Shown piece after piece: positions 1 through 64,000 of a stretch of 64,000 bases of DNA (its first letter is position 1; each line of letters opens with the position of its first letter). Made by a program: the position numbers and the translations under genes. The notes beneath the pieces are model-generated. The model searched no databases. It saw nothing but the letters and a program-made list of their open reading frames with translations, and was not told the DNA's origin. This stretch comes from Neobacillus nitrireducens (GTDB lineage Bacteria > Bacillota > Bacilli > Bacillales > Cytobacillaceae), in contig NZ_CP133262.1 in the NCBI RefSeq assembly GCF_030915405.1, forward strand, positions 3,674,501-3,738,500. Reading direction: 5' to 3'.

Positions 1-1046
1 GAATATTAGTTCCAGGTATTCAGGCTAACACGATTGCTGTTGGATTTGAAAATACAATGGGTCTCAATAAAAGCATTACCGGCCTTATCCTTGTTGCATT
101 ACTTGCCATCATTATTTTTGGCGGTGTTAAGCGAATCGCTTCTGTTGCAGATAAAGTTGTACCTTTTATGGCTTTAGGGTATGTGATTGTCACGTTCGTT
201 CTTTTAATTGCTAATGCATCAGAAATTCCAGCAATGTTTGGGTTAATTATTTCAAGTGCATTTGGAGCAAATGAAATGTTTGGCGGTATGATCGGTGCAG
301 CGATTGCATGGGGTGTTAAGAGAGCGGTATTTTCCAACGTTGCTGGTGTAGGGGAAGGAACCTATAGTTCAGCCGCTGCTGCTGTATCCCATCCAGCAAA
401 ACAAGGTCTTGTTCAAGCATTCTCCGTCTATATTGATACCATCATTGTTTGTACTGCTACTGCACTTATGATTCTAATCACTGGCATGTACAGCGTTACG
501 CCAGAAGGACAGCAGCCGATTGTTGACAAGATCCCAGGTATTGAAGCTGGGCCAATGTGGACACAAGCGGCTGTTGAAAGCGTTATCCCTGGATTTGGCA
601 GTTTGTTTGTTGCTATTGCTATCTTCTTCTTTGCTTTTACAACTCTAATGGCTTACTACTATATTTCTGAAACAACCCTCTTTTACCTTGGCAGAAATAG
701 AAATTTAAAAGGGTTTAAAGTAGGCTTAATGATTCTTTTCTTAGGAATGATCTACATTGGAAGTGTCGAAAACGCATCCCTATTATGGGGACTTGGTGAC
801 TTTGGCTTCGGAAGCATGGCATGGCTAAACTTAGTAGCTATTTTAATGCTAACGAAAACAGCCTTAAAAGTATTTAAAGATTATGAACAACAAAGGAAAG
901 CAGGAATTGAACCAGTCTTCGATCCTATTAAACTCGGCATTAAAGGTGCTGATTTTTGGGAAGAGAAAGTGAAAGAGGGCAATTCAAAACGTAAGAAGAA
1001 AATAGAAGGAAAGCAATCGGAAACAGAGAACACTGTCAATTTTTAA
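1..1046 (+). CDS. Sodium:alanine symporter family protein (AGCS), 5'-truncated
   Basis: The reading frame is open from the first complete codon at position 3, so the N-terminal part lies outside the window. About 348 residues remain. The visible start contains PGIQANTIA and FENTMG, typical of the amino acid carrier (AGCS/DAACS) family, which imports alanine or glycine with Na+. Several hydrophobic membrane segments follow, including a GVGEGTYSSAAAAVSHPAKQG-like loop near residue 117 that fits the family's conserved cytoplasmic loop. The C-terminus is a basic tail rich in K, R and E. A perfect 16-bp terminator follows at 1186-1224. Substrate is inferred from family only. Confidence 0.88.
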   Translation, partial: ILVPGIQANTIAVGFENTMGLNKSITGLILVALLAIIIFGGVKRIASVADKVVPFMALGYVIVTFVLLIANASEIPAMFGLIISSAFGANEMFGGMIGAAIAWGVKRAVFSNVAGVGEGTYSSAAAAVSHPAKQGLVQAFSVYIDTIIVCTATALMILITGMYSVTPEGQQPIVDKIPGIEAGPMWTQAAVESVIPGFGSLFVAIAIFFFAFTTLMAYYYISETTLFYLGRNRNLKGFKVGLMILFLGMIYIGSVENASLLWGLGDFGFGSMAWLNLVAILMLTKTALKVFKDYEQQRKAGIEPVFDPIKLGIKGADFWEEKVKEGNSKRKKKIEGKQSETENTVNF

Positions 1047-1185
1047 TTTTAAAACCCTTATTACGGGTAGTGACAGCCTCGCTGGTGGAGCATGATTCTT
1101 ATAATTTTATGATTTGTTATTAAGCTAAATTATTGTTGTGCAATCTTCAAGTAAAGAAGGCGGTTACAGAACAAATTTCTGGACA

Positions 1186-1224
1186 AAATACCCCTATTCT
1201 AAATTTTTTAGAATAGGGGTATTT
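1186..1224 (+). terminator. Rho-independent terminator after the symporter gene
   Basis: A perfect 16-bp inverted repeat (1186-1201 and 1209-1224) encloses a 7-nt T-rich loop. The A-run at the left arm and T-run at the right arm mean it can work in both directions. The rest of 1047-1420 shows no convincing gene. Confidence 0.8.
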
Positions 1225-1420
1225 CATGCTAGTTTAATCTTTTACAAGCTATTCCATCGTTATCATTACCCTCAAGTCTATGAGAAATAATCTAGAATTC
1301 ATAAGAAAAGGAAAACTAATATCAAACAGAGATTTTTTAATCGATGTAGCCCTCAAATAATATAAATATTTTGAAGGATGTTACAATTTACTTGTCAATT
1401 GATAAGTAAAGGGTGAGAGG

Positions 1421-2008
1421 ATGAAGCTACTAGTAATATACACTTATCCAAATCATAAAAGATTAAATTATGCATTTTTACAAGAGGTGATGAAAGGAAG
1501 TAATGAAAATCCAAACATCAAGGAGTTACAGGTCTTAGATTTATATGAAGAGAACTTTAATCCGCTTCTAGTGTTTAACGAGCAAAAACGAAGACGTGAT
1601 ATGCATATGGATCCTCATATTGAAAAATATAGACAACAAATTACATGGGCTGACAAGATTGTTTTTATCTATCCTATTTGGTGGGGAAGGCCTCCCGCGA
1701 TGCTTTTGGGGTATATCGATCAATTATTTGCTTCCAATTTTGCCTATCAAGATCAGAAGGGGCTTTTTCCAAAAGGGCTGCTGAAAGGAAAGTCTGTTAT
1801 TTGTATATCCACCATGAAGGGTCCCACTCACTATCCCTTTCTTTGGTTGAATAATGCACATAAAACGCTGATGAAAAGAGCCTTATTTAATTTTGTGGGA
1901 ATCAAGAATGTGAAGTTTTTTGAATTTGGAAATATGGAAAGTCCAAAGGGAAAACAAATGAAAAGGCTAGAAAAGATTGATACATATTTTCAAAGACTAC
2001 AGCACTAA
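1421..2008 (+). CDS. NAD(P)H-dependent oxidoreductase, flavodoxin-like fold
   Basis: This 195-aa protein begins MKLLVIYTYPNHKRLNYAF, the first strand and phosphate-binding loop of the flavodoxin-like NAD(P)H:quinone oxidoreductase family (KefF, YwrO, GSP14). Further family marks are the YPIWWGRPPAMLLGYIDQ segment near residues 84-101 and ISTMKGPTHYP after it. Family length is about 175-200 aa, so it is complete. It likely uses FMN or FAD to reduce quinones or other electrophiles in the cytoplasm. The start has a GAGAGG-type RBS just upstream. It stands alone, with no neighbour that points to a substrate. Confidence 0.82.
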   Translation: MKLLVIYTYPNHKRLNYAFLQEVMKGSNENPNIKELQVLDLYEENFNPLLVFNEQKRRRDMHMDPHIEKYRQQITWADKIVFIYPIWWGRPPAMLLGYIDQLFASNFAYQDQKGLFPKGLLKGKSVICISTMKGPTHYPFLWLNNAHKTLMKRALFNFVGIKNVKFFEFGNMESPKGKQMKRLEKIDTYFQRLQH

Positions 2009-2161
2009 AATTGAAAAGGTTCGTTATTTTTCCAAAATCCAAGCTAGTTGGAGGATATTTCAATAGACGCTCAAATTCAGTTATTGTTTCCTACCCCCTC
2101 ATTCATGTTGAATCGTTCGTATTCTATTCATATGAACACGCAAAAAAATGAGGGGTAGAAC

Positions 2162-2956
2162 ATGAATAAACTAACCAAGGGAGCCCTTGCCATGGTATTC
2201 GCGGGGTCTGTTACGTTTTCTGTCACCAACGCTTTGTTAGCCGATCAACCGCTTAAACGATTAGCCAAACAAATTGCTTTACCTATTTCCGCCGACCGAA
2301 AACAAGCGGATGTAGTCGACCGAGCAGAAAAAAGGGTGAAAGTTCAAACGCCAGCAACGAATGTGAACGACCATGATAATGAAGCTGGCCAAATATCTTT
2401 GAAAAATAGCGATACGGCTATAGCAGCCATTCAAACAAATAGGGAAAAATCCAGCAATCGCACGACAACCAGTCCGACTTATAAGAATGAAACAACAACC
2501 TCAACGTCTGTGGCAACAACGATATCTGTGAAAAGCACAAAAGCGCCAACCACAACGAGTACACCTAAAACACCGGTTGCACTGTCGAAGCCAAGCACTA
2601 CCACAACAAGTGGAACCAAAAAGCCTGTTACAGCAGCGAAACCAGTGACAACTACGAAAGTACCAACAGCAACGAATCCTGGGACAAGTGCAAAAGCACC
2701 AACAGCAACGAATCCTGGGACAAGCGCAAAAGCACCAACAACATCGAAACCTGGGACAAACTCAAAAACACCAGCAACAAAGACTACACCTGCAAAGTCG
2801 AGTTCGAAAACAAAAACGGCAACCACAGCAAAATCTAATCCATCAAGTACGACCACAACAAAAACCAACCGCGGACAGCAGGTTTCTCAAGCGGCAAAAG
2901 AAAAAGCAGCGAGCCGTAAGGATAGTAAAACGCAAACCAACGTAAACAATATGTAA
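2162..2956 (+). CDS. Secreted Thr/Ser/Lys-rich low-complexity protein
   Basis: A 264-aa protein of unknown function. Residues 1-27 look like a signal peptide (MNKLTKGALAMVFAGSVTFS, then an Ala/Leu stretch). The rest is strongly biased to Thr, Ser, Lys, Pro and Ala with almost no hydrophobic core, so it is probably disordered and extracellular. A 12-residue unit close to PTATNPGTSAKA occurs twice exactly and once degenerately around nucleotides 2668-2775. An RBS (gaggggtaga) precedes the ATG. Possible roles are a wall-associated spacer or linker. No catalytic motif or wall anchor was seen. Confidence 0.6.
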   Translation: MNKLTKGALAMVFAGSVTFSVTNALLADQPLKRLAKQIALPISADRKQADVVDRAEKRVKVQTPATNVNDHDNEAGQISLKNSDTAIAAIQTNREKSSNRTTTSPTYKNETTTSTSVATTISVKSTKAPTTTSTPKTPVALSKPSTTTTSGTKKPVTAAKPVTTTKVPTATNPGTSAKAPTATNPGTSAKAPTTSKPGTNSKTPATKTTPAKSSSKTKTATTAKSNPSSTTTTKTNRGQQVSQAAKEKAASRKDSKTQTNVNNM

Positions 2957-3030
2957 TATTTTCAAAATGGATCGTCATCTATTGGCAAGGGGCTCCGTTA
3001 ACTATCGCAAACATTAAAACTGTAATACAA

Positions 3031-3071
3031 AAAGACCTTCAAATTGTATGGTAATTTGGAGGTCTTTTTTT
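3031..3071 (+). terminator. Rho-independent terminator
   Basis: A 15-bp hairpin (3031-3045 with 3053-3067, one G-U pair) is followed by a run of T. It ends transcription of the Thr-rich gene. Confidence 0.8.
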
Positions 3072-3118
3072 GTTGCTGCTATAACTGAATGCTGATTTCA
3101 CTGTGTTTGAAAAATAAA

Positions 3119-3300
3119 CGGAGAAATTCCGGCTAAATTGGGAAATACCCATATTTCCTTAAAAATAAGGGGAGTTTTTCCGCTTATATGATCCAAATCT
3201 TTAGATTTTGACTTATTTAGAAGAAGTAACCGGAATATCTCCGCTTATATCTGCTTCTTTTGCTGCCACTATAAACAATAGACGGAAATTTTCCGCCTAT
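3119..3300. repeat. Cluster of four degenerate palindromes between genes
   Basis: Four related palindromes of the form CGGAAATTTTCCGC followed by (T/C)TAT begin near 3119, 3168, 3230 and 3282. Each can form a small hairpin (GGAA/TTCC arms). They fill the space between the terminator at 3031-3071 and the convergent gene ending at 3434. No gene is evident in 2957-3433. Confidence 0.5.
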
Positions 3301-3433
3301 GAATTCATACCTACCCATATATCGATACGAGAAGGCGAAAATGGTTTGCATTATCCTGTGCAAATTGATGTTTAATCTATTGGCGATTCTTTTTTATAAA
3401 AATAGACCCTCCCCAAATGGGAAGGACCTACTC

Positions 3434-6400
3434 TTAAATTGATTCCTTAACTTTCACAATCGAGGTTTCCTGAGTTACATTTCCTTTGCGTTTTAGTTTC
3501 CCCCAACCAACGGTGACGCCCTTGATGGCCGAGAGGATTGATTTTACCACCACATAAGTCATCAACTGTTTGTACAGAATTCGTTGTAAAAACAATGAAC
3601 TTAGTGGTCTCGGACTTTCCTTCTCCAACCGGAAGGCATAGAGAGATGTAAGGAGATCGAGCAGGTAAAAAAGAATAAATCCAATCGCTGCTTTTTCAGG
3701 GTGCGGTTGAAAAAGGGCGATTATAAACAATAGATCGGCAATGGGCGATATCGTTTGATAGATATATTGGAAAAGCCACATGTTTGGAAGAGCGATAAAT
3801 CCTAATGAGTGATGTTTTTTATTAAATAGAGCCTCGCGATGCTTCCATAAGCATTGTAATGTACCATAAACCCAGCGATAACGCTGTTTTGCCAGACTTT
3901 TAATATCTTCTGGCACTTCTGTATAGGCATAGGCCTTTTCCTCAAATTCAATCGTTTTTCCCTGGCGTAAAAGCGTAAGCGTGATATCGGTATCCTCGGC
4001 CAGTGTATCTTCTTGAAAGTAGCCGGCCTTTTCTACGTCCGTCTTTCTCCAGGCACCGATGGCACCAGGTACTACTGTAATGCAATTGAGTGCCGCAAAG
4101 GCCCTTCGCTCAAGGTTAAAGCCGGTTACATATTCGATATGCTGCCAGTTTGTAAGAAGGTTCCCCTTATTGCCGACCTTCACATTACCGGAGACCGCAG
4201 CGACATTTTCATTTTTAAAATGGTTCACAAGCAAGGAAATCGCATTTTCAGCGATGAGTGTATCAGCGTCTAGTGCGACGATGATTTCTCCGTTTGCTTC
4301 TTTAAAACCAAGATTCACCGCCGAAGATTTTCCCCCGTTAGGCTTTTGAATCAATCGGATAAGAGGATGGTTTGCATAGGTTTCTTGTACGACCACGGCC
4401 GTCTCATCCTTTGATCCGTCGTCGATAATCAGTATCTCAAAGCTTGGATAATCGCTCGCCAAAATAGAATCAACGGTTTTGCCAATCACCTTTTCCTCGT
4501 TATAGGCCGCAATCACGACACTGACAAAAGGAGTAAAGCTAGGGTCGATCTCCGTCGCTTTATACCTTCTTACCTGTCTCCTTGAAAGGAAAACGAAGAC
4601 AGCCAGCCGCAAGATTCCGATAATAATGGCTGAGTAGAATAGGAAGCTTAATCCTGATTGCCAGGCCTGGATCACCATAAATACGGCCTTGTCATAGATC
4701 AAATAAGGGTTATCCTGATGAACAGGTGGCATGATTTGACGATCACTTTTTCCAATGAGATCTGCCACGGTGGTAAATGTATAGCCGCGCTGTTTGAGTT
4801 CTTTAATAATTATCGGCAAGGCTTTTACCGTGTTGGAACGATCACCGCCGGCATCATGCATCAAAATGATATTTCCTTCAGGCAGTTGTTTCAATACCAA
4901 CTTCACCATCTCATCACTAGAAAGCCTTTGCCAGTCATCGGAGTCAATTAATTCACCGACCATAGTATATCCCATATCTTGGGCGCGTACGATTGGCTCC
5001 AGTTCGTTCCTTGTGTTTGGTTCGGCATTGGCCACAAACGGCGGACGGAAAAGTGTCATCGAATGACCGGTAATTTCTTGAAATAATCGCTGATTGGCAT
5101 TTAGCTCCATTTTGGTTTGAAAGGGTGTAATCGATGCTACCTCGGGATGGGTAAAGGTATGGTTGCCAATTTCGTGGCCTTCTTTATACATCCTTTTAAC
5201 CAGTTCTGGATGCTTTAATGCGTTCTCTCCGATAATAAAGAAGCTCCCTTTAACGTGATTCTTGTCCAAAATATCCAATATTTGTGGTGTGTAGGTTGGA
5301 TCCGGGCCATCATCAAAGGTAAGGACGACTTCCTTACCTTTCGGCTTACCGTACCGAACCACTTCTGTAGGCTTTGCTAATTTACGATAGGTTTCGGTTT
5401 GAATCAGCCCATTTGAATTCATTTGAAGCGTTCTTTTCCCTTTTTCTGCTGAAGAAACAACGTTCAAAATCTCACCAGCACCTGAATAATGAACAGAATT
5501 CGGACTGGCAAAGGTTTCAAGGGCCTGGGATGGATTGTTGATTGCCTTTGGCTTATTGATATAACTCCAGATGGAAGGATCTTCAGAACCGAGACGCCAA
5601 ACTGCGATTCCCTTTGAGCCGTGATTGATCGCTAACTTCATTTGATTATAAAACGAAGCTGCATCTAAAAACCAAACGGTATGGTTTTTTCCATTTCTTT
5701 TGTATCGTACATAAGGGTTGCCTATCTGTTGATTCCATTGGATTTGGAGATTAGTTCCCATTCCTAAATCCATGATATCCCCGAAGCCAACCGTAGCGGC
5801 GGGCTTATTAGAGTTTTCCTCCCAGTCGTAACCGAAACTTCCCAAACTGACAACCAATTTTTCGGGAGGAATCGTGAGCTGGGTTAAGTTCTTTTGTACC
5901 CAATCAGATGAAGCGACTGGTCCAGGTTTACCCATAGGGTAATGCTGGTCATAGAGCATGACAATCATCCGGTCCACGTTCGCTGCTAAAGACGTATAGT
6001 TAAAGCTATTGTTTTTCGGCGGAACATCCAGTGTGACCATGAGACCTTGCTTATGAAATGCGTCGTAAACATTTTCGATAAAATGAGTGAAATCATCTTT
6101 GTCGGTGGGTTGGATGTCTTCAAAATCTATATTTATTCCATCAAAGTCATTTGTTTTTACATAATCCAACAGCTTTTTAATGAAAAGATCTTCAGCACCA
6201 GGCGTTACGAATAACCGGTGCAGAACTTCGCCGTCCCATTTATTATTGTTAAAATTATTCACCAAGGGAAGAATCTTTATATTATGGGCTTTGGCCGCGG
6301 CGATCACCGATTTGTCCGTGCTTGTTTTCAGGGTAAGTCCGGATGTAAGCTGCATCCAGCCCGGTACTAATGCCGTAATCGAATCAATATTTTTTTTAAA

Positions 6401-7126
6401 AGAAGTCCGGCTGCTTTTGTCCCAATTGACGTAAAAACCATACACCTCTTGCCTTTTATTCCATTGCCCGCTATTTTTTGAAACAAGTGGGGCACGACTT
6501 GTTTTTTGAATTTGCGAGGCGAGTTGTTTCTCACTGAAACTTGTATTAATCGGCTCAATCCCGCTCTTTGCAGCACTGTTACTCAATTGCAGCTCAGGAA
6601 ATTTAGGATTCGTATTCAGACTTTCCACAAAAATAGCCGATACTAAAATAATTAAAATCGTAAAGCCTGCACTCATTCGTTTGATAATCGACCATCGTCT
6701 GTGGGCAGAGTCAAGGAAGACTTGGTCTTGATTAATTTCCCTCTTTTTCAGTCCTAGATTGTAAAACCAATGGAAGATAAAGTAGCAGACAAGACCAATC
6801 AACCCGCCAAGCACTCCTGATACTATCGATTGCTGGAGCTGTATATTAGACTTGAGGTTAGCGAATAACCAGAAATCTTCTAGTAGATGAAAATTCTGGA
6901 TCGGTAAATGACTCATCTTTGGGATGAAAATTGGAATTAACGTTCCAAGCAATAAGGCGATAATATTCAGACGCAACAAAAGGGAAAGAACGAGCAATAA
7001 GGGAATTCTGACACTATCAATAGGCAAAAATCCTAGAAAAAACCCAAGTGTGCTAGCCACCGCACCTGCACTGCCGGTGACAGGGGCAAATAATGAGCTA
7101 ACAAACCACCTAAAAATTCGATTCAC
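3434..7126 (-). CDS. DUF2062-like / GH18 / polysaccharide deacetylase / GT2 fusion protein
   Basis: This 1230-aa protein joins several enzyme modules. Residues 1-125 are multi-helix membrane segments resembling DUF2062 (RLNIIALLLGT), and a further membrane helix lies near 150-170. Residues about 225-525 are a GH18-type domain with DGINIDFED; E336 is the expected acid. Residues about 595-790 are a NodB/CE4 deacetylase with TFDDG (603-607) and HTFTH (H656, H660). A membrane helix follows near 830-850. Residues about 865-1100 are a family 2 glycosyltransferase with a DAD motif near 952 and QRYRW at 1081-1085, and membrane helices end the protein. The set recalls PgaB plus PgaC, so synthesis and trimming of a beta-linked GlcNAc-type exopolysaccharide is likely by inference. 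GTG start with AGGAGG spaced 7 nt. Confidence 0.88.
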   Translation of the reverse strand: MNRIFRWFVSSLFAPVTGSAGAVASTLGFFLGFLPIDSVRIPLLLVLSLLLRLNIIALLLGTLIPIFIPKMSHLPIQNFHLLEDFWLFANLKSNIQLQQSIVSGVLGGLIGLVCYFIFHWFYNLGLKKREINQDQVFLDSAHRRWSIIKRMSAGFTILIILVSAIFVESLNTNPKFPELQLSNSAAKSGIEPINTSFSEKQLASQIQKTSRAPLVSKNSGQWNKRQEVYGFYVNWDKSSRTSFKKNIDSITALVPGWMQLTSGLTLKTSTDKSVIAAAKAHNIKILPLVNNFNNNKWDGEVLHRLFVTPGAEDLFIKKLLDYVKTNDFDGINIDFEDIQPTDKDDFTHFIENVYDAFHKQGLMVTLDVPPKNNSFNYTSLAANVDRMIVMLYDQHYPMGKPGPVASSDWVQKNLTQLTIPPEKLVVSLGSFGYDWEENSNKPAATVGFGDIMDLGMGTNLQIQWNQQIGNPYVRYKRNGKNHTVWFLDAASFYNQMKLAINHGSKGIAVWRLGSEDPSIWSYINKPKAINNPSQALETFASPNSVHYSGAGEILNVVSSAEKGKRTLQMNSNGLIQTETYRKLAKPTEVVRYGKPKGKEVVLTFDDGPDPTYTPQILDILDKNHVKGSFFIIGENALKHPELVKRMYKEGHEIGNHTFTHPEVASITPFQTKMELNANQRLFQEITGHSMTLFRPPFVANAEPNTRNELEPIVRAQDMGYTMVGELIDSDDWQRLSSDEMVKLVLKQLPEGNIILMHDAGGDRSNTVKALPIIIKELKQRGYTFTTVADLIGKSDRQIMPPVHQDNPYLIYDKAVFMVIQAWQSGLSFLFYSAIIIGILRLAVFVFLSRRQVRRYKATEIDPSFTPFVSVVIAAYNEEKVIGKTVDSILASDYPSFEILIIDDGSKDETAVVVQETYANHPLIRLIQKPNGGKSSAVNLGFKEANGEIIVALDADTLIAENAISLLVNHFKNENVAAVSGNVKVGNKGNLLTNWQHIEYVTGFNLERRAFAALNCITVVPGAIGAWRKTDVEKAGYFQEDTLAEDTDITLTLLRQGKTIEFEEKAYAYTEVPEDIKSLAKQRYRWVYGTLQCLWKHREALFNKKHHSLGFIALPNMWLFQYIYQTISPIADLLFIIALFQPHPEKAAIGFILFYLLDLLTSLYAFRLEKESPRPLSSLFLQRILYKQLMTYVVVKSILSAIKGVTVGWGKLKRKGNVTQETSIVKVKESI

Positions 7127-7356
7127 GCGGACTCCTCCTATAGGGTAGTGGAACTATTTTACTAGATTCATGTTATAAGATTAAAGTTATCTCATGCAGC
7201 TGACGAATAGATTTTTCGACAAAAAACGGCTGTCTCCAAAAAATTAGCTAATCATCTTAAGATTTTGGGGGTAGGTTGAAAAACTCCTGTTATCTTTTAT
7301 TTGGTAATAGAGGGATATTATTATAAACTACTTTTAAATAATTGTTTGAAAAAGTA

Positions 7357-7385
7357 TTGACACCCTATATAAATGCGACTAAAAT
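7357..7385 (+). promoter_or_regulatory. Sigma-A promoter of the ribose operon
   Basis: TTGACA (7357-7362) and TAAAAT (7380-7385) are separated by exactly 17 nt. Transcription should start near 7392, giving an untranslated leader of about 210 nt that carries the cre site and three operators. Confidence 0.8.
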
Positions 7386-7389
7386 AAAA

Positions 7390-7404
7390 ATGCAAACGAT
7401 TACA
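7390..7404 (+). promoter_or_regulatory. Catabolite response element (cre) for CcpA
   Basis: The 15-mer atgcaaacgattaca fits the Bacillus cre consensus WTGNAANCGNWNNCW at every defined position. It overlaps the predicted start site, a position at which CcpA usually represses. This implies glucose repression of ribose use. Confidence 0.7.
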
Positions 7405-7436
7405 AGACGTAGAAGTTAATCTTTTTTTGATCCGTA

Positions 7437-7450
7437 TGTAACGGGTTACA
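7437..7450 (+). promoter_or_regulatory. RbsR-type operator 1
   Basis: tgtaacgggttaca is an inverted repeat with 6-nt arms and a GG centre. It is the first of three identical copies in the rbs leader. Confidence 0.7.
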
Positions 7451-7498
7451 CAAGATTAAATATCTGCCTAATAATAAGTTCTTTTTTTTAAAGGTGTG

Positions 7499-7512
7499 TG
7501 TAACGGGTTACA
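7499..7512 (+). promoter_or_regulatory. RbsR-type operator 2
   Basis: An identical 14-mer, here extended to 8-nt arms (gtgtaac and gttacac flanks). It starts 62 bp after copy 1 and is preceded by a T8-9 run like copy 3. Confidence 0.7.
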
Positions 7513-7558
7513 CAAGGAGTCATTCATTTGAAAGACAATTCTTTTTTTTACTAAAATG

Positions 7559-7572
7559 TGTAACGGGTTACA
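7559..7572 (+). promoter_or_regulatory. RbsR-type operator 3
   Basis: A third identical 14-mer, 60 bp after copy 2 and 33 bp before the rbsR start codon. RbsR binding here could block transcription elongation. Confidence 0.7.
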
Positions 7573-7604
7573 TAAATGATTTAGCAAGGGTGAGGGGGGA
7601 CAGC

Positions 7605-8609
7605 ATGAGCACCATTAAAGAAGTAGCTGCTGAAGCAAACGTGTCTGTTGCCACTGTTTCCAGAGTCTTAAATAATAAAGGGTATGTGAATGAGGAAACC
7701 AGGAAAAAGGTTTTGCTCGCCATTGAGAAATTAAATTATGTACCAAATGAAGTGGCAAGAAGTCTTTTTAAGAAACAATCGAAGACCATTGCCCTCATTG
7801 TTCCAGATATTAAGAACCCGTTCTTTCCTGAAGTGGCACGAGCGATTGAAGATGTGATGAGTAGTCAGGAATATACCTTAATCCTTTGTAATTCGGATGG
7901 GAATGTTGAAAAGGAAATCATGTATTTGGATGTGATGAAGCAGAAATATGTGGATGGCATTATTATTGTCACGAGTACATTGACGCCTAAGCATATTGAA
8001 AGTAGAGACATCCCAATCGTCGCGTTAGACCGGCCCATCAGCAGCGAATTGCCCTCTGTTTCCGTTAATAATTTTGAAGGAGCAAAGCAGGCAGTACAGT
8101 ATTTGAAGGCGATTGGCTGCAAAAAAATTGCCCATATTCGCGGTCCGCACAAGATCAGCAATGCGGATGAACGCTATAAGGGCTACTTAGCTGAAGTGGG
8201 ACATGAACCCTGGTTTCATCCTGATTTAGTGGTGGATGGAAACTATCATGTGGAGCAGACAACAGAGGCAGCCACGAGATTGCTCCTAATGAATCTTGAT
8301 ATTGATGGAATCTTTGCAGGGAACGACTATATGGCGGTAGGAGTATTGAAGGCTGCACGAAAGCTAGGGATTCGGGTGCCAGATGATTTATCGTTGATCG
8401 GCTTTGATGGAATCCAATTGAGTCAATTAATCAGTCCTGAAATCACAACCATGGCACAGCCGATCTATGAGTTGGGTTCAACGGCAGCTGAGCTGCTGCT
8501 TAAAATGATTGAGGGAAAGATGGTCGAGAAATTCGATTATCAGTTTGAAGTGTCGTTAATGAAAGGCCAATCTACAAGGGCTTTAGGAGTGATACCATTT
8601 GAAAAATAG
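7605..8609 (+). CDS. rbsR: Ribose operon repressor, LacI family
   Basis: A 334-aa LacI/GalR-type regulator. Residues 1-22 form the DNA-binding helix-turn-helix (MSTIKEVAAEANVSVATVSR), followed by a hinge helix (NYVPNEVARSL) and a periplasmic-binding-protein-like sugar-sensing domain. The frame is open from 7494, but the ATG at 7605 is preferred because GTGAGGGGGGA lies just upstream and the LacI N-terminus begins there. The upstream extension would run through operators 2 and 3. It is the first gene of rbsRKDACB and presumably represses its own operon through the three operators at 7437-7572, released by ribose or a phosphorylated derivative. Confidence 0.92.
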   Translation: MSTIKEVAAEANVSVATVSRVLNNKGYVNEETRKKVLLAIEKLNYVPNEVARSLFKKQSKTIALIVPDIKNPFFPEVARAIEDVMSSQEYTLILCNSDGNVEKEIMYLDVMKQKYVDGIIIVTSTLTPKHIESRDIPIVALDRPISSELPSVSVNNFEGAKQAVQYLKAIGCKKIAHIRGPHKISNADERYKGYLAEVGHEPWFHPDLVVDGNYHVEQTTEAATRLLLMNLDIDGIFAGNDYMAVGVLKAARKLGIRVPDDLSLIGFDGIQLSQLISPEITTMAQPIYELGSTAAELLLKMIEGKMVEKFDYQFEVSLMKGQSTRALGVIPFEK

Positions 8610-9501
8610 TAAAATAACAGTGATCGGCAGTATCAATATGGATTTAGTGACGAGTACCAATCGAGTACCCATCCTAGGGGAAACGGTGATGGGGGAAGCC
8701 TTTCATACCATTCCGGGAGGAAAAGGTGCCAATCAGGCCGTAGCCGCTGCAAGATTGGGTGCGGAAACCACGATGATTGGCTGTGTCGGCAATGATTTAT
8801 TTGGCCAGGACCTATTAAAGCATTTGAAGAGTCAAGGTATAAATGTGGCTAATGTGAAACCGGTTACACACTCTTCGACGGGCATCGCCTCGATTACTTT
8901 GTCCAATGGAGACAATCAGATTATTGTGATTCCAGGTGCGAATTATCAAGTCACTCCAGATGTTGTTGCCTCATTTGAAGAGGTTATTGCAACTAGTGAT
9001 ATCTTGTTACTTCAGCTCGAAATTCCGCTTGAGAGTGTGGAAAAAGCAGCCGAACTTGCGGTCAAGCATCAGGTGAAAGTGATTTTAAATCCTGCACCGA
9101 TTCAACCGCTTCCGAAGGGATTGCTAGAGAAGGTCAATTACCTAACTCCTAATGAGTATGAACAACAATTACTCTTTGATTCGATTGAATGGACCGTTGA
9201 AGAGCGGCAAGAGATGTTAAAGAAATGTATTATTACTAGAGGTTCCAAGGGAATTACCTTTTATCAAGATGAAAAAGTGGAGATTCCTAGTTTTAAAGTA
9301 GATGTCGTTGATACGACGGGTGCCGGAGATTCCTTTAATGGGGGTTTCGCATATTCCATCAGTCAAGGGGCGTCTTTAGAGGATTCTTGTCGGTTTGCAA
9401 CGGCTGTCGCAGCTCTTTCGGTGACCAAGCTTGGTGCCCAAAGCGGCATGCCAACACTAGAAGAGGTTCAGGCGTTTTTACAAACACAGGGAGAGGAGTG
9501 A
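8599..9501 (+). CDS. rbsK: Ribokinase
   Basis: A 300-aa PfkB-family sugar kinase converting ribose to ribose 5-phosphate. The N-terminus has GSINMDLV and the GGKGANQAVAAARLG sugar-binding signature. The C-terminal DTTGAGDSFNGGF carries the catalytic base D244. Translation starts at TTG (8599) with TAGGAGTG upstream, inside the last 11 nt of rbsR, so the two genes are translationally coupled. Length matches the family. Confidence 0.95.
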   Translation: MKNSKITVIGSINMDLVTSTNRVPILGETVMGEAFHTIPGGKGANQAVAAARLGAETTMIGCVGNDLFGQDLLKHLKSQGINVANVKPVTHSSTGIASITLSNGDNQIIVIPGANYQVTPDVVASFEEVIATSDILLLQLEIPLESVEKAAELAVKHQVKVILNPAPIQPLPKGLLEKVNYLTPNEYEQQLLFDSIEWTVEERQEMLKKCIITRGSKGITFYQDEKVEIPSFKVDVVDTTGAGDSFNGGFAYSISQGASLEDSCRFATAVAALSVTKLGAQSGMPTLEEVQAFLQTQGEE

Positions 9502-9507
9502 AATCGA

Positions 9508-9903
9508 ATGAAGAAAAATGGCATCTTAAATAGTCACATTTCCGAAGTCCTTTCACGGCTTGGTCATACAGATACAATCGTCATTGCGGATTGCGGGCTG
9601 CCAATTCCGGCAGAAACGATCCGAATTGACCTTTCACTTAACCTAGGGACTCCATCTTTTATGGAAACGCTTCAAGTTGTCTTAGCGGATATGGCAGTGG
9701 AGAAAGTAACTCTAGCCCATGAAATCAAAGAACAAAATCCAGAAGTAGAGGGTCAGGTTACAAATCTAGTAAATGGTGTTCCCATTAATTATATTACCCA
9801 TGAAGAACTAAAGGCATTAACGAAACAGGCGAAAGCGGTGATTCGGACCGGTGAAGCAACTCCCTATGCCAATATTATTTTACACGCAGGAGTGATTTTC
9901 TAA
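9508..9903 (+). CDS. rbsD: D-ribose pyranase
   Basis: This 131-aa protein interconverts the beta-pyranose and beta-furanose forms of ribose, supplying the furanose used by ribokinase. It is full length and has the family's [16 protein letters not shown] segment, with the active-site H20 and D28 in the expected places. It starts 6 nt after rbsK and ends 1 nt before rbsA, within one operon. Confidence 0.95.
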
Positions 9904-9904
9904 T

Positions 9905-11404
9905 ATGAGCCTTACACCTGTCATCGAAATGAAGGGCATAAGCAAAGCATTTTCTGGAAACAGGGTTTTGGATCAAGTTGATTTTCAGCTTTTACGAGGT
10001 GAAATCCATGCCCTGATGGGGGAAAATGGTGCGGGGAAATCAACGTTAATCAAGATTTTAACCGGGATTTACGAACGTGATGCTGGGAAGGTTTTTATCA
10101 AAGGGAAAGAGGTCCATTTTAAAAACCCGAAAGAAGCAGAGCAAATGGGGATTGCTGTCATCCATCAAGAGTTAAATATTATTCCTTATCTCACCGTCTA
10201 TGAAAATATGTTTCTTGGCAAAGAATTGACGGTTGGCAGGTTTGGGATTACTAGAGATAAAGAAATGAAGAAGAAGACGAAGGAATACTTAGACCGCCTA
10301 GGAATTGAGATTGATCCGAATATGGAAGCGGGAAATTTATCTGTCGGTCAACAACAAATGATTGAAATTGCACGTGCGGTTGCGGCCAATACAGAGGTCC
10401 TTATCATGGATGAGCCAACAGCAGCGCTGACGGATCGGGAAATTGAGGCCCTATTTAAAGTGATTGACTCCTTAAAGAAACAAGGAGTGGGAATCGTCTA
10501 TATCTCGCATCGGATGGAAGAGATTTTTCAGATTTGTGACCGAATTTCAGTCCTTCGGGACGGACAATTCATCGATAGCAAAGAAGTGGCTAAGACCAAC
10601 TTTGATGAAATTGTCAAATTAATGGTGGGACGGCAGTTGGGTGAGCGTTTCCCAGAACGGAATACGAAAATTGGCCAAGAACGATTCAAGGTCGAGAACT
10701 TAACAAGCAAAGGCAGCTTTGAAAATATTAGCTTTTCCATTCATCAAGGTGAGATTGTTGGTGTTGCGGGTCTAATGGGTGCTGGCCGTAGTGAAATCAT
10801 GCAAGCCATCTTCGGTTATCGTGCCCTTGATGGAGGTAAGATGTTCATTGATGGTAAGGAAGTAACCATCAAGTCTCCGTATGAAGCGATTAAGGCTGGG
10901 ATTGCATTTGTGACGGAGGACAGAAAAAGCCAAGGGCTTATTCTTGATCTTTCCGTTCGTGAGAATTTATCGATTACCACGCTTGATAAAATTTCTAATA
11001 AGAGTGTGGTTTCCTCTAAAACTGAAATAAGCCTGGTCGATGAAATGATTGAAAAGCTTCATGTGAAAACATCTGGCCGAGAAATTAGTGTCAAATCCTT
11101 AAGTGGTGGGAATCAACAAAAGATTGTCATCGGTAAATGGTTAGGAATTCATCCCAAAATATTAATTCTTGATGAGCCCACACGAGGAGTGGATGTGGGG
11201 GCGAAGAAAGAAATCTATCAATTAATGAACGATTTAACCAAACAAGGGGTTTCAATCATTATGGTTTCGTCTGAGCTTCCTGAGATATTAGGAATGAGTG
11301 ACCGGGTTCTCGTGATCCATGAGGGGAAATTAACTAACGTGCTGAATAAGTCGGAGGCAACCCAAGAAAATATTATGCAATCCGCAACTGGAGGTAATCA
11401 TTAA
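9905..11404 (+). CDS. rbsA: Ribose ABC transporter, ATP-binding protein
   Basis: A 499-aa protein with two nucleotide-binding domains in tandem, as in all RbsA/MglA sugar importers. Domain 1 has the Walker A motif [10 protein letters not shown] (about residues 39-48), the signature SVGQQQ and Walker B LIMDEP. Domain 2 has the degenerate Walker [10 protein letters not shown], the signature LSGGNQQK and Walker [12 protein letters not shown]. It powers uptake of ribose with RbsC and RbsB. Its stop codon overlaps the rbsC start by one base. Confidence 0.95.
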
Positions 11405-12342
11405 TGAAATCCGCAAAGTTCCAGATCTTACAAAAGTTAGGTCCGTTAATTGGACTCATTGTCATTACGGTCATTCTTTCAATCGTAAGTGAAAGCTTTT
11501 TAACCTTAGATAATATCTTTAATGTACTGCGCCAAGTTTCCATTAATGCGTTAATTGCCTTCGGAATGACCTTCGTCATCTTAACAGGTGGAATTGATTT
11601 GTCAGTTGGATCGATTTTAGCGTTATCCTCCGCGATAACCGCTGGGATGTTAGCGAATGGAATGGATCCAACGCTTTCGATGTTAATTGGCTTAGGAGCA
11701 GGTGCGGTCATGGGGGCCATTAATGGTCTATTTATCACCAAAGGAAAAGTCGCTCCGTTTATTGCGACGCTGGCAACAATGACAATTTTCCGGGGGCTAA
11801 CCTTGGTTTATACGGATGGCCGCCCGATTACCGGGCTGTCAACGAGTTCATTTTTTGAAATCATGGGAAGAGGCTATTTTGGTTGGATTCCTGTACCGGT
11901 CATTTGGATGCTCATTTGTTATCTGATTCTTTATTTTATCCTGAAAAAGACCACATTTGGCCGCAGAGTTTACGCAATTGGCGGGAATGAAGAGGCATCA
12001 ATCCTTTCAGGAATCAAGGTAACGAATGTGAAAATTTGGATTTACTCAATTACCGGGGCTCTTTCTGCTCTTGCAGGGATTATCCTGGCATCGAGATTGG
12101 ATTCTGCCCAGCCAACTGCTGGTACCTCTTATGAACTTGATGCCATTGCATCTGTTGTTTTAGGTGGAACAAGTCTTTCAGGTGGAAAAGGGTGGATTTT
12201 TGGAACATTGGTTGGGGCACTCATTATTGGAGTTTTAAATAATGGTTTGAATTTAATGAATGTTAGCTCCTTCTACCAGCAGGTAGTTAAAGGGGGTGTC
12301 ATCTTACTAGCCGTCTTGCTTGATCGTAAAAAAACTGCTTAA
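11404..12342 (+). CDS. rbsC: Ribose ABC transporter, permease
   Basis: A 312-aa, very hydrophobic protein with about 8-10 membrane helices. It matches the branched sugar permease family by the SINALIAFGMTFVILTGGIDLSVGS region (residues about 46-70) and the EAA-like loop GGNEEASILSGI. It forms the membrane channel of the RbsABC importer. Start ATG overlaps the rbsA stop (TAATG), giving coupled translation. Confidence 0.95.
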   Translation: MKSAKFQILQKLGPLIGLIVITVILSIVSESFLTLDNIFNVLRQVSINALIAFGMTFVILTGGIDLSVGSILALSSAITAGMLANGMDPTLSMLIGLGAGAVMGAINGLFITKGKVAPFIATLATMTIFRGLTLVYTDGRPITGLSTSSFFEIMGRGYFGWIPVPVIWMLICYLILYFILKKTTFGRRVYAIGGNEEASILSGIKVTNVKIWIYSITGALSALAGIILASRLDSAQPTAGTSYELDAIASVVLGGTSLSGGKGWIFGTLVGALIIGVLNNGLNLMNVSSFYQQVVKGGVILLAVLLDRKKTA

Positions 12343-12365
12343 TCAAATTATGGGGGTATTAAAAA

Positions 12366-13304
12366 ATGAAAAAACTATTTAAAGGTTTTCTATTTTTAAC
12401 ATTACTAATGGTCGTTTTAGCTGGTTGTTCTACAAAAGCACCTTCAACTTCTTCTGACAAGGATTCATCGAAAAAGATGAAAGACGAGAAACTAAAAGTG
12501 GGTCTTTCGATCTCTACGTTAAATAATCCTTTCTTTGTTTCATTAAAAGAGGGTGCTGAGAAAGAAGCAAAATCACAAGGTACAGAGATGATTACAGTTG
12601 ATGCACAAAATGATTCAGCGAAACAAGTAAGTGATATCGAAGATCTTATTCAAAAGGATGTTAACGTACTAATCGTGAACCCAACTGATTCGGATGCGGT
12701 TAAAGCGGCAATTGAATCAGCTAATAATGCTAACATTCCAGTGATTACGGTGGACCGTAGTGCAAATGGCGGAACAGTTGTAGCCCATATCGCTTCTGAT
12801 AACGTAGCTGGTGGTCAAATGGCTGGTGACTTTATTGTTGAGAAGTTAGGCAAAAAAGGTAAAGTCGTAGAATTAGAGGGAATCCCAGGATCTTCTGCAG
12901 CTCGTGAACGCGGCGAAGGATTCCACAAAGCAATTGATGGTGTCAAAGGTATCGAAGTAGTGGCTAAGCAAGCAGCGGATTTTGACCGTGCAAAAGGATT
13001 AACTGTAATGGAAAATATCCTTCAAGGCAACAAGGATATCCAAGCTGTATTTGCCCACAACGATGAAATGGCGCTAGGAGCTCTTCAAGCACTTGAAGCA
13101 GCTGGATTAAAAGATGTGATTGTTGTCGGTTTTGATGCAACGGATGACGCCGTTAAAGCAGTAAATGACGGTAAAATGGGAGCAACAGTTGCCCAGAAGC
13201 CTGAAGAAATCGGCCAAAAAGGCGTTCAAACAGCGATGAAGGTATTTATGAAGGAATCTGTCGATAAGTTTATTCCTGTATCTTTAGAGTTGATTAAGAA
13301 GTAA
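12366..13304 (+). CDS. rbsB: Ribose-binding lipoprotein
   Basis: A 312-aa substrate-binding protein. Residues 1-21 are a lipoprotein signal ending in the lipobox LAGC, with C21 lipidated. The mature part is a type I periplasmic-binding fold (LKVGLSISTLNNPFFVSLKEG, DAQNDSAKQ, VNPTDSDAV). It is held on the outer face of the membrane and delivers ribose to RbsAC. It ends the operon, and a terminator follows at 13336. Confidence 0.95.
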   Translation: MKKLFKGFLFLTLLMVVLAGCSTKAPSTSSDKDSSKKMKDEKLKVGLSISTLNNPFFVSLKEGAEKEAKSQGTEMITVDAQNDSAKQVSDIEDLIQKDVNVLIVNPTDSDAVKAAIESANNANIPVITVDRSANGGTVVAHIASDNVAGGQMAGDFIVEKLGKKGKVVELEGIPGSSAARERGEGFHKAIDGVKGIEVVAKQAADFDRAKGLTVMENILQGNKDIQAVFAHNDEMALGALQALEAAGLKDVIVVGFDATDDAVKAVNDGKMGATVAQKPEEIGQKGVQTAMKVFMKESVDKFIPVSLELIKK

Positions 13305-13335
13305 GTTTTATTGGAGATTGATAGAGGGTTTAGCG

Positions 13336-13366
13336 GAGAAGTGCTATGGAGCACTTCTCTTTTTTA
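13336..13366 (+). terminator. Terminator of the ribose operon
   Basis: A 10-bp perfect stem (13336-13345 with 13350-13359) with a 4-nt loop is followed by a T6 tract. Confidence 0.85.
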
Positions 13367-13384
13367 TAGTAGAACAAAATCTTC

Positions 13385-13502
13385 AAGAGCCGATTTTTAA
13401 GTTCTATGAGCGGATTTTCGCTTTCAATGAGCGAATCTTGACACTCAATGAGCGGATTTCCACTTCTAATGAGCGAATTTTGACATCCAATGAGCGAATC
13501 TA
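13385..13502. repeat. Intergenic tandem repeat with an exact 21-bp period
   Basis: The core atgagcg(g/a)attt recurs at 13406, 13427, 13448, 13469 and 13490, each step exactly 21 bp. A degenerate copy (aagagccgattt) lies one step earlier at 13385. The region is open in one frame and would encode a 7-residue repeat (NERI plus three), but there is no RBS and no known family, so it is treated as non-coding. Confidence 0.75.
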
Positions 13503-13595
13503 AGAAGCTGCTTATGATTTAGAGAACGATTTATATCTTCTTGGTGATATACTAAAAGAAATAGAATAGTAAAATAATAAATATAAGGAGAAAAA

Positions 13596-14810
13596 ATGGG
13601 ACAGCCAGATAGATATATTAGTGAACAGGACAATGAATCATTGCCTAAAAACAAACGGCTTTTACGAGATTTAACAAGTCAAAATGTATCGTCCGGATTC
13701 ATTTCTAGTACTCTAGTCATGACAGGTCCGGCGTTAATTATTTTGCAGGCAGCGGCGGCGGGGCATTTCTCTGATCAGCAGACCATCAATTGGATGTTTG
13801 CTGTCTATTTCTTTGGAGGGTTATTCGGGATTATCATGCCACTATTATTTAGAATTCCCATCACGGGTGCTCACTCGATTTCAGGAGTTGCCTTTCTAGC
13901 TACGGTGACAGCCCATTTTACCTATCCTCAGCTAATTGGCGGGTATGTGATGTCAGGGCTGATTATTTTGCTGATTGGAATATCAGGACTTTTTACTAAA
14001 ATAATAAAATGGGTGCCGAAGGAAGTCATTGCTGCCATGTTGGCAGGCCTTGTTACCAATTATGTGGTTCAGATTGTCCCAGATGTGAAAACGATGCCTA
14101 TCGTGGGTGGAGCGGCCCTGCTAAGTTTTTTCATCAGTACGAAAATCTCAAACCGGATACCGGCCGTTATGGTCGCAGTGGTGGTCGGGTTTATTACTTT
14201 GTTTTTAACTCAGGACTTACATTCCGCTTCTAAAGGGATTGCTTTTTTCCTGCCATCCGTAAAGACGCCGGAATTTACGTGGATGGGGCTAATCACTCTG
14301 GGACTGCCTCTCGCCATGTTAATCCTAAGTAATGATGTGGCACCTGGAATCGGAGCGCTAGAGAGTTCAGATTTTGAACCTCCGATCCGGAAAATTGTTT
14401 CTTTTAGTGGTGTTTTTTCAATAATCGCAAGCTTTTTTGGAGGGCAAAGTGCAAACATTGCCGGGATGATGACCGCAATTTGCTCTAGCTCGGATGCTGG
14501 GATGAAATCAAAGCGCTATATGGCAGCAGTAGTATCAGGGGTATTGACGTTATTTTTCGGAGTTTTTGCGTGGAAGATTGTCCCTTTTATCCAATCGTTG
14601 CCCGAGGCATTTGTATCGATGCTAGCTGGATTTGCGTTGATGGGTGTACTAATCTCAAGTTTGCAGCAGGGTTTCTCCGAAAATAAATATCGTTTAAGTG
14701 CACTCTTTGCATTCTTGATTGCGTTGTCGCATGTATCATTCTTCCATATTAGCGCACCTGTATGGGGATTGGTTGTTGGCGCAATCATTGCGAAGACGGT
14801 TGAATCATAA
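13596..14810 (+). CDS. BenE family transporter (benzoate/H+ symporter-like)
   Basis: A 404-aa membrane protein with about 11-12 hydrophobic segments and a short hydrophilic N-terminus. It matches the BenE/YdcO family: LTSQNVSSGFISS opening, an IPITGAHSISG segment with a polar break near residue 92, and the late SANIAGMMTAICSSSDA stretch near residues 287-303. The family includes proton-driven benzoate uptake proteins. No benzoate catabolic genes are nearby, so the substrate here is open. The RBS AAGGAG lies just before the ATG. It is a single-gene unit closed by a strong hairpin. Confidence 0.75.
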   Translation: MGQPDRYISEQDNESLPKNKRLLRDLTSQNVSSGFISSTLVMTGPALIILQAAAAGHFSDQQTINWMFAVYFFGGLFGIIMPLLFRIPITGAHSISGVAFLATVTAHFTYPQLIGGYVMSGLIILLIGISGLFTKIIKWVPKEVIAAMLAGLVTNYVVQIVPDVKTMPIVGGAALLSFFISTKISNRIPAVMVAVVVGFITLFLTQDLHSASKGIAFFLPSVKTPEFTWMGLITLGLPLAMLILSNDVAPGIGALESSDFEPPIRKIVSFSGVFSIIASFFGGQSANIAGMMTAICSSSDAGMKSKRYMAAVVSGVLTLFFGVFAWKIVPFIQSLPEAFVSMLAGFALMGVLISSLQQGFSENKYRLSALFAFLIALSHVSFFHISAPVWGLVVGAIIAKTVES

Positions 14811-14841
14811 AAATTTCGGATTTTTGAATTTTTGGTAGAAA

Positions 14842-14887
14842 GGAAAGAGGAGAAGTGTTTTGCACACTTCTTCTCTTTCCCTTTTTA
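14842..14887. terminator. Bidirectional terminator between convergent genes
   Basis: A 16-bp stem (14842-14857 with 14865-14880, one G-U) is followed by T5 rightward. It serves the BenE-family gene and probably also the convergent VOC gene, whose stop codon lies at the edge. Confidence 0.8.
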
Positions 14888-15286
14888 ACCTTGGTCGTTT
14901 CGATCGACGTTAAGTTCAATTAAATTGCCATCTGGGTCGGCACAGAATATTTGTGCAAAGCCACTTATGCTATCAGGTTTCTCCAATAGTTCGACGTTCA
15001 TTTTCTTTAACCAATCCAACGTCTCCGTGTAATCTCTCACTCTCAGCGCAAAATGACCTTCTCTGCTGCTCAGACGTTTGTCTTGGCGAATGGTTTGAGA
15101 GGTAGGAAGAACGATTAGATGAAGCTGTTGACCGTTCACTTCGTACCAAGCACCAGGAAAGTCAAAATTCGGACGCCCGATTTCCTTTAAACATAAGATG
15201 TTGCTATAAAAATGCTTGGCTCGTTCTAAATTGGTAACGGTAAGACTAACGTGATGGAGTTCTGTATAATGAATCACCGCAGTCAT
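14885..15286 (-). CDS. VOC family (glyoxalase/dioxygenase-fold) protein
   Basis: A 133-aa single-module vicinal oxygen chelate protein with two beta-alpha-beta-beta-beta halves: ELHHVSLTVTNLERAKHFYSNIL at the start and HFALRVRDYTETLDWLKK in the second half, ending in IFCADPDGNLIELN. Likely metal ligands are the H near residue 12, the E/Q in the middle and the E before LN. It could be a lactoylglutathione lyase-like, fosfomycin-resistance-like or dioxygenase protein, and the sequence alone does not decide which. Confidence 0.8.
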   Translation of the reverse strand: MTAVIHYTELHHVSLTVTNLERAKHFYSNILCLKEIGRPNFDFPGAWYEVNGQQLHLIVLPTSQTIRQDKRLSSREGHFALRVRDYTETLDWLKKMNVELLEKPDSISGFAQIFCADPDGNLIELNVDRNDQG

Positions 15287-15464
15287 CTCTCCCTACATAT
15301 ATTTAGTATCATCATAACACAAATAGATGATTGGATTGGTGTGTTAAAAATTGAAGCAATGCCCCTTAAGTTACCGTTTGTGAATGCCGGCCAGCTTATT
15401 AAGTAGTTTGAGTAATTTATCGGCCACTTCCCATTTTCTCTTACCTACCACCCCAATAAAACCT

Positions 15465-15491
15465 AAAAAAGCCACGCGGTTAGCCTGGCTT
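15465..15491 (-). terminator. Possible terminator of the GGDEF/HD-GYP gene
   Basis: On the minus strand a short stem (AAGCCA with TGGCTT, 15486-15491 with 15469-15474) is followed by a U6 tract. The stem is weak, so confidence is limited. Confidence 0.45.
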
Positions 15492-15522
15492 GGGTTATTG
15501 TCTTAATTCTCAATGCCTCCTG

Positions 15523-17379
15523 TCAGCCGTTTACTAGAACAGGCTCATTTTTCCGTTCATGCCCAGAGTTATCAAACGCCATGATCATGGCTATAAACGG
15601 TTCGATGAATTGAGGATCAAATTGTTTTCCAGAGCAATCACGCAATTCAGCAATCGCTTCATGGAAGGTTTTTGTTTTTTGATAAGGACGCTCGGTTGTC
15701 ATTGCATCAAAGGAATCGATCACACAGAGAATTCGCGCCAGCTTGGGAATCGATTTTCCTGCTAAGCCATATGGATAGCCGTTCCCGTCATAGCGTTCAT
15801 GGTGGAGTTCAACTAGCGGAATCAAGTCTTCTAATTTCTTATTCGTTGAAATGATCTCTTTTCCATAAGTTACGTGCTTCTTCATCCATTCCCATTCATC
15901 AGACTCAAGCTTTCCTTTTTTATTTAAAATCTCCCGCGGGATTTCTATTTTTCCAATGTCATGGACAAGAGCTCCAAGAATCAGCGTTTTGCGTTCATGA
16001 ACACTTAAGTTAAGGATCCGTGAAAAATCAACCGCATATTGGTAGACCCGTTTACTGTGGCGATAAGTATAGACATCTTTTGAAAGGAAGATCTTTAATT
16101 GAAACTCCGCTTCCTCCAGCTCCTTTTCAAGTGAAAGTAAGCGATGAACGGAATATTCAGAATGCTCATTATAGATTTGGACAAGATTCTTCCCCTGGTT
16201 TTTCGCCGCGTACATGGCTTGGTCTGCTCTGTTCAGAAGTTCAGAAATATTGTAGGTCTCCTTTTCACATTCGGCAATCCCAGATGAAAAGGACAAGCAG
16301 CCGTACGGGAGACGTTCCACCCCAATATAGTAGGTGTCATTTACTTTCTTTCGTAATTCATTCATGAACGAATAAGCGGTTTTACAATCGGTGTTGGGCA
16401 TGATGATCGAAAATTCTTCGCCGCCATAGCGTGCAACGATAAAATTTGCCGCGTCGGACTCGGTTTTTAAAATGGCACCAAATTCCTGAAGCAGATGATC
16501 GCCTTGAATATGCCCGTACAAGTCATTAAATTTTTTAAAATCATCGATATCAAGGATAACCACACTTAAAGGCTGATCCGTTTCCTTTGCTAGAGCTACT
16601 TCCTTTTCCAAAATTTCTTTAAAGTAACCGTGGTTATTGAGACCAGTAAGGAAATCTTTATTTGCCTTCTCAGAAATCTCTTTAAATAGGTTAAAATGCT
16701 GTTTAAATGCTAAAGACAATAAAAAGGCAATAAAGGTGAAGAGAGTTAAACCAAATAATTTTTCGGGTTTCATTAAAATGACTAGGACTAATGAAAGCAC
16801 AAGTGTACTAATATATGTGGCCGTTGTCTCCTTAATAATAGCCTTAAAAAAGTTTACGAGGTTTTCTGTTGCTTCCAATATGAAATAGATCCCAACTAAT
16901 AGTAGATTTAGTGCAAAATAGGTGCAAAAAGAAAGTAAATAGGGAAGGATGTTATCGACACTGATTGGTCCAGTGGAGCCATCTGTAAACATAAAAGCAT
17001 AATAGGAACAAATGATCATTAAGGAATAAACTGAGAAATTAAATAGATGTTTCCACCAGGCGATTTTTCGCTGGAATAACGCAAATACAATGGAATGTAT
17101 GAATAAAACAAGTAATGATGTATTTAATCCATACAAAAAAAGACTTGCTAGATAAATAGAAGAATCCATAGAAAGGGAGTTACCCTTTGGAGGAATCAGT
17201 ATGGTGTAGTAATTAAGCAATAAAATGGAACCGGAAAAAGCAAAAATAACAATCCAATCCATTTGAGAGTACTGTAGGATTTTAATCAAGACAGTAAAGA
17301 ATAAAATCCCTAAGCCCGAAATTAAAAAAAGGTATATATTTGCAGGTTTCTTTAGAATACGCATACTCATCACTCTCAT
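15523..17379 (-). CDS. Membrane GGDEF / HD-GYP cyclic-di-GMP protein
   Basis: A 618-aa protein with about seven membrane helices in residues 1-225, then a GGDEF diguanylate cyclase domain with GGEEF at 319-323, then an HD-GYP phosphodiesterase domain (HDIGK, H473-D474; HHERYDGNGYP near 527-537). Both active-site signatures look intact, so it may make or degrade c-di-GMP. No RxxD inhibitory site is seen at the usual place before GGEEF. It lies downstream of the DUF5317 gene and the 35-codon ORF in the same direction, likely one transcription unit. The N-terminal region probably senses a membrane signal. Confidence 0.9.
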   Translation of the reverse strand: MRVMSMRILKKPANIYLFLISGLGILFFTVLIKILQYSQMDWIVIFAFSGSILLLNYYTILIPPKGNSLSMDSSIYLASLFLYGLNTSLLVLFIHSIVFALFQRKIAWWKHLFNFSVYSLMIICSYYAFMFTDGSTGPISVDNILPYLLSFCTYFALNLLLVGIYFILEATENLVNFFKAIIKETTATYISTLVLSLVLVILMKPEKLFGLTLFTFIAFLLSLAFKQHFNLFKEISEKANKDFLTGLNNHGYFKEILEKEVALAKETDQPLSVVILDIDDFKKFNDLYGHIQGDHLLQEFGAILKTESDAANFIVARYGGEEFSIIMPNTDCKTAYSFMNELRKKVNDTYYIGVERLPYGCLSFSSGIAECEKETYNISELLNRADQAMYAAKNQGKNLVQIYNEHSEYSVHRLLSLEKELEEAEFQLKIFLSKDVYTYRHSKRVYQYAVDFSRILNLSVHERKTLILGALVHDIGKIEIPREILNKKGKLESDEWEWMKKHVTYGKEIISTNKKLEDLIPLVELHHERYDGNGYPYGLAGKSIPKLARILCVIDSFDAMTTERPYQKTKTFHEAIAELRDCSGKQFDPQFIEPFIAMIMAFDNSGHERKNEPVLVNG

Positions 17380-17429
17380 AAATAAATTTAGGAGAAGTAA
17401 AAAAATTACTTCTCCCTACCATTTTACTC

Positions 17430-17537
17430 TTAAACTAATTTAAATCCAGAAGTTAAAGCAATAATGATAGAACCGATAATGATTGCATTGTATAAAATTC
17501 CAGTTAATTTAATCCCTTTTTTTTGTTCATTTTTCAT
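17430..17537 (-). CDS. Small hydrophobic protein coupled to the DUF5317 gene
   Basis: A 35-codon ORF: a charged start (MKNEQKKGIK) followed by one hydrophobic helix rich in I, A, G and S. It has a very strong RBS (GGAGGTGA, 8 nt from the ATG) and overlaps the upstream gene's stop as ATGA, both signs of genuine coupled translation. It is probably a one-helix membrane peptide. It lies between the DUF5317 and GGDEF/HD-GYP genes. Function unknown. Confidence 0.65.
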   Translation of the reverse strand: MKNEQKKGIKLTGILYNAIIIGSIIIALTSGFKLV

Positions 17538-18130
17538 CCCTTTTCACCTCCTCTAAAGGAGACGGGTCTGTATTTACTCTTTTTGGAAACTGGATGATGA
17601 ACCATGAGATGTTGGATGAAAAAGAAGATTCCAATATTCATAACGATATCACCGATACTGATGATTTGCGTTCGTGGATAGGGGTCTGTGATGGGAATAA
17701 CATCGCCCAAAAATCCAAGATATGTAGAAGACGTTAACATCGTATGCTTGGCGTATAGGCTTTCTTTAAGGACTTTAATATATTCGGGATCCAAAATGGC
17801 AGCTGCTTCCAATGAAACCGGCATTCTTCCGCCGTTGATCACCATGACTAAAAAATTGAGAAATACACCAATTAGAATGAGAGTAAATCCTGGGTTATTT
17901 CGGTTTATAAATAAAAATAGCAAACCGAGGACATATACCACAATGTAGATATATCCGCTTACCTGTCCCAGAAATTTATAATCATTTTGGAGCATAAAAA
18001 TCGCTAGTTCAACAACCAATAGGAGAGGGAAAATCCATCCCCACTTTAGCTTTAGCTGTGCCAGAGCTCGTAGATTCCCTTTTCGAAGAAACCCTACTAT
18101 AAACGAAATAATGATGCCGTCAAATACCAT
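17534..18130 (-). CDS. DUF5317-like membrane protein
   Basis: A 198-aa protein with about five membrane helices, matching DUF5317 by MVFDGIIISFIVGFLRKGNL at the start and the NGGRMPVSLEAA motif near residues 109-120. The frame stays open upstream to 18406, but the ATG at 18130 is chosen because an AGGCGGG RBS precedes it and the upstream part looks non-coding. It overlaps the next small ORF by ATGA and leads toward the GGDEF/HD-GYP gene. Function unknown; the neighbourhood suggests a membrane signalling role. Confidence 0.7.
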   Translation of the reverse strand: MVFDGIIISFIVGFLRKGNLRALAQLKLKWGWIFPLLLVVELAIFMLQNDYKFLGQVSGYIYIVVYVLGLLFLFINRNNPGFTLILIGVFLNFLVMVINGGRMPVSLEAAAILDPEYIKVLKESLYAKHTMLTSSTYLGFLGDVIPITDPYPRTQIISIGDIVMNIGIFFFIQHLMVHHPVSKKSKYRPVSFRGGEKG

Positions 18131-18218
18131 AGTTGTTACCCGCCTATGCAAGAATATATAACAATAGAAAAAGTTCAAAAATTCCACAAAAAAAAAATAT
18201 TCCCATAATAATATAATC

Positions 18219-18364
18219 AAAGATATTCGTAGAACGCAAGGGGATGTTGCTTTGTTTCGTGTTAAATTTGTATATTTTCTGACATCTTGCCTCGAATACT
18301 CTTTTTTCATAGGATTGCCCCAGGTTATAAACCGAGTGGTAGTAAAGACAATGTGGCTTTTGCC
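18219..18364 (-). ncRNA. Possible structured leader RNA before the DUF5317/HD-GYP genes
   Basis: The 270-nt gap before the DUF5317 gene holds several complementary segments on the minus strand. GGC-AAAA-GCC lies at 18355-18364 and GGTT-TAT-AACC at 18323-18333. A long outer pairing joins 18293-18304 with 18219-18229, enclosing an inner helix (GCAAG and ATGT at 18281-18290 with ACAT and CTTGC at 18236-18247). I do not recognise it as a known riboswitch class. It may be a regulatory leader or chance pairing. Confidence 0.3.
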
Positions 18365-18373
18365 TAATCTCTC

Positions 18374-18398
18374 AAAACCCCTAGCTTTAGCTATGGGG
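18374..18398 (-). terminator. Hairpin after the 2-TM protein gene
   Basis: On the minus strand CCCC/GGGG plus TAGCT/AGCTA arms (with one bulge) form a compact hairpin followed by UUUU. It lies directly downstream of the gene ending at 18403. Confidence 0.55.
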
Positions 18399-18402
18399 AT
18401 AC

Positions 18403-18831
18403 TCATAAAAGTTCTCTTTTAATAATATCATCGAATTTTTTTTGAATTTGGTTGACTTTGTTAAGGTCCAGATGGTCTTCATCCATTTCTTCCATTTGCC
18501 ACAAATTAATATCATGCTTTAATTCTGTAAGTCGATGGAGTGTAATCGTCTGTTGTTTGATTAATTTCGAATCGGCAATAATCCCCTCGTAGGCAATCAA
18601 GGCAGGAATTAGCGCACTACATAATGCGATTAATATATTGGTCATTTGTTCAGTCAGCCCGATGTAGGTAAGATTGGTACTGGATAAGAACGTGATGAAA
18701 AATGAAAAGATTATTGTTAGAACCTTAAGTTTCATAGCCTTCCTCTTAATTTTCCTTATATTATTAATGGAACAAATTATTTTCTCCTCAATATCCCCTC
18801 TAACATCATCAAGGTGTTCAGAATTCTTCAC
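18403..18831 (-). CDS. Small two-helix membrane protein, unknown function
   Basis: A 142-aa protein with a charged N-terminus (residues 1-35), two hydrophobic segments (about 37-53 and 62-83) joined by a short loop, and a charged helical C-terminus with heptad-like spacing. The layout resembles two-TM SLATT/DUF4231-type proteins, but no decisive motif is present. GTG start with GGAGGGG 5 nt upstream. A hairpin follows, so it seems to be a unit separate from the DUF5317 gene. Confidence 0.55.
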   Translation of the reverse strand: MKNSEHLDDVRGDIEEKIICSINNIRKIKRKAMKLKVLTIIFSFFITFLSSTNLTYIGLTEQMTNILIALCSALIPALIAYEGIIADSKLIKQQTITLHRLTELKHDINLWQMEEMDEDHLDLNKVNQIQKKFDDIIKRELL

Positions 18832-18928
18832 ATCATCCCCTCCATAACTTGTCTTATTATAATAAGATATGTCGGATGAATTAAAAGAGTGAGGTTTAAA
18901 TTAGCCTTTTGTTGTGTTGAGGTTCTAT

Positions 18929-19030
18929 GTGACCGTGCAGGAAGAAAAAGGAGAGTACGGTAACTTAAAGGGGTTTTAAGTGACCGAGCAGCAGGAAAAG
19001 AGTGGTCGATGGTAACATAAAGAGGTTCCT
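18929..19030. repeat. Imperfect tandem pair of about 51 bp, near-palindromic arms
   Basis: Two units begin gtgaccg at 18929 and 18980 and each ends near ggtaac (18959, 19011). The ends gtgaccg and cggtaac are nearly inverse to each other. The end sequence cggtaacttaa plus a G-run recurs inverted at 15361-15380. No gene is evident in 18832-19206. Confidence 0.4.
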
Positions 19031-19206
19031 CTCAAAAAGGTCCTATTTTTCGTCCATCTTTCAACAAGAAATTTAACAAATGAGAGGGATGAAGTCTTAT
19101 TTATCATGGGCTGGAGTTACTTTTAATCAAACGTTTGGTTGAAAAGGAATCCTGTAGGAAATCGACGAGATTTGTCAATTTCCCACCACATCGTTTAGGT
19201 AAAAAC

Positions 19207-19243
19207 GTAAAAAACAATCAGTTCGCGCTAGGAACTGATTGTT
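19207..19243 (-). terminator. Terminator of the LysM-GH18 gene
   Basis: A perfect 12-bp stem (19213-19224 with 19232-19243) is followed on the minus strand by a U-rich tail. Confidence 0.85.
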
Positions 19244-19251
19244 CATAAACC

Positions 19252-20658
19252 TCATTTTTTTATATTAAAATTGGCAGCCAGTAACGACCAGTTTGATGGG
19301 TACGGATAGCCTAATGCCCAGTAACTGATGCCACGGAGATTAAATTCCTTGGCCAGATCGAACTTTGCTTGAGCGCTTCTTGCATCTTCGAACCATACTT
19401 CATGTCCACGGCCTTTTTCATCGACGTAGCGGAAAAATGGCGATTGGGTGGTTTCATCGTATTGAATCGCTGCACCGTATTTTATCGCACGTGCAACCGC
19501 TTCTTGGGTACTAAATGTTTCCGCCTCTTGTCCTTTGACATGAGGAAGGAGCCAATCACGGGCATAAATTTGAAACCCTAAGAATATTTTTTCTGCCGGC
19601 ATTACGGTCCGTGCATATTCCACGACCCTCCTCATTTGATTGAGAGGAGAAATTGCCTGTGGTGGACCGAGCCGGTATCCCCATTCATACGTCATTAGGA
19701 CGACAAAATCGACAATTCGACCATGTGCTTCATAATCATGTGCCTCATATAAGAGCCCTGCTTGGGTAGCACTTTGCTTGGGAGCAAGGGCCGTTGAAAC
19801 AAAATATCCTTTTGGGTGAAGGCGGTCGACGGTTAGTTGGAGGAAGAGATTGTAATTTTCGCGATCAGCTGGTAAGACATTTTCAAAATCAATGTTTACG
19901 CCCTTATACCCTTTTTCATCCATAATCCGAAGCATATTTGAAAGTACCTTTTCACGTAAATCGGGACTCGACAATAGGGTATGAGCAACATTTGAGCCGG
20001 CCGCTGATGAGGTAAAGTTCGTAACCGACATCATCGGGATCACATTATTTGTTTTTGCCGATTGAATGGTTAACTCATCTTTGGCGGGATTAAGATCGCC
20101 ATTTTCATTGATTAGGTAAGCAAAGGGACTAATATAGGTGAGCAAATGGTTAAGTTCCTTAACCGTATCAGCCGCAGCTTGATCCGGTTGATAGGTATAG
20201 GCATTAACTTCAATGCTAGGTTTCTTGATCGGTATCGTTAGCCGTGTACCTGAATAAATGAGGTTTGGATTTTGAATTTGATTTTCGTCGATAATTGCTT
20301 GGACGGTGACACCGTAACGGTTGGCAATTTTCGATAATGTTTCCCCGGCCACCGTCACGTGGACCCGCGCGGGGATGATTAGTTTTGAGCCTGGGTATAA
20401 AAGCGAAGGATTGGTCAGTTGATTTGCCTGAATAATCGAGTTTATCTCCACCCCGTATTGCTGTGAAATCGACCATAACGTTTCCCCGTACCTAACAATG
20501 TGTGTTGTCCCGGGCACCGGGATAACTAGTGATTGGCCAACTAACAACTGGTTTGGGTTCTGCAGCCCATTTGATTGAACAATTCCATTCATATTGACTT
20601 TGTACCGAGCAGCGATTTGCCAAAGCGTTTCACCGCTCCGGACAACATGAATCACCAT
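19252..20658 (-). CDS. LysM-repeat GH18 spore peptidoglycan hydrolase (SleL/YaaH-like)
   Basis: A 468-aa protein with three LysM modules (about residues 1-150; each has GETLWQIA-, GETLWSIS- or GETLSKIA-type starts and an IP end) and a C-terminal GH18 domain. The catalytic motif GVNIDFE places the acid at E259. This layout matches the YaaH/SleL and YdhD group, cortical-fragment N-acetylglucosaminidases active on spore cortex. YaaH/SleL-type proteins usually have two LysM modules, so three is an extension. ATG at 20658 is chosen because GGAGG lies 8 nt upstream; an in-frame ATG at 20673 lacks an RBS. No signal peptide, as expected for a protein loaded into the spore from the mother cell. Confidence 0.88.
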   Translation of the reverse strand: MVIHVVRSGETLWQIAARYKVNMNGIVQSNGLQNPNQLLVGQSLVIPVPGTTHIVRYGETLWSISQQYGVEINSIIQANQLTNPSLLYPGSKLIIPARVHVTVAGETLSKIANRYGVTVQAIIDENQIQNPNLIYSGTRLTIPIKKPSIEVNAYTYQPDQAAADTVKELNHLLTYISPFAYLINENGDLNPAKDELTIQSAKTNNVIPMMSVTNFTSSAAGSNVAHTLLSSPDLREKVLSNMLRIMDEKGYKGVNIDFENVLPADRENYNLFLQLTVDRLHPKGYFVSTALAPKQSATQAGLLYEAHDYEAHGRIVDFVVLMTYEWGYRLGPPQAISPLNQMRRVVEYARTVMPAEKIFLGFQIYARDWLLPHVKGQEAETFSTQEAVARAIKYGAAIQYDETTQSPFFRYVDEKGRGHEVWFEDARSAQAKFDLAKEFNLRGISYWALGYPYPSNWSLLAANFNIKK

Positions 20659-20868
20659 CTGCTTAACCTCCATTTTTTCTTCAATAATTTAACATATGTG
20701 GATTAGTTGGGTGAGGTTATTTGTCTATATAAATTTATCTCTCTGTCTTTTTGGAAAAAATACGGTAAATATAGGAAGTAATTTAAAGCAAAAAAAAGAA
20801 ACCCTTCATTGATCTAGGTTCTTTAAATTAAAAGGTATTGTCTGAATGATTAGTTTTTTGTAATAGTA

Positions 20869-20897
20869 TTGACAGTTTTCCAACATAATTATAAGAT
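20869..20897 (+). promoter_or_regulatory. Sigma-A promoter upstream of kbl-tdh
   Basis: TTGACA (20869-20874), 17-nt spacer, TAAGAT (20892-20897). The implied leader is about 260 nt. I found no recognisable riboswitch or T-box in 20905-21160, and 20659-20868 appears empty. Confidence 0.6.
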
Positions 20898-21167
20898 TAC
20901 ACTGAAATATATGAATCTATTCATCTTAAAATGGGTGAGGGGAGGATTAACTTAACTAGTTTATTATTACACTTCCTATTCCATAGTAACATCATGCGCT
21001 CAAAAGTAGGATTGAAAGAATTGCGGTAGTCATTTTCGAGATGAACGAAAATTTTTTTCCACTAACATGAAAACGGTTCCAAATTTTTCAATATTTAATT
21101 TATGTTCCAAACATCACGAGCTGGTTATGTGAAGAAGCTGAGGGGTAATTTTAAAGGAGGAATTGTT

Positions 21168-22358
21168 TTGGCAAAAAGGGTTTTAGCAGATTTTTTAACA
21201 CCCCAACTGAATGAGTTGCGGGAAAACGGCCTCTACAATGTCATTGATACTGTAGAAGGACCCAATGGACCTATCATTACCATCAATGGCAAATCATTAA
21301 TCAATATGTCATCCAATAACTATCTTGGCCTTGCCAATAATGAAAGAATGAAGCAAAAAGCGCATGAGGCAATCGAGGAATATGGTGTGGGGGCCGGGGC
21401 GGTCCGTACAATCAATGGTACATTGGCCATCCATAATGAATTGGAGAAAACAATTGCCAAGTTCAAGCATACTGAGGCTGCCATTGCTTTCCAATCCGGG
21501 TTCAATTGTAACATGGGTGCGATATCAGCCCTAATGACAAAGAAGGATGCCATTCTTTCAGATGAATTGAATCATGCATCGATTATTGATGGCTGCAGAT
21601 TGTCAGGAGCAAAAATTATCCGCGTCAAGCACCAAGACATGGACGATTTGCGTCGAGTAGCGAAAGAGACAATGGAGAGCGGTTTATACGAAAAAGTCAT
21701 GTACATCACAGACGGAGTTTTTTCAATGGATGGGGATGTAGCAAAGCTTCCGGAAATCGTCGAAATTGCTGATGAGTTTGGGTTAATCACGTATGTGGAT
21801 GATGCCCATGGTTCTGGTGTAATGGGTAACGGTGCTGGCACGGTTAAGCATTTTGGCCTTTCAGACCGAATTGACTTACAGATTGGGACACTATCAAAAG
21901 CGATTGGCGTCGTAGGCGGATATGTAGCAGGTACAGAACAGCTGATTGACTGGCTGAAAGTCCGTGCTCGTCCATTCCTGTTTTCAACCTCATTGACTCC
22001 TGGAGATGCGGCCGCATGTATGGAAGCGATCCATATCATGACCGAATCAACAGAAAAAGTTGAAAAGCTTTGGGAAAACGGAAGATATCTAAAAGAAGGC
22101 TTAAAGAAGCTTGGTTTCGAAATAGGTCATTCCGAAACACCAATTACCCCATGCATCATAGGAAAAGAAGATCTGACCCAATTATTTTCACGCAGGCTGA
22201 TGGAAGAAGGCGTTTATGCCAAATCAATCACTTTCCCAACTGTTCCTAGAGGTACAGGCAGGGTGAGAAATATGCCTACTGCTGCGCACACCAAGGAAAT
22301 GCTTGATGAGGTTCTAGCAGTCTATGAAAAAGTAGGTAAAGAATTGTCTATAATCTAA
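21168..22358 (+). CDS. kbl: Glycine C-acetyltransferase (2-amino-3-ketobutyrate CoA ligase)
   Basis: A 396-aa PLP-dependent alpha-oxoamine synthase family enzyme. It splits 2-amino-3-ketobutyrate with CoA into glycine and acetyl-CoA, the second step of threonine breakdown. Features: [22 protein letters not shown], the [11 protein letters not shown] cofactor segment, and the Schiff-base lysine K244 in TLSKAIG. The frame opens at 21102, but the TTG at 21168 is preferred because AAAGGAGG lies just upstream and the family's N-terminus begins there. tdh follows 80 nt later, consistent with one threonine-degradation operon. Confidence 0.9.
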
Positions 22359-22438
22359 TTTACAATTTCACCAAGAATAAAATCATTATTGCTTCAATTG
22401 AATAATAGAAAAAGATATTTCAGGAGGTCCGGTTTCAT

Positions 22439-23419
22439 ATGAAAAAAATTCTTATTACTGGCTGTCTTGGCCAAATCGGTTCTGAATTGACACACCGTCT
22501 CAGAGTTATGTACGGAACAGAAAACGTTATTGCAACGGATATTCGCCATATTGAAGGCAATCCAGTCATTGAAGCTGGCATATTTGAAATCCTTGATGTA
22601 ATGGATTACGAAGCAATGCTTGGCATTTGCAAAAAATATGAGGTTGACACTCTCATGCATCTTGCAGCCCTTTTGTCGGCAGTAGGAGAAGCAAAGCCAA
22701 AATTCGCATGGGACCTGAATATGGGTGGCCTGATGAATGCCCTTGAAGTTTCCCGTGAGTTAAACTTGAAACTCTTTATACCAAGCTCTATCGCTGCGTT
22801 CGGACCAGGAACACCAGCAGATATGACACCGCAAGATACAGTACAAAGGCCAAGTACAATGTATGGCGTCACCAAGGTATCCGGAGAATTGCTTTGCGAC
22901 TACTACTTTACCAAATACGGCGTAGATGTACGCGGAGTAAGGTTCCCTGGACTGATTTCATACAAGACTCTTCCAGGCGGCGGAACAACTGACTACGCAG
23001 TAGATATTTACTATGAAGCTCTTAAGAACAAGAAATATACATCTTTCATTGGTAAAGGAACCTATATGGATATGATGTATATGCCGGATGCGATTGATGC
23101 AATCATTCAATTGATGGAGGCTGATCCATCAAGATTGAAGCACCGCAACGCATTTAACATTACTGCCATGAGCTTTGAACCGGAACAAATTGCAGCATCC
23201 ATTAGGAGATTCATTCCTGAATTCGAAATCTCATACAGTGTTGACCCTGTACGCCAAGGCATCGCAAACTCTTGGCCAAACAGCATAGATGCAGCTGCAG
23301 CACGCGAGGAATGGGATTTCAATCCTCAATATGACTTAGATCGTATGACAAAGGATATGCTGGAAAACTTATCAGAGAAATTAGGCATTCCCTTTAAGGA
23401 GCTTGCATTCGCCTATTAA
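22439..23419 (+). CDS. tdh: L-threonine 3-dehydrogenase, short-chain type
   Basis: A 326-aa NAD-dependent extended short-chain dehydrogenase that oxidises L-threonine to 2-amino-3-ketobutyrate, the substrate of Kbl. The N-terminal GxxGxxG (G8 to G14, GCLGQIG) binds NAD, and the catalytic pair is Y142 and K146 (YGVTK). The SIAAFGP and PGLISY segments match UDP-galactose epimerase-like threonine dehydrogenases rather than the zinc-containing Tdh of E. coli and B. subtilis. The upstream RBS is CAGGAGG. Confidence 0.88.
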   Translation: MKKILITGCLGQIGSELTHRLRVMYGTENVIATDIRHIEGNPVIEAGIFEILDVMDYEAMLGICKKYEVDTLMHLAALLSAVGEAKPKFAWDLNMGGLMNALEVSRELNLKLFIPSSIAAFGPGTPADMTPQDTVQRPSTMYGVTKVSGELLCDYYFTKYGVDVRGVRFPGLISYKTLPGGGTTDYAVDIYYEALKNKKYTSFIGKGTYMDMMYMPDAIDAIIQLMEADPSRLKHRNAFNITAMSFEPEQIAASIRRFIPEFEISYSVDPVRQGIANSWPNSIDAAAAREEWDFNPQYDLDRMTKDMLENLSEKLGIPFKELAFAY

Positions 23420-23627
23420 TCACTGTGAACTGATTAAAGGGATAAGCTTCCGTCTATAAAACTATTATAATCTATCCTTTCGGAAAAGACAAATGTATTT
23501 TTCGGGTGGACTGATTTGCAATATTATGTTATTGTAAGATAGCATTACGCAACAAAGTTTTGAACTAAGTGATTATTTGCATTTTGCTTTCAATTTGACA
23601 ATAAACAGTACAGAGGGGGAAATATTG

Positions 23628-25025
23628 ATGGCAAACAAGGAATTGAGCAGGGGTTTAAGTTCACGTCATATTCAGATGATTGCTTTGGGCGGAACGATTG
23701 GTGTAGGTCTATTTATGGGATCTTCCAGCACGATAGGCTGGACAGGTCCATCCGTAATGCTTGCTTATGGAATTACAGGTATTTTTCTATATTTAATTAT
23801 GCGCGCTATGGGCGAAATGCTTTATTTGGAACCAAGTACAGGTTCGTTCGCAACATTCGGTTATAAGTATATCCATCCACTAGCAGGATATATGACGGCA
23901 TGGAGCAACTGGTTCCAGTGGGTAGTTGTCGGTATGTCAGAGGTTATCGCAATCGGCACATATATGCATTATTGGTTTCCAGATCTTCCTGCGTGGATTC
24001 CTGGCCTTATTGCAATGGTCATTCTTGGGGCAGCGAACTTTATTTCTGTAAAATCATTTGGTGAATTCGAATTTTGGTTTGCTTTAATTAAAGTAGTTAC
24101 AATTGTATTGATGATTATTGCAGGTTTCGGCCTGATTTTCTTCGGATTTGGTAATGGCGGAGACGCGATCGGCATTTCAAACTTATGGAAAAATGGCGGC
24201 TTCTTTACTGGCGGAGTGAAAGGATTCCTTTTTGCCCTAGCACTTGTTGTTGGTGCTTATCAAGGTGTAGAGCTTATCGGTATTACAGCTGGTGAAGCGA
24301 AGGATCCACAGAAAACAATTAGAAACGCGATTCAAAGTACCATTTGGCGTATCCTCGTTTTCTATATTGGCGCCATCTTTGTTATTGTTACTGTTTATCC
24401 TTGGGATCAATTGCATGCGATTGGAAGCCCATTCGTAGCAACTTTTGCAAAAATCGGTATTACAGCTGCAGCTGGAATCATTAACTTTGTTGTTATCACG
24501 GCAGCGTTATCTGGCTGTAACAGCGGTATCTACAGCGCAGGGCGTATGCTTTATACGCTTGGAATCAATGGGCAAGCTCCAAAAGTGTTTGCGAAGGTTT
24601 CAAGTAACGGGGTACCTTTATTCGGTACAATTGGAGTATTAATCGGCCTTGGCTTTGGAGTTATTTTAAGTTATATTGCACCAGAAAAACTGTTTGTGTA
24701 CGTCTATGCTGCAAGTGTTCTTCCTGGGATGGTTCCTTGGTTTGTTATCTTGATTAGCCAACCAAAGTTCAGGAAAGTTCATGCGGCAAAAATGGCGAGC
24801 CACCCGTTCAAAATGCCATTTGCACCAGTTACGAACTACGTGACAATTGCCTATCTTGTAGCTGTGCTTGTCGGTATGTGGGTCAACGAAGACACTCGTG
24901 TTTCACTGATTGCTGGTATTGTGTTCCTAGCTCTTGTGACCATTAGCTTTTATGCTTTCGGAATTAATAAGCGTGTACCTGCCAATCTTCAAGCAGAGGA
25001 TATGACAGAACGGAAAGCGATTTAA
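23628..25025 (+). CDS. Amino acid permease, APC superfamily (AAT family)
   Basis: A 465-aa transporter with about 12 membrane helices. The N-terminus [24 protein letters not shown] is the substrate-binding signature of the amino acid transporter (AAT) family, which imports neutral or aromatic amino acids with protons. ATG at 23628 is chosen because GAGGGGG lies just before it, although the frame is open from 23577. Next to kbl-tdh, so threonine is a plausible substrate, but this is inference from position only. A strong terminator follows. Confidence 0.85.
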
Positions 25026-25037
25026 ACTTCATATAAG

Positions 25038-25071
25038 AAAAGGGACAATTTTCAAAAATTGTCCCTTTTTT
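25038..25071 (+). terminator. Terminator of the permease gene
   Basis: A long hairpin with arms close to AAAAGGGACAATT and its complement, a 3-4 nt loop and a T6 tail. Confidence 0.88.
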
Positions 25072-25080
25072 CATTGTCTT

Positions 25081-25120
25081 CAGGCCATAGGCGCTGAACG
25101 GGCGCTTGCGCCTTTTGTTC
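25081..25120. repeat. Truncated copy of the roughly 145-bp interspersed repeat
   Basis: These 40 bp match the right end of the element at 39597-39738 (aggccata, then gcgctgaacgggcgcttg, then cgccttttgttc), with only a small deletion. The left part is absent. Confidence 0.65.
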
Positions 25121-25144
25121 TGGTGGCTGCCACGTAACATTCAC

Positions 25145-26767
25145 CTATATTCTCCGTTTTTCATGCATGTACTTCATCCATTTTTTCAGCCGATAACAAC
25201 AAATAAAATATCCAACACAGCCGGCAGCAGCTACTCCAGCTGATATCTCCCAGATAAGATCGTGTGCGGAATAGATCCCAGCTGCTATTCCGATAAATCC
25301 AAACAGGGTCAATTGAAATAACTGCTTTTTCGTATTTTCATACATAGTAAAATGGAATTGCCGTCTTTGTTCGACTTCCTTTAATTGTTCCATTTTTTGC
25401 GGTGCATTTAGAAATTCGTTTACTGAATGGAAGATTTTAAAGACAGGCTGTGATTGAAGCCACTGCCAGACAAATAACCATTTATTATTCCCTTGTGTAT
25501 TTAACCACTCCATAAACACTGGTTTCCCTAATTCCAGCAGTTCCGCTTCCGGTGCCAAATTGCGGATAATCCCTTCAATGGTTACAACCGACCGTCCTAA
25601 AAAGACAAAACGGGTCGGAATTTGAATGGGCAGAGATTGAATCAAATCGTTAATTTCCAACTTTAATGCCAGAAGGTCCATTTCTTTTAGATGAGCAGGC
25701 TGGAAGGTGATGAATTCTGCTAAGATCCGTTCGATCGTTCTAGATTCAGCCTCAGGGAGTAATACTCCTAATTGAAATAAGCATTCCACAGCCTTCGGAT
25801 AATTTTTTGCAAGAAAGCTTTCGATTAAGCCTTGAAAATATCCTGCATCCTTTTTAGAAAGCTCTCCTACCATTCCGAAGTCTAGTAAAATAATTTTCCC
25901 TTCCTTCGATACAAGGACGTTTCCTGGATGGGGGTCTGCATGGAATGTACCAGGTTCCATCCATTGGGGCAGAAATACTTTCAGCAGTCTTTGCGCTAAT
26001 TCCTGTCGACTCACCGGTAATTGGTTGATGGCCTCGTTATTGGTCAGACGTAATCCCTCAACCCACTCCATTACTAGTACGTTTGAGGTACTAAGTTCAG
26101 CATACACCGCAGGAATTTGGACGATATCCATCTCCTTAAAGCGCTCTTTAAACGTAAGAATGGTGTTTAGTTCCTTTGAATAATCCAGTTCTCGTTCAAT
26201 CACTTGTTTTACCTCTTTAAAGAGGACCTTAAAATTCATTAATCCTTTCGGAAGGGGAACTAGGTGATCAACCAGCCAAAAAACGATACTTAAAATCCGG
26301 AAATCAGTATGGACAATCGAATCAATATTTGGACGCTTTACCTTAATCGCAACCTTTGTTCCGTCTTGGAGCACGCCTTTATAGACCTCACCAATGGAGG
26401 CAGAAGCAATGGCCGTTTTTTCAATCGATTGGAAATGCTGGTGAAGTGAGTTTCCCCATTCCTTTTCTAAAATTTTCTCAATCTCTCTCCACTGGGAAGG
26501 GGGAACCTTATCCGTTAAATCTTCTATTTGACTGATAAAGGAAGGAGGAAGCAAATCGGCACGCGTGCTTAGGATTTGTCCAAGCTTGATGAGCAAGCCT
26601 TCTAATTCGAACAGGGTTTGCCTGAACCGTGCTCCGAAACTTCCCCAAAGTTTATCCCACTCGGCTTGCGGTTTCCTAAGGATTTTATACCAATAAATTT
26701 GAAAGAAGATCCCAAAGACCAAAGAAAGGACCTTCGACATCCGGAGTAGCTTATTTTTGGTCATCAT
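25145..26767 (-). CDS. ABC1/UbiB (AarF) family atypical kinase
   Basis: A 540-aa protein with the UbiB-family signatures: KLGQILSTRADLLPP near residues 62-76, ASASIGEVYKG (alanine-rich nucleotide loop), an AIKVKRPN lysine, HADPHPGN (catalytic loop) and DFGMVG (metal-binding). Two hydrophobic helices near the C-terminus would anchor it in the membrane. UbiB-like ATPases support isoprenoid quinone or lipid metabolism. The Bacillus substrate is not known. ATG (26767 or 26764) follows a GAGAGGG RBS. Confidence 0.85.
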   Translation of the reverse strand: MMTKNKLLRMSKVLSLVFGIFFQIYWYKILRKPQAEWDKLWGSFGARFRQTLFELEGLLIKLGQILSTRADLLPPSFISQIEDLTDKVPPSQWREIEKILEKEWGNSLHQHFQSIEKTAIASASIGEVYKGVLQDGTKVAIKVKRPNIDSIVHTDFRILSIVFWLVDHLVPLPKGLMNFKVLFKEVKQVIERELDYSKELNTILTFKERFKEMDIVQIPAVYAELSTSNVLVMEWVEGLRLTNNEAINQLPVSRQELAQRLLKVFLPQWMEPGTFHADPHPGNVLVSKEGKIILLDFGMVGELSKKDAGYFQGLIESFLAKNYPKAVECLFQLGVLLPEAESRTIERILAEFITFQPAHLKEMDLLALKLEINDLIQSLPIQIPTRFVFLGRSVVTIEGIIRNLAPEAELLELGKPVFMEWLNTQGNNKWLFVWQWLQSQPVFKIFHSVNEFLNAPQKMEQLKEVEQRRQFHFTMYENTKKQLFQLTLFGFIGIAAGIYSAHDLIWEISAGVAAAGCVGYFICCYRLKKWMKYMHEKRRI

Positions 26768-26930
26768 CCAATCCCTCTCATTTCCTATGCCTCACTGTTT
26801 TTCACTATGAAATTAACTCAATCCTTTCGAGTATATGTATCTATTTATATATACATATTTTACCACTTAAAATACGGTGTTTCAGTACTTATTTGTAATT
26901 ATTAGTGGTGTTGTACCTGGAATGATAAGA

Positions 26931-26954
26931 AGCCGGTATCCAAAGGATCCGGCT
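26931..26954 (-). terminator. Possible terminator of the Spo0E-like gene
   Basis: AGCCGG-T-ATCC pairs with GGATCCGGCT around AAA. The U-tract on the minus strand is poor, so this is only a likely hairpin. Confidence 0.45.
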
Positions 26955-26969
26955 GAGTCATCTAAACTA

Positions 26970-27194
26970 TTAGTTTATTTGCATTTCGTATATTTTTTCG
27001 TTATTGATTATACTTCCGGCTTTTTCTTCGAAATATTTATTCATCAGTAAATTTAGTCTAATGGAAAGCGTAATGTATTCGGAGCTATTTGGACCTGTTT
27101 GATTATAAATCCCGCTTAGTTTCGCTTTAAGATTCACTATTTCCATTAAAAGTTCCATGTTTTCTGTATCTAAAAATTCAATTGCCTTCATCAT
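26970..27194 (-). CDS. Spo0E-like protein with degenerate SQELD motif
   Basis: A 74-aa predicted two-helix protein: helix 1 NMELLMEIVNLKAKLSGIY, a turn with GPNSSEY, helix 2 ITLSIRLNLLMNKYF. Length and helix-turn-helix layout match Spo0E-family aspartyl-phosphate phosphatases that act on Spo0A~P. The usual SQELD reads SIRLN here, so catalytic competence is doubtful. ATG at 27194 (or 27191) follows CGAGGTG; the longer ORF start at 27227 has no RBS. Confidence 0.6.
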   Translation of the reverse strand: MMKAIEFLDTENMELLMEIVNLKAKLSGIYNQTGPNSSEYITLSIRLNLLMNKYFEEKAGSIINNEKIYEMQIN

Positions 27195-27689
27195 ACACCT
27201 CGAAAAGTTAAATTTTTTAAAAACCATTGGTATGGAAGGTATGATGACTTAATCTATTTATTTATCGTCTTCTAATGATAATACAATTCCATAGCCATTC
27301 TGATAGTAACATAGACGATTTTCAATGTGAACAAAGAATTTAAAAGTAAAAATATTAGAAAAAAGGTAAATAATATTGGTATATCAAGTGTTCTACTAAG
27401 GTATTTTCTAACTGGTTGAGAACAAACGAATAATTAATTTCGATTCAGTAAACAAGTTATATTGTGATAACTTCAAAAATAAAAATAAAAATATTTAAAA
27501 TTTTTAAAATTAAGGGGGTTAGTAGAAAAAGCAGGAATTTTGTCAAAAATTGTGTTTTTTTATTGGGAGGAGATGGTACAATAAGATGATGAATTTTGAG
27601 TATTTTTTATGGTTGCTTAGTTTAAATACCTTTAGTACCTAAGAAAAGATACATAGATTTCCTGGAATACATTTAAAGGGGATAAATAA
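27195..27689. other. AT-rich intergenic region without a clear gene
   Basis: About 495 nt of very AT-rich sequence between divergent genes. A TACAAT hexamer near 27576 could be a -10 element for the downstream gene, without a good -35. Nothing else was recognised. Confidence 0.4.
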
Positions 27690-28373
27690 ATGACAGTCAT
27701 GGAAGAAATAAAACATAAAAAGATAAGACCCTTCTGGAAAATGAAAAGAATCGTAGTAGGGATACCAGTGATTATCTTGCTGGTCCTTGTTTTTGCTGGC
27801 TACAAAATTGGGATGAATATAGCTTCTGAAAAAATGGTAGACGAACTTGCGAGTCAGATTACGGCTGAAGATTATGATAATTTATTAAAGGATCCTAGTA
27901 TTCAGCAAATAATTGAAAAAGAAGTTGGAACAGGTAAAAAAAGTGAACTGCTTAAAAATGTTTCTGCTAATCAGGGTATTAAGGGAATGGTTAACAATAA
28001 CACTGCAGGAATGAATGGAAATACAACTAGTGAAAAACAGCCCTCAGCAACCAATTCAGATTTAAGTGAAAAGCAGGAAATTACCACCGCAACTGTCGCC
28101 ACAGGTAAGAGGGTCCATACTGAAACAAAACAACCATCTACAGGAAAGGCTGAACCATCTGGGTTACAATTCAGTTCAAATGAAGAGGTTATGAAATTTC
28201 TATTATCAAAGTTTTCTATGGAGGAACTCAGTGCATTAGCTAAGGAGGCACAAGGTGGAGTTACAGCTCAAGAGAAAGCTGAGATTAAAAATAAAGTCCT
28301 AAGTAGACTTTCAACAGAAGAATACAATGCATTGAAAGTTTATGCCGTGGTAGAAGTAAGTAAAAAACAATAG
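27690..28373 (+). CDS. Membrane-anchored protein of unknown function
   Basis: A 227-aa protein with a basic cytoplasmic N-terminus (residues 1-22), one membrane helix (about 23-44), a charged extracytoplasmic region, a Ser/Thr/Lys/Gln-rich linker (about 105-158) and a C-terminal helical segment (SSNEEVMKFLLSKFSMEELSALAKEA) that may be a small folded domain. AAAGGGG precedes the ATG. I do not recognise the family. A terminator follows, so it is monocistronic. Confidence 0.6.
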   Translation: MTVMEEIKHKKIRPFWKMKRIVVGIPVIILLVLVFAGYKIGMNIASEKMVDELASQITAEDYDNLLKDPSIQQIIEKEVGTGKKSELLKNVSANQGIKGMVNNNTAGMNGNTTSEKQPSATNSDLSEKQEITTATVATGKRVHTETKQPSTGKAEPSGLQFSSNEEVMKFLLSKFSMEELSALAKEAQGGVTAQEKAEIKNKVLSRLSTEEYNALKVYAVVEVSKKQ

Positions 28374-28428
28374 GTAATATAAATTTTGCAGCTATACGTA
28401 GTTATTAGCACTAGTTTGTCATGTGATA

Positions 28429-28457
28429 GTCCTCCTTTGGTAAGGGGGATTTTTTTA
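28429..28457 (+). terminator. Rho-independent terminator
   Basis: An 8-bp stem TCCTCCTT with AAGGGGGA (one G-U), 4-nt loop, then T7. Confidence 0.75.
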
Positions 28458-28498
28458 TTGCATTGGAACGGTGTCAGTCACTGTTTGTATTTTTTATA

Positions 28499-28540
28499 TC
28501 AAAAAAAGAGTGCAAGATCCTTTTCGGACTTGCACTCTTT
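28499..28540 (-). terminator. Terminator of the Ig-like secreted protein gene
   Basis: A 12-bp stem (28505-28516 with 28529-28540) with further pairing in the loop, followed on the minus strand by U7. Confidence 0.88.
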
Positions 28541-28570
28541 CCCAATCACAAGGTTACTATTTTATAAGAT

Positions 28571-30280
28571 TTAATTAGATTTTACAGTTACTTTGGTCCG
28601 GCTGCTTACATTTTTAGATTTATCTGTTGCGGTTACGTACAAGACGGTACCTTTCTTTTGGGCTTTGATTTTCACACTAAAATTACCCTTAGAAGAAGAT
28701 TTACCAGATGCTAATACAGTTGAGCCCTTTTTAATAGTAATCGTTGAGCCGGCTTCAGCTTTCCCTTTGATTACTTTATCATTCGAATCGACAGAGAATA
28801 CGCTTGGTTTAACTGGAGCGACCCGGTCAAGGACCTTGGTTGATTTAGCTGTGCTTACGTTACCGGCTGCATCTTTAGCTGTTACATAAATTGTAGAACC
28901 TGCTTTTTGAGCTTTCTTAATTTTGAGGCTAAATGTTCCTTTAGATGTAGTTTTTCCTGTTGCAATTGTTGTGCTACCGTTTTTGATTGTAATATAGGAA
29001 TTAGCTTCAGCTTTTCCTTTGATTGTTTTATCGTTATTGTCGATTGAATAAACAGTTGGTGTAGTTGGAGCCGTCTTATCAAGGACTTTAATTGATTTAG
29101 CTTTACTCTCATTCCCTGCTGCATCCTTAGCGGTTACAGTAAGGACGGAACCAGCTTTTTGAGTAACCTTAATTGAAATACTGAAAGTCCCATTGGAGGC
29201 AGTTTTTCCAATAGCAACAGTTGTTTTCCCATTTTTAATAGTAATCGTAGAGCCAGCTTCAGCTTTCCCTTTGATTATTTTATCATTATTGTCCACTGAA
29301 TAAACAGTTGGGATTCCAGGAGCCGTTGTATCTTTTTTCGGGAGAATTGTAATTTCTTTGGTAATGATTGGCTGGTTCAAATAGTAGCCGACCACTTTTA
29401 CTTTTCCTGTCTTTTTGGCAACTAGTTTATTGCCAGTAGTGAGCGTTGCAATCGAAGTGTTATTTGTATTCCACTTTAAGCTATTTGTAAAATCCATTAA
29501 TCCAAGTCCCAAATCTACTTTCAAACTGTAGGATGGAGAAGTAGCTCCTAGAGTATATGTACTAGCACCAAAGATATCTCCGCCTTTACTGCGGATTAAC
29601 CCTGATGATAAAGCAGCCGATGCCATCTTGGATGGGTCAACTATGGAATCCACATTTGTCTTCATAGTAAGAATATTAGCCACAGAGATTCCTAATTTTT
29701 GAGAGAATATGCCATCAAATTGAGCAAATCTTGCATCGGTAAGGGTTGAATCCACCGCAGCTTTCAAAATTTGGTCATAGCTCAAATTTTTCTGTTTCAA
29801 GAATGAGTCAACTAATTGAGCTTTAAGGTTTTCTTCAAAGGTGCTAGATAAAGAAAGAGCTTGGTCAACAGATAGCTTTCCATCAAAAATCTTTGTGAAT
29901 TCATCCGAGTAATTGGACTTGAATGCATCTAAAGCTGTAAGGAAGTCTGCAGAATTACTTATGTATTGAAGCTTTACGAAATCTGTTGCTAGTTTAATAG
30001 CTGTCCCTGGAGCCGTTTTGGTGTCAATTTTTTCAATTAAACTAGTTCCAAGAATTGTGTTGAAGTTTACCTTCGAAATATTATTATAGGATACTTTAAT
30101 GTCAGCAATATCAGATGCAGTAAGCTTTTTAAAAATTTCATTGTGGAATGTAACAAGTTCTATCCCTGAATCAGCGTGAGCAGTATTCGGCACAAACGCT
30201 AAATTAGCTGCAAAAGGAGTAAGGGTAATACTACTTGCCAAAATTAAATTAATGGTGCGTTGACGAAAAGGTGTTTTCAC
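28571..30280 (-). CDS. Secreted protein with bacterial Ig-like repeats
   Basis: A 569-aa exported protein. Residues 1-36 are a signal peptide ending at AHA. Residues about 37-235 form a helical region of unknown fold. Residues about 240-315 resemble a Big_2 Ig-like module (SLKWNTNNTSIATL, KKTGKVKVVGYY). Three near-identical modules of about 82 residues follow, each with IKGKAEAGSTITIKNG-, GTFSIKI- and VTAKDAAGN-like segments. No LPXTG or SLH anchor is seen. Probably an extracellular adhesin or matrix-like protein. GTG start with GGAGG 8 nt upstream. Confidence 0.8.
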   Translation of the reverse strand: MKTPFRQRTINLILASSITLTPFAANLAFVPNTAHADSGIELVTFHNEIFKKLTASDIADIKVSYNNISKVNFNTILGTSLIEKIDTKTAPGTAIKLATDFVKLQYISNSADFLTALDAFKSNYSDEFTKIFDGKLSVDQALSLSSTFEENLKAQLVDSFLKQKNLSYDQILKAAVDSTLTDARFAQFDGIFSQKLGISVANILTMKTNVDSIVDPSKMASAALSSGLIRSKGGDIFGASTYTLGATSPSYSLKVDLGLGLMDFTNSLKWNTNNTSIATLTTGNKLVAKKTGKVKVVGYYLNQPIITKEITILPKKDTTAPGIPTVYSVDNNDKIIKGKAEAGSTITIKNGKTTVAIGKTASNGTFSISIKVTQKAGSVLTVTAKDAAGNESKAKSIKVLDKTAPTTPTVYSIDNNDKTIKGKAEANSYITIKNGSTTIATGKTTSKGTFSLKIKKAQKAGSTIYVTAKDAAGNVSTAKSTKVLDRVAPVKPSVFSVDSNDKVIKGKAEAGSTITIKKGSTVLASGKSSSKGNFSVKIKAQKKGTVLYVTATDKSKNVSSRTKVTVKSN

Positions 30281-30402
30281 TTATATTTCCTCCAAATTCA
30301 TATTCTGACATTATTATACTTTAAAGAAGCGAAGTATAAAAGAAAAATAGGTGAAAATAGGGAAAAATGTCGTATTGACACAGTTTTTAGGGAACGTAAA
30401 TA

Positions 30403-30431
30403 AAAAAGATTAGGAATTTCTCCTAATCTTC
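30403..30431 (-). terminator. Terminator of the cytochrome c551 gene
   Basis: A perfect AGATTAGGA/TCCTAATCT stem with a 5-nt loop, with U6 on the minus strand. Confidence 0.85.
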
Positions 30432-30442
30432 GAATGGACATT

Positions 30443-30733
30443 TTATTTCTCCATCAGCCATTTCGTAACTATCTTAGATTTTTCATCATCTAGTAAGTTG
30501 CCTGGCATTTTATTTGTACCTTCACTAATAATTTTCAGTACTTCGGCTTCTGAATATTTACTCTTCATATCTACAATAGTAGGGCCGACAGCCCCTTGTA
30601 ATTGAGCGCCGTGACATGCAGCGCAGCTTTCCTTATAGATTGATTCACCGTCCATGGCGGTACTGGCCTTATCTGATGAACAGCCGGTTAATAATAAAAG
30701 CATTAAGGCAAATGCAGTTAAAAGTCGATTCAT
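30443..30733 (-). CDS. cccB: Cytochrome c551-type lipoprotein
   Basis: A 96-aa small membrane-bound cytochrome. Residues 1-17 are a lipoprotein signal ending LLTGC. The haem c site CAACH lies in the first half (SCAACHGAQLQG), and the distal Met is in NKMPGN. The size and layout match Bacillus CccB, an electron carrier on the outer face of the membrane to a terminal oxidase. ATG at 30733 is chosen because GGAGG lies 7 nt upstream. Confidence 0.88.
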   Translation of the reverse strand: MNRLLTAFALMLLLLTGCSSDKASTAMDGESIYKESCAACHGAQLQGAVGPTIVDMKSKYSEAEVLKIISEGTNKMPGNLLDDEKSKIVTKWLMEK

Positions 30734-31066
30734 GTTGTTTCCTCCAAACACATCATAATAGTGGTAATGTTTTCTAGCTTATCTCTATCTTAATAGAGAT
30801 AAGAGCTGAAAACTTAGCTCAATTATGAACATTTGGGAAAAGTTTTACCCTCTCATCTCCGCACGAATCTATGGTAATAAAGTAAGACAGAGAGACGATT
30901 GTCCCTTTGTCTTTTTCGCGTATTAGAACCATGGGTGATTGTCGAAAAATTGCCCTATTTAAGTGACTTTTGAAACAGTATCCAGCTTCCCTTTCCTTTA
31001 TGATAAATAGTATATAGGGTGTCGAAAAAACGAGTATTTTAGCATATTGAATGAGAGGAGCAATCT
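30734..31066. other. Intergenic region between divergent genes
   Basis: It holds the RBS of the leftward cytochrome gene and the leader of the rightward GGDEF-EAL gene. I see no gene or convincing regulatory element in the roughly 330 nt. Confidence 0.4.
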
Positions 31067-33127
31067 ATGAAAAATCAAAGTAAAAGCACCGATTTGGGTA
31101 TGTTTATTCAAACCTTTAAATCTGTTCTGCTAAATCTCCCTGTACCCTGCTTCATTCTTGATCTAGAAGGTACAATTGTGTTTGCCAATAATGCAACGAT
31201 CAAGCTAACGGGGTATCAACGAGAAATAGATTTTAAAAGGAGCTTTCTCTCTCAATTGGATGATGTATATATTGAAAAAACGATTGAGCATATTAAAACC
31301 GTTCTTAATGGTGAAAGACTTCAGGTTCAGATTGAAATCAGGCATCAAAATAAGCAAAATATTCCGGTAGATATCGTCTCGATTCCGCTTGAGATCCGTG
31401 GGTTGGTTCAAGGGATTTGCGGCTTTATTATAGAACAGTCTGAAAAAGATGCGGTCATCCATCAACTTTATGATCCAAGCAATTGGGATAAAATTTTAAA
31501 CGAAATCGATATTTGTTTATGGTCTGTTGATGCAAAAACGATGGAAACACTTCAAATATCCTCCGCCTCTCAGCGCATTTTTGGTTACTCCGAGGAAGAT
31601 TTTGTTCAGAACCCCTATTTGTGGCTGGATATCCTTCATCCCCATGATAAAGCAGACTTCCTAGAGCAACTCGCACTATTAGACAAAGGGCAATCCGTCA
31701 GAATGGAATACCGGATTCTTACCCGCCAGGGAATGGACAAGTGGGTTATTGACTATATTGTTCCTATTTTTGATGAGCTTTCAATTGGTCCTGTGCGGTT
31801 TGACCGGGTTTTAATGGATATTGATCGTCGAAAAAGAACAGAGGCTGAGTTGACCTATTTAGCCTTTCACGATCCATTAACTGGCCTGCCGAACCGCAGG
31901 GAATTTGATGAACAGCTTCGCACAGCCATTGGGGAAGCAAAGCGCAATAAGCAATTCGTGGGGATTCTTTTCATCGATATTGATCGGTTCAAGGATATCA
32001 ACGATTCGCTCGGCCACAAAATGGGAGACCAGTTGATTAAAATCATCGCAACCCGGTTAAAAAGGCATATCCGGACAGAGGATGTCATTGCCCGTCAAGG
32101 CGGGGATGAATTTGTCATTCTATTAAAAAATCTACCTAATGGGCAAATGATAGAAGAGATGGCTGCGAAAATAAGCCAGGTGGTTGCTAAACCAATTATA
32201 CTGACTGAATATGAGTACAGAATGAGTGTTAGTATTGGGACCAGTATTTTTCCCGATCATGGGCAAGATGCTGATGTGCTCATGATGAGAGCCGATCAGG
32301 CGATGTACTTGGCGAAGGAGAATCGAACGGGTATTCAGCAATATCAACAGGGCATGTCCAAAAGCCTGTCGCGAAAAATGCTTCTTGAACAATATCTTCA
32401 TAAGGCAATCGAAAAAAATGAGTTGTATTTAGAATATCAGCCTATTGTCGACGTGTATGCGAAGAAAGCCATCGGTCTGGAAGCCCTTATCCGCTGGAAG
32501 CATCCTGTCTTGGGGAGCATTCCGCCGGTAGAATTTATTCAAATTGCTGAGGAATCGGACCTAATTATTAAACTTAGCAATTGGGTTTTAGAGACAGTCT
32601 GTAGCCAGCGCCGGTTATGGCTGGATAAGTATCTATCGCCTTTTTATATCTCGATTAATGTTCCGGCGAGGCAAATCCATCAGGATCATTTCATTGAATC
32701 GATTAAACATTCCTTACAAAAGTATGATTTACAACCGGAACTAATAAAAATCGAAATAACCGAACGGACCGCGATGACGAATGTCGAGAAAACTTTGCAG
32801 ACGATGCAAGAATTGCAAGCATATGGGGTAGATATCATCCTGGATGATTTTGGAATCGGCTATTCATCGATTAGTTATTTGGTGCAGTACCCTTTTAATA
32901 CGATCAAAATTGATAAATCATTTATTCAGGGCCTAGACAATAAAAACCAAAAGTCGGTTTGTCGTGCATTAGTGGCAATGGGCAGAAATTTAGGGATGAA
33001 TGTGGTTGCCGAGGGGGTCGAGGAAATAGACCAATATCAATATTTATGCAGCATTGGCTGTAATAAAATCCAAGGCTACTATTTTAGCAGACCTACATCG
33101 GTGGAATTGGTAGAGCAGTTTTTCTAG
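31067..33127 (+). CDS. PAS-PAS-GGDEF-EAL cyclic-di-GMP protein
   Basis: A 686-aa cytoplasmic signalling protein. Two PAS domains (about residues 12-130 and 145-255; second with GYSEEDF and a PAC-like end) precede a GGDEF domain with GGDEF at 345-349 and an RTED inhibitory site at 336-339, then an EAL domain starting E472-A-L, with the metal-binding and catalytic stretches EITERT, DDFGIGYSS and EGVEE present. Both enzymatic halves look intact, so net activity cannot be predicted. It is a single-gene unit. With the HD-GYP protein and riboswitches it supports c-di-GMP control in this organism. Confidence 0.92.
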   Translation: MKNQSKSTDLGMFIQTFKSVLLNLPVPCFILDLEGTIVFANNATIKLTGYQREIDFKRSFLSQLDDVYIEKTIEHIKTVLNGERLQVQIEIRHQNKQNIPVDIVSIPLEIRGLVQGICGFIIEQSEKDAVIHQLYDPSNWDKILNEIDICLWSVDAKTMETLQISSASQRIFGYSEEDFVQNPYLWLDILHPHDKADFLEQLALLDKGQSVRMEYRILTRQGMDKWVIDYIVPIFDELSIGPVRFDRVLMDIDRRKRTEAELTYLAFHDPLTGLPNRREFDEQLRTAIGEAKRNKQFVGILFIDIDRFKDINDSLGHKMGDQLIKIIATRLKRHIRTEDVIARQGGDEFVILLKNLPNGQMIEEMAAKISQVVAKPIILTEYEYRMSVSIGTSIFPDHGQDADVLMMRADQAMYLAKENRTGIQQYQQGMSKSLSRKMLLEQYLHKAIEKNELYLEYQPIVDVYAKKAIGLEALIRWKHPVLGSIPPVEFIQIAEESDLIIKLSNWVLETVCSQRRLWLDKYLSPFYISINVPARQIHQDHFIESIKHSLQKYDLQPELIKIEITERTAMTNVEKTLQTMQELQAYGVDIILDDFGIGYSSISYLVQYPFNTIKIDKSFIQGLDNKNQKSVCRALVAMGRNLGMNVVAEGVEEIDQYQYLCSIGCNKIQGYYFSRPTSVELVEQFF

Positions 33128-33153
33128 AGTTGGATTATGATCCACGTTGCTTT

Positions 33154-33181
33154 AAAGAGGGATCCACTCCCTCTTTTTTTA
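33154..33181 (+). terminator. Terminator of the GGDEF-EAL gene
   Basis: A 9-bp perfect stem AAAGAGGGA/TCCCTCTTT followed by a T-rich tail. Confidence 0.8.
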
Positions 33182-33218
33182 ATTAGATAAGAAAGTATAA
33201 TTTTGACTTTGAAAATTG

Positions 33219-33366
33219 TCCAGCTCCAGCGCCCTAGCGGCTAGTGTCCTTCGCTCTCCGCCCTACGATAAGTCAACATCGAATCGCCTTACGGCTCTTC
33301 GTGTTTCCTTTATCTCAGTTGGAGCGCTCCAGGCCATACGCCGCTGAACAGGGCGCTTGCGCATTT
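33219..33366. repeat. Interspersed repeat of about 145 bp, copy 1
   Basis: Begins ccagctccagcgccc and ends gggcgcttgcgc, so the termini include inverse AGCGCCC/GGGCGCT arms. It is nearly identical over most of its length to 39597-39738, including gtgtccttcgctctccgccc and tttatctcagttggagcgct. It is non-coding and may fold into a long hairpin RNA. Confidence 0.8.
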
Positions 33367-33421
33367 CTTATTGTATAAAACTGGGGCTATTTTCATAAAG
33401 TTTTAAATAGGGGGGATCCGA

Positions 33422-34225
33422 ATGAATTATACAAAATCGATTATTAGTGGAATCATTGCACTTGTTATTATCGTGGTTGCCTTTTTTTCAAGCACATCCG
33501 TTGATTCTGGATATAGAGGCGTTCTTTTACAATTAGGAGCTGTCAAATCAACGATTTTGACGGAAGGTTTTCATTTTAAACTCCCATTTATTCAAACCGT
33601 TCAACCGATTGAGGTTCGGGTCCAAAAAGAAGAAAGTTCACAAACAGCTGCTTCCAAGGATCTGCAAATGGTCACTGCGATGGTAGCCGTCAACTATTCT
33701 GCTGATCCGGAGGCCGTGAATAAGCTCTATCAAGAAATTGGCTTGGATTATCGGACCCGAATCGTTGACCCAGCGATTGCTGAATCACTTAAGGCGATTA
33801 CCGCACAGTACACTGCGGAAGAATTAATCTCGAAACGTCCAGAGGTATCAGCGAAAGTGAAAGATATGCTAGCGAGTAAATTAACAAAATATTATATGAT
33901 TCTAGAAGATATCAATATCAAAGAATTTGCTTTTAGTGATGAATTCAATAAAGCGATTGAATCGAAACAAACCGCGGAACAAAATGCATTACGGGCACAA
34001 AGGGATCTCGAACGAATCAAAATTGAAGCTGAGCAAAAGGTTGCTCAAGCCGGTGCAGAAGCGGAAGCCTTACGATTAAAAAAACAAGAAGTAACGCCGG
34101 AATTAATTCAATTAAAGCAAATTGAAGTTCAAGAAAAGGCCTTGGAGAAATGGGATGGGCGCCTGCCAAGTGTAACAGGTGGAGCCACGCCGTTTATTGA
34201 TGTGGAAGGACTTTCGAAAAAATAA
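33422..34225 (+). CDS. Prohibitin/SPFH-domain membrane protein
   Basis: A 267-aa protein with one N-terminal membrane helix (about residues 9-26) and a band 7/SPFH domain close to prohibitins (SGYRGVLLQLGAV, EGFHFKLPFIQ, YRTRIVDPAIAESLKAITAQY), then a charged coiled coil. Such proteins form ring-like membrane scaffolds that modulate FtsH-type proteases. The N-terminal helix faces outward or inward unpredictably. AGGGGGG precedes the ATG, and the gene is monocistronic. Confidence 0.85.
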   Translation: MNYTKSIISGIIALVIIVVAFFSSTSVDSGYRGVLLQLGAVKSTILTEGFHFKLPFIQTVQPIEVRVQKEESSQTAASKDLQMVTAMVAVNYSADPEAVNKLYQEIGLDYRTRIVDPAIAESLKAITAQYTAEELISKRPEVSAKVKDMLASKLTKYYMILEDINIKEFAFSDEFNKAIESKQTAEQNALRAQRDLERIKIEAEQKVAQAGAEAEALRLKKQEVTPELIQLKQIEVQEKALEKWDGRLPSVTGGATPFIDVEGLSKK

Positions 34226-34259
34226 GCAGGGATTTAATAAAAAGTGATTTTTAGATAAA

Positions 34260-34310
34260 AGGAAGGAAACAGACCGATCACCACAATTGGTGTAACTGTT
34301 TCCTTTTTAT
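34260..34310 (+). terminator. Terminator of the prohibitin-like gene
   Basis: A 10-bp outer stem AAGGAAACAG/CTGTTTCCTT with an inner CACCA/TGGTG helix, then T-rich tail. Confidence 0.85.
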
Positions 34311-34378
34311 TTTTATCTATTATGTAAAATAAGGAAGGGATGAATGGGTTAGAATAAACTTGTGAAAGGGGTATGAGT

Positions 34379-34804
34379 ATGGAGTTAACAATTAATTGGA
34401 AAGAGAAAATGGCGTTTTCGGGGGTTACACCTTCCGGTCATGAAATTATCCTGGATGCCGCTCCAGAAGTGGGAGGAGAGAATTCCGGTCCGAGACCAAC
34501 GGAACTACTGCTTCAGGCGGTTGCAGGCTGCACAGGAATGGATATTATCTCAGTCTTACATAAAATGCGCCTCGAGCCCTCCGCATTTCAAATGGACGTT
34601 AAAGGAGAACGTGCCGAGGATCATCCCAAGCGTTTCACAACGATTAATATTCATTATGCATTGGACGGAGAACTGCCTGAAGATAAGGTAGTAAGGGCGA
34701 TTCAATTATCGAAAGACAAATACTGTTCCGTCTCCCATTCCTTAAATTCAGAAATAACCGTGAGCTATTCCATCAATGGGGTTCCTGGGGAAAAGGTGAT
34801 ATAA
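34379..34804 (+). CDS. OsmC family peroxide/thiol-handling protein
   Basis: A 141-aa OsmC/Ohr-type protein with the two reactive cysteines in place: the first in AVAGCTGMD and the second in KYCSVSHSL. Such proteins reduce organic hydroperoxides or related electrophiles as dimers. It is closest to the YhfA-type OsmC branch by these motifs. ATG at 34379 is preferred over the ATG two codons upstream because AAAGGGG is then 7 nt away. A terminator follows. Confidence 0.85.
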   Translation: MELTINWKEKMAFSGVTPSGHEIILDAAPEVGGENSGPRPTELLLQAVAGCTGMDIISVLHKMRLEPSAFQMDVKGERAEDHPKRFTTINIHYALDGELPEDKVVRAIQLSKDKYCSVSHSLNSEITVSYSINGVPGEKVI

Positions 34805-34812
34805 AAGGGAAA

Positions 34813-34851
34813 GAAGTAACGACCAATTAAATCGGTTGTTACTCCTTTTTT
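34813..34851 (+). terminator. Terminator of the OsmC-like gene
   Basis: A 10-bp stem AGTAACGACC/GGTTGTTACT (G-U pair) with a T6 tail. Confidence 0.85.
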
Positions 34852-34952
34852 CATAAGGGAGGTTCTACGAGCCCGAACTCAGAAAATATTAGCAATTGCG
34901 GTCAGGTAACGCGGCTCTTCCCCAAATTAGTCTCATAATCAATCATCCATAA

Positions 34953-35498
34953 TTAACGATTGTCCGTCAGTAACATATAACGCAATACAGCTGCCAGCCC
35001 TGCCCCATGCTTGAATTCGCCTTTTTCAATTAAGGACTTCACTTCATGCATAGTTAATTTATGTACCTCAATTTGTTCGCTTGACTCCAATCGCTGCTCT
35101 GTGGCGGTGAGTCCGGTTGCCGCAAATAAGTAGATTTCCTCGCTAGTTGAGCCAGGAGAAGGATAAAAGCTTCCTAAATCCAGCCAATATTCAGCCTTAT
35201 TGCCCGTTTCTTCCTCTAGCTCTCTTTTAGCGGTTTCGATTGGAGCATCAGCTTCACTTTCAGTGTCAATCATCCCAGCAGGCAACTCCCACTGCCAGCT
35301 TTTTATCGCATGACGATATTGTTTTAAGCAGATGATTTCTTTGTCCTTCGTGATTGGCAGGATACATACGCCCTTTGCAAAATCTAAATAGGAAAAGTCC
35401 TTTTCCTCTCCATTCGGGAGAGTCACCTTTTCGATCATTACCTCAAAGCGATCTACCTGTTCCTTAATCGAACTATTAATCTTCCAAACCATCCTCAT
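34953..35498 (-). CDS. Nudix hydrolase (ADP-ribose pyrophosphatase-like)
   Basis: A 181-aa protein resembling NudF/ADP-ribose diphosphatases. The Nudix segment runs from ELPAGMID to RELEEETG near residues 88-116. The catalytic RELEEETG is intact. Between the Gly and RE there are about three extra residues, and a D sits where the first conserved E is usual. Expected role is hydrolysis of ADP-ribose or related nucleoside diphosphates. ATG at 35498 follows TGGAG; the in-frame ATG two codons later is an alternative. Confidence 0.85.
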   Translation of the reverse strand: MRMVWKINSSIKEQVDRFEVMIEKVTLPNGEEKDFSYLDFAKGVCILPITKDKEIICLKQYRHAIKSWQWELPAGMIDTESEADAPIETAKRELEEETGNKAEYWLDLGSFYPSPGSTSEEIYLFAATGLTATEQRLESSEQIEVHKLTMHEVKSLIEKGEFKHGAGLAAVLRYMLLTDNR

Positions 35499-35639
35499 TC
35501 AACTCCAAAATTCATTTTCTTAAAGCTATTTTACATGGATGGAGGATAATTTACTAATTCTATCCGGCGTGGATAATTATCCCATAAATTGTAAACGATA
35601 TAGAAAGACGCACGTTTCATAAAGGAGAAGGACTTACAA

Positions 35640-36404
35640 GTGAATCATATTCCTCCATTTCGAAGGCAGAGAGCGTATTTATCCCAATTTTCTACCGCGC
35701 AGTTGCATTTAAAGAACCCGTGGATTCCAGCTTTTTTCTCATTCTCTTATCCTGGGTTTGGACATATTTTGAAGCATCGATATATCTCTGGGTATATTCT
35801 CATTCTATGGGAAACATTTATTAACGATCGGGCGAAAGTAAACCTTGGCATTTTATATACCTTATTGGGTGAATTTGAAAAAGCAAAAGATATTTTGGAC
35901 CAGAGGTGGCTCATTCTCTATCTGGCTATTTATATGTTTGGAATTTGGGATAGTTATCGGACGACCGTTGATATAAACAAACAGTATATTTTAGCTGATC
36001 GCGAGGACGCCCAAGTCATAAACATGAAAATAGGATCATGGGATATTAACTACTTGGATAAACGAAAACCAATAAATGCACTTATCTGGTCCGCCTTATT
36101 TCCTGGCCTCGGACATCTTTATCTCCACCATGTTATTACAGGATTCTTTATTTTTATTTATGCGGTATCGATCTGTTATTTGGGACATATTCCGGAAGCT
36201 ATCCACGCATCGATGACTGGTGATTTTGTTCAAGCTAAAAATGTTCTGGATATGCAATGGACACTTTATTTTCCTTCCATCTATTTCTTCATCATTTATG
36301 ATTCTTATGTTTCAACGATTGAACACAACAAATTGTTTGAAAAAGAAATGTCAAAATTCTTACGGGAAAAATATCAAAGTAAGCATTTCCTTTATCCATT
36401 GTAG
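35640..36404 (+). CDS. Membrane protein with an internal duplication
   Basis: A 254-aa polytopic protein of unknown function. It consists of two related halves (about residues 24-118 and 143-238). Each has a PG(F/L)GH segment, a hydrophobic segment, a KAKDILD- or QAKNVLD-type motif and a hydrophobic WDSYRTT- or YDSYVST-like end. The duplication suggests an ancient two-fold symmetric membrane unit. GTG start at 35640 with AAGGA 7 nt upstream. No known family recognised. Confidence 0.65.
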   Translation: MNHIPPFRRQRAYLSQFSTAQLHLKNPWIPAFFSFSYPGFGHILKHRYISGYILILWETFINDRAKVNLGILYTLLGEFEKAKDILDQRWLILYLAIYMFGIWDSYRTTVDINKQYILADREDAQVINMKIGSWDINYLDKRKPINALIWSALFPGLGHLYLHHVITGFFIFIYAVSICYLGHIPEAIHASMTGDFVQAKNVLDMQWTLYFPSIYFFIIYDSYVSTIEHNKLFEKEMSKFLREKYQSKHFLYPL

Positions 36405-36422
36405 AAAGTGAGTGTGAGTTGA

Positions 36423-36875
36423 TTGTTAGTCATTGCCACTTTCGAGAATTCCATTTTTATTGAGTTAGCTATTACGGCTTTGGAACAAAGCGGAATTTCA
36501 AACGAGAAGATATTAGCGGCTCCTCTTGATAAAAGAGCAGAACAGCGAAAATTATTTGATACGATTCACCGAGCGGACGGATTAAGTCTTTTTGATGCAT
36601 CCGCCATGCTCGGTACTTGTTTGATGCTATTGGGCGCTATCTACGGATATGTATTAAAATGGGGTCCTATTATCTGGGGGATTATTGGGGCAGTCAGCGG
36701 GTTACTTCTTGGATTTTTAATAAAATTGTTGATTGTTAAAAAAAATAAAGCCGGGACCAAAAAAATCGCATCAGAAATTGTCCTAATGATTCGCTGCGAA
36801 GAACAGCAGTGGGAAACCATCGAAAAAATAATCTGGGAAAACAACGCACTTGGGGTAACAAGAATCAAGCGTTGA
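36423..36875 (+). CDS. Two-helix membrane protein of unknown function
   Basis: A 150-aa protein with a short alpha/beta-looking N-terminal region (LVIATFENSIFIELAITALEQSG), two hydrophobic helices (about 60-79 and 80-103), and a charged C-terminal helix. The TTG at 36423 directly follows a stop codon in frame, so it is the earliest start; the preceding GTGAGTGTGAG is only a fair RBS. It lies 18 nt after the duplicated membrane protein and likely shares its transcript. A hairpin ends it. Confidence 0.55.
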   Translation: MLVIATFENSIFIELAITALEQSGISNEKILAAPLDKRAEQRKLFDTIHRADGLSLFDASAMLGTCLMLLGAIYGYVLKWGPIIWGIIGAVSGLLLGFLIKLLIVKKNKAGTKKIASEIVLMIRCEEQQWETIEKIIWENNALGVTRIKR

Positions 36876-36881
36876 AGGAGG

Positions 36882-36915
36882 TAAAAAAGATGAGAGGAAA
36901 AATCTCGTCTTTTTC
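36882..36915 (+). terminator. Terminator of the two membrane-protein genes
   Basis: AAAAGATGAG pairs with CTCGTCTTTT around a purine-rich loop, ending in a T-rich tail. Confidence 0.7.
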
Positions 36916-36919
36916 TTTT

Positions 36920-36932
36920 GGTGTCAGGCACC
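36920..36932. repeat. Dispersed palindrome GGTGTCAGGCACC, copy 1
   Basis: ggtgtcaggcacc lies directly after a terminator. Related copies are at 37383 and 41259. Confidence 0.55.
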
Positions 36933-37174
36933 GATTTAGACTAAAATATCATCTTTCCTTCGAACTAACTTCCTTTGTGTCAAATTAGTGAATTTTTCTG
37001 TAACAGAATCACTCAGTATTCAACATATTACGAGTGTAACAATAAAATTAATACCATAAACATCATGAAGGTAGTAGTTAATTGTCGATATTTGATGATG
37101 GAAACTAGTTCTATGAATCCGCTTTCAATTGGTACACTAAGGTTCCTAGTCAAATATTAAGGAGTTAAGCGATA

Positions 37175-37339
37175 ATGAAAAACGAAGATCTATTTATACA
37201 AATCGAAAATTTAAGAAATAAAATGGTAAGAGCAGGTCTATCGAAAGGTTTTACCTCCGCTGAAACTGTTACCTTAAGTGAAAGACTTGATAAGTTAATC
37301 AACTTACAAATGGGGTTACTTACGAATATTTCAGCCTGA
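37175..37339 (+). CDS. Spo0E-like aspartyl-phosphate phosphatase
   Basis: A 54-codon ORF with AAGGAG upstream. The translation has the family's two helices: EDLFIQIENLRNKMVRAGL, then AETVTLSERLDKLINLQ. LSERLD matches the SQELD-type active motif closely, with the final acidic residue kept. Spo0E-family proteins remove phosphate from Spo0A~P and delay sporulation. It stands alone between unrelated genes. Confidence 0.78.
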   Translation: MKNEDLFIQIENLRNKMVRAGLSKGFTSAETVTLSERLDKLINLQMGLLTNISA

Positions 37340-37382
37340 TTACATATTTTGTGACCTTTAGTAGATTGATAGGGAAAAGAAT

Positions 37383-37395
37383 GACACCAGACACC
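37383..37395. repeat. Dispersed palindrome, copy 2 (degenerate)
   Basis: gacaccagacacc, one mismatch away from the reverse complement of GGTGTCAGGCACC-type copies. Confidence 0.4.
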
Positions 37396-37420
37396 AAATC
37401 AAAAGCGATAACTTACCAAG

Positions 37421-37467
37421 AAAAAAGCGGAAAAGACCTGTATAGGTCAGGTCTTTTCCGCTTTTTA
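37421..37467. terminator. Bidirectional terminator
   Basis: A perfect 19-bp stem (37422-37440 with 37448-37466) with a 7-nt loop and A/T runs on both sides. It ends the leftward Gly/His-rich gene and backs up the Spo0E-like gene. Confidence 0.9.
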
Positions 37468-37484
37468 ACTATTGCTTCTTTTAA

Positions 37485-37838
37485 CTAATACGGATAGCCA
37501 CCATAACCACCATAGCCTCCATATGGATAGGTTACAGGTGTTGGGTACGGTGCTGGATATGAAGTTGGATATGGTACTGGATATGGGTAGCCCCCGCCAG
37601 AAGACAAGGCCCCGATCGTTAGTCCTCCTAACAATCCGCCAACAAAAGGTGTGCCAAAGCCGCCGTGATGACCTCCTCCATGATATCCTCCTCCATGATA
37701 CCCGCCATGAAATCCTCCTCCGTGATAACCACCGTGATGTCCATCATATCCGCCATATCCACCCATTCCACCGTGTCCACCCATTCCGCCATGTCCGCCA
37801 AACTGTCCTCCGCCGTGAAATCCTTCCATCATATACAT
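37485..37838 (-). CDS. Gly/His/Tyr-rich low-complexity protein
   Basis: A 117-aa protein made almost entirely of Gly, His, Tyr and Pro. The first half has many HGG and YHGGG units, the middle has a short hydrophobic GGLLGGLTIGAL stretch, and the last third is Tyr/Pro/Gly-rich (PYPVPYP, YGGYGGY). No signal peptide. Such composition fits a spore-coat or exosporium component or a metal-binding protein, but this is inference. GGAG upstream of the ATG. Confidence 0.6.
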   Translation of the reverse strand: MYMMEGFHGGGQFGGHGGMGGHGGMGGYGGYDGHHGGYHGGGFHGGYHGGGYHGGGHHGGFGTPFVGGLLGGLTIGALSSGGGYPYPVPYPTSYPAPYPTPVTYPYGGYGGYGGYPY

Positions 37839-38210
37839 ACATCTCCTTTTTTAATCAATAACGAATGATCCTACTGGTTACCCGTGGAAAAAATGGGTTA
37901 CCTTTTGTACTGTATGCATGATAAACGTCCAATGAATGGGCGCTTAATGGATTCGGGATTGTTGATATTCAAATGATTCGTTTTACCTTCTCCTCTTATT
38001 CTTTTGTTTTTCCAATATATTGAAAATCGGTGATATAAAAAAAGTCGTTTATCACAAAATCTAATCCTATTATTCGACTCGTTCAAAGAAAATTCTACAA
38101 AACATTACAAATTCATTACAATTTAGCCATTTTCATTGTTATTCTTCTCCTACAAACTTAAACTATAACTATATGAGTCGGAAAATTTTGCTAGGAAAAG
38201 GTGACAATGT
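37839..38210. other. Intergenic region between divergent genes
   Basis: About 370 nt with no supported gene. It must carry the promoters of the Gly/His-rich gene (leftward) and the NlpC/P60 gene (rightward). AT-rich hexamers are present but I cannot assign a clear -35/-10 pair. Confidence 0.4.
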
Positions 38211-39428
38211 ATGAAACGGAAAATTTTAATATATTCAGTATCGTTTGCTCTGTTAACAACTATTTTTCAAGCAACGCCTGCTTTTGCAAAACCAACTGTA
38301 ACACAAGTACAGATTGATGAGACAAAAGTAGAGATTAATAAGACAGTTGACCAAATTGATGACTTAGAGACGAAGGTTCAGCAACTCGATGATCGAATCA
38401 TCATCGGAATGGAAAAAAGTAAACAACTAAGCGATGATATTAAAGCACAACAAGATCAAATCGTAAAAACAAATGCTGAAATCGAAACAGCAAGAAAAGA
38501 CTTAGAAACAAACAAAGACTATTATTCTGAAAGACTAAGAGCCATGCAGGCACAAGGGAAGCAGTCAATTATCACTTATGCAGAATTTATTGTGTCGTCT
38601 AAAGATTTTTCCCAGTTATTAACACGCTCCACTGCAGTAATGTCAATTCTTGAAAGTAATACAGATATAATGAAGGCTTTATCTGAAAAAGAAGCAACAT
38701 TAAAAGGTTCAGAGCAAAAGCTTGAAAAGGAATTAGACAAATTAAAAAACAGCCAGGATGAATTAGCTGCAGAAAAGAAGCAGATAGTAGCAGATAAACA
38801 AGAAATTACGACAGTTTTGGCAAAATCAAAAGACACCTTAAAGCAAAAACAATCGCAACTAGCTTATCAACAAACAGAAAAAGATGCCCAAGATAAAGCA
38901 AGACAAGCAGCAGAAGAAAAGGCAAGACAAGAGGCACAAGAAAGAGAAAGAGCAAGACAGGTAGTACAAGAAAGATCAAGCCAACAAGCACCAGAGAGTC
39001 CAAGCCAACCGGAGCAAAATACTCCTGTAAATAATCCATCCATATCCGATGCACCACAGGAAACCGTGTCTAATTCGGGAGATGCAGATGAGATGATCGC
39101 ATATGCGAAAAGATTTTTAGGGGTTCCTTATGTTTGGGGCGGAACAACGCCAAATGGATTTGACTGTTCAGGATTCACCCAATATGTGTTCCGTTCGATT
39201 GGGATTTCCCTTCCGCGGGTTTCTCGTGACCAGCAGGATGTTGGAACTGCAATTTCTCCGTACAATGTCCAAAAGGGTGATTTAGTATTTAGGGGTAACC
39301 CTGCCCACCATGTCGGCATCTATATTGGCGGGGGGAAATTTATTCATGCCCCGCAAACGGGTGATGTTGTGAAAATTGCTACTTATAACCCAGCTAAATT
39401 TACAACTGCTGCTAGAGTATTGCACTAA
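38211..39428 (+). CDS. Coiled-coil NlpC/P60 cell-wall endopeptidase (CwlO/PcsB-like)
   Basis: A 405-aa secreted protein. Residues 1-26 are a signal peptide ending AFA. Residues about 32-240 are long coiled coil, as in PcsB and CwlO. A basic/Gln/Pro linker follows. Residues about 290-405 are an NlpC/P60 domain with catalytic C319 (DCSGF), H367 (HHVGIY) and a third His near 379. It cleaves D-gamma-Glu to diaminopimelate bonds in stem peptides. Such enzymes are normally held inactive by the coiled coil until activated by FtsEX. Monocistronic. Confidence 0.88.
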   Translation: MKRKILIYSVSFALLTTIFQATPAFAKPTVTQVQIDETKVEINKTVDQIDDLETKVQQLDDRIIIGMEKSKQLSDDIKAQQDQIVKTNAEIETARKDLETNKDYYSERLRAMQAQGKQSIITYAEFIVSSKDFSQLLTRSTAVMSILESNTDIMKALSEKEATLKGSEQKLEKELDKLKNSQDELAAEKKQIVADKQEITTVLAKSKDTLKQKQSQLAYQQTEKDAQDKARQAAEEKARQEAQERERARQVVQERSSQQAPESPSQPEQNTPVNNPSISDAPQETVSNSGDADEMIAYAKRFLGVPYVWGGTTPNGFDCSGFTQYVFRSIGISLPRVSRDQQDVGTAISPYNVQKGDLVFRGNPAHHVGIYIGGGKFIHAPQTGDVVKIATYNPAKFTTAARVLH

Positions 39429-39444
39429 AAATAGATTAAGAGGA

Positions 39445-39476
39445 AAAAAGGCTTGGAGGAAACTCCAGGCCTTTTT
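39445..39476 (+). terminator. Terminator of the NlpC/P60 gene
   Basis: An 11-bp stem AAGGCTTGGAG/CTCCAGGCCTT (G-U pair) with a GAAA-type loop and T5 tail. Confidence 0.85.
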
Positions 39477-39596
39477 CTATACAATTCTATATTTAATATC
39501 AATCGGCAGTTGGGTATATGCCCATCAAGGTTTTTTTACTATATAGGAAATTATGAAATATTTAATTATGGATAAATTGATTTAGTATCTTTGAAT

Positions 39597-39738
39597 CCAG
39601 CTCCAGCGCCCAACGGCTAGTGTCCTTCGCTCTCCGCCCTACGATAAGTCAAGCACGAATGCGCTAACGCCCTTCGTGTTTCCTTTATCTCAGTTGGAGC
39701 GCTCTAGGCCATACGCCGCTGAACGGGCGCTTGCGCCT
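39597..39738. repeat. Interspersed repeat of about 145 bp, copy 2
   Basis: Near-full-length partner of 33219-33366. Shared stretches include gtgtccttcgctctccgccc, ctacgataagtcaa and gcgctctaggccatacgccg. Ends ggcgcttgcgcc. It lies between the NlpC/P60 terminator and the leftward GerP-like gene. Confidence 0.8.
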
Positions 39739-39760
39739 TTTGTTCCTATTATGTCTTAAG

Positions 39761-39973
39761 TTAGTTATCCTGAACGATGGGTTGGTCAAGTACATCCGCA
39801 TTGACGGAAGTGGTTGTATTTTGACCAGTAATCGTCGTGATCGTAATCCCAGCATTTGTAGATCCGGAACCGTGTGTACTTTTTACGGCACTTTTGGGCG
39901 ATATAAACAAGGAATTTCCAAATTGGACAATTCCCCCGCTGACTGTATCAATCTTTACTGGTAATTCAGACAT
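39761..39973 (-). CDS. GerPA/GerPF-family spore germination protein
   Basis: A 70-aa protein closely matching the small GerPA/GerPF family: VSGGIVQFGNSLFISPKS, then GSGSTNAG, then a C-terminal DVLDQP. These proteins are made in the mother cell and help germinants reach inner receptors through the coat. Here the gene is alone, not in a gerPABCDEF operon. RBS AAAGGA lies 9 nt before the ATG. Confidence 0.85.
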   Translation of the reverse strand: MSELPVKIDTVSGGIVQFGNSLFISPKSAVKSTHGSGSTNAGITITTITGQNTTTSVNADVLDQPIVQDN

Positions 39974-40205
39974 TAAAGAACATCCTTTGCTTTTTAATAA
40001 CTTACTATATGCGCATTTAAGGGGAATTGTTCAGAAATGGAAACTCTAAAAAGCTACCATACGTCTGCTTTTAGAGCTGTTCAAACCTTCGTCAAAACAT
40101 TTCAAACAAAATGTGAACTTATCACTATACCCATATTGCTAAACAAAAAAAGGGAATATAGTGTAATCATAAAGAACAAACAAAATTTGAAAGGCGGAAT
40201 GAATT

Positions 40206-40724
40206 ATGTTTAACAAATTTTTAAGAGAAAATAAAATTGCAGCGGCTATTCTTACTGTCTTACGTTTATACCTTGGCTATTCTTGGCTTACAGCAGGTTA
40301 TGGAAAATTATCTAGCGGCGGCTTCGATGCGGCAGGCTTCTTAAAAGGAGCAATCGCAAATCCAGTCAAAGGTCCAGATGGCGCCGTTGTTTTTGGCTGG
40401 TATGTTGACTTCTTGAAACACTTTGCACTGCCAAACGTTGATATCTTCAACATAATCGTACCTTGGGGCGAAACTTTAATCGGCTTAGGTTTAATTCTAG
40501 GTTGCTTAACAACTACTGCGATGTTCTTTGGTTTAGTAATGAACTTCAGCTTCTTCTTAGCAGGAACAGTATCTCATAACCCTAGAGACATCTTCTTAGG
40601 ATTTATCATCTTAACAGCTGGTTACAATGCAGGAAGAATCGGTTTAGACCGTTGGGTCGTTCCATTTGTTAGAAAAATAAGCAAAAAAGAAACTGGTCCT
40701 GAAAAAGCAAAAGTAAGTGCATAA
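40206..40724 (+). CDS. DoxX-family membrane protein
   Basis: A 172-aa protein with about four membrane helices. It resembles the DoxX/DoxD family by RLYLGYSWLTAGYGKL near residues 20-35, a conserved PWGETLIGLGLILG helix and a C-terminal GRIGLDRW. DoxX proteins are linked to thiosulfate:quinone oxidoreductase or thiol-stress complexes in some species; function here is open. AAAGG precedes the ATG. Confidence 0.78.
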   Translation: MFNKFLRENKIAAAILTVLRLYLGYSWLTAGYGKLSSGGFDAAGFLKGAIANPVKGPDGAVVFGWYVDFLKHFALPNVDIFNIIVPWGETLIGLGLILGCLTTTAMFFGLVMNFSFFLAGTVSHNPRDIFLGFIILTAGYNAGRIGLDRWVVPFVRKISKKETGPEKAKVSA

Positions 40725-40738
40725 ATAGCATCAAAGAG

Positions 40739-40775
40739 GCAGAAGTTCACCTTAAAGTTGAACTTCTGCTTTTTA
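40739..40775 (+). terminator. Terminator of the DoxX-like gene
   Basis: An 11-bp stem around GCAGAAGTTCA/TGAACTTCTGC, with T-rich tail. Confidence 0.88.
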
Positions 40776-40870
40776 TTTTGAGCATCACAGTTATGAAGTA
40801 AATATTTATTTTTAGATTTTGTTCCAAATCCCCTTTTGCTCCATATGCTTTAGGATAAGGGGTGAATATA

Positions 40871-41164
40871 ATGTCAACAGACCAATTCGACATCGACACG
40901 TTAAAGCACATAAGGAACAAACTTGATTACATTTACTTTATTGCAAAAAGCAATTACAATGACAACCCTGAATTAATGGACACGATTGAAAACTTAGCTC
41001 TGATTTCAAACATGTTTACGAATGTAAAGATTCAAGAGCTAAGCAAGAAAAAGGAAACATCAAGCCCTCAAGGGTACATTTTATCAAAACTATCTCACTC
41101 CTACTCGAGAATGAAGGAGTATGAAAAACAAAAAGAAACTGATTTCCCAACTTGGAAGCTATAA
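40871..41164 (+). CDS. Small protein of unknown function
   Basis: A 97-aa predicted soluble, mostly helical and charged protein (FDIDTLKHIRNKLDYIYFIAKS; later KLSHSYSRMKEYEKQKE). No recognised family. AAGGGGTG lies 6 nt before the ATG at 40871, which is preferred over the in-frame GTG at 40862 that overlaps this RBS. Monocistronic with its own terminator. Confidence 0.6.
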   Translation: MSTDQFDIDTLKHIRNKLDYIYFIAKSNYNDNPELMDTIENLALISNMFTNVKIQELSKKKETSSPQGYILSKLSHSYSRMKEYEKQKETDFPTWKL

Positions 41165-41217
41165 AACACGCTATCTGCCAGTAATCGATAAATTGATACA
41201 AACTCATAACCAAGCTC

Positions 41218-41249
41218 AGAGAGAAGTGCTTATTGTACTTCTCTCTTTC
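41218..41249 (+). terminator. Rho-independent terminator
   Basis: A 10-bp perfect stem AGAGAGAAGT/ACTTCTCTCT with a T-rich tail. Confidence 0.8.
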
Positions 41250-41258
41250 AATGCCATT

Positions 41259-41271
41259 GGTGCCTGACACC
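41259..41271. repeat. Dispersed palindrome, copy 3
   Basis: ggtgcctgacacc, reverse complement of the copy at 36920-36932, again next to a terminator. Confidence 0.55.
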
Positions 41272-41408
41272 AAATAGTAAAAAATAATTTGTAAATTTTG
41301 TATAATTATTTTGAAAAACAAAATTTTCCTTAAAATCAGCATAACAGTCGTAGTATAATAGAATTTATGAGCTTATCAGACATTTAAACTATTATACTAG
41401 GAGGAAAA

Positions 41409-43439
41409 ATGAGGAAAGTAGTCATCTCTGTCTTGTCACTATTGCTTTTTGTTTTCGTACACCCATCTTTTATGTACGCAGCGGGAACGACATACCCGAA
41501 AGTAAATGATTATATCACTTCTAAGAAGCTAATTCCTGCGAAAGTTGAATATGATCATAAAGACATATTTACTAAATTTACTTATCGTAATGGTTATGGT
41601 GAAGCGGAGGGCGTGGTTGCTCATGAGACAGCAAACAACAACTCAACCATAACCGGTGAGATAGCTTATATGTCGAGAAACAATCGAAGTGCCTTTGTGC
41701 ATGCGTTCGCTGATGGTTCGCGTGTAATTGAAATTCATGACCCGAATTATGGAGCCTGGGGTGCTGGTCCCTATGCGAATGAACGATTTGTCCATGTTGA
41801 GTTAGTGCGAGTAAAGACGTTTGATCAATTTGCCCGATCCATTAATAATTATGGGAATTACATTGCATCTTTGCTCTATGATTATAATTTGCCATTGGTA
41901 AATGCAGAAAAAACAGGCGAAGGGACACTCTGGTCGCATTCCGCGGTCACCAATCACCTGGGGGGTACCACCCACGCGGATCCAATTGCTTATTTTAATA
42001 AGTGGGGCTATAGCTGGGACCAGTTTGTTAAACTGGTCACGACGAAATATAAAACACTCCCGAATAAAACAGAGACTACCAATCGCTTAGGACAGGTCCT
42101 AAGCAGCGAGGTAATGATTTATCAGGACTATAATAATCCTGCATCCGCTACTCCAGCAGGTGAAACGAATACGAACCAAACCTTTTATATTAAAAGTTTA
42201 GCTTTTGTAAGTGGGCAAACATATTATCTCCTAAGTGAGCAGCCTAGCAGTGTTGACGGTGTTATCGGCTGGGCAAAGGCCTCTGATTTGCTTTCGTATC
42301 CAGAATCGACTGTAAAATCTACAGCGAAAACCTTATATATTAAAGGAATAGGCGGTGCGTATAGCAAGCCATGGGGCATGCAGAAGGATGCCATCTATCG
42401 TTCTCTATCCAACTATAAAGGCCAGGAGTTTAAAGTAAATGGGACCGAAACCGTTGGGAATATGATCTGGTATCGTGGGGATCTCGATGGAAAAACAGTC
42501 TGGCTCTATTCGAGCAGAGTGGTTCCAAAAGTGGAGCAGACTACCAGTCGGTTAGGGCAGATTAGAAATAGCAGCGTACAGATTTATAAATCTGTTGGTA
42601 CACAGGTGGGAGCCATCCAAGCAGGTTCAACCTATACTGGGACTGTTTTCTACATTAAGAAGCAGGCAATCATCAACGACCAAACATATTATCTAATTAG
42701 TAAACAGCCTAGTAGTGTAACTGGCTTGATCGGCTGGGTAAAATCAGCTGATCTAATTAATTATTCGCATACTACCACTGACAGAATTGTAAAAACGATG
42801 TATTTGACCGGCAAAGGCAGTGCGTATAGCAAGCCTTGGGGCAGTACGAAGGAAATCACTTTTAAAGATCTTTCGAAAAATAAAAACCAAACATTTAAGG
42901 TGAATTTAACTGAAAAGGTAGGCACTACCACTTGGTACCGTGGAAGCTTGGCTGGGAAGACCGTTTGGGTGTCAGGCGGGTACCTAACCAATACACTGGA
43001 AAGTTCGACCAACCGTTTGGGTAAAATCAAAAAAAGCAATGTCAAGATTTATAGGAAGCTAGGGTCGAGCTCGTACTTTAAGGCTTGGTCATCGTATACC
43101 AATAAGGTTTACTATATTAAGAGAAAAGGTATGCTGAATGGGCAAACATATTATTTAATCAGTAAAAGTTATAAAGGTGCAAACGTAGTTGGCTGGGTAA
43201 AATCCACCGATTTAACGTCCTATGGATATTCCGTGGTAAGTAATAAAGCCAAGACGTTTTCTATCAAAGGAACAGGCAGTGCCTATAGCAAAGCCTGGGG
43301 CGGGAAGAAAGATGTCGTTTATAAGAAACTTTCAACATACAAAAACAAGAAATTCACAGCGGACCTTGCAGCGAAGGTTGGAAATACCACCTGGTATCGA
43401 GGCAAGTTGGCTGGAAGGACCGTTTGGTTGCAACAATAG
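41409..43439 (+). CDS. N-acetylmuramoyl-L-alanine amidase with GW repeats
   Basis: A 676-aa secreted autolysin. Residues 1-24 are a signal peptide. Residues about 40-200 are an amidase_2 domain (GVVAHETAN with H72, LWSHSAVTNHLGGTTHADP with later zinc ligands) that splits the muramic acid to L-alanine bond. Residues about 220-676 hold three long repeats, each two GW-type SH3 modules (YYLLSEQPSS, IGWAKASDL; WYRGDLDGKTVWL), which bind wall teichoic or lipoteichoic acid. The layout matches Atl/AtlA-type autolysins without the glucosaminidase half. Confidence 0.9.
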   Translation: MRKVVISVLSLLLFVFVHPSFMYAAGTTYPKVNDYITSKKLIPAKVEYDHKDIFTKFTYRNGYGEAEGVVAHETANNNSTITGEIAYMSRNNRSAFVHAFADGSRVIEIHDPNYGAWGAGPYANERFVHVELVRVKTFDQFARSINNYGNYIASLLYDYNLPLVNAEKTGEGTLWSHSAVTNHLGGTTHADPIAYFNKWGYSWDQFVKLVTTKYKTLPNKTETTNRLGQVLSSEVMIYQDYNNPASATPAGETNTNQTFYIKSLAFVSGQTYYLLSEQPSSVDGVIGWAKASDLLSYPESTVKSTAKTLYIKGIGGAYSKPWGMQKDAIYRSLSNYKGQEFKVNGTETVGNMIWYRGDLDGKTVWLYSSRVVPKVEQTTSRLGQIRNSSVQIYKSVGTQVGAIQAGSTYTGTVFYIKKQAIINDQTYYLISKQPSSVTGLIGWVKSADLINYSHTTTDRIVKTMYLTGKGSAYSKPWGSTKEITFKDLSKNKNQTFKVNLTEKVGTTTWYRGSLAGKTVWVSGGYLTNTLESSTNRLGKIKKSNVKIYRKLGSSSYFKAWSSYTNKVYYIKRKGMLNGQTYYLISKSYKGANVVGWVKSTDLTSYGYSVVSNKAKTFSIKGTGSAYSKAWGGKKDVVYKKLSTYKNKKFTADLAAKVGNTTWYRGKLAGRTVWLQQ

Positions 43440-43474
43440 TTTGCTACTGTTACTTTGAAGGTAGGTAAAGGAAA

Positions 43475-43518
43475 GCAAGAAACCCCCTTAGACAATCATC
43501 TAAGGGGGTTTCTTGCTA
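43475..43518. terminator. Bidirectional hairpin between convergent genes
   Basis: A perfect 19-bp stem (43475-43493 with 43500-43518) with a 6-nt loop ends both the amidase and the convergent transporter gene. The T-run lies inside the stem rather than after it. Confidence 0.7.
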
Positions 43519-44433
43519 CTAATTAAAGGTCTCTTCACTGATCGTTTGTTGAACTGGTTTTTGCTGCTGGCTCAAAAAGAAGAACACGCCGAGTAGGACG
43601 AGCAGGCCGCCGGCAATTTGCCATGGCACAAGATGCTCATTTAATAATATGACTGCTAGAATCGTAGCGCCAACGGGTTCACCTAAAATACTCATCGAGA
43701 TCGTTGTCGCATTGACGTAGTTTAAGAGCCAGTTATTAATTACGTGGCTGACGGTTGGAACAGTGGCAAGTAACAGGAAAATCCCCCATTCCTTGGCTGG
43801 ATAAGCGGTTAAAGAAACGCTAGTCGATACGTTATAAATGGTTAGAACAATGGCAGCGGAGAAAAATACACAAAAGCTATAAAGCCAATGGGATACTTTT
43901 TTCACAACTGATTGGCCAATTAATAAGTAGCCAACAACAGCAATTACGCTAAAAAAGGAAAGTAGATCGCCCATAATCGCATCCTTATTTAAGCCAAAAT
44001 CTCCCCAGCCAATCATTATTGCGCCGATGATGGCAATCCCCATCGTCATCATTGCGGAAAACGTAGTGCGCTCTTTAAAAAGGAAAAATCCCCCTACTAA
44101 CGAGACAATCGGCTGTAAGGCAAGGATGATGGTCGAGCTTGCGACCGTTGTTAATTTCAGGGACCCGAACCATAAAACAAAGTGTAGAGCTAAAAAGAGA
44201 CCTGAAAAAAATAAAAAGAACCACTCTTTTTTCATGATATTTTTAAACTCACTGCGTTTATTCCAAACGATGGGCAGCATTAAGAGGCTCGCAAACCACA
44301 TCCGATACATACTCAAAATCGAGGCCGGTGCGTCTGACCATTTGACAAAGATCGCCGAAAATGAGATGGCAATAATAGAAATGGTAAGCGGCAGCCCAAT
44401 GGATTTGGAACTTACTTCTTGTTGTTTCATCAT
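43519..44433 (-). CDS. EamA-family (DMT) transporter
   Basis: A 304-aa membrane protein with ten helices in two EamA repeats (second from about residue 150). Family marks: SAIFVKWSDAPASILSMYRMWFASLLMLPI in helix 2-3 and NYVNATTISMSILGEPVGATILAVILLNEH in repeat 2. Drug/metabolite transporters export small metabolites such as amino acids. GGGGG directly precedes the ATG. It lies downstream of the c-di-GMP riboswitch and its small ORF on the same strand, but 165 nt away with no clear read-through signal. Confidence 0.85.
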   Translation of the reverse strand: MMKQQEVSSKSIGLPLTISIIAISFSAIFVKWSDAPASILSMYRMWFASLLMLPIVWNKRSEFKNIMKKEWFFLFFSGLFLALHFVLWFGSLKLTTVASSTIILALQPIVSLVGGFFLFKERTTFSAMMTMGIAIIGAIMIGWGDFGLNKDAIMGDLLSFFSVIAVVGYLLIGQSVVKKVSHWLYSFCVFFSAAIVLTIYNVSTSVSLTAYPAKEWGIFLLLATVPTVSHVINNWLLNYVNATTISMSILGEPVGATILAVILLNEHLVPWQIAGGLLVLLGVFFFLSQQQKPVQQTISEETFN

Positions 44434-44598
44434 TTCCCCCTATGTCTTTTGATAAGTATTTTTTTCATCAAATTGAACCTTCGCAACCCGAAAGTCTTCC
44501 GAAAATTATTATATCATAAAGGAGGGGGATAACCATTCACTAATAAATGCAAGAAAATTGGAAAATAATCAATTTGAGGTAATGGGTAGAATTACCTT

Positions 44599-44760
44599 TT
44601 AACAAGGATTGCTAATTTTCATTTTGTGGTAAGAAATCTTTCTTCGTAATTTATTCTTGATCTCAAAATCTAAACAACCTTGCAGTAATAATTCATGGTA
44701 ACCCATTTGAAAGAAGTGCCATTTTAATTTAAATTTGGACATAAATAAATAGATTCTCAT
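44599..44760 (-). CDS. Small 53-aa protein downstream of a c-di-GMP riboswitch
   Basis: A 53-codon ORF with ATG preceded by GGAGAG. It starts MRIYLFMSKFKLKWHFFQMG and ends in the basic KNKLRRKISYHKMKIS segment, strongly basic with a possible amphipathic or membrane-surface helix (KWHFFQMGYHELLLQGCL). It lies 40 nt after the riboswitch at 44800-44880, on the same strand. I do not recognise it, but the placement and RBS argue for a genuine regulated gene. Confidence 0.65.
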   Translation of the reverse strand: MRIYLFMSKFKLKWHFFQMGYHELLLQGCLDFEIKNKLRRKISYHKMKISNPC

Positions 44761-44799
44761 AATATCTCTCCTTCATTTAATCACAAATCGCAGGAGCCC

Positions 44800-44880
44800 G
44801 TATTCGGAAGCTGGCGAGCATCATCACAGATATTAGCCCCTATAGCTTTGCGTCACCATTTTTCAATGATTTTGCCATTA
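44800..44880 (-). ncRNA. Cyclic-di-GMP-I (GEMM) riboswitch, after motB
   Basis: Reading leftward: GGCAAA, a P2 stem ATCATT-GAAA-AATGGT with its GNRA tetraloop, GACGCAAAGC, then GGGGCTAA, a P3 region, and GCCAGCTTCCGAA. These are the conserved parts of the class I c-di-GMP aptamer. A TATAAT hexamer (44907-44912) lies just upstream but without a good -35; read-through from motB is also possible. Downstream a CTCCT could pair with the GGAG of the 53-codon ORF, suggesting translational control. Confidence 0.8.
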
Positions 44881-44930
44881 TCGTCCAATTTATGGAATAT
44901 GTAACTATTATAGTCTGGGAGACGAATAGA

Positions 44931-45635
44931 CTATTTAATTTTTAATATAGTAATATCGACTCTCCGATTGATTTGCCTGTGTTCGATCGTATCATTTGGA
45001 TATAGTGGGTTTTGTTCCCCAAATCCGGAAAATTGTAATTTATTTGACGGAATTCCTTTATCCTCAAAAAAGTATAGAACCGACAAAGCTCGTGCTGCAG
45101 ATAATTCCCAATTTGATTTGAACTCGTTATTTGTAATCGGGACGTTATCAGTATGACCTTCAATACTGATTGGATTTTTCACTTGTTTAATTAAATCAAG
45201 GAGATCTTTTAAAATGACAAGTGAATCACCTTTTAAATCAGCTTTTCCTGATTCAAACAAGATGACATCTTTTAAGGATAGTTTTATTCCTTTTGGTTCA
45301 TCTTTTATGGTGATCACCTTTTCTAAACCTCTTGCTTCTATATAGTCCTCGATTTGCTCCATTAAACCATGTAATTTTTCTGTTTCTTTTTCCTTTAGAT
45401 CAATTTTCTTTGTGGCCAGGGCATTTTCTTTTTGGATCATGCTGCTTCCCTGCCCGCTTAGGGCTGAATTCATGGAAATCATAATCTGTTGCAGCTTGCC
45501 ATTGTTTATCGTTCCGGCAGCGAATAAGACGATAAACAGGGCAAGTAATAAGGTGAGAAGGTCTGAATAGGGAATTAACCAAGATTCATCTATGTGTTCA
45601 TCATCATCATGCAACAACCGCTTCTTCTTCTTCAC
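44931..45635 (-). CDS. motB: Flagellar stator protein MotB
   Basis: A 234-aa stator subunit. Residues about 1-20 are basic and cytoplasmic, then one membrane helix containing the essential Asp (PYSDLLTLLLALF), then a coiled linker and a C-terminal OmpA/MotB peptidoglycan-binding domain (SIEGHTDNVPI, NWELSAARA, HRQINRRVD). With MotA it forms the ion channel that drives the motor. GTG start with AGGAGG 9 nt upstream; the start lies inside the end of motA by 29 nt, so translation is coupled. Confidence 0.93.
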   Translation of the reverse strand: MKKKKRLLHDDDEHIDESWLIPYSDLLTLLLALFIVLFAAGTINNGKLQQIMISMNSALSGQGSSMIQKENALATKKIDLKEKETEKLHGLMEQIEDYIEARGLEKVITIKDEPKGIKLSLKDVILFESGKADLKGDSLVILKDLLDLIKQVKNPISIEGHTDNVPITNNEFKSNWELSAARALSVLYFFEDKGIPSNKLQFSGFGEQNPLYPNDTIEHRQINRRVDITILKIK

Positions 45636-46404
45636 TGATCGGTTCCTCCTGCTTTAAACGTGCCTTTGAGGGTAAATAAACAGATAACTTTCGTTCAACC
45701 AATTTTGGAGTCAATCCATCTTGAATGGCTAGCAAGCCTTCAATCATCATGACTTTCAGGTCCAGCTCTTTTTTAGAAAGTCGCTTTAATTTATTGGAAA
45801 TAGGATGCCATAGTACGTATCCTGAAAAAATACCCAAAAGGGTCGCGATAAATGCAGCAGCGATAGAATAGCCTAATTTATCCATATCCTTTAAGTTTCC
45901 TAAGGCCGCTATTAATCCAACAACTGCACCCAAAACCCCTAAAGTAGGAGCGTACATTCCAGCCTGACTAAAAATTAAACTGCCCACTTTATGTCTTTCT
46001 GCAACAGCTTCTAATTCAGAGTATAAAATTTCTTCCATTTGGTTTCGGTCACTGCCATCAATAATCATTTCTAATCCATTTTTTAAAAAGGGATCCTCTA
46101 TGGAATCGGCAATTTCTTCTAAAGCCAACACTCCTTCTGTCCTTGCAACAATCGACCAATCTACCATACTATCGATTAATTCAGACTGTGTAGGCAGTTT
46201 TGGCTCAAATAATACAATCTTTAATAAAATAGGGAATTTTTTGATTTCAGTCAATGGAAAGGCTACAAACAGTGAAGCGAAGGTTCCTCCAAATATAATT
46301 AAAAAAGCGGCGGGGTTTGCTAGGGACTCCATCGAAACCCCTTTTAAAACCATACCCACACCAATAAAGACAATCGCTAATATAAGACCGATTATGGTTG
46401 TCAT
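45607..46404 (-). CDS. motA: Flagellar stator protein MotA
   Basis: A 265-aa stator subunit with four membrane helices (two near the N-terminus, two around residues 150-205) and a long cytoplasmic loop carrying the torque-generation region (charged, residues about 70-140). The frame opens at 46548, but ATG 46404 is chosen because AAGGAGA lies directly before it and MotA homologues begin here. Divergent from the yaaR operon. Confidence 0.92.
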   Translation of the reverse strand: MTTIIGLILAIVFIGVGMVLKGVSMESLANPAAFLIIFGGTFASLFVAFPLTEIKKFPILLKIVLFEPKLPTQSELIDSMVDWSIVARTEGVLALEEIADSIEDPFLKNGLEMIIDGSDRNQMEEILYSELEAVAERHKVGSLIFSQAGMYAPTLGVLGAVVGLIAALGNLKDMDKLGYSIAAAFIATLLGIFSGYVLWHPISNKLKRLSKKELDLKVMMIEGLLAIQDGLTPKLVERKLSVYLPSKARLKQEEPISEEEEAVVA

Positions 46405-46446
46405 AAAATTCTCCTTTCCTTTTTTTTCTGGAAAAATTATAATCTC

Positions 46447-46475
46447 ATTGTATTGAAGATTACAAAATTCGACAA
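46447..46475 (-). promoter_or_regulatory. Sigma-A-like promoter of motAB
   Basis: On the minus strand TTGTCG (46470-46475), 17-nt spacer, TACAAT (46447-46452). Close to consensus. It lies in the 101-nt gap shared with the rightward yaaR gene. Confidence 0.55.
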
Positions 46476-46505
46476 TAACATATTCTGTGATGGTGGTGTT
46501 TGCAT

Positions 46506-46949
46506 ATGAAAGTTGGTCAAGGAATTGTGCTCCCAAAAGAAATCTCATTTTCTCAAAAAGAAGTTAAATCAATAGAATTAACATCTTTTCAACAAATTAT
46601 GACCGAAAAACAATCAAGCGTTACTAAACAGCATTTAAATACCCTTTTGGAGGGGATTACGAAACAAGGAGAGCGGTTGACCCGGTCTCGATCATTAAAA
46701 GATCTTCATGAATATAAAAAGTTAATCAAATCATTTTTACAGGTGGTAGTTCAACATGGACTCTCATTAGAAGAAACGACATCTTTTGCTTATTCGTCTA
46801 GTAGGGATCGCAAATTAAAGGTAATAAAAGAAGTTGACAAAAAATTATTGGAGCTTTCAGAAGAAATGGTTAAACAAGAAGACCAGAATATCCGTTTATT
46901 AGATAATATAGGGGAAATAAAAGGATTACTGATTGACCTCTATTTGTGA
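46506..46949 (+). CDS. yaaR: YaaR family protein (DUF327)
   Basis: A 147-aa, mostly helical, charged cytoplasmic protein matching YaaR of B. subtilis in length and in its helical C-terminal half (SAMSRDRKLKVI-like, DNIGEIKGLL). ATG 46506 is preferred over the TTG at 46500 because GGTGGTG is then 7 nt away. It begins the rightward flagellar cluster. YaaR function is unknown; its place here suggests a motility link. Symbol by resemblance. Confidence 0.7.
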   Translation: MKVGQGIVLPKEISFSQKEVKSIELTSFQQIMTEKQSSVTKQHLNTLLEGITKQGERLTRSRSLKDLHEYKKLIKSFLQVVVQHGLSLEETTSFAYSSSRDRKLKVIKEVDKKLLELSEEMVKQEDQNIRLLDNIGEIKGLLIDLYL

Positions 46950-46964
46950 GTTAGGGGGTACAGC

Positions 46965-47369
46965 ATGAAAAAGCTTTTAAAAGTATTATTCGTTTGTGTG
47001 TTACTGACGGTACTGAGCGGGGGTGGCTTATATTACTATCAGCACAACAAAGCCAAAGCTGCCACGATTGATAAGTTGGCTGACCAAACCATCCAAACGA
47101 ACCAGATTAGTACCAATCTTAATTCAGACAACCTCATTCAAGTTAAGTTCTCCATTGAACTAGACTCAAAGGATACGAAAAAGCAGGCAGAAAAAATTGT
47201 CCCTATCATTGAAAGCGATATTATCAAAATTCTTTCACAGTCCAATAAGGGAGATTTAAAGAATATTGCAGCTTTTGAGGAAAAGATAAAAAATCAATTA
47301 AATGTTAGATTCAGTGACGGTGAAGGAAAAATTGTCCATGTTTATACAACAGAATTACTCATACAGTAA
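46965..47369 (+). CDS. fliL: FliL-like flagellar basal body protein
   Basis: A 134-aa protein with one N-terminal membrane helix (about 7-26) and an extracytoplasmic domain. The FliL-like pattern shows in VKFSIELDSKDTKKQAEKIVPIIESDIIKIL. FliL sits around the stator and supports torque. Weak sequence conservation is usual for this family, so the symbol rests on size, topology and neighbours (flhO-flhP follow). Confidence 0.72.
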   Translation: MKKLLKVLFVCVLLTVLSGGGLYYYQHNKAKAATIDKLADQTIQTNQISTNLNSDNLIQVKFSIELDSKDTKKQAEKIVPIIESDIIKILSQSNKGDLKNIAAFEEKIKNQLNVRFSDGEGKIVHVYTTELLIQ

Positions 47370-47380
47370 GGGGAATGGCT

Positions 47381-48226
47381 ATGCTTAGAGGGATTGATAC
47401 AGCAGCGTCTGGTATGCTAGCGGTACAAAGACGGCAAGAAGCGTTAACGAATAACCTAGCCAATATTGAAACGCCCGGTTACAAAAAGGTAGATACCACC
47501 TTACGAGCTTTTCCTGAAGTTTTTCTCGAGCGAATCAATGATTCCAAACAAAGTACTAAAGGGAATGCACCAGGGTTCTCGTGGATTGGTTCGATGCAGC
47601 AGGGAGTTTATGCACAAGAAAATATCTCGAGTTTTCTTCAAGGAGATCTCGTGACAACGAATAACCCATACGATGTTGCGATTGATGATCAAGCACTAAC
47701 TCTAAGTAATGGCCAAAAGGCAAGTGTCCTCTTTGCAGTTGAGAATGCAGCAGGCGAAACTCGCTACACACGGAATGGCCGATTTACGGTGGATGAAACG
47801 GGTCATCTTGTTACGGCAGAAGGATGTAAGGTGTTAAACAATCAAGGGAAACCGGTTCAGATCGATCCTTCACTTGCTTCAAGTGAGGTTTCGATAAGTC
47901 CAAAAGGCGAAATAATCCTTAATCCGGATAAGCCAGCAAACAGAAAAGTCGTGGACACAATCGGGTTAGTCTTGATTCAAAATCCAAACAAACTGATCAA
48001 AGAAGGCAATGGTCTCTTCCGACTGGATGGTCAAAAACCAGCCGCATTGACTGACCTGCCTGCAAGTGTCCAGCTCCACCATAAAATGATTGAAAAGTCG
48101 AATGTCGATCCGAGCATGACCATGACCAATATGATGGAGAACGTCCGGCTTTACGAGGCGAATCAGAAAGTGTTGCAGGCCTACGATCGTTCACTTGAGT
48201 TATTAAATTCGATTGGAAGAGTATAG
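47381..48226 (+). CDS. flhO: Flagellar hook-basal body protein FlhO
   Basis: A 281-aa member of the FlgE/F/G rod-hook family. The N-terminus MLRGIDTAASGMLAVQRRQE and NNLANIETPGYKK, with the C-terminal MMENVRLYEANQKVLQAYD segment, closely follow B. subtilis FlhO, which with FlhP forms part of the distal rod. ATG 47381 is chosen because AAGGGG is then 7 nt upstream; an ATG two codons earlier sits too close to it. Confidence 0.88.
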   Translation: MLRGIDTAASGMLAVQRRQEALTNNLANIETPGYKKVDTTLRAFPEVFLERINDSKQSTKGNAPGFSWIGSMQQGVYAQENISSFLQGDLVTTNNPYDVAIDDQALTLSNGQKASVLFAVENAAGETRYTRNGRFTVDETGHLVTAEGCKVLNNQGKPVQIDPSLASSEVSISPKGEIILNPDKPANRKVVDTIGLVLIQNPNKLIKEGNGLFRLDGQKPAALTDLPASVQLHHKMIEKSNVDPSMTMTNMMENVRLYEANQKVLQAYDRSLELLNSIGRV

Positions 48227-48240
48227 AAGGAGATTCAAAC

Positions 48241-49023
48241 ATGAATAGTTCGCTTTATATTGCCACGAGTGGCTTAAACTCTTATCAAAAAAAGTTAGAT
48301 ACGATTGCGGATAATATTGCTAATGCCGATACGGTTGGATTTAAACGAAGAGAGGCCTCTTTCGAAGAAAACTTAGCCATTTCTATCGAAAACCAAAAAG
48401 CAGCTAATCGAGAGATTGGCCGAAAGACCCCCAACGGGATTCGGGTTGGTTATGGAGTACATCTGAACGGAACACAAATGATATTAGATCAAGGAATTCC
48501 AAAAGCAACAAATAATCCCTTGGACTTAATGATTTCCGGACAGGGATTCTTCCAAGTAGGAAAACAACAAGGCAACCATACGGAAATTTCCTATACGAGA
48601 AATGGTCAGTTTCAAAAGTCTCCAATGGGCAATGGCACCTATCGTTTAGTGAATGCAGAGGGATATTTTTTACTAGACAAAAATAACCAACCAGTGGAGG
48701 TCGCTAATAACAGCGATTTTTCGGTTAATGAGGCAGGTGTCATCCGAACCTCTTCTCAACAAATAGCGATTGTTGATTTTTCGAATCCGCAAAAGTTAGT
48801 CAATGAAGGCGGTAATATCTTTCGGTTCACAGGAGCGGGTGGTGAAATTCGTGCCAATACCACCTCCACCATCCAGCAAGGATCAACCGAATCTTCCAAT
48901 GTGGATTTGAGTAAAGAAGTGACGGATATGATGACCACACAACGCGGATTTCAATTTAACTCACGCTCCATCACTTACGCAGATCAAATGATGGGCATCT
49001 CGAACGGGATTATTAGAAGTTAA
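48241..49023 (+). CDS. flhP: Flagellar hook-basal body protein FlhP
   Basis: A 260-aa rod protein: N-terminal MNSSLYIATSGLNSYQKKLD and NIANADTVGFKRRE, a central region with YTRNGQF, and a C-terminal SNVDLSKEVTDMMTTQRGFQ that packs in the coiled-coil core of the rod. It follows flhO by 14 nt with GAAGGAG before the ATG. A terminator follows. Confidence 0.88.
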   Translation: MNSSLYIATSGLNSYQKKLDTIADNIANADTVGFKRREASFEENLAISIENQKAANREIGRKTPNGIRVGYGVHLNGTQMILDQGIPKATNNPLDLMISGQGFFQVGKQQGNHTEISYTRNGQFQKSPMGNGTYRLVNAEGYFLLDKNNQPVEVANNSDFSVNEAGVIRTSSQQIAIVDFSNPQKLVNEGGNIFRFTGAGGEIRANTTSTIQQGSTESSNVDLSKEVTDMMTTQRGFQFNSRSITYADQMMGISNGIIRS

Positions 49024-49055
49024 AAAAAAGGGCCATTCTTCACGGCTCCTTTTTT
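49024..49055. terminator. Terminator after flhP
   Basis: AAAAGG(G)GCC-like arm pairs with GGCTCCTTTT, with T6 rightward and A8 on the other side, so it may work in both directions. Confidence 0.7.
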
Positions 49056-49058
49056 GTC

Positions 49059-49499
49059 TTATAGAACAACTTTCTCTCTGCTCTTATCCCAAAGAATTTT
49101 AAATAGCTTTTGCTCGGCCTTTTCGTCTAATCCTAAAAAGTGGACACCGAAATCATATTTACCGTTCTTGAGTCTTTTCCGCCTTTCGATTTTTCCGACA
49201 AAGGAGAAATCTTCCCCTAATTCAAAAAACACCTTGATTTCATCGACATCGGTTAAATCCTCATACGTAATAAGTCTCATCCCAGAAATACTAATATCAC
49301 GAATTGTGCCAAAGAGAACTGAGTCGGGTGAAGCGGGTACAATAAACGTACATTCATGCTCCCATAAACTAAGCCGAAAGGCGTTTCGACGGTTTTTCTT
49401 GGTGGGCTCGGCGGTGTTCTTTTTTCTGAATGAAAAATTTAATAGAATAATAACTAAGACTAATATAAATAAACCAACGGCCAAATACGTCGTATTCAA
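49059..49499 (-). CDS. Membrane-anchored PilZ-domain c-di-GMP receptor
   Basis: A 146-aa protein with one N-terminal membrane helix (about residues 5-22), a short basic linker and a PilZ domain. The c-di-GMP-binding signatures are present: RxxxR (R38, R42 in RRNAFR) and DxSxxG (D68, S70, G73 in DISISG). TTG start at 49499 is chosen because GGGGAG lies 6 nt upstream. The gene is antisense between flhP and flgM, so its transcription runs against the flagellar genes. A regulatory role in motility is likely but inferred. Confidence 0.8.
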   Translation of the reverse strand: MNTTYLAVGLFILVLVIILLNFSFRKKNTAEPTKKNRRNAFRLSLWEHECTFIVPASPDSVLFGTIRDISISGMRLITYEDLTDVDEIKVFFELGEDFSFVGKIERRKRLKNGKYDFGVHFLGLDEKAEQKLFKILWDKSREKVVL

Positions 49500-49575
49500 T
49501 TGGAACTCCCCTCTTTTATTATAGTAATAAATTAAATTTACCACTATAATCCAATTATGAAAAGGCTTTTTGGAT

Positions 49576-49603
49576 TAAACACTTCTTGGTAAAATGTCGT
49601 TAT
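49576..49603 (+). promoter_or_regulatory. Possible sigma-D promoter before flgM
   Basis: TAAA (49576-49579), 16-nt spacer, GTCGTTAT (49596-49603) resembles the sigma-D pattern TAAA-N15-GCCGATAT. flgM homologues are sigma-D dependent, so the setting fits, but the -10 match is partial. Confidence 0.45.
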
Positions 49604-49658
49604 TAACTAGTAGATGGACAATGATTCGGAGATTTGGATATAGAAGGGGGAATCAAGG

Positions 49659-49922
49659 ATGAAAATTAATGATGTCAATCGATTACAAGGCCTGCAGTCC
49701 TATAAAAATACGATAAACATTACACAAAAGCAGGACCTAACTAAAAAAATTCAGGTAGATAAAGTTGAGTTTTCTCAGGCTGCGCAAGAAAAAATAAGTG
49801 TCGAAAAAGAACAAAGGATTCAAGCACTGAAGGAGCAAATCCAAAATGGGACTTACAAAGTTGATAGTGAAAAAATAGCTGAAAAATTATTATCCACTTG
49901 GAGTAGAGGACCGGAAGAATGA
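49659..49922 (+). CDS. flgM: Anti-sigma-D factor FlgM
   Basis: An 87-aa protein with the FlgM pattern: a variable disordered half and a C-terminal half with helices KVEFSQAAQEKISVE, RIQALKEQIQNGTYKVD and KIAEKLLSTW. It holds sigma-D inactive until hook completion allows its export. Starts the flgM-flgN-flgK-flgL run, with GGGGGAATCAAGG before the ATG. Confidence 0.9.
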   Translation: MKINDVNRLQGLQSYKNTINITQKQDLTKKIQVDKVEFSQAAQEKISVEKEQRIQALKEQIQNGTYKVDSEKIAEKLLSTWSRGPEE

Positions 49923-50398
49923 CAACCTATGAACCGCTCAAAGCCATTTTACATGAGATGATATTAGTTTATGAAAAATTATTGGAACTAGGAAAAGAAA
50001 AGCAAGCAACGATTATAAAAGGCGATCCGGAAGCTTTACTTTCGATTTTTCCAAAAGAATCGGCTTTATTGAAAGAGATAAGGCAGCTTGAAGAAAAAAG
50101 ACAAGAGGAAACTCTATCCTATCAATCGCTTTCCTTAAGTCAGATTATTGATGGGAGTTCTTCAATTGCAGAAAAGGATGAACTGTTGTTTTATCAAAGT
50201 ACACTTAAGGAAAAATTAAAGGGCTTAGTCGATCAACATCAGTTAAACCAAGAGTTGATTGAGAATTCGTTAGTTTATATTAATAATATGCTCGCATTAT
50301 ACACGCAGCCACAAGAGCCTTCGAACACCTATACTGCTTCGAAACATTATCCGAGAGAGAATAACCAATCAAGAAGTTTCTTTGATGCAAAGGTGTAG
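49919..50398 (+). CDS. flgN: FlgN-family chaperone for FlgK and FlgL
   Basis: A 159-aa, charged and helical protein (ILHEMILVYEKLLELGKEK, LLKEIRQLEEKRQEE) of the FlgN/YvyG family, which escorts the hook-filament junction proteins to the export gate. It overlaps flgM by ATGA, giving coupled translation, and flgK follows. Confidence 0.82.
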   Translation: MTTYEPLKAILHEMILVYEKLLELGKEKQATIIKGDPEALLSIFPKESALLKEIRQLEEKRQEETLSYQSLSLSQIIDGSSSIAEKDELLFYQSTLKEKLKGLVDQHQLNQELIENSLVYINNMLALYTQPQEPSNTYTASKHYPRENNQSRSFFDAKV

Positions 50399-50431
50399 GA
50401 ACTTCTACCAAACAGCAAGGAGTGAACATAC

Positions 50432-51886
50432 ATGCGTTCTACATTTCACGGGATTGAAATTGGAAAACGAGCCATTTTTGCACAGCAAACAGCACTGAGT
50501 GTAACCGGACATAATATCGCCAATGCCAATACGGTAGGTTATACAAGGCAAAACGCGATTACACAAGCCACGAATCCTCTTTCTTACCCAGGTATGAATG
50601 TAGGAAACGGCCCTTTGCAAATCGGGACTGGCGTGGAAACGACAGAAATCAACCGAATCCGTGATTCTTTTTTAGATGGACAGTTTCGCAGTCAAGCTGA
50701 ACAGCAAGGGTATTGGAATGTAAAGCACGACACACTTTCGAAAATAGAGGAAACGTTAAACGAGCCTGCTGATACTGGCTTACAAGCTAACTTTGATCGT
50801 TTCTGGCAATCATGGGAGGATTTATCGAAAGAACCGGATAGCTTAGCAGCGCGTGCGGCACTACTTTCCAATGCCACAGCTTTGGCTGGCCGCTTTAATC
50901 AAATCTCTGATTCGATGGAAAATCTAAGCACGGACTTGCAAAATCAGCTTTCTACAAAAACGCAGGAAATGAATAATCTCACGAAGCAAGTGAGTGAATT
51001 GAATTTGCAAATTGCGAAGATAACAGCTTCCGGACAGCAGCCCAATGATTTATTGGATCAACGGGATTTGCTGGTTGATAAAATATCAAAAATGGCTGAC
51101 ATTCAGGTGAAACCAGCTCAAGCCGGTCATGGGATGGTTGATATTTTCATAGATAATAAATCTTTAGTAGCCGGGGATAAAAATTACTCTGTTTCATTTG
51201 ATAGCAGTAGTAATCAACTTTCATTGGGTGGGACAACCGTATCGTTGAAGTCAGGCGAAATCGCGGGGATGGTCGAATCGTTAACCCAGGATATTCCGTC
51301 ATTTATGTCGAAGATTAATGAGCTTGTTTCGGTGTTTAGCCGAGAAACCAATCAAATTCACACCGATGCCACTGCAATGAATTTGGATGATATTCAGAAT
51401 CGGAAAAATGACCCGACCGCAGCCCTTGATCAGCTGCCATTTTTTGTAGCATCTGGTACCTCAAGTAATCCAGGAACTGCGGGTGAAATAACAGTTAATC
51501 CTCTAATTGTTGCCTCGTTAAATAAAATTGCAGCAGCGCGAGTGGCAAACGTCAGTGATGCGGGGACCGCCAACGAACTGAATAACTTAAAATTTAAAAC
51601 TGTTTCTTTTTCTAATCAAACGACCACATTAAATAATTTTTATCGGACGATTGTGGGCGATGTCGGAATAAAAACGCAAGAAGCGATTCAAATGGAAAGT
51701 AATTCAGAAATCCTCGTGCAGCAAGCAGAGAGTCAGAGACAGTCTGTATCAGGAGTCTCGATTGATGAAGAAATGACGAACATGGTTAAATTTCAGCAAT
51801 CATATAATGCAGCCTCTAGATACATTTCCGTCATGGATGAGGTGCTGGATAAACTAATTAATGGAACTGGAAGAGTGGGTATCTAG
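50432..51886 (+). CDS. flgK: Flagellar hook-associated protein 1 (FlgK)
   Basis: A 484-aa hook-filament junction protein. The conserved N-terminus (TFHGIEIGKRAIFAQQTAL, GHNIANANTVGYTRQ) and C-terminus (SIDEEMTNMVKFQQSYNAASR) are flagellar axial-core sequences, with a variable middle. GCAAGGAGTG precedes the ATG. Confidence 0.93.
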   Translation: MRSTFHGIEIGKRAIFAQQTALSVTGHNIANANTVGYTRQNAITQATNPLSYPGMNVGNGPLQIGTGVETTEINRIRDSFLDGQFRSQAEQQGYWNVKHDTLSKIEETLNEPADTGLQANFDRFWQSWEDLSKEPDSLAARAALLSNATALAGRFNQISDSMENLSTDLQNQLSTKTQEMNNLTKQVSELNLQIAKITASGQQPNDLLDQRDLLVDKISKMADIQVKPAQAGHGMVDIFIDNKSLVAGDKNYSVSFDSSSNQLSLGGTTVSLKSGEIAGMVESLTQDIPSFMSKINELVSVFSRETNQIHTDATAMNLDDIQNRKNDPTAALDQLPFFVASGTSSNPGTAGEITVNPLIVASLNKIAAARVANVSDAGTANELNNLKFKTVSFSNQTTTLNNFYRTIVGDVGIKTQEAIQMESNSEILVQQAESQRQSVSGVSIDEEMTNMVKFQQSYNAASRYISVMDEVLDKLINGTGRVGI

Positions 51887-51899
51887 GGAGGTGAATGGA

Positions 51900-52778
51900 T
51901 TGCGAATTACGCAAAACATGTTAAGTACTCAGGTGATCAGAAATATTCAAACCAATTACCGTTCACTGAGTCGTTATCAGGAACAAATTGCATCGGGTAA
52001 AGCGATTAATAAAGTTTCCGATGATCCTGTGAAATCAGTACAAATCATGTCCTATCGGTCGGCGTTAACGGAAACCGAGCAATTCAAACGCAATGCTGAA
52101 GATGGCTTGAATTGGCTCGAAACAACGGATCGTGCGCTCGATGATTTAACACAGGTTATGCAAAAAGTAAGAGAACTTACGGTTCAAGGCAGCAATGGTG
52201 TGAATAACAATGACTCCTTAGAAACGATTGCGAAGGAATTAAAGGCATTAAAAGGAAACATTGGTGATATCGCCAATGCCCGGCTCGGCGACCGATTTTT
52301 ATTTGCAGGAACCGCAACCGATACCGCACCATTTGAAAATGGCGGGTTCACGAGTACAAATAGTGATCCTCTTTCCTGGAATGTCGGCCAGGGCATTTAC
52401 ATGAAGGTCAATGTTAATGGAACGGATATTTTTAATTTTCAAGCGGATGGGTTAAATCTAGTGGATACCGTCGAAAAAATCGCTGGGGAACTGGAAGCTG
52501 GGAATGATCCGGAACAGTACTTAGATCATTTGGATAAGCAAATGAGCAATCTGTTGGCCCATCGCTCGATTGTCGGCTCCAATGTGAATCAATTAGAAAT
52601 GATGGTCAATCGCTTAGATCAAACCGTGCTTTCGACGAAAAGCATGCTGTCTAAGACAGAAGATGCAGATTTGGCAGAGATTATCACGAATTTCACAACA
52701 CAACAAACGACTCTAAATGCTGCGTTGTCTTCTGGTGCGAAAGCGATCCAGCCTTCGTTGGTGGATTTTTTACGATAA
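51900..52778 (+). CDS. flgL: Flagellar hook-associated protein 3 (FlgL)
   Basis: A 292-aa junction protein with flagellin-like ends: RITQNMLSTQVIRNIQTNYRSL and VSDDPVKSVQIMSYR at the N-terminus, DADLAEIITNFTTQQTTLNAAL near the C-terminus. TTG start at 51900 with GGGAGGTG upstream; it lies 14 nt after the flgK stop. A longer ATG ORF beginning inside flgK is rejected. Confidence 0.9.
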   Translation: MRITQNMLSTQVIRNIQTNYRSLSRYQEQIASGKAINKVSDDPVKSVQIMSYRSALTETEQFKRNAEDGLNWLETTDRALDDLTQVMQKVRELTVQGSNGVNNNDSLETIAKELKALKGNIGDIANARLGDRFLFAGTATDTAPFENGGFTSTNSDPLSWNVGQGIYMKVNVNGTDIFNFQADGLNLVDTVEKIAGELEAGNDPEQYLDHLDKQMSNLLAHRSIVGSNVNQLEMMVNRLDQTVLSTKSMLSKTEDADLAEIITNFTTQQTTLNAALSSGAKAIQPSLVDFLR

Positions 52779-52784
52779 ACATAG

Positions 52785-52821
52785 GAGTGCTCCGAAATTT
52801 GATTTCGGGGTGCTTTTTTTG
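52785..52821 (+). terminator. Terminator after flgL
   Basis: A 13-bp stem (52786-52798 with 52802-52814, including G-U pairs) followed by T8. Confidence 0.85.
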
Positions 52822-52859
52822 TTTGAAGTTTGGTTGTTGCAACTGACTAAAATTGGGTT

Positions 52860-53036
52860 TCCACCAATTTTCGGGTTAATTCCGCCAACTTGATCTGGAC
52901 CCCGTTGACTTTCGGTGTTATTCCGCCAACCTGTTCCGGGATCCCGCCAACTTTTGAGGTTATTCCGCCAAACTAGGATCGGAATCCGCCAACTTCGGAG
53001 CCTTTTCCGCCGAAACCCAAGATGATTCCGCCAAAT
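52860..53036. repeat. Intergenic tandem repeat with a 21-bp period, before hag
   Basis: The core tccgccaac(t) occurs at 52860, 52881, about 52901, 52922, 52943, 52964, 52985, 53006 and 53027. Every step is 21 bp except one compensated 20/21 pair, so nine copies stay in register. It sits between the flgL terminator and the flagellin gene. No gene is encoded. Confidence 0.75.
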
Positions 53037-53199
53037 TCAAATATCACCGATTTATTTTTGGATAAACAAACTGTTAAATTAACAAATATTTTTTAAAAAG
53101 CACCATTTCCTCTCTCCATTCTAGTAAAACTGTCGTTAATTAATAGTAGAAAGACAAGAAAACAAGTAATACATAAACACTATTAGGAGGAAAATTAAA

Positions 53200-54804
53200 A
53201 TGAGAATCAATCACAACATTTCCGCGTTAAATGCTTACAATCAATTAAGTGCAAACTCAACTGCAGCTTCAAAAAATCTTGAAAAATTATCGTCAGGTTT
53301 ACGTATCAACCGTGCGGCTGATGATGCAACGGGTCTAGCAATCTCTGAAAAAATGAGAGCGCAAATCCGCGGCTTGGATCAAGCATCACGTAATGCCCAA
53401 GACGGAATTTCCTTAATCCAAACAGCTGAAGGTGCCATGAACGAAACACACAGCATCCTACAACGTGTTCGTGAATTATCAAACCAAGCAGCTAACGGAA
53501 CTTCAACTACTCAAGATAAACAAAATATCCAAACCGAAGTAAACCAATTAATCGACGAAATTGATCGCGTAGCTGGTGATACAGAATTTAATAGCTTTAA
53601 GATTCTAAATGGCGATATCTCTAAGACTGCTAAATTTGCCCAATCAACAGGCGGAGCAGTTGCGAATGTTGTTGCGTCTGCAACAGCTGCGGCGGGAACA
53701 ACAACTGTAACAACTTCAGGTCCTTTAGCAACAGCTGAAGAATCGATTTGGCAAACAGGAACACTAATGGATCACAATGGCGTAGCTGCTCCTGTAAGTG
53801 GCACGACCAAAATGACAGACCTTGGTGATGGCACTAGCAACTATGGTCTTCAAGTTGGCGATGAAATCACTCTTTCTGCAGTTGTAGGCGGCGAAGTGAA
53901 ATCTTCTGTTTATGTTGTTACAGCTGAAAGTACATTAGACGATTTTATGTCTTCTGTTAAAAATACACTAGGTGCTGCTGATGTATCGATGAGTTATGGC
54001 GCAGGGGATTTTTCATCACTTGGTACAGGCGCAATGGGTCTTGATGGAACCTCTTCTGCTGCCAACACATTGGTTATTTCTGGTCAATCTGGTGCAGCCA
54101 ATGATATTAGCACATTAAAAATCTCAGCATCTTCATCAGAAGGGATTGCACGTTCGTCCTTTAACACTGAAATGAATGGCGGTCTTAATGGTGGACTAGA
54201 ACAACTTCAAGTTGCTGGAAACCAGGGTGACTTTATCGCTCAAGTTGACATAAATGGAGACGCTACTGCAGGGACTGGTGATGGAAGAATCGCTGTTCGT
54301 TCTAATTCTGTTGTTCAAGTTTCTAATTTACAATTATCATTTAATGACACAATTGCCGCTGCTGCTACATCTACGATTACAGTAGGTTCTACGAATAATA
54401 CAGTATCCATCCATGTGGGCGCAAACGCAGGACAAACATTGGAAATTGGCATTAACGCGATGGATTCAGTAGCATTAGGCCTGAAAACTAACGGCGTTAA
54501 TATCTCTCTTATGAGTGAAACAAGTGCAGAAGATGCATTAAAAGTTTTAGATGGTGCAATCGGTCGTGTTTCGTCTGAACGTTCTAAATTAGGGGCAATT
54601 CAAAACCGTTTAGAACACACCATCAACAGCCTTGGAACCTCTTCTGAAAACTTAACGGCTGCTGAATCCCGTTTAAGAGATGTTGATATGGCTAATGAGA
54701 TGATGCAATTTACGAAAAATAATATCCTTTCTCAAGCTGCACAATCTATGCTTGCGCAAGCTAATCAACAGCCTCAAGGTGTATTACAGCTTCTTCGTGG
54801 TTAA
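53200..54804 (+). CDS. hag: Flagellin
   Basis: A 534-aa filament protein. The N-terminal D0/D1 region (residues 1-140: MRINHNISALNAYNQL, GLRINRAADDATGLAISEKMR) and the C-terminal D1/D0 region (about 435-534: SLGTSSENLTAAESRLRDVD, ILSQAAQSMLAQANQQPQGVLQLLRG) are highly conserved and interact in the filament core. The middle 290 residues form an enlarged variable D2/D3 region, rich in Ala, Gly, Ser and Thr, which B. subtilis-type Hag (about 300 aa) lacks. AGGAGG precedes the ATG. A strong terminator follows. Confidence 0.95.
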   Translation: MRINHNISALNAYNQLSANSTAASKNLEKLSSGLRINRAADDATGLAISEKMRAQIRGLDQASRNAQDGISLIQTAEGAMNETHSILQRVRELSNQAANGTSTTQDKQNIQTEVNQLIDEIDRVAGDTEFNSFKILNGDISKTAKFAQSTGGAVANVVASATAAAGTTTVTTSGPLATAEESIWQTGTLMDHNGVAAPVSGTTKMTDLGDGTSNYGLQVGDEITLSAVVGGEVKSSVYVVTAESTLDDFMSSVKNTLGAADVSMSYGAGDFSSLGTGAMGLDGTSSAANTLVISGQSGAANDISTLKISASSSEGIARSSFNTEMNGGLNGGLEQLQVAGNQGDFIAQVDINGDATAGTGDGRIAVRSNSVVQVSNLQLSFNDTIAAAATSTITVGSTNNTVSIHVGANAGQTLEIGINAMDSVALGLKTNGVNISLMSETSAEDALKVLDGAIGRVSSERSKLGAIQNRLEHTINSLGTSSENLTAAESRLRDVDMANEMMQFTKNNILSQAAQSMLAQANQQPQGVLQLLRG

Positions 54805-54821
54805 TAACTAGTTATTACAAT

Positions 54822-54859
54822 TAAAAAGAAGTCTCTTATCAGAAGGGACTTCTTTTTTT
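54822..54859 (+). terminator. Terminator of the flagellin gene
   Basis: A 14-bp imperfect stem (AAAAAGAAGTCTCTT with AAGGGACTTCTTTTT) and T7 tail, directly before the second riboswitch. Confidence 0.88.
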
Positions 54860-54905
54860 AAGCTATCTACTGAAATGGTAATGAAAGTTTTGGTTGATCA
54901 TCGTG

Positions 54906-54990
54906 AAAAAGGGCAAATTTCAGGAAACTGGAAGACGCAAAGCTGCGGGACTAACCTTAAATAAATAAGTATGTCAGCCGGGTTGCCACA
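54906..54990 (+). ncRNA. Cyclic-di-GMP-I (GEMM) riboswitch, before the large surface protein
   Basis: GGGCAAA, a P2 stem TTTCAG-GAAA-CTGGAA with the GAAA tetraloop, GACGCAAAGC, then GGGACTAA, an AT-rich P3 and CAGCCGGGTTGCC: all conserved class I c-di-GMP aptamer blocks are present. It lies 46 nt after the hag terminator and 50 nt before the AGGAGG of the next gene. No clear promoter lies in the 46 nt, so it may be fed by read-through from hag. The expression platform (terminator or RBS blocking) cannot be decided by eye. Confidence 0.85.
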
Positions 54991-55039
54991 TTACGTGCCT
55001 TTTTCGCATATGCTTCTACATTTTTTAGGAGGAATACGT

Positions 55040-58000
55040 ATGCAAATTGTAAGAAGGAAGATTTCCTTTCTTGTGTTAGCGGTACTATTTTTACAGTTAT
55101 TATCACCGATTACTTCAGCTTTTGCTGCAAGTAATTTAACCACCGCTCCTACAAATTTACGTTATTATCCTGATGGGATTGATAACTTTCTCTTAAGATG
55201 GGACGGGGTGACCGGTGCTAGTGGCTACCGTCTTTATGAAAAAGTGGGCGAAGAAAATGTCTTAAAAAAACAAACATCAAATCTCTATTTCTACCTTGCA
55301 AGTGTACCAGAAGGAACTCATACCTATACCGTGATCGCTTATAATAGTACGGGAGAGTCTCCGTTCTCAACATCTTTAAACGTTGAGATTAAATACCCTG
55401 ATATGCAATCACCTAGCGGATTGACTTCAAGTATCGTCAACGGTAATGATGTCTCGTTAAAATGGAATGCAGTAGAATTCGCAACAACTTACAATGTTTT
55501 CGAAGTGAAAGATGGTCAGAGGGAATTACTTGCTTCATCAACAAAACCAAATCAATATTTTGCTAATGTTTCTGAAGGTGAACATGTTTATGAAATAACT
55601 TCATACAATTCCCAATACGGAGAATCAACACCAAGCTCTTTTGCTGTAAATGTTGTCTTTCCTGATATGGCAGCACCTACTGGCTTAACTGCTTATATTA
55701 ATGATATTAATAATGTTTTGTTTAGATGGAATGCGGTTCCTTATGCTGAATCCTATAATGTATATCAAATTGTAGATGGAGCAAGGAAGTTTATTGCTAC
55801 GACAACAGATACAAAACAGTATCTATCAAACTTGCCTGAGGGCGAAAATATTTATGAAGTGACTTCTTATAATTCTAAATATGGAGAATCGTTGGCAGGT
55901 AGCAAAAGCAAGTTTACGGTCTCTTATCCGGAAATACTTCCGCCACAAGAGGTTTATCCTTATTTTTATAATGGAAACGATCTTTTTCTCATGTGGTCTG
56001 CAGCAGGATATGCAGAACAGTATAAACTCTATCAATTGGTCGATGGTCAAAAAGAATTAGTTACGACTACTACCAATCGTTCACACTACTTCAGTAACCT
56101 TCCAGAAGGTGATTATACCTTTGAAATCGTTTCTGTCAGTAGCCGTTTTGGAGAATCCACTGCAAAAACTTACGACGTAACGGTTGAATTCCCGGAAATG
56201 CAGGCACCTAAAGCGTCAATCGATATGGATACTCCAACTAGTGCGGTAATTGGCTGGTCCTCTGTACCGTATGCAACAGAATACGAAGTCTATAAATTAG
56301 TAGATGGAGTACCTACATTAATTGGAACAATAACATCAACAAAAACATCTTACTATGTAAGTGATTTACCACAAGGTAAACACGAATATATGGTTCTAGC
56401 AAAATCCGACCGCTTCGGAAAATCTGGCTACTCTAATGTAGTTGTGGCAGAAGTAACACCAGTCCTACCTGCTCCAAAACCAAGCGCACCAGAAGTAAAA
56501 GATGATTCTGTCACTCTTACCTGGGAACCAGTGGAAGAAGCAGACAAATACAATGTCTACAAAGAAGTAGACGGAGAACGTGTATTAGTTGGAACTACTA
56601 CGGAACCAACCATTACTGTAGATACTCCAAAAGAACAAGGCACTCATGAGTACTTAATCGTTCCTGTCACAAAAGATGGAGTAGAATCAATTGACTATGC
56701 AACGGTTGAAGTGGTGATCGACAAACCATCTGATGTCACAGCGCCAGTAACGGTTGCCGAACCAGCGGATGAAAAATGGTCAAAAGAGGATGTTTCCGTC
56801 AAGCTAACGGCAACAGACGATTTAAGTGGTGTGAAGAGCACCTTCTATTCTATTAACCATGCAGAGTTCGTCGAAGGTACACAATTAACACTCAATCTAG
56901 AAGGCATGAACACCGTTTCATTTTATAGCGTTGATAATGCTGGAAATGTTGAGGAAGTTAAGACAGTAGAAGTGAAAATCGACAAACAAGCGCCGGAAAC
57001 GGTGATCAATGCGAGTGCCTATTGGTATAACAATAAGGTTAATTTAGAACTAACAGCAATCGATGATCTTTCTGGAGTAAAAGCCAGCTATTATTCAGTT
57101 GATAACGGAGCTTTTACAGAAGGAACGCAATTTAGCATCGAAGAATCAGGCATTCACACGGTTTCCTTCTACAGCGTTGACAATGTTGGCAATGTTGAGG
57201 AAGCAAGAACAGTTGAAGTGAAAATTGACAACCAAGCGCCAATAACTACTGCCGAGGTAAAAAATAATAGTTTGGTGGAATTAACAGCAACTGATGACCT
57301 TTCCGGAGTTCAAGCAACCTATTACTCCGTAAACGGTTCTGATTTTAAAGAAGGTACAAGCCTTGAGGTTACCCAAGCAGGAGTAAATAAAGTTACCTTC
57401 TACAGCATAGACAAAGCTGGAAACTATGAAGAACAGCAAACCATTGAAGTTGTAGTAGATAAAACGGCACCGGTCACTGTAAGTAATATTGAGGATCAAT
57501 GGTACACCGAAACAGCGAACGTTGAACTGACAGCAACTGATGACCTAAGCGGAGTAAAAACAACATACTATTCTATCGATGGTGCTGACTTCACCGAAGG
57601 CACAAGCTTTACAATCGAAAAAGAAGGCACACACACAGTTACATTTTATAGTGTTGACAAAGTTGGTAACACAGAAGTAAAAAATACTGTAGAAGTAAAA
57701 GTAGATAAAACTGCTCCTACAACAGTAAGTAATATCGAGGATCAATGGTACACAGAAGATGTAAACGTTGAGCTTACTGCAAGTGATGAGCAAAGCGGTG
57801 TGACAGCAACCTACTATTCTATCGATGGTGCTGATTTTACCGAAGGCACAAGTTTTACAATCGAAAAAGAAGGCACACACACAGTTACATTTTATAGTGT
57901 TGACAATGCAGGCAACACAGAAGTAAAAAACACAGTCGAAGTAAAAGTAGACAAAACCGCTCCAACGATCAAAGCAGATTTCCCAACGGAATATGCGCTT

Positions 58001-58504
58001 GGATCAAGCTTCAACCTTAATTATGATGCAGCTGATAATCTTTCAGGCATTAAAGAAAGCTTTGTCGAAGTCAACGGTGTTAAGAACACAACAGGAAAAA
58101 TCACCTTTGACAAACCTGGCGTGAATACAATTAAGATTACAGCTATAGACAATGCGGGATTAAAAACAGTTGTAGAAAAAAAGGTATCCACCTATATTCA
58201 AGCGAATATTGAAGTAACACCGAAAGTCATCAACGGTAACAAAGGAGACTTTACGGTTAGGGTAACATTACCTAAAGGCTACAGTTTTGATAATGTTGAC
58301 TTAGCCACGGCAACCATTAATAAAGTTAACGCACTTAACGACAGCAAGGGCTTAGCAAATCAAGCGAAAAAAGGCCAATTTAAATTTAATCGTGAAGATT
58401 TTATTTGGGATGAGAAACAAGAACTATTAGTTTTCCATGCAATGGTTGATGGAGTTCTTGTCGTAGGAAGCACAACTGTCGATGTTATTAATAACCATAA
58501 ATAA
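55040..58504 (+). CDS. Large secreted FN3/OmpL47-type repeat protein (candidate c-di-GMP-controlled adhesin)
   Basis: An 1154-aa exported protein. Residues 1-29 are a signal peptide. Residues about 33-565 form six FN3-like modules (each about 88 aa, ending in YPDM-, FPDM- or YPEI-type links). Residues about 567-970 hold five OmpL47/Ig-like modules with ELTATDDLSGVK, YYSVDNG and EVKVDKTAP, and a sixth divergent one follows. A unique C-terminal domain of about 110 residues ends the chain; no LPXTG, SLH or CBD anchor is seen. The frame opens at 54971, but ATG 55040 has AGGAGG and the signal peptide begins there. The riboswitch upstream implies c-di-GMP control, typical of adhesion. Confidence 0.88.
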   Translation: MQIVRRKISFLVLAVLFLQLLSPITSAFAASNLTTAPTNLRYYPDGIDNFLLRWDGVTGASGYRLYEKVGEENVLKKQTSNLYFYLASVPEGTHTYTVIAYNSTGESPFSTSLNVEIKYPDMQSPSGLTSSIVNGNDVSLKWNAVEFATTYNVFEVKDGQRELLASSTKPNQYFANVSEGEHVYEITSYNSQYGESTPSSFAVNVVFPDMAAPTGLTAYINDINNVLFRWNAVPYAESYNVYQIVDGARKFIATTTDTKQYLSNLPEGENIYEVTSYNSKYGESLAGSKSKFTVSYPEILPPQEVYPYFYNGNDLFLMWSAAGYAEQYKLYQLVDGQKELVTTTTNRSHYFSNLPEGDYTFEIVSVSSRFGESTAKTYDVTVEFPEMQAPKASIDMDTPTSAVIGWSSVPYATEYEVYKLVDGVPTLIGTITSTKTSYYVSDLPQGKHEYMVLAKSDRFGKSGYSNVVVAEVTPVLPAPKPSAPEVKDDSVTLTWEPVEEADKYNVYKEVDGERVLVGTTTEPTITVDTPKEQGTHEYLIVPVTKDGVESIDYATVEVVIDKPSDVTAPVTVAEPADEKWSKEDVSVKLTATDDLSGVKSTFYSINHAEFVEGTQLTLNLEGMNTVSFYSVDNAGNVEEVKTVEVKIDKQAPETVINASAYWYNNKVNLELTAIDDLSGVKASYYSVDNGAFTEGTQFSIEESGIHTVSFYSVDNVGNVEEARTVEVKIDNQAPITTAEVKNNSLVELTATDDLSGVQATYYSVNGSDFKEGTSLEVTQAGVNKVTFYSIDKAGNYEEQQTIEVVVDKTAPVTVSNIEDQWYTETANVELTATDDLSGVKTTYYSIDGADFTEGTSFTIEKEGTHTVTFYSVDKVGNTEVKNTVEVKVDKTAPTTVSNIEDQWYTEDVNVELTASDEQSGVTATYYSIDGADFTEGTSFTIEKEGTHTVTFYSVDNAGNTEVKNTVEVKVDKTAPTIKADFPTEYALGSSFNLNYDAADNLSGIKESFVEVNGVKNTTGKITFDKPGVNTIKITAIDNAGLKTVVEKKVSTYIQANIEVTPKVINGNKGDFTVRVTLPKGYSFDNVDLATATINKVNALNDSKGLANQAKKGQFKFNREDFIWDEKQELLVFHAMVDGVLVVGSTTVDVINNHK

Positions 58505-58515
58505 TGAATCAATAA

Positions 58516-58556
58516 AGAGAGGATGTCCCATTGGGGCATCCTCTTACTATATTTTA
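58516..58556 (+). terminator. Terminator of the large surface protein gene
   Basis: A 12-bp stem AGAGGATG(T)CCC / GGGG CATCCTCT, with a weak T-rich tail. Confidence 0.7.
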
Positions 58557-58565
58557 TTAAGAAAA

Positions 58566-58594
58566 CGCCCAGCTGTCGATGGGCGCTTGCGCTT
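58566..58594. repeat. Mini copy of the interspersed repeat end
   Basis: CGCCCA...TGGGCG hairpin that shares gggcgcttgcgc with the right end of the interspersed repeat at 33219 and 39597. Only the terminal inverted part is present. Confidence 0.45.
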
Positions 58595-58596
58595 TC

Positions 58597-59268
58597 CTAT
58601 ACAAGGGTACCGAAGAAATTGTTTACGCCTTTTACCCAATGATTATTTAATCCAGTAGGGTCATTATTGGCGCCAACCGGTGCATATTTGCCACCTATTT
58701 TTGCAATGGAATCCAGTCCTTTATCTAAATAATTTTTCCGTAAATTTCTTGCCATATCATGAATACTTTCTGAGACGGAATCATAATGTCTTAGACCATT
58801 TTTACCCATCATACCGGCAATATTATTTTTCTCATAAACGGCCTGAGACTTGCCATTACCTGTTTCATGCATGGCGACTGAGGCTAATAAATTTGGATTA
58901 ATATTAAATGCTTTGCCGGCTTCTATGAACTGTTCCCCGAGATTGCTTAATTTTCCTTTTAGCGTTGAATTCAATTTCTCTAAAGATACTTCTGAAAAAT
59001 CCAAGCTTGTGGTCGAGTTTACTATATGGGAAAGGTCCTTGATGTTATCAAGAATTGGTGAGGTGCCAGCCCAAAAACTCCCATTTGATTGTTGAAGTTG
59101 AGAAGGAGTGGAGGATTCCCCTTCAAGTAACATCGCTTGTAAAATGGATTGAAAAAAATCACCGCTAGGAATTTGCTGATTTGCACTATTCATTGTTGGG
59201 AGATTGGTCGATATAGATAGTAGAGCTATATTTTTAAACCAATCTGAAGAAACGGGACTTATACTCAT
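58597..59268 (-). CDS. Glucosaminidase-domain (GH73/FlgJ-like) lytic enzyme
   Basis: A 223-aa protein whose C-terminal half (about residues 110-223) is a glucosaminidase/FlgJ-type muramidase domain: the catalytic Glu in MHETGNGKS, then NNIAGMMG and YDSVSESIHDMARNLRKNY. The N-terminal part has no obvious signal peptide and is predicted disordered/helical, as in proteins exported through the flagellar type III gate. In a flagellar locus it likely opens peptidoglycan for the rod or filament. Antisense to the neighbouring genes. AGGAG 9 nt before the ATG. Confidence 0.75.
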   Translation of the reverse strand: MSISPVSSDWFKNIALLSISTNLPTMNSANQQIPSGDFFQSILQAMLLEGESSTPSQLQQSNGSFWAGTSPILDNIKDLSHIVNSTTSLDFSEVSLEKLNSTLKGKLSNLGEQFIEAGKAFNINPNLLASVAMHETGNGKSQAVYEKNNIAGMMGKNGLRHYDSVSESIHDMARNLRKNYLDKGLDSIAKIGGKYAPVGANNDPTGLNNHWVKGVNNFFGTLV

Positions 59269-59423
59269 AGTTTACTGCTCCTGTCGTATGACTTCTTTTC
59301 TACTATTTTACACCTTTTCTAATATGAGGTAAATCCTATCGGAATACTTTGTTAAAAAAATTTAAAAAATAGACCCATACGCTTTTTTAATAATCAATCT
59401 CCACTCGAAAGGAGAAAAATATT

Positions 59424-60557
59424 GTGATTGCATCGGCTTCATTGATTCCTAGTCAACACAAAATATCCAATAAAACTAGCGGTACTAAACCGGATGATCA
59501 AACAGTCGGCTCATTTTTGGAGTTATTGAATGAGTTGAAAAAAGAACCAGAGCAGGATTCAAGTAAAAATCTCCTTGCCATGGTGGACCCGTTATTCAGT
59601 CCAATGAATGAGGATAGCACCGAATCTATTAAACTAGGAGAACAGGGGGATCATCAGGAAGAACAGACTAAAACCGAGCAACCGACAAGAGAAGATTTGA
59701 TTTCTTTTATAAGTTTATTGTTCAAAACTGACATTGATTCAAATAATCCTACACATTCTCAATTTGAAAAAGAATTACAAAACATCAATCCAAGCAAGTC
59801 AACACCTGCTCGTTTAGAAAAAGAATTACATAAAACCAGTCAACAACTAGAAACCATCCCCCTTGAAAAAATGGCAAAGCTACTCGCGGAAGCGGCTATT
59901 CCAGTTAAAGAAGGTATTTCAACACCTCAACTTGGACAAAAGTCACTTGAGGATTCGCTCAAACCTAAGCAAAACGGAAATATGCCGGCACCTGATTTTG
60001 AATTTCAGCCAAAGTTCGAGGGAAAAGAAGTTATTTTTCAATCCGTTCACCCTAACGGCGCAGGCTCTGTTGCTGGTAAGAGTGAACAGGCACCGATCCC
60101 TAAGGGTTCTGTCCAGCAGTTTTTCTCGGAAGTCATCGAGTTAGTCAAGAATCATGCGAGCCTCAAAAAGGCATCAGAGTTCATGGAAGCGAAATTCTCG
60201 CTGACTCCTGAAAAGCTTGGGGAGATTGATGTGAAATTGTCCATTCATAAAGGACAAGTAGCTGCTCACTTTACCGCTGAAACACTCATTGGCAAAGAAA
60301 CACTTGAATCGCAAATCTCTTTATTACGCACTTCGCTTCAGCAACAGGGGCTGAACGTAGATAAGATAGAGATTACCTTAGGCGGACAGGGATTACAGCA
60401 TTCCTTTTCACAACAGGAAGAAAAATCACGGCAGGACCAATCCCAGCAACGATCTTCGAAAAAGAAAATCAATATCGAGGAGTTTTATCAAAGCCATTCA
60501 ACGATCGAAGAATATAAGCAGAGTGGAATTGAAAACACGATTAATATTCTGGCCTAA
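59424..60557 (+). CDS. fliK: Flagellar hook-length control protein FliK
   Basis: A 377-aa protein with a long low-conservation N-terminal region and a C-terminal Flg_hook domain (about residues 245-330: EAKFSLTPEKLGEIDVKLSIHKGQVAAHFTAE, LRTSLQQQGLNVDKIEITLG). FliK measures the hook and switches export from hook to filament proteins. Two short imperfect repeats (FEKELQNINPSKS and LEKELHKTSQQLE) are seen near residues 115-140. GTG start with AAAGGAG 9 nt upstream. Followed by flgD and flgE as usual. Confidence 0.85.
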   Translation: MIASASLIPSQHKISNKTSGTKPDDQTVGSFLELLNELKKEPEQDSSKNLLAMVDPLFSPMNEDSTESIKLGEQGDHQEEQTKTEQPTREDLISFISLLFKTDIDSNNPTHSQFEKELQNINPSKSTPARLEKELHKTSQQLETIPLEKMAKLLAEAAIPVKEGISTPQLGQKSLEDSLKPKQNGNMPAPDFEFQPKFEGKEVIFQSVHPNGAGSVAGKSEQAPIPKGSVQQFFSEVIELVKNHASLKKASEFMEAKFSLTPEKLGEIDVKLSIHKGQVAAHFTAETLIGKETLESQISLLRTSLQQQGLNVDKIEITLGGQGLQHSFSQQEEKSRQDQSQQRSSKKKINIEEFYQSHSTIEEYKQSGIENTINILA

Positions 60558-60573
60558 AGAGGAGGAAAGCACG

Positions 60574-60996
60574 ATGAACACAATTAACTCTTTAAATATG
60601 AATACAAGTACGAAATCAACCAAACAACAGAGCCAAGTAGATAAAGATCTTTTCCTGCAGATTCTAACTACCCAATTACGAAACCAAGATCCAACCCAGC
60701 CAATGGAAGACCGTGAAATGATTGCGCAAATGGCACAATTTAGTACACTTGAACAAATTTCTAACCTGAATCAAGCATTTAATCAATTTATCGATAGTCA
60801 ACAAGTAGATATTAGCCGTTATTCTACTATGATGAATAAAGAAGTAACTTGGACCGATGATGTCACTGGCAAGCAAGAAAGTGGCGTTGTTAAAGGAATT
60901 ATCAAAAAAGACGATCAATTCTATTATCAAGTGAATGATGAAGAGATTCCAGTTGGAAAGATAATTTCCGCTAAAGAAATAGCATCACAAAGCTAA
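60574..60996 (+). CDS. flgD: Flagellar hook-capping protein FlgD
   Basis: A 140-aa hook scaffold. The conserved N-terminal segment reads LFLQILTTQLRNQDPTQPMEDREMIAQMAQFSTLEQI. It is short, lacking the Ig-like C-terminal domains of E. coli FlgD, as is usual in Bacillus. ATG 60574 is chosen (AGAGGAGG upstream); a longer ORF begins within fliK. Between fliK and flgE. Confidence 0.88.
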   Translation: MNTINSLNMNTSTKSTKQQSQVDKDLFLQILTTQLRNQDPTQPMEDREMIAQMAQFSTLEQISNLNQAFNQFIDSQQVDISRYSTMMNKEVTWTDDVTGKQESGVVKGIIKKDDQFYYQVNDEEIPVGKIISAKEIASQS

Positions 60997-61017
60997 TAAA
61001 CTCAGGAGGTAACAAAC

Positions 61018-61908
61018 ATGCTGCGTTCACTCAATTCAAGTGTATCTGGGATGAAGGGTTTCCAAAATAAATTAGATGTCATCGGTAATAATATTGCTAA
61101 CGTTAATACAATCGGATATAAAAAAAGCCGGATTATCTTTCAAGATGTGCTAAGTCAAACAGTGCGGGGGGGTTCCACCGCTAATGCTAATTTAGGAGGA
61201 ACCAATCCTGTTCAAATTGGCTTAGGGGTAAAGACAGCATCAGTTGATACCATCCATACACCGGGGAGCCCGACTACGACGAACCTATCTTCTGATTTAT
61301 ATATCGATGGAAATGGTTTCTTCGTCGTTCAAAACGACAGTGGGTCCAAATATCTGACAAGAGCAGGTAATTTTGATCGCGATGGTCTCGGTAATCTCGT
61401 TACTCCGCAAGGGTATAAAGTGATTGGTAAAGATGCTACTACTAACACTTTTGGACCAATTAACATCGATTCTACTAAGTATGTTTCCTACACAATCGAT
61501 TTTAATGGGGTTATTAAAGGTGTAGAAGCCGATGGGACAACAAATGACATTGCTACGCTTGGTACGGTTGTGGTTTCCAATCCAGCCGGTTTGAAAAAAG
61601 TGGGCGGTTCTATGTATGAATTATCTGGGAATGCAGAAACGAATTATCAAGTGGATCTTGCCGGTAATTTTGTATTGGATGCGAATGGAGATAAAATTCC
61701 TGCAGTGCCAACGATTGATGGCTTAATGAATACACGGGATATTACCAAAGCCGGTCAAATTGTCTCCGGTCAGTTGGAAATGTCCAATGTCGATCTTTCA
61801 GAAGAGATTACCGAAATGATTATCGCTCAGCGTGCATTTCAGGCAAATGCCAAAGTTATTACTGTATCAGATTCTATTTTAGAAGAGTTAGTGAATTTAA
61901 AACGGTAA
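61018..61908 (+). CDS. flgE: Flagellar hook protein FlgE
   Basis: A 296-aa hook subunit. MLRSLNSSVSGMKGFQNKLD and IGNNIANVNTIGYKKSR are the FlgE/FlgG N-terminal core; the C-terminal core is SNVDLSEEITEMIIAQRAFQANAKVI. The short length matches Bacillus hook proteins (about 260-300 aa). AGGAGG precedes the ATG. Possible annotation as FlgG is excluded by position after fliK-flgD. Confidence 0.87.
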   Translation: MLRSLNSSVSGMKGFQNKLDVIGNNIANVNTIGYKKSRIIFQDVLSQTVRGGSTANANLGGTNPVQIGLGVKTASVDTIHTPGSPTTTNLSSDLYIDGNGFFVVQNDSGSKYLTRAGNFDRDGLGNLVTPQGYKVIGKDATTNTFGPINIDSTKYVSYTIDFNGVIKGVEADGTTNDIATLGTVVVSNPAGLKKVGGSMYELSGNAETNYQVDLAGNFVLDANGDKIPAVPTIDGLMNTRDITKAGQIVSGQLEMSNVDLSEEITEMIIAQRAFQANAKVITVSDSILEELVNLKR

Positions 61909-61970
61909 TAGACTAGTAAAATTAAATGAGTAACAATAGTGCTAGACCATATTCAATTTTAAGTGTTAGT

Positions 61971-62005
61971 ATTTAAAGGGAAAGTAAACTACTTTCCCTT
62001 TAAAT
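61971..62005 (+). other. Perfect 16-bp hairpin between flgE and fliM
   Basis: ATTTAAAGGGAAAGTA and its exact complement flank a 3-nt loop. There is no U-tract after it, so it is not a standard terminator; it may be an RNA processing or stability element, or attenuate flow into fliM-fliN. Confidence 0.55.
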
Positions 62006-62031
62006 GATTTTACGGCGGTGAGGAAAACACG

Positions 62032-62955
62032 ATGACACTATATGAAAATACCAAAGACGTGAACGTTTATGATTTTAAAAAAGCACTCCGGTTATCAATG
62101 GAACAAGTGCGCGTGCTAACACGAATTCATGATAATTTTGCTTATCAACTGGCTTCCGCTATTTCAACACAATTAAGGACGATCGTCCAAGTGGACGTGT
62201 TGTCTGTTAATCAAATGATCTATGAAGAGTTTATTAAACAACTGCCAGCCTTCACTATATTAAATGTTTTTGAAACCCCGGAAAAAGGCCGAATGATTAT
62301 GGAATTAAAGTCGCAGATGGCGTTTGGTATTATTGACCGCTTATTAGGCGGCCGGGATTTGCCTGTCATTTTGGAAGAAAAAACAACCTTAACACAAATC
62401 GAGAATAAAATTCTTCATAATCTTTTTGCGGGGTTTGTTGAAAATCTCCAAAAATCGTGGAAAGATTTAATGAATGTAAATTTGAAGGTTGTTGAGATTG
62501 AAACCAATCCACAATTTTTACAAGTAGCCATTCCCAATGAAACCGTCATTGTGATCGCATTCCAAATCAAAATCGGTGAAATCACGGAATTGATGCATAT
62601 TTGCATTCCTTATATTATATTAGAACCATTCCTGCCCAAATTATCATCCTATCAATTATTCTCGACTCGTACTAAAACCAATAGTCCACAGGAATCAAAT
62701 TTGTTAAAATCAAAACTGCAAGAGCTTGAAATTCCTGTCAGTGTAGAATTGGGGCGTTCAACCATCTCAATTGAAGAATTTCTATCGTTAAATGTGGGCG
62801 ATATCGTTCAGCTCGAGCAGCTTTATGAGGAACCATTAAAAGCAATGGTTGGTAAAGATGTGAAGTTTTTAGTCAAGCCTGGTATGAAAAAGACGCGCCT
62901 AGCCGCAGAAATTGAAACTGTTTTTGAAAAAGAGGGTAAAAAAGATGAGTTATGA
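62032..62955 (+). CDS. fliM: Flagellar motor switch protein FliM, lacking the N-terminal CheY-binding segment
   Basis: A 307-aa protein matching Fli[27 protein letters not shown] at the start, GGRDLP in the middle domain, and a C-terminal SpoA/FliN-like domain ([22 protein letters not shown]). Normal FliM begins with LSQxEIDALL plus a linker of about 30 residues before VYDFK; here only 11 residues precede it, and the RBS (GGCGGTGAGGA) lies directly before ATG 62032, so the shortening is real rather than a missed start. It should assemble the switch, but direct CheY docking is in doubt. Confidence 0.88.
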
Positions 62956-63316
62956 TGGGAAAATTTCAAAAGAAGAATTAGCTGCCTTATTAGGCGAAAA
63001 ACAAGAGGAAACAAAGCCGTTTTTATTTAAGGATTTGGAAGAACAACCTCTCAAAGACGGAGACGAGGAATCCGTCAATTTAAACCTTCTCATGGATATT
63101 AATCTAGAAGTAGTCGTTGAATTGGGGAGAACAAAAAAGAAAATAAACGAAATTTTAGAGCTGTCCCAAGGTTCGATTATTGAATTGGACCGTGTGTCAG
63201 GTGAACCAGTCGATTTATTAATCAACGGGAAAGTCGTCGCCAAAGGGGAAGTCGTCGTTATCGATGAATATTTTGGTGTCCGGATAACAAAGATTATTAG
63301 TAAGACGGTCAACTAA
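62945..63316 (+). CDS. fliN: Flagellar motor switch protein FliN with FliM/FliY-like N-terminal motif
   Basis: A 123-aa switch protein. Residues about 45-123 form the SpoA domain ([27 protein letters not shown]). Residues 1-18 ([17 protein letters not shown]) resemble the LSQEEIDALL docking motif of FliM and FliY, which ordinary FliN lacks. It has no CheC-like phosphatase domain, unlike FliY of B. subtilis. ATG 62945 overlaps the fliM end by 11 nt; the longer ORF from 62912 has no RBS. Confidence 0.87.
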
Positions 63317-63324
63317 TTATAAAC

Positions 63325-63356
63325 AAGGGCTGATTCCATGTGAATCAGCCTTTTTC
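63325..63356 (+). terminator. Terminator after fliN
   Basis: A 9-bp perfect stem GGCTGATTC/GAATCAGCC with T5. So fliD has its own promoter, probably within 63357-63440. Confidence 0.85.
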
Positions 63357-63454
63357 TATCGATGACAGTAACTTTATAAAATGCTTCAACGTTCTCTCCA
63401 AAAATGCCGTTATCCTTTACTAGATACCTTATAACGGGTTCGGAGGATGGTAGG

Positions 63455-64000
63455 ATGATTACAAACAATCTTCGTTTTTCTGGTTTGGCATCAGGAATTG
63501 ATACCGAATCATTAGTAAAAAAATTAATGGATGCGGAAAAAGTACAATTAAATAAAGTGATACAAAATAAGACGAAAACGGAATGGAAAGTCGATGCTTA
63601 TCGAGAAGCCAATACGAAATTCCTAGATTTACGCACCTCGATGGAAACACTAAGACTTGAATCTACTTTTACAAAAAGTAAGCTGACTTCATCAGACAGC
63701 AGTAAGGTAGATGTCACTGTATCGGGGCTGCCGAGCAGAAGCGAGTATATCATTACTGATGTTAAGCCCTATCAACCTGGGACGCCTTCCTCTGTAAAAT
63801 TCGCTGCCACAAGTCTAGCAAGTGAGACAAGTGAATTGGGAGCGGGGAACGGATTTCAATTTACTTTGAACGGTGAAACAATCGACCTAAACGCTCAGGA
63901 TTCGATTCGCAGCTCGATCACTAAAATCAACGCCTTAGCTGACAAAACAGGCGTAACAGCAAGTTACTCAAGCGGTGATCAGGCGATTGTGTTTACCTCT
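63455..64000 (+). CDS. fliD: Flagellar filament cap protein FliD, 3'-truncated
   Basis: The first 182 codons, open to the end of the window. The translation begins MITNNLRFSGLASGIDTESLVKKLM, the highly conserved FliD N-terminus, with DLRTSMETLRL and the variable middle starting. FliD caps the filament tip and promotes flagellin folding. CGGAGG lies 8 nt before the ATG. A GCCGTTAT at 63404-63411 may be part of a sigma-D promoter, though no TAAA is at the right distance. Confidence 0.9.
   Translation, partial: MITNNLRFSGLASGIDTESLVKKLMDAEKVQLNKVIQNKTKTEWKVDAYREANTKFLDLRTSMETLRLESTFTKSKLTSSDSSKVDVTVSGLPSRSEYIITDVKPYQPGTPSSVKFAATSLASETSELGAGNGFQFTLNGETIDLNAQDSIRSSITKINALADKTGVTASYSSGDQAIVFTS

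What the first reader, a model, noticed from the sequence alone, without database searches (positions are those of the whole stretch)
54906..58504. c-di-GMP-I riboswitch between flagellin and a giant secreted FN3/OmpL47 repeat protein
Seen: the aptamer at 54906-54990 (P2 TTTCAG-GAAA-CTGGAA, GACGCAAAGC, CAGCCGGGTTGCC), then AGGAGG and the 1154-aa exported protein. Known: c-di-GMP promotes adhesion and represses swimming. Inference: this is a surface adhesin turned on (or off) by c-di-GMP, physically placed inside the flagellar operon after hag, so one locus could shift from swimming to sticking. It has no known wall anchor, so it might attach to the filament, be released, or bind the wall through its C-terminal 110 residues.
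Basis: partly seen in the sequence, partly recalled or inferred. Interest (0 to 1): 0.85.

Follow-up and report, generated by a model that had tools for sequence, protein, structure and literature searches.

The report
Riboswitch-controlled secreted protein beside flagellin
Right behind its flagellin gene, a bacillus carries a sensor RNA for the second messenger c-di-GMP that leads into a large secreted repeat protein; the same pairing recurs in related genera, and folding models suggest, without settling it, that the signal turns the protein off rather than on.

Summary
Observation confirmed: a complete c-di-GMP-I aptamer lies at 54902-54990 (+, 79.8 bits, cut-off 35), 49 nt before a 1154-aa protein with OmpL47-type repeats, directly after hag. 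The pairing is old. A profile of the protein's last 191 residues hits 20 of 298 other sampled Bacillales genomes; of the 19 with upstream DNA held, 18 have a c-di-GMP-I-type aptamer 69-84 nt before the start (the 19th is a partial match), and 12 of the 18 show late flagellar genes nearby. In the window's genus the gene follows flagellin in 9 of 10 carriers, but the aptamer precedes it in only 3; the other seven probably rely on hag read-through. The sign is unsettled: in a crude folding test, locking the aptamer lowers ribosome-site access (23 leaders, mean -0.147 against -0.014 shuffled), suggesting OFF, but the window's own leader shows no change and presumed OFF controls respond weakly. So 'adhesin switched on, swim to stick' is only partly supported. 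The C-terminal domain models as an Ig-like sandwich; no wall anchor was found.

The parts
53200..54804 (+). hag, flagellin (534 aa)
   Evidence: Pfam Flagellin_N 2.4e-44, Flagellin_C 1.7e-30
54826..54859 (+). hag intrinsic terminator (12-bp hairpin, 5-nt loop, then U run)
   Evidence: read by eye; the simple scan did not list it. A like hairpin follows hag in L012, L074, L075, L076
54902..54990 (+). c-di-GMP-I aptamer; positions matching Vc2 G20, A47, C92 read as G54912, A54939, C54986
   Evidence: RF01051 79.8 bits; residue equivalence is my reading by eye, guided by the Bc1/Vc2 correspondence in PMC11218506 (passages)
54903..54915 (+). 5' arm GTGAAAAAGGGCA, overlaps the ligand site
   Evidence: complementary to the 3' arm
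54996..55007 (+). 3' arm TGCCTTTTTCGC
   Evidence: duplex -14.7 kcal/mol; 13 of 1000 shuffles as good
55013..55032 (+). local hairpin CTTCTA/TAGGAG that half-covers the Shine-Dalgarno site AGGAGG 55027-55032
   Evidence: MFE; SD accessibility 0.53
55040..58504 (+). 1154-aa exported repeat protein
   Evidence: ORF, signal peptide read by eye, repeats
55130..56719 (+). FN3-like repeats (approximate limits)
56720..58159 (+). OmpL47-type / PKD-like repeats (approximate limits)
   Evidence: NF047446 six stretches; the last one PKD-like, Z 10.7 to a ColG PKD domain, 82 aligned, rmsd 2.2
58181..58501 (+). conserved C-terminal Ig-like beta-sandwich domain
   Evidence: alignment A3 of 20 sequences; model pLDDT 91.1, pTM 0.83

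Best explanation
A conserved regulatory module: a class-I c-di-GMP riboswitch leader followed by the gene of a large secreted Ig-repeat protein, often kept beside late flagellar genes in Bacillales. Shown: the aptamer, the protein's architecture, the recurrent pairing and the flagellar neighbourhood. Inferred: transcription arrives largely by read-through from hag (no good promoter was seen in the 97-nt gap), and c-di-GMP lowers output, so that the protein is made while cells swim and is shut off, with the flgB operon, when c-di-GMP rises. In most family leaders the proposed mechanism is that the free leader keeps the terminator and the SD-covering helix apart through its 5' arm and a hairpin after the aptamer; ligand locks the aptamer's ends, and terminator and/or SD covering wins. 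The protein probably acts outside motile cells (first contact, aggregation or filament decoration); which one is not known.
For: Aptamer. Pairing with this protein family in 18 of 19 other Bacillales genomes with upstream DNA held, spacing 69-84 nt. Late flagellar genes in the fetched stretch in 12 of the 18 (named by eye; Pfam run only on neighbours in L114 and L123). Genus: after a flagellin gene in 9 of 10 carriers; in the seven without aptamer only 42-96 nt separate the flagellin stop from the first start, with a terminator in them. OFF sign: SD access falls when the aptamer is locked, mean -0.147 over 23 leaders against -0.014 for shuffles, 8 of 23 with at most 3 of 60 shuffles as low. 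Terminator probability rises by 0.01 or more in 15 of 18 leaders with a listed terminator, six of them by 0.05 or less. A helix that would cover the SD is matched by at most 50 of 500 shuffles in 12 of 22 leaders. flgB/fliM leaders show, by eye, the layout described for the OFF switch Cd1 (PMC9262584 passages). All seven functional class-I switches of C. difficile are OFF (PMC6366702 passages).
Against: For the window and L012 the model predicts no change in SD access (0.53 to 0.54), and no canonical terminator lies between aptamer and start. In the window the 5'-arm/3'-arm helix excludes part of the ligand site and includes a U run, which read alone suggests ON. The presumed OFF controls respond weakly: of 7 flgB/fliM leaders with a listed terminator only flgB_own (0.14 to 0.37) and fliM_L080 (0.79 to 0.96) rise by more than 0.1, and SD access of fliM_L080 rises. 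In 5 of 23 leaders SD access does not fall and in 7 of 23 the change is not below the shuffle mean. Equilibrium folding ignores kinetics; the locked state is a crude stand-in for ligand; the leaders are related, not independent. No known ON switch could be run as a control. The published class-I switch before a Bacillus adhesin, Bc2-cap, is ON (PMC4933901 passages).
Confidence: 0.5

Rival explanations
1. ON switch (closest to the first reader): without ligand the 5' arm pairs with the U-rich 3' arm and stops transcription; c-di-GMP holds the 5' arm in the aptamer and lets the gene be expressed, so rising c-di-GMP shuts flgB and opens the adhesin.
For: Arm complementarity beats most shuffles in four of five leaders first tested (window 13, L081 0, L082 11, L084 3, L083 106 of 1000 as good). 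Unconstrained folds of the five contain it. Bc2 before the collagen adhesin Cap is a reported class-I ON switch (PMC4933901 passages).
Against: In the wider family the locked state tends to raise terminator and lower SD access. By eye, the 3' arm CCUUUUUC can also cover the SD in several leaders (L081, L123), which reverses the sign. Relatives without the aptamer tie the gene to hag.
Confidence: 0.3
2. In this strain the aptamer no longer switches the gene, whether or not it still binds c-di-GMP; expression simply follows hag read-through.
For: No predicted response of SD access in window and L012; the platform (49 nt) is shorter than the 56-85 nt of the other leaders; close sisters L074-L076 lack the leader altogether; the tree needs three changes of the aptamer label. 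Precedent: Bc1 of B. thuringiensis binds c-di-GMP but its genes did not respond in vivo (PMC11218506 passages).
Against: The aptamer scores 79.8 bits, the best of the six in the genome, and the leader is almost unchanged in L012, so it is not visibly decaying; but the L012 protein is 92% identical in its best segment and little time may have passed.
Confidence: 0.17

Closest known systems
Bc2 riboswitch - cap/cbpA (Bacillus thuringiensis; PMC4933901, PMC7423583; passages seen)
   Same: class-I c-di-GMP aptamer directly before a large repeat surface protein in a bacillus
   Different: CbpA has an LPXTG anchor and a collagen-binding domain, and Bc2 is ON; here no LPXTG, no Collagen_bind match in this genome, flagellar-cluster location, sign probably OFF
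Cd1 (Cdi-1-3) - flgB operon of Clostridioides difficile (PMC6366702, PMC9262584; passages seen)
   Same: class-I switch in a flagellar cluster; the flgB/fliM leaders of this genus look alike in layout by eye
   Different: Cd1 controls the basal-body operon, not a secreted repeat protein
c-di-GMP class-II switches before C. difficile surface proteins CD630_28310 and CD630_32460 (PMC6366702; passages seen)
   Same: c-di-GMP RNA sensor before predicted adhesins
   Different: other aptamer class, ON, sortase-dependent
OmpL47 of Leptospira (NCBIfam NF047441/NF047446)
   Same: same repeat type
   Different: below the equivalog cut-off (202.2 against 250 bits); other domains present

Membership tests
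c-di-GMP-I riboswitch (RF01051) | covariance-model score over the curated cut-off, complete model | tested here: met
   79.8 bits against 35, model 1-87
c-di-GMP-I riboswitch (RF01051) | ligand-contact residues equivalent to Vc2 G20, A47, C92 | tested here: met
   read by eye at 54912, 54939, 54986; that these are the contact residues is from PMC11218506 passages; that G rather than A at 20 favours c-di-GMP over cGAMP is recalled
c-di-GMP-I riboswitch (RF01051) | binds c-di-GMP and changes expression | not testable with these tools
   no bench data; the folding model shows no response for this leader
MSCRAMM/LPXTG adhesin such as CbpA | sortase motif | tested here: not met
   no LPXT[GAN]/NPXT[GN] in the window protein or 12 related ones
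MSCRAMM/LPXTG adhesin such as CbpA | Collagen_bind domain | tested here: not met
   not among the 14 Pfam families listed for the protein; 0 matches in G000
OmpL47-type repeat protein (NF047446) | repeat-domain score over cut-off | tested here: met
   371.2 bits against 40, six stretches
OmpL47 equivalog (NF047441) | equivalog cut-off | tested here: not met
   202.2 against 250 bits
fn3 (PF00041) | gathering score | tested here: not met
   15 against 25 bits; an FN3-like fold is still likely from GH85_C and PDB FN3 hits
FlgD hook-capping protein (NF007198) | equivalog cut-off | tested here: not met
   C-terminal part 22.2 against 267 bits

The most novel reading that the evidence does not exclude
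Bacillales carry an undescribed, ancestral motility-phase module: a giant secreted Ig-repeat protein, typically encoded in the late flagellar cluster, whose own class-I riboswitch closes it when c-di-GMP rises; a surface protein of swimming cells switched off rather than on by the 'stick' signal, and rewired to plain hag read-through in part of one genus.
Probability: 0.4. Interest if true: 0.7.

Novelty: new variant of a known kind. Interest (0 to 1): 0.5.

Why it matters
c-di-GMP is a widespread swim/stick signal, and the RNA sensors before surface proteins that I met in the papers seen come from few Gram-positive species. A pairing seen here in 13 genera (the window's own and 12 others), often tied to flagellar genes, would let one ask whether a given surface protein belongs to the swimming or the sticking state, and offers a natural series of species with and without the RNA in which to see what the RNA adds.

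Tried and rejected
First reading of the expression platform (ON, from 5'-arm/3'-arm pairing) was demoted after the wider family was seen. Of 17 outer leaders the arm duplex is matched by at most 5 of 500 shuffles only in L111, L123, L124, L125, so arm pairing is not a constant of the family. Among six flagellar leaders one (flgB_L076) was matched by only 30 of 1000, so arm complementarity is not wholly specific either.

FlgD-like C-terminal domain: NCBIfam hit (E 9.5e-5) far below cut-off; not pursued. Fold of the C-terminal domain alone: Foldseek best E 3.0e-3, VIA-align best Z 6.8, only generic Ig-like sandwiches; no claim that the fold is new.

A sigma-D-like pattern scan gave 31 hits against 20 expected, none in the hag-aptamer gap; not informative. 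A sigma-A-like scan of that gap gave at best 7 of 12 matches.

Full report
Observation. The aptamer is real: RF01051, 54902-54990 (+), 79.8 bits, complete. It lies between hag (53200-54804) with a terminator hairpin (54826-54859, read by eye; the scan did not list it) and a 1154-aa protein starting at 55040. The genome (G000, one contig, 5.15 Mb) has six such aptamers and one FlhA match, so probably a single flagellar system. One of the six stands 11 kb downstream, before a flgB-like gene (L007 3892-3978).

Organism.

The protein. Signal peptide by eye; OmpL47-type repeats, six stretches, E 1.6e-113; the FN3-like repeats are below the Pfam fn3 cut-off but match solved FN3 domains weakly. Thirteen related ORFs range from 992 to 1849 aa with variable repeat counts by motif. 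No sortase motif in 13 of 13, and no wall-binding domain is among the 14 Pfam families listed for the window protein at E up to 1. The last repeat is PKD-like (Z 10.7 to ColG PKD). The C-terminal 107 residues are conserved in the 20 sequences aligned and model with pLDDT 91.1 as an Ig-like sandwich without a specific match. Nothing identifies an anchor or a ligand.

The pairing in the genus. Of 23 same-genus genomes searched, 10 have a match at E 1e-100 or better: G001, G004, G005, G007, G008, G009, G014, G020, G022, G023. The gene follows a flagellin gene (named by eye) in 9 of 10, all but G022. An aptamer precedes it in G005, G022 and G023, and in L012, a close relative from another collection; not in the other seven. 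In those seven, 42-96 nt lie between the flagellin stop and the first start codon, and a terminator-like hairpin takes up much of that, so there is little room for a separate promoter.

The pairing beyond the genus. The profile of the last 191 residues hits 21 of 299 Bacillales genomes, the window's own included, in 15 of 116 genera. Of the 20 others, all were fetched (19, L084); L118 is cut by its contig end. Of the remaining 19, an aptamer stands 69-84 nt before the start, as I place it, in 18: L084, L108-L117 and L119-L125, from 12 genera. The 19th, L126, matches only the repeat part of the profile (3-91) and has none. In five (L109, L110, L111, L113, L117) the best family is the variant RF03167, c-di-GMP-I-GGC. 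Late flagellar genes are visible in the fetched stretch in 12 of 18, named by eye: flagellin in L110 (one ORF between), L111, L113, L117, L119, L123; fliD/fliS/fliT-like genes in L114, L115, L120, L121, L122 and, 3 kb away, L125. Pfam was run only on L114 (FliS, FliD, FlaG found; the fliT-like ORF had no match) and L123 (CsrA, flagellin). L084, L108, L109, L112, L116 and L124 show none there.

History. A tree of 23 C-terminal regions needs three changes of the aptamer label. Window and L012 group with aptamer-less L074-L076 (100/100), and aptamer-less L077, L079, L080 form another group (99/99). Loss from an aptamer-bearing ancestor is the simplest reading for the genus, but loss and regain in the window lineage is not excluded.

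Sign of the switch. By eye, flgB (own, L074-L076) and fliM (L077-L080) leaders carry a strong terminator whose 5' half can pair with the aptamer's 3' flank (CCGAAGA..AUAG and variants), the layout given for the OFF switch Cd1 (PMC9262584 passages). For the secreted-protein leaders I compared free ensembles with ensembles in which the ligand site is locked.

Terminators: of 18 leaders with a listed terminator, probability rose by 0.01 or more in 15 (L082-L084, L109-L117, L119, L121, L122; largest +0.83 in L119, +0.71 in L113), stayed in L123 and L124, and fell by 0.01 in L125. Six of the 15 rises are 0.05 or less (L082, L084, L110, L116, L117, L121). The presumed OFF controls moved little: flgB_own 0.14 to 0.37, fliM_L080 0.79 to 0.96, fliM_L078 0.94 to 1.00, fliM_L079 0.97 to 0.99, flgB_L074-L076 within 0.01; fliM_L077 had no listed terminator.

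SD access (23 leaders, window and L012 near-duplicates): mean change -0.147, shuffles -0.014; below the shuffle mean in 16 of 23; at most 3 of 60 shuffles as low in 8 (L082, L083, L084, L111, L119, L123, L124, L125). Change zero or positive in window, L012, L109, L112, L122; within -0.05 in L108, L110, L115, L116, L120, L121. An SD-covering helix (CAUAGUC..ACC with GGU..GACUAUG and variants) is matched by at most 50 of 500 shuffles in 12 of 22 leaders: L082, L083, L108, L110, L114-L117, L119-L122; the window gives 55, and L081, L084, L113, L124, L125 do worse than most shuffles. The family therefore leans OFF; the window is silent.

Reading. Flagellar neighbourhood, probable hag read-through in the aptamer-less species and the folding trend together favour a protein of motile cells that c-di-GMP switches off. 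The reported Bc2-cap ON switch (PMC4933901 passages) and the window's own arm pairing keep ON alive (0.3); Bc1, which binds c-di-GMP yet did not respond in vivo (PMC11218506 passages), shows that no switching at all is possible (0.17).

What is new. Class-I switches before surface proteins and before flagellar operons are both known. The listings of searches showed no paper on this pairing or its recurrence; only open PMC text was searched, and of the papers listed I saw passages of six (PMC4933901, PMC11218506, PMC7423583, PMC9262584, PMC6366702, PMC4342826), none read whole.

Noticed in passing
window 44803-44886 (-): Second c-di-GMP-I aptamer (69.6 bits), just after motB, before a 53-aa ORF without a Pfam match; a similar small ORF (by eye) follows the aptamer at L010 3692-3776.
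   Followed up: partly
L009 5816-5905 (-), own genome 2284815-2284904: c-di-GMP-I aptamer directly before a 43-aa SinI-like antirepressor (Pfam SinI 4.3e-11) beside a sinR-like gene; a c-di-GMP switch before sinI is listed for Bacillus methanolicus (PMC4342826 passages).
   Followed up: partly
L007 3892-3978 (+), 11 kb downstream of the finding: c-di-GMP-I aptamer with a Cd1-like terminator layout (by eye) before a flgB-like gene; in L077-L080 the flagellar aptamer stands before fliM instead.
   Followed up: partly
window 49059-49544 (-): PilZ-domain protein (Pfam 2.9e-10) inside the flagellar cluster, a possible second c-di-GMP receptor.
   Followed up: no
window 15523-17379 (-) and 31067-33127 (+): GGDEF/HD-GYP-like and PAS-GGDEF-EAL-like proteins by eye; not tested with profiles.
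   Followed up: no
window about 52880-53040: About seven copies of a TTCCGCCAA-like motif between flgL and hag (by eye).
   Followed up: no
L113 6681-7046 (-), L117 6532-6866 (-): Group I intron (RF00028) between two flagellin pieces in L113 and overlapping the flagellin 3' end in L117.
   Followed up: no
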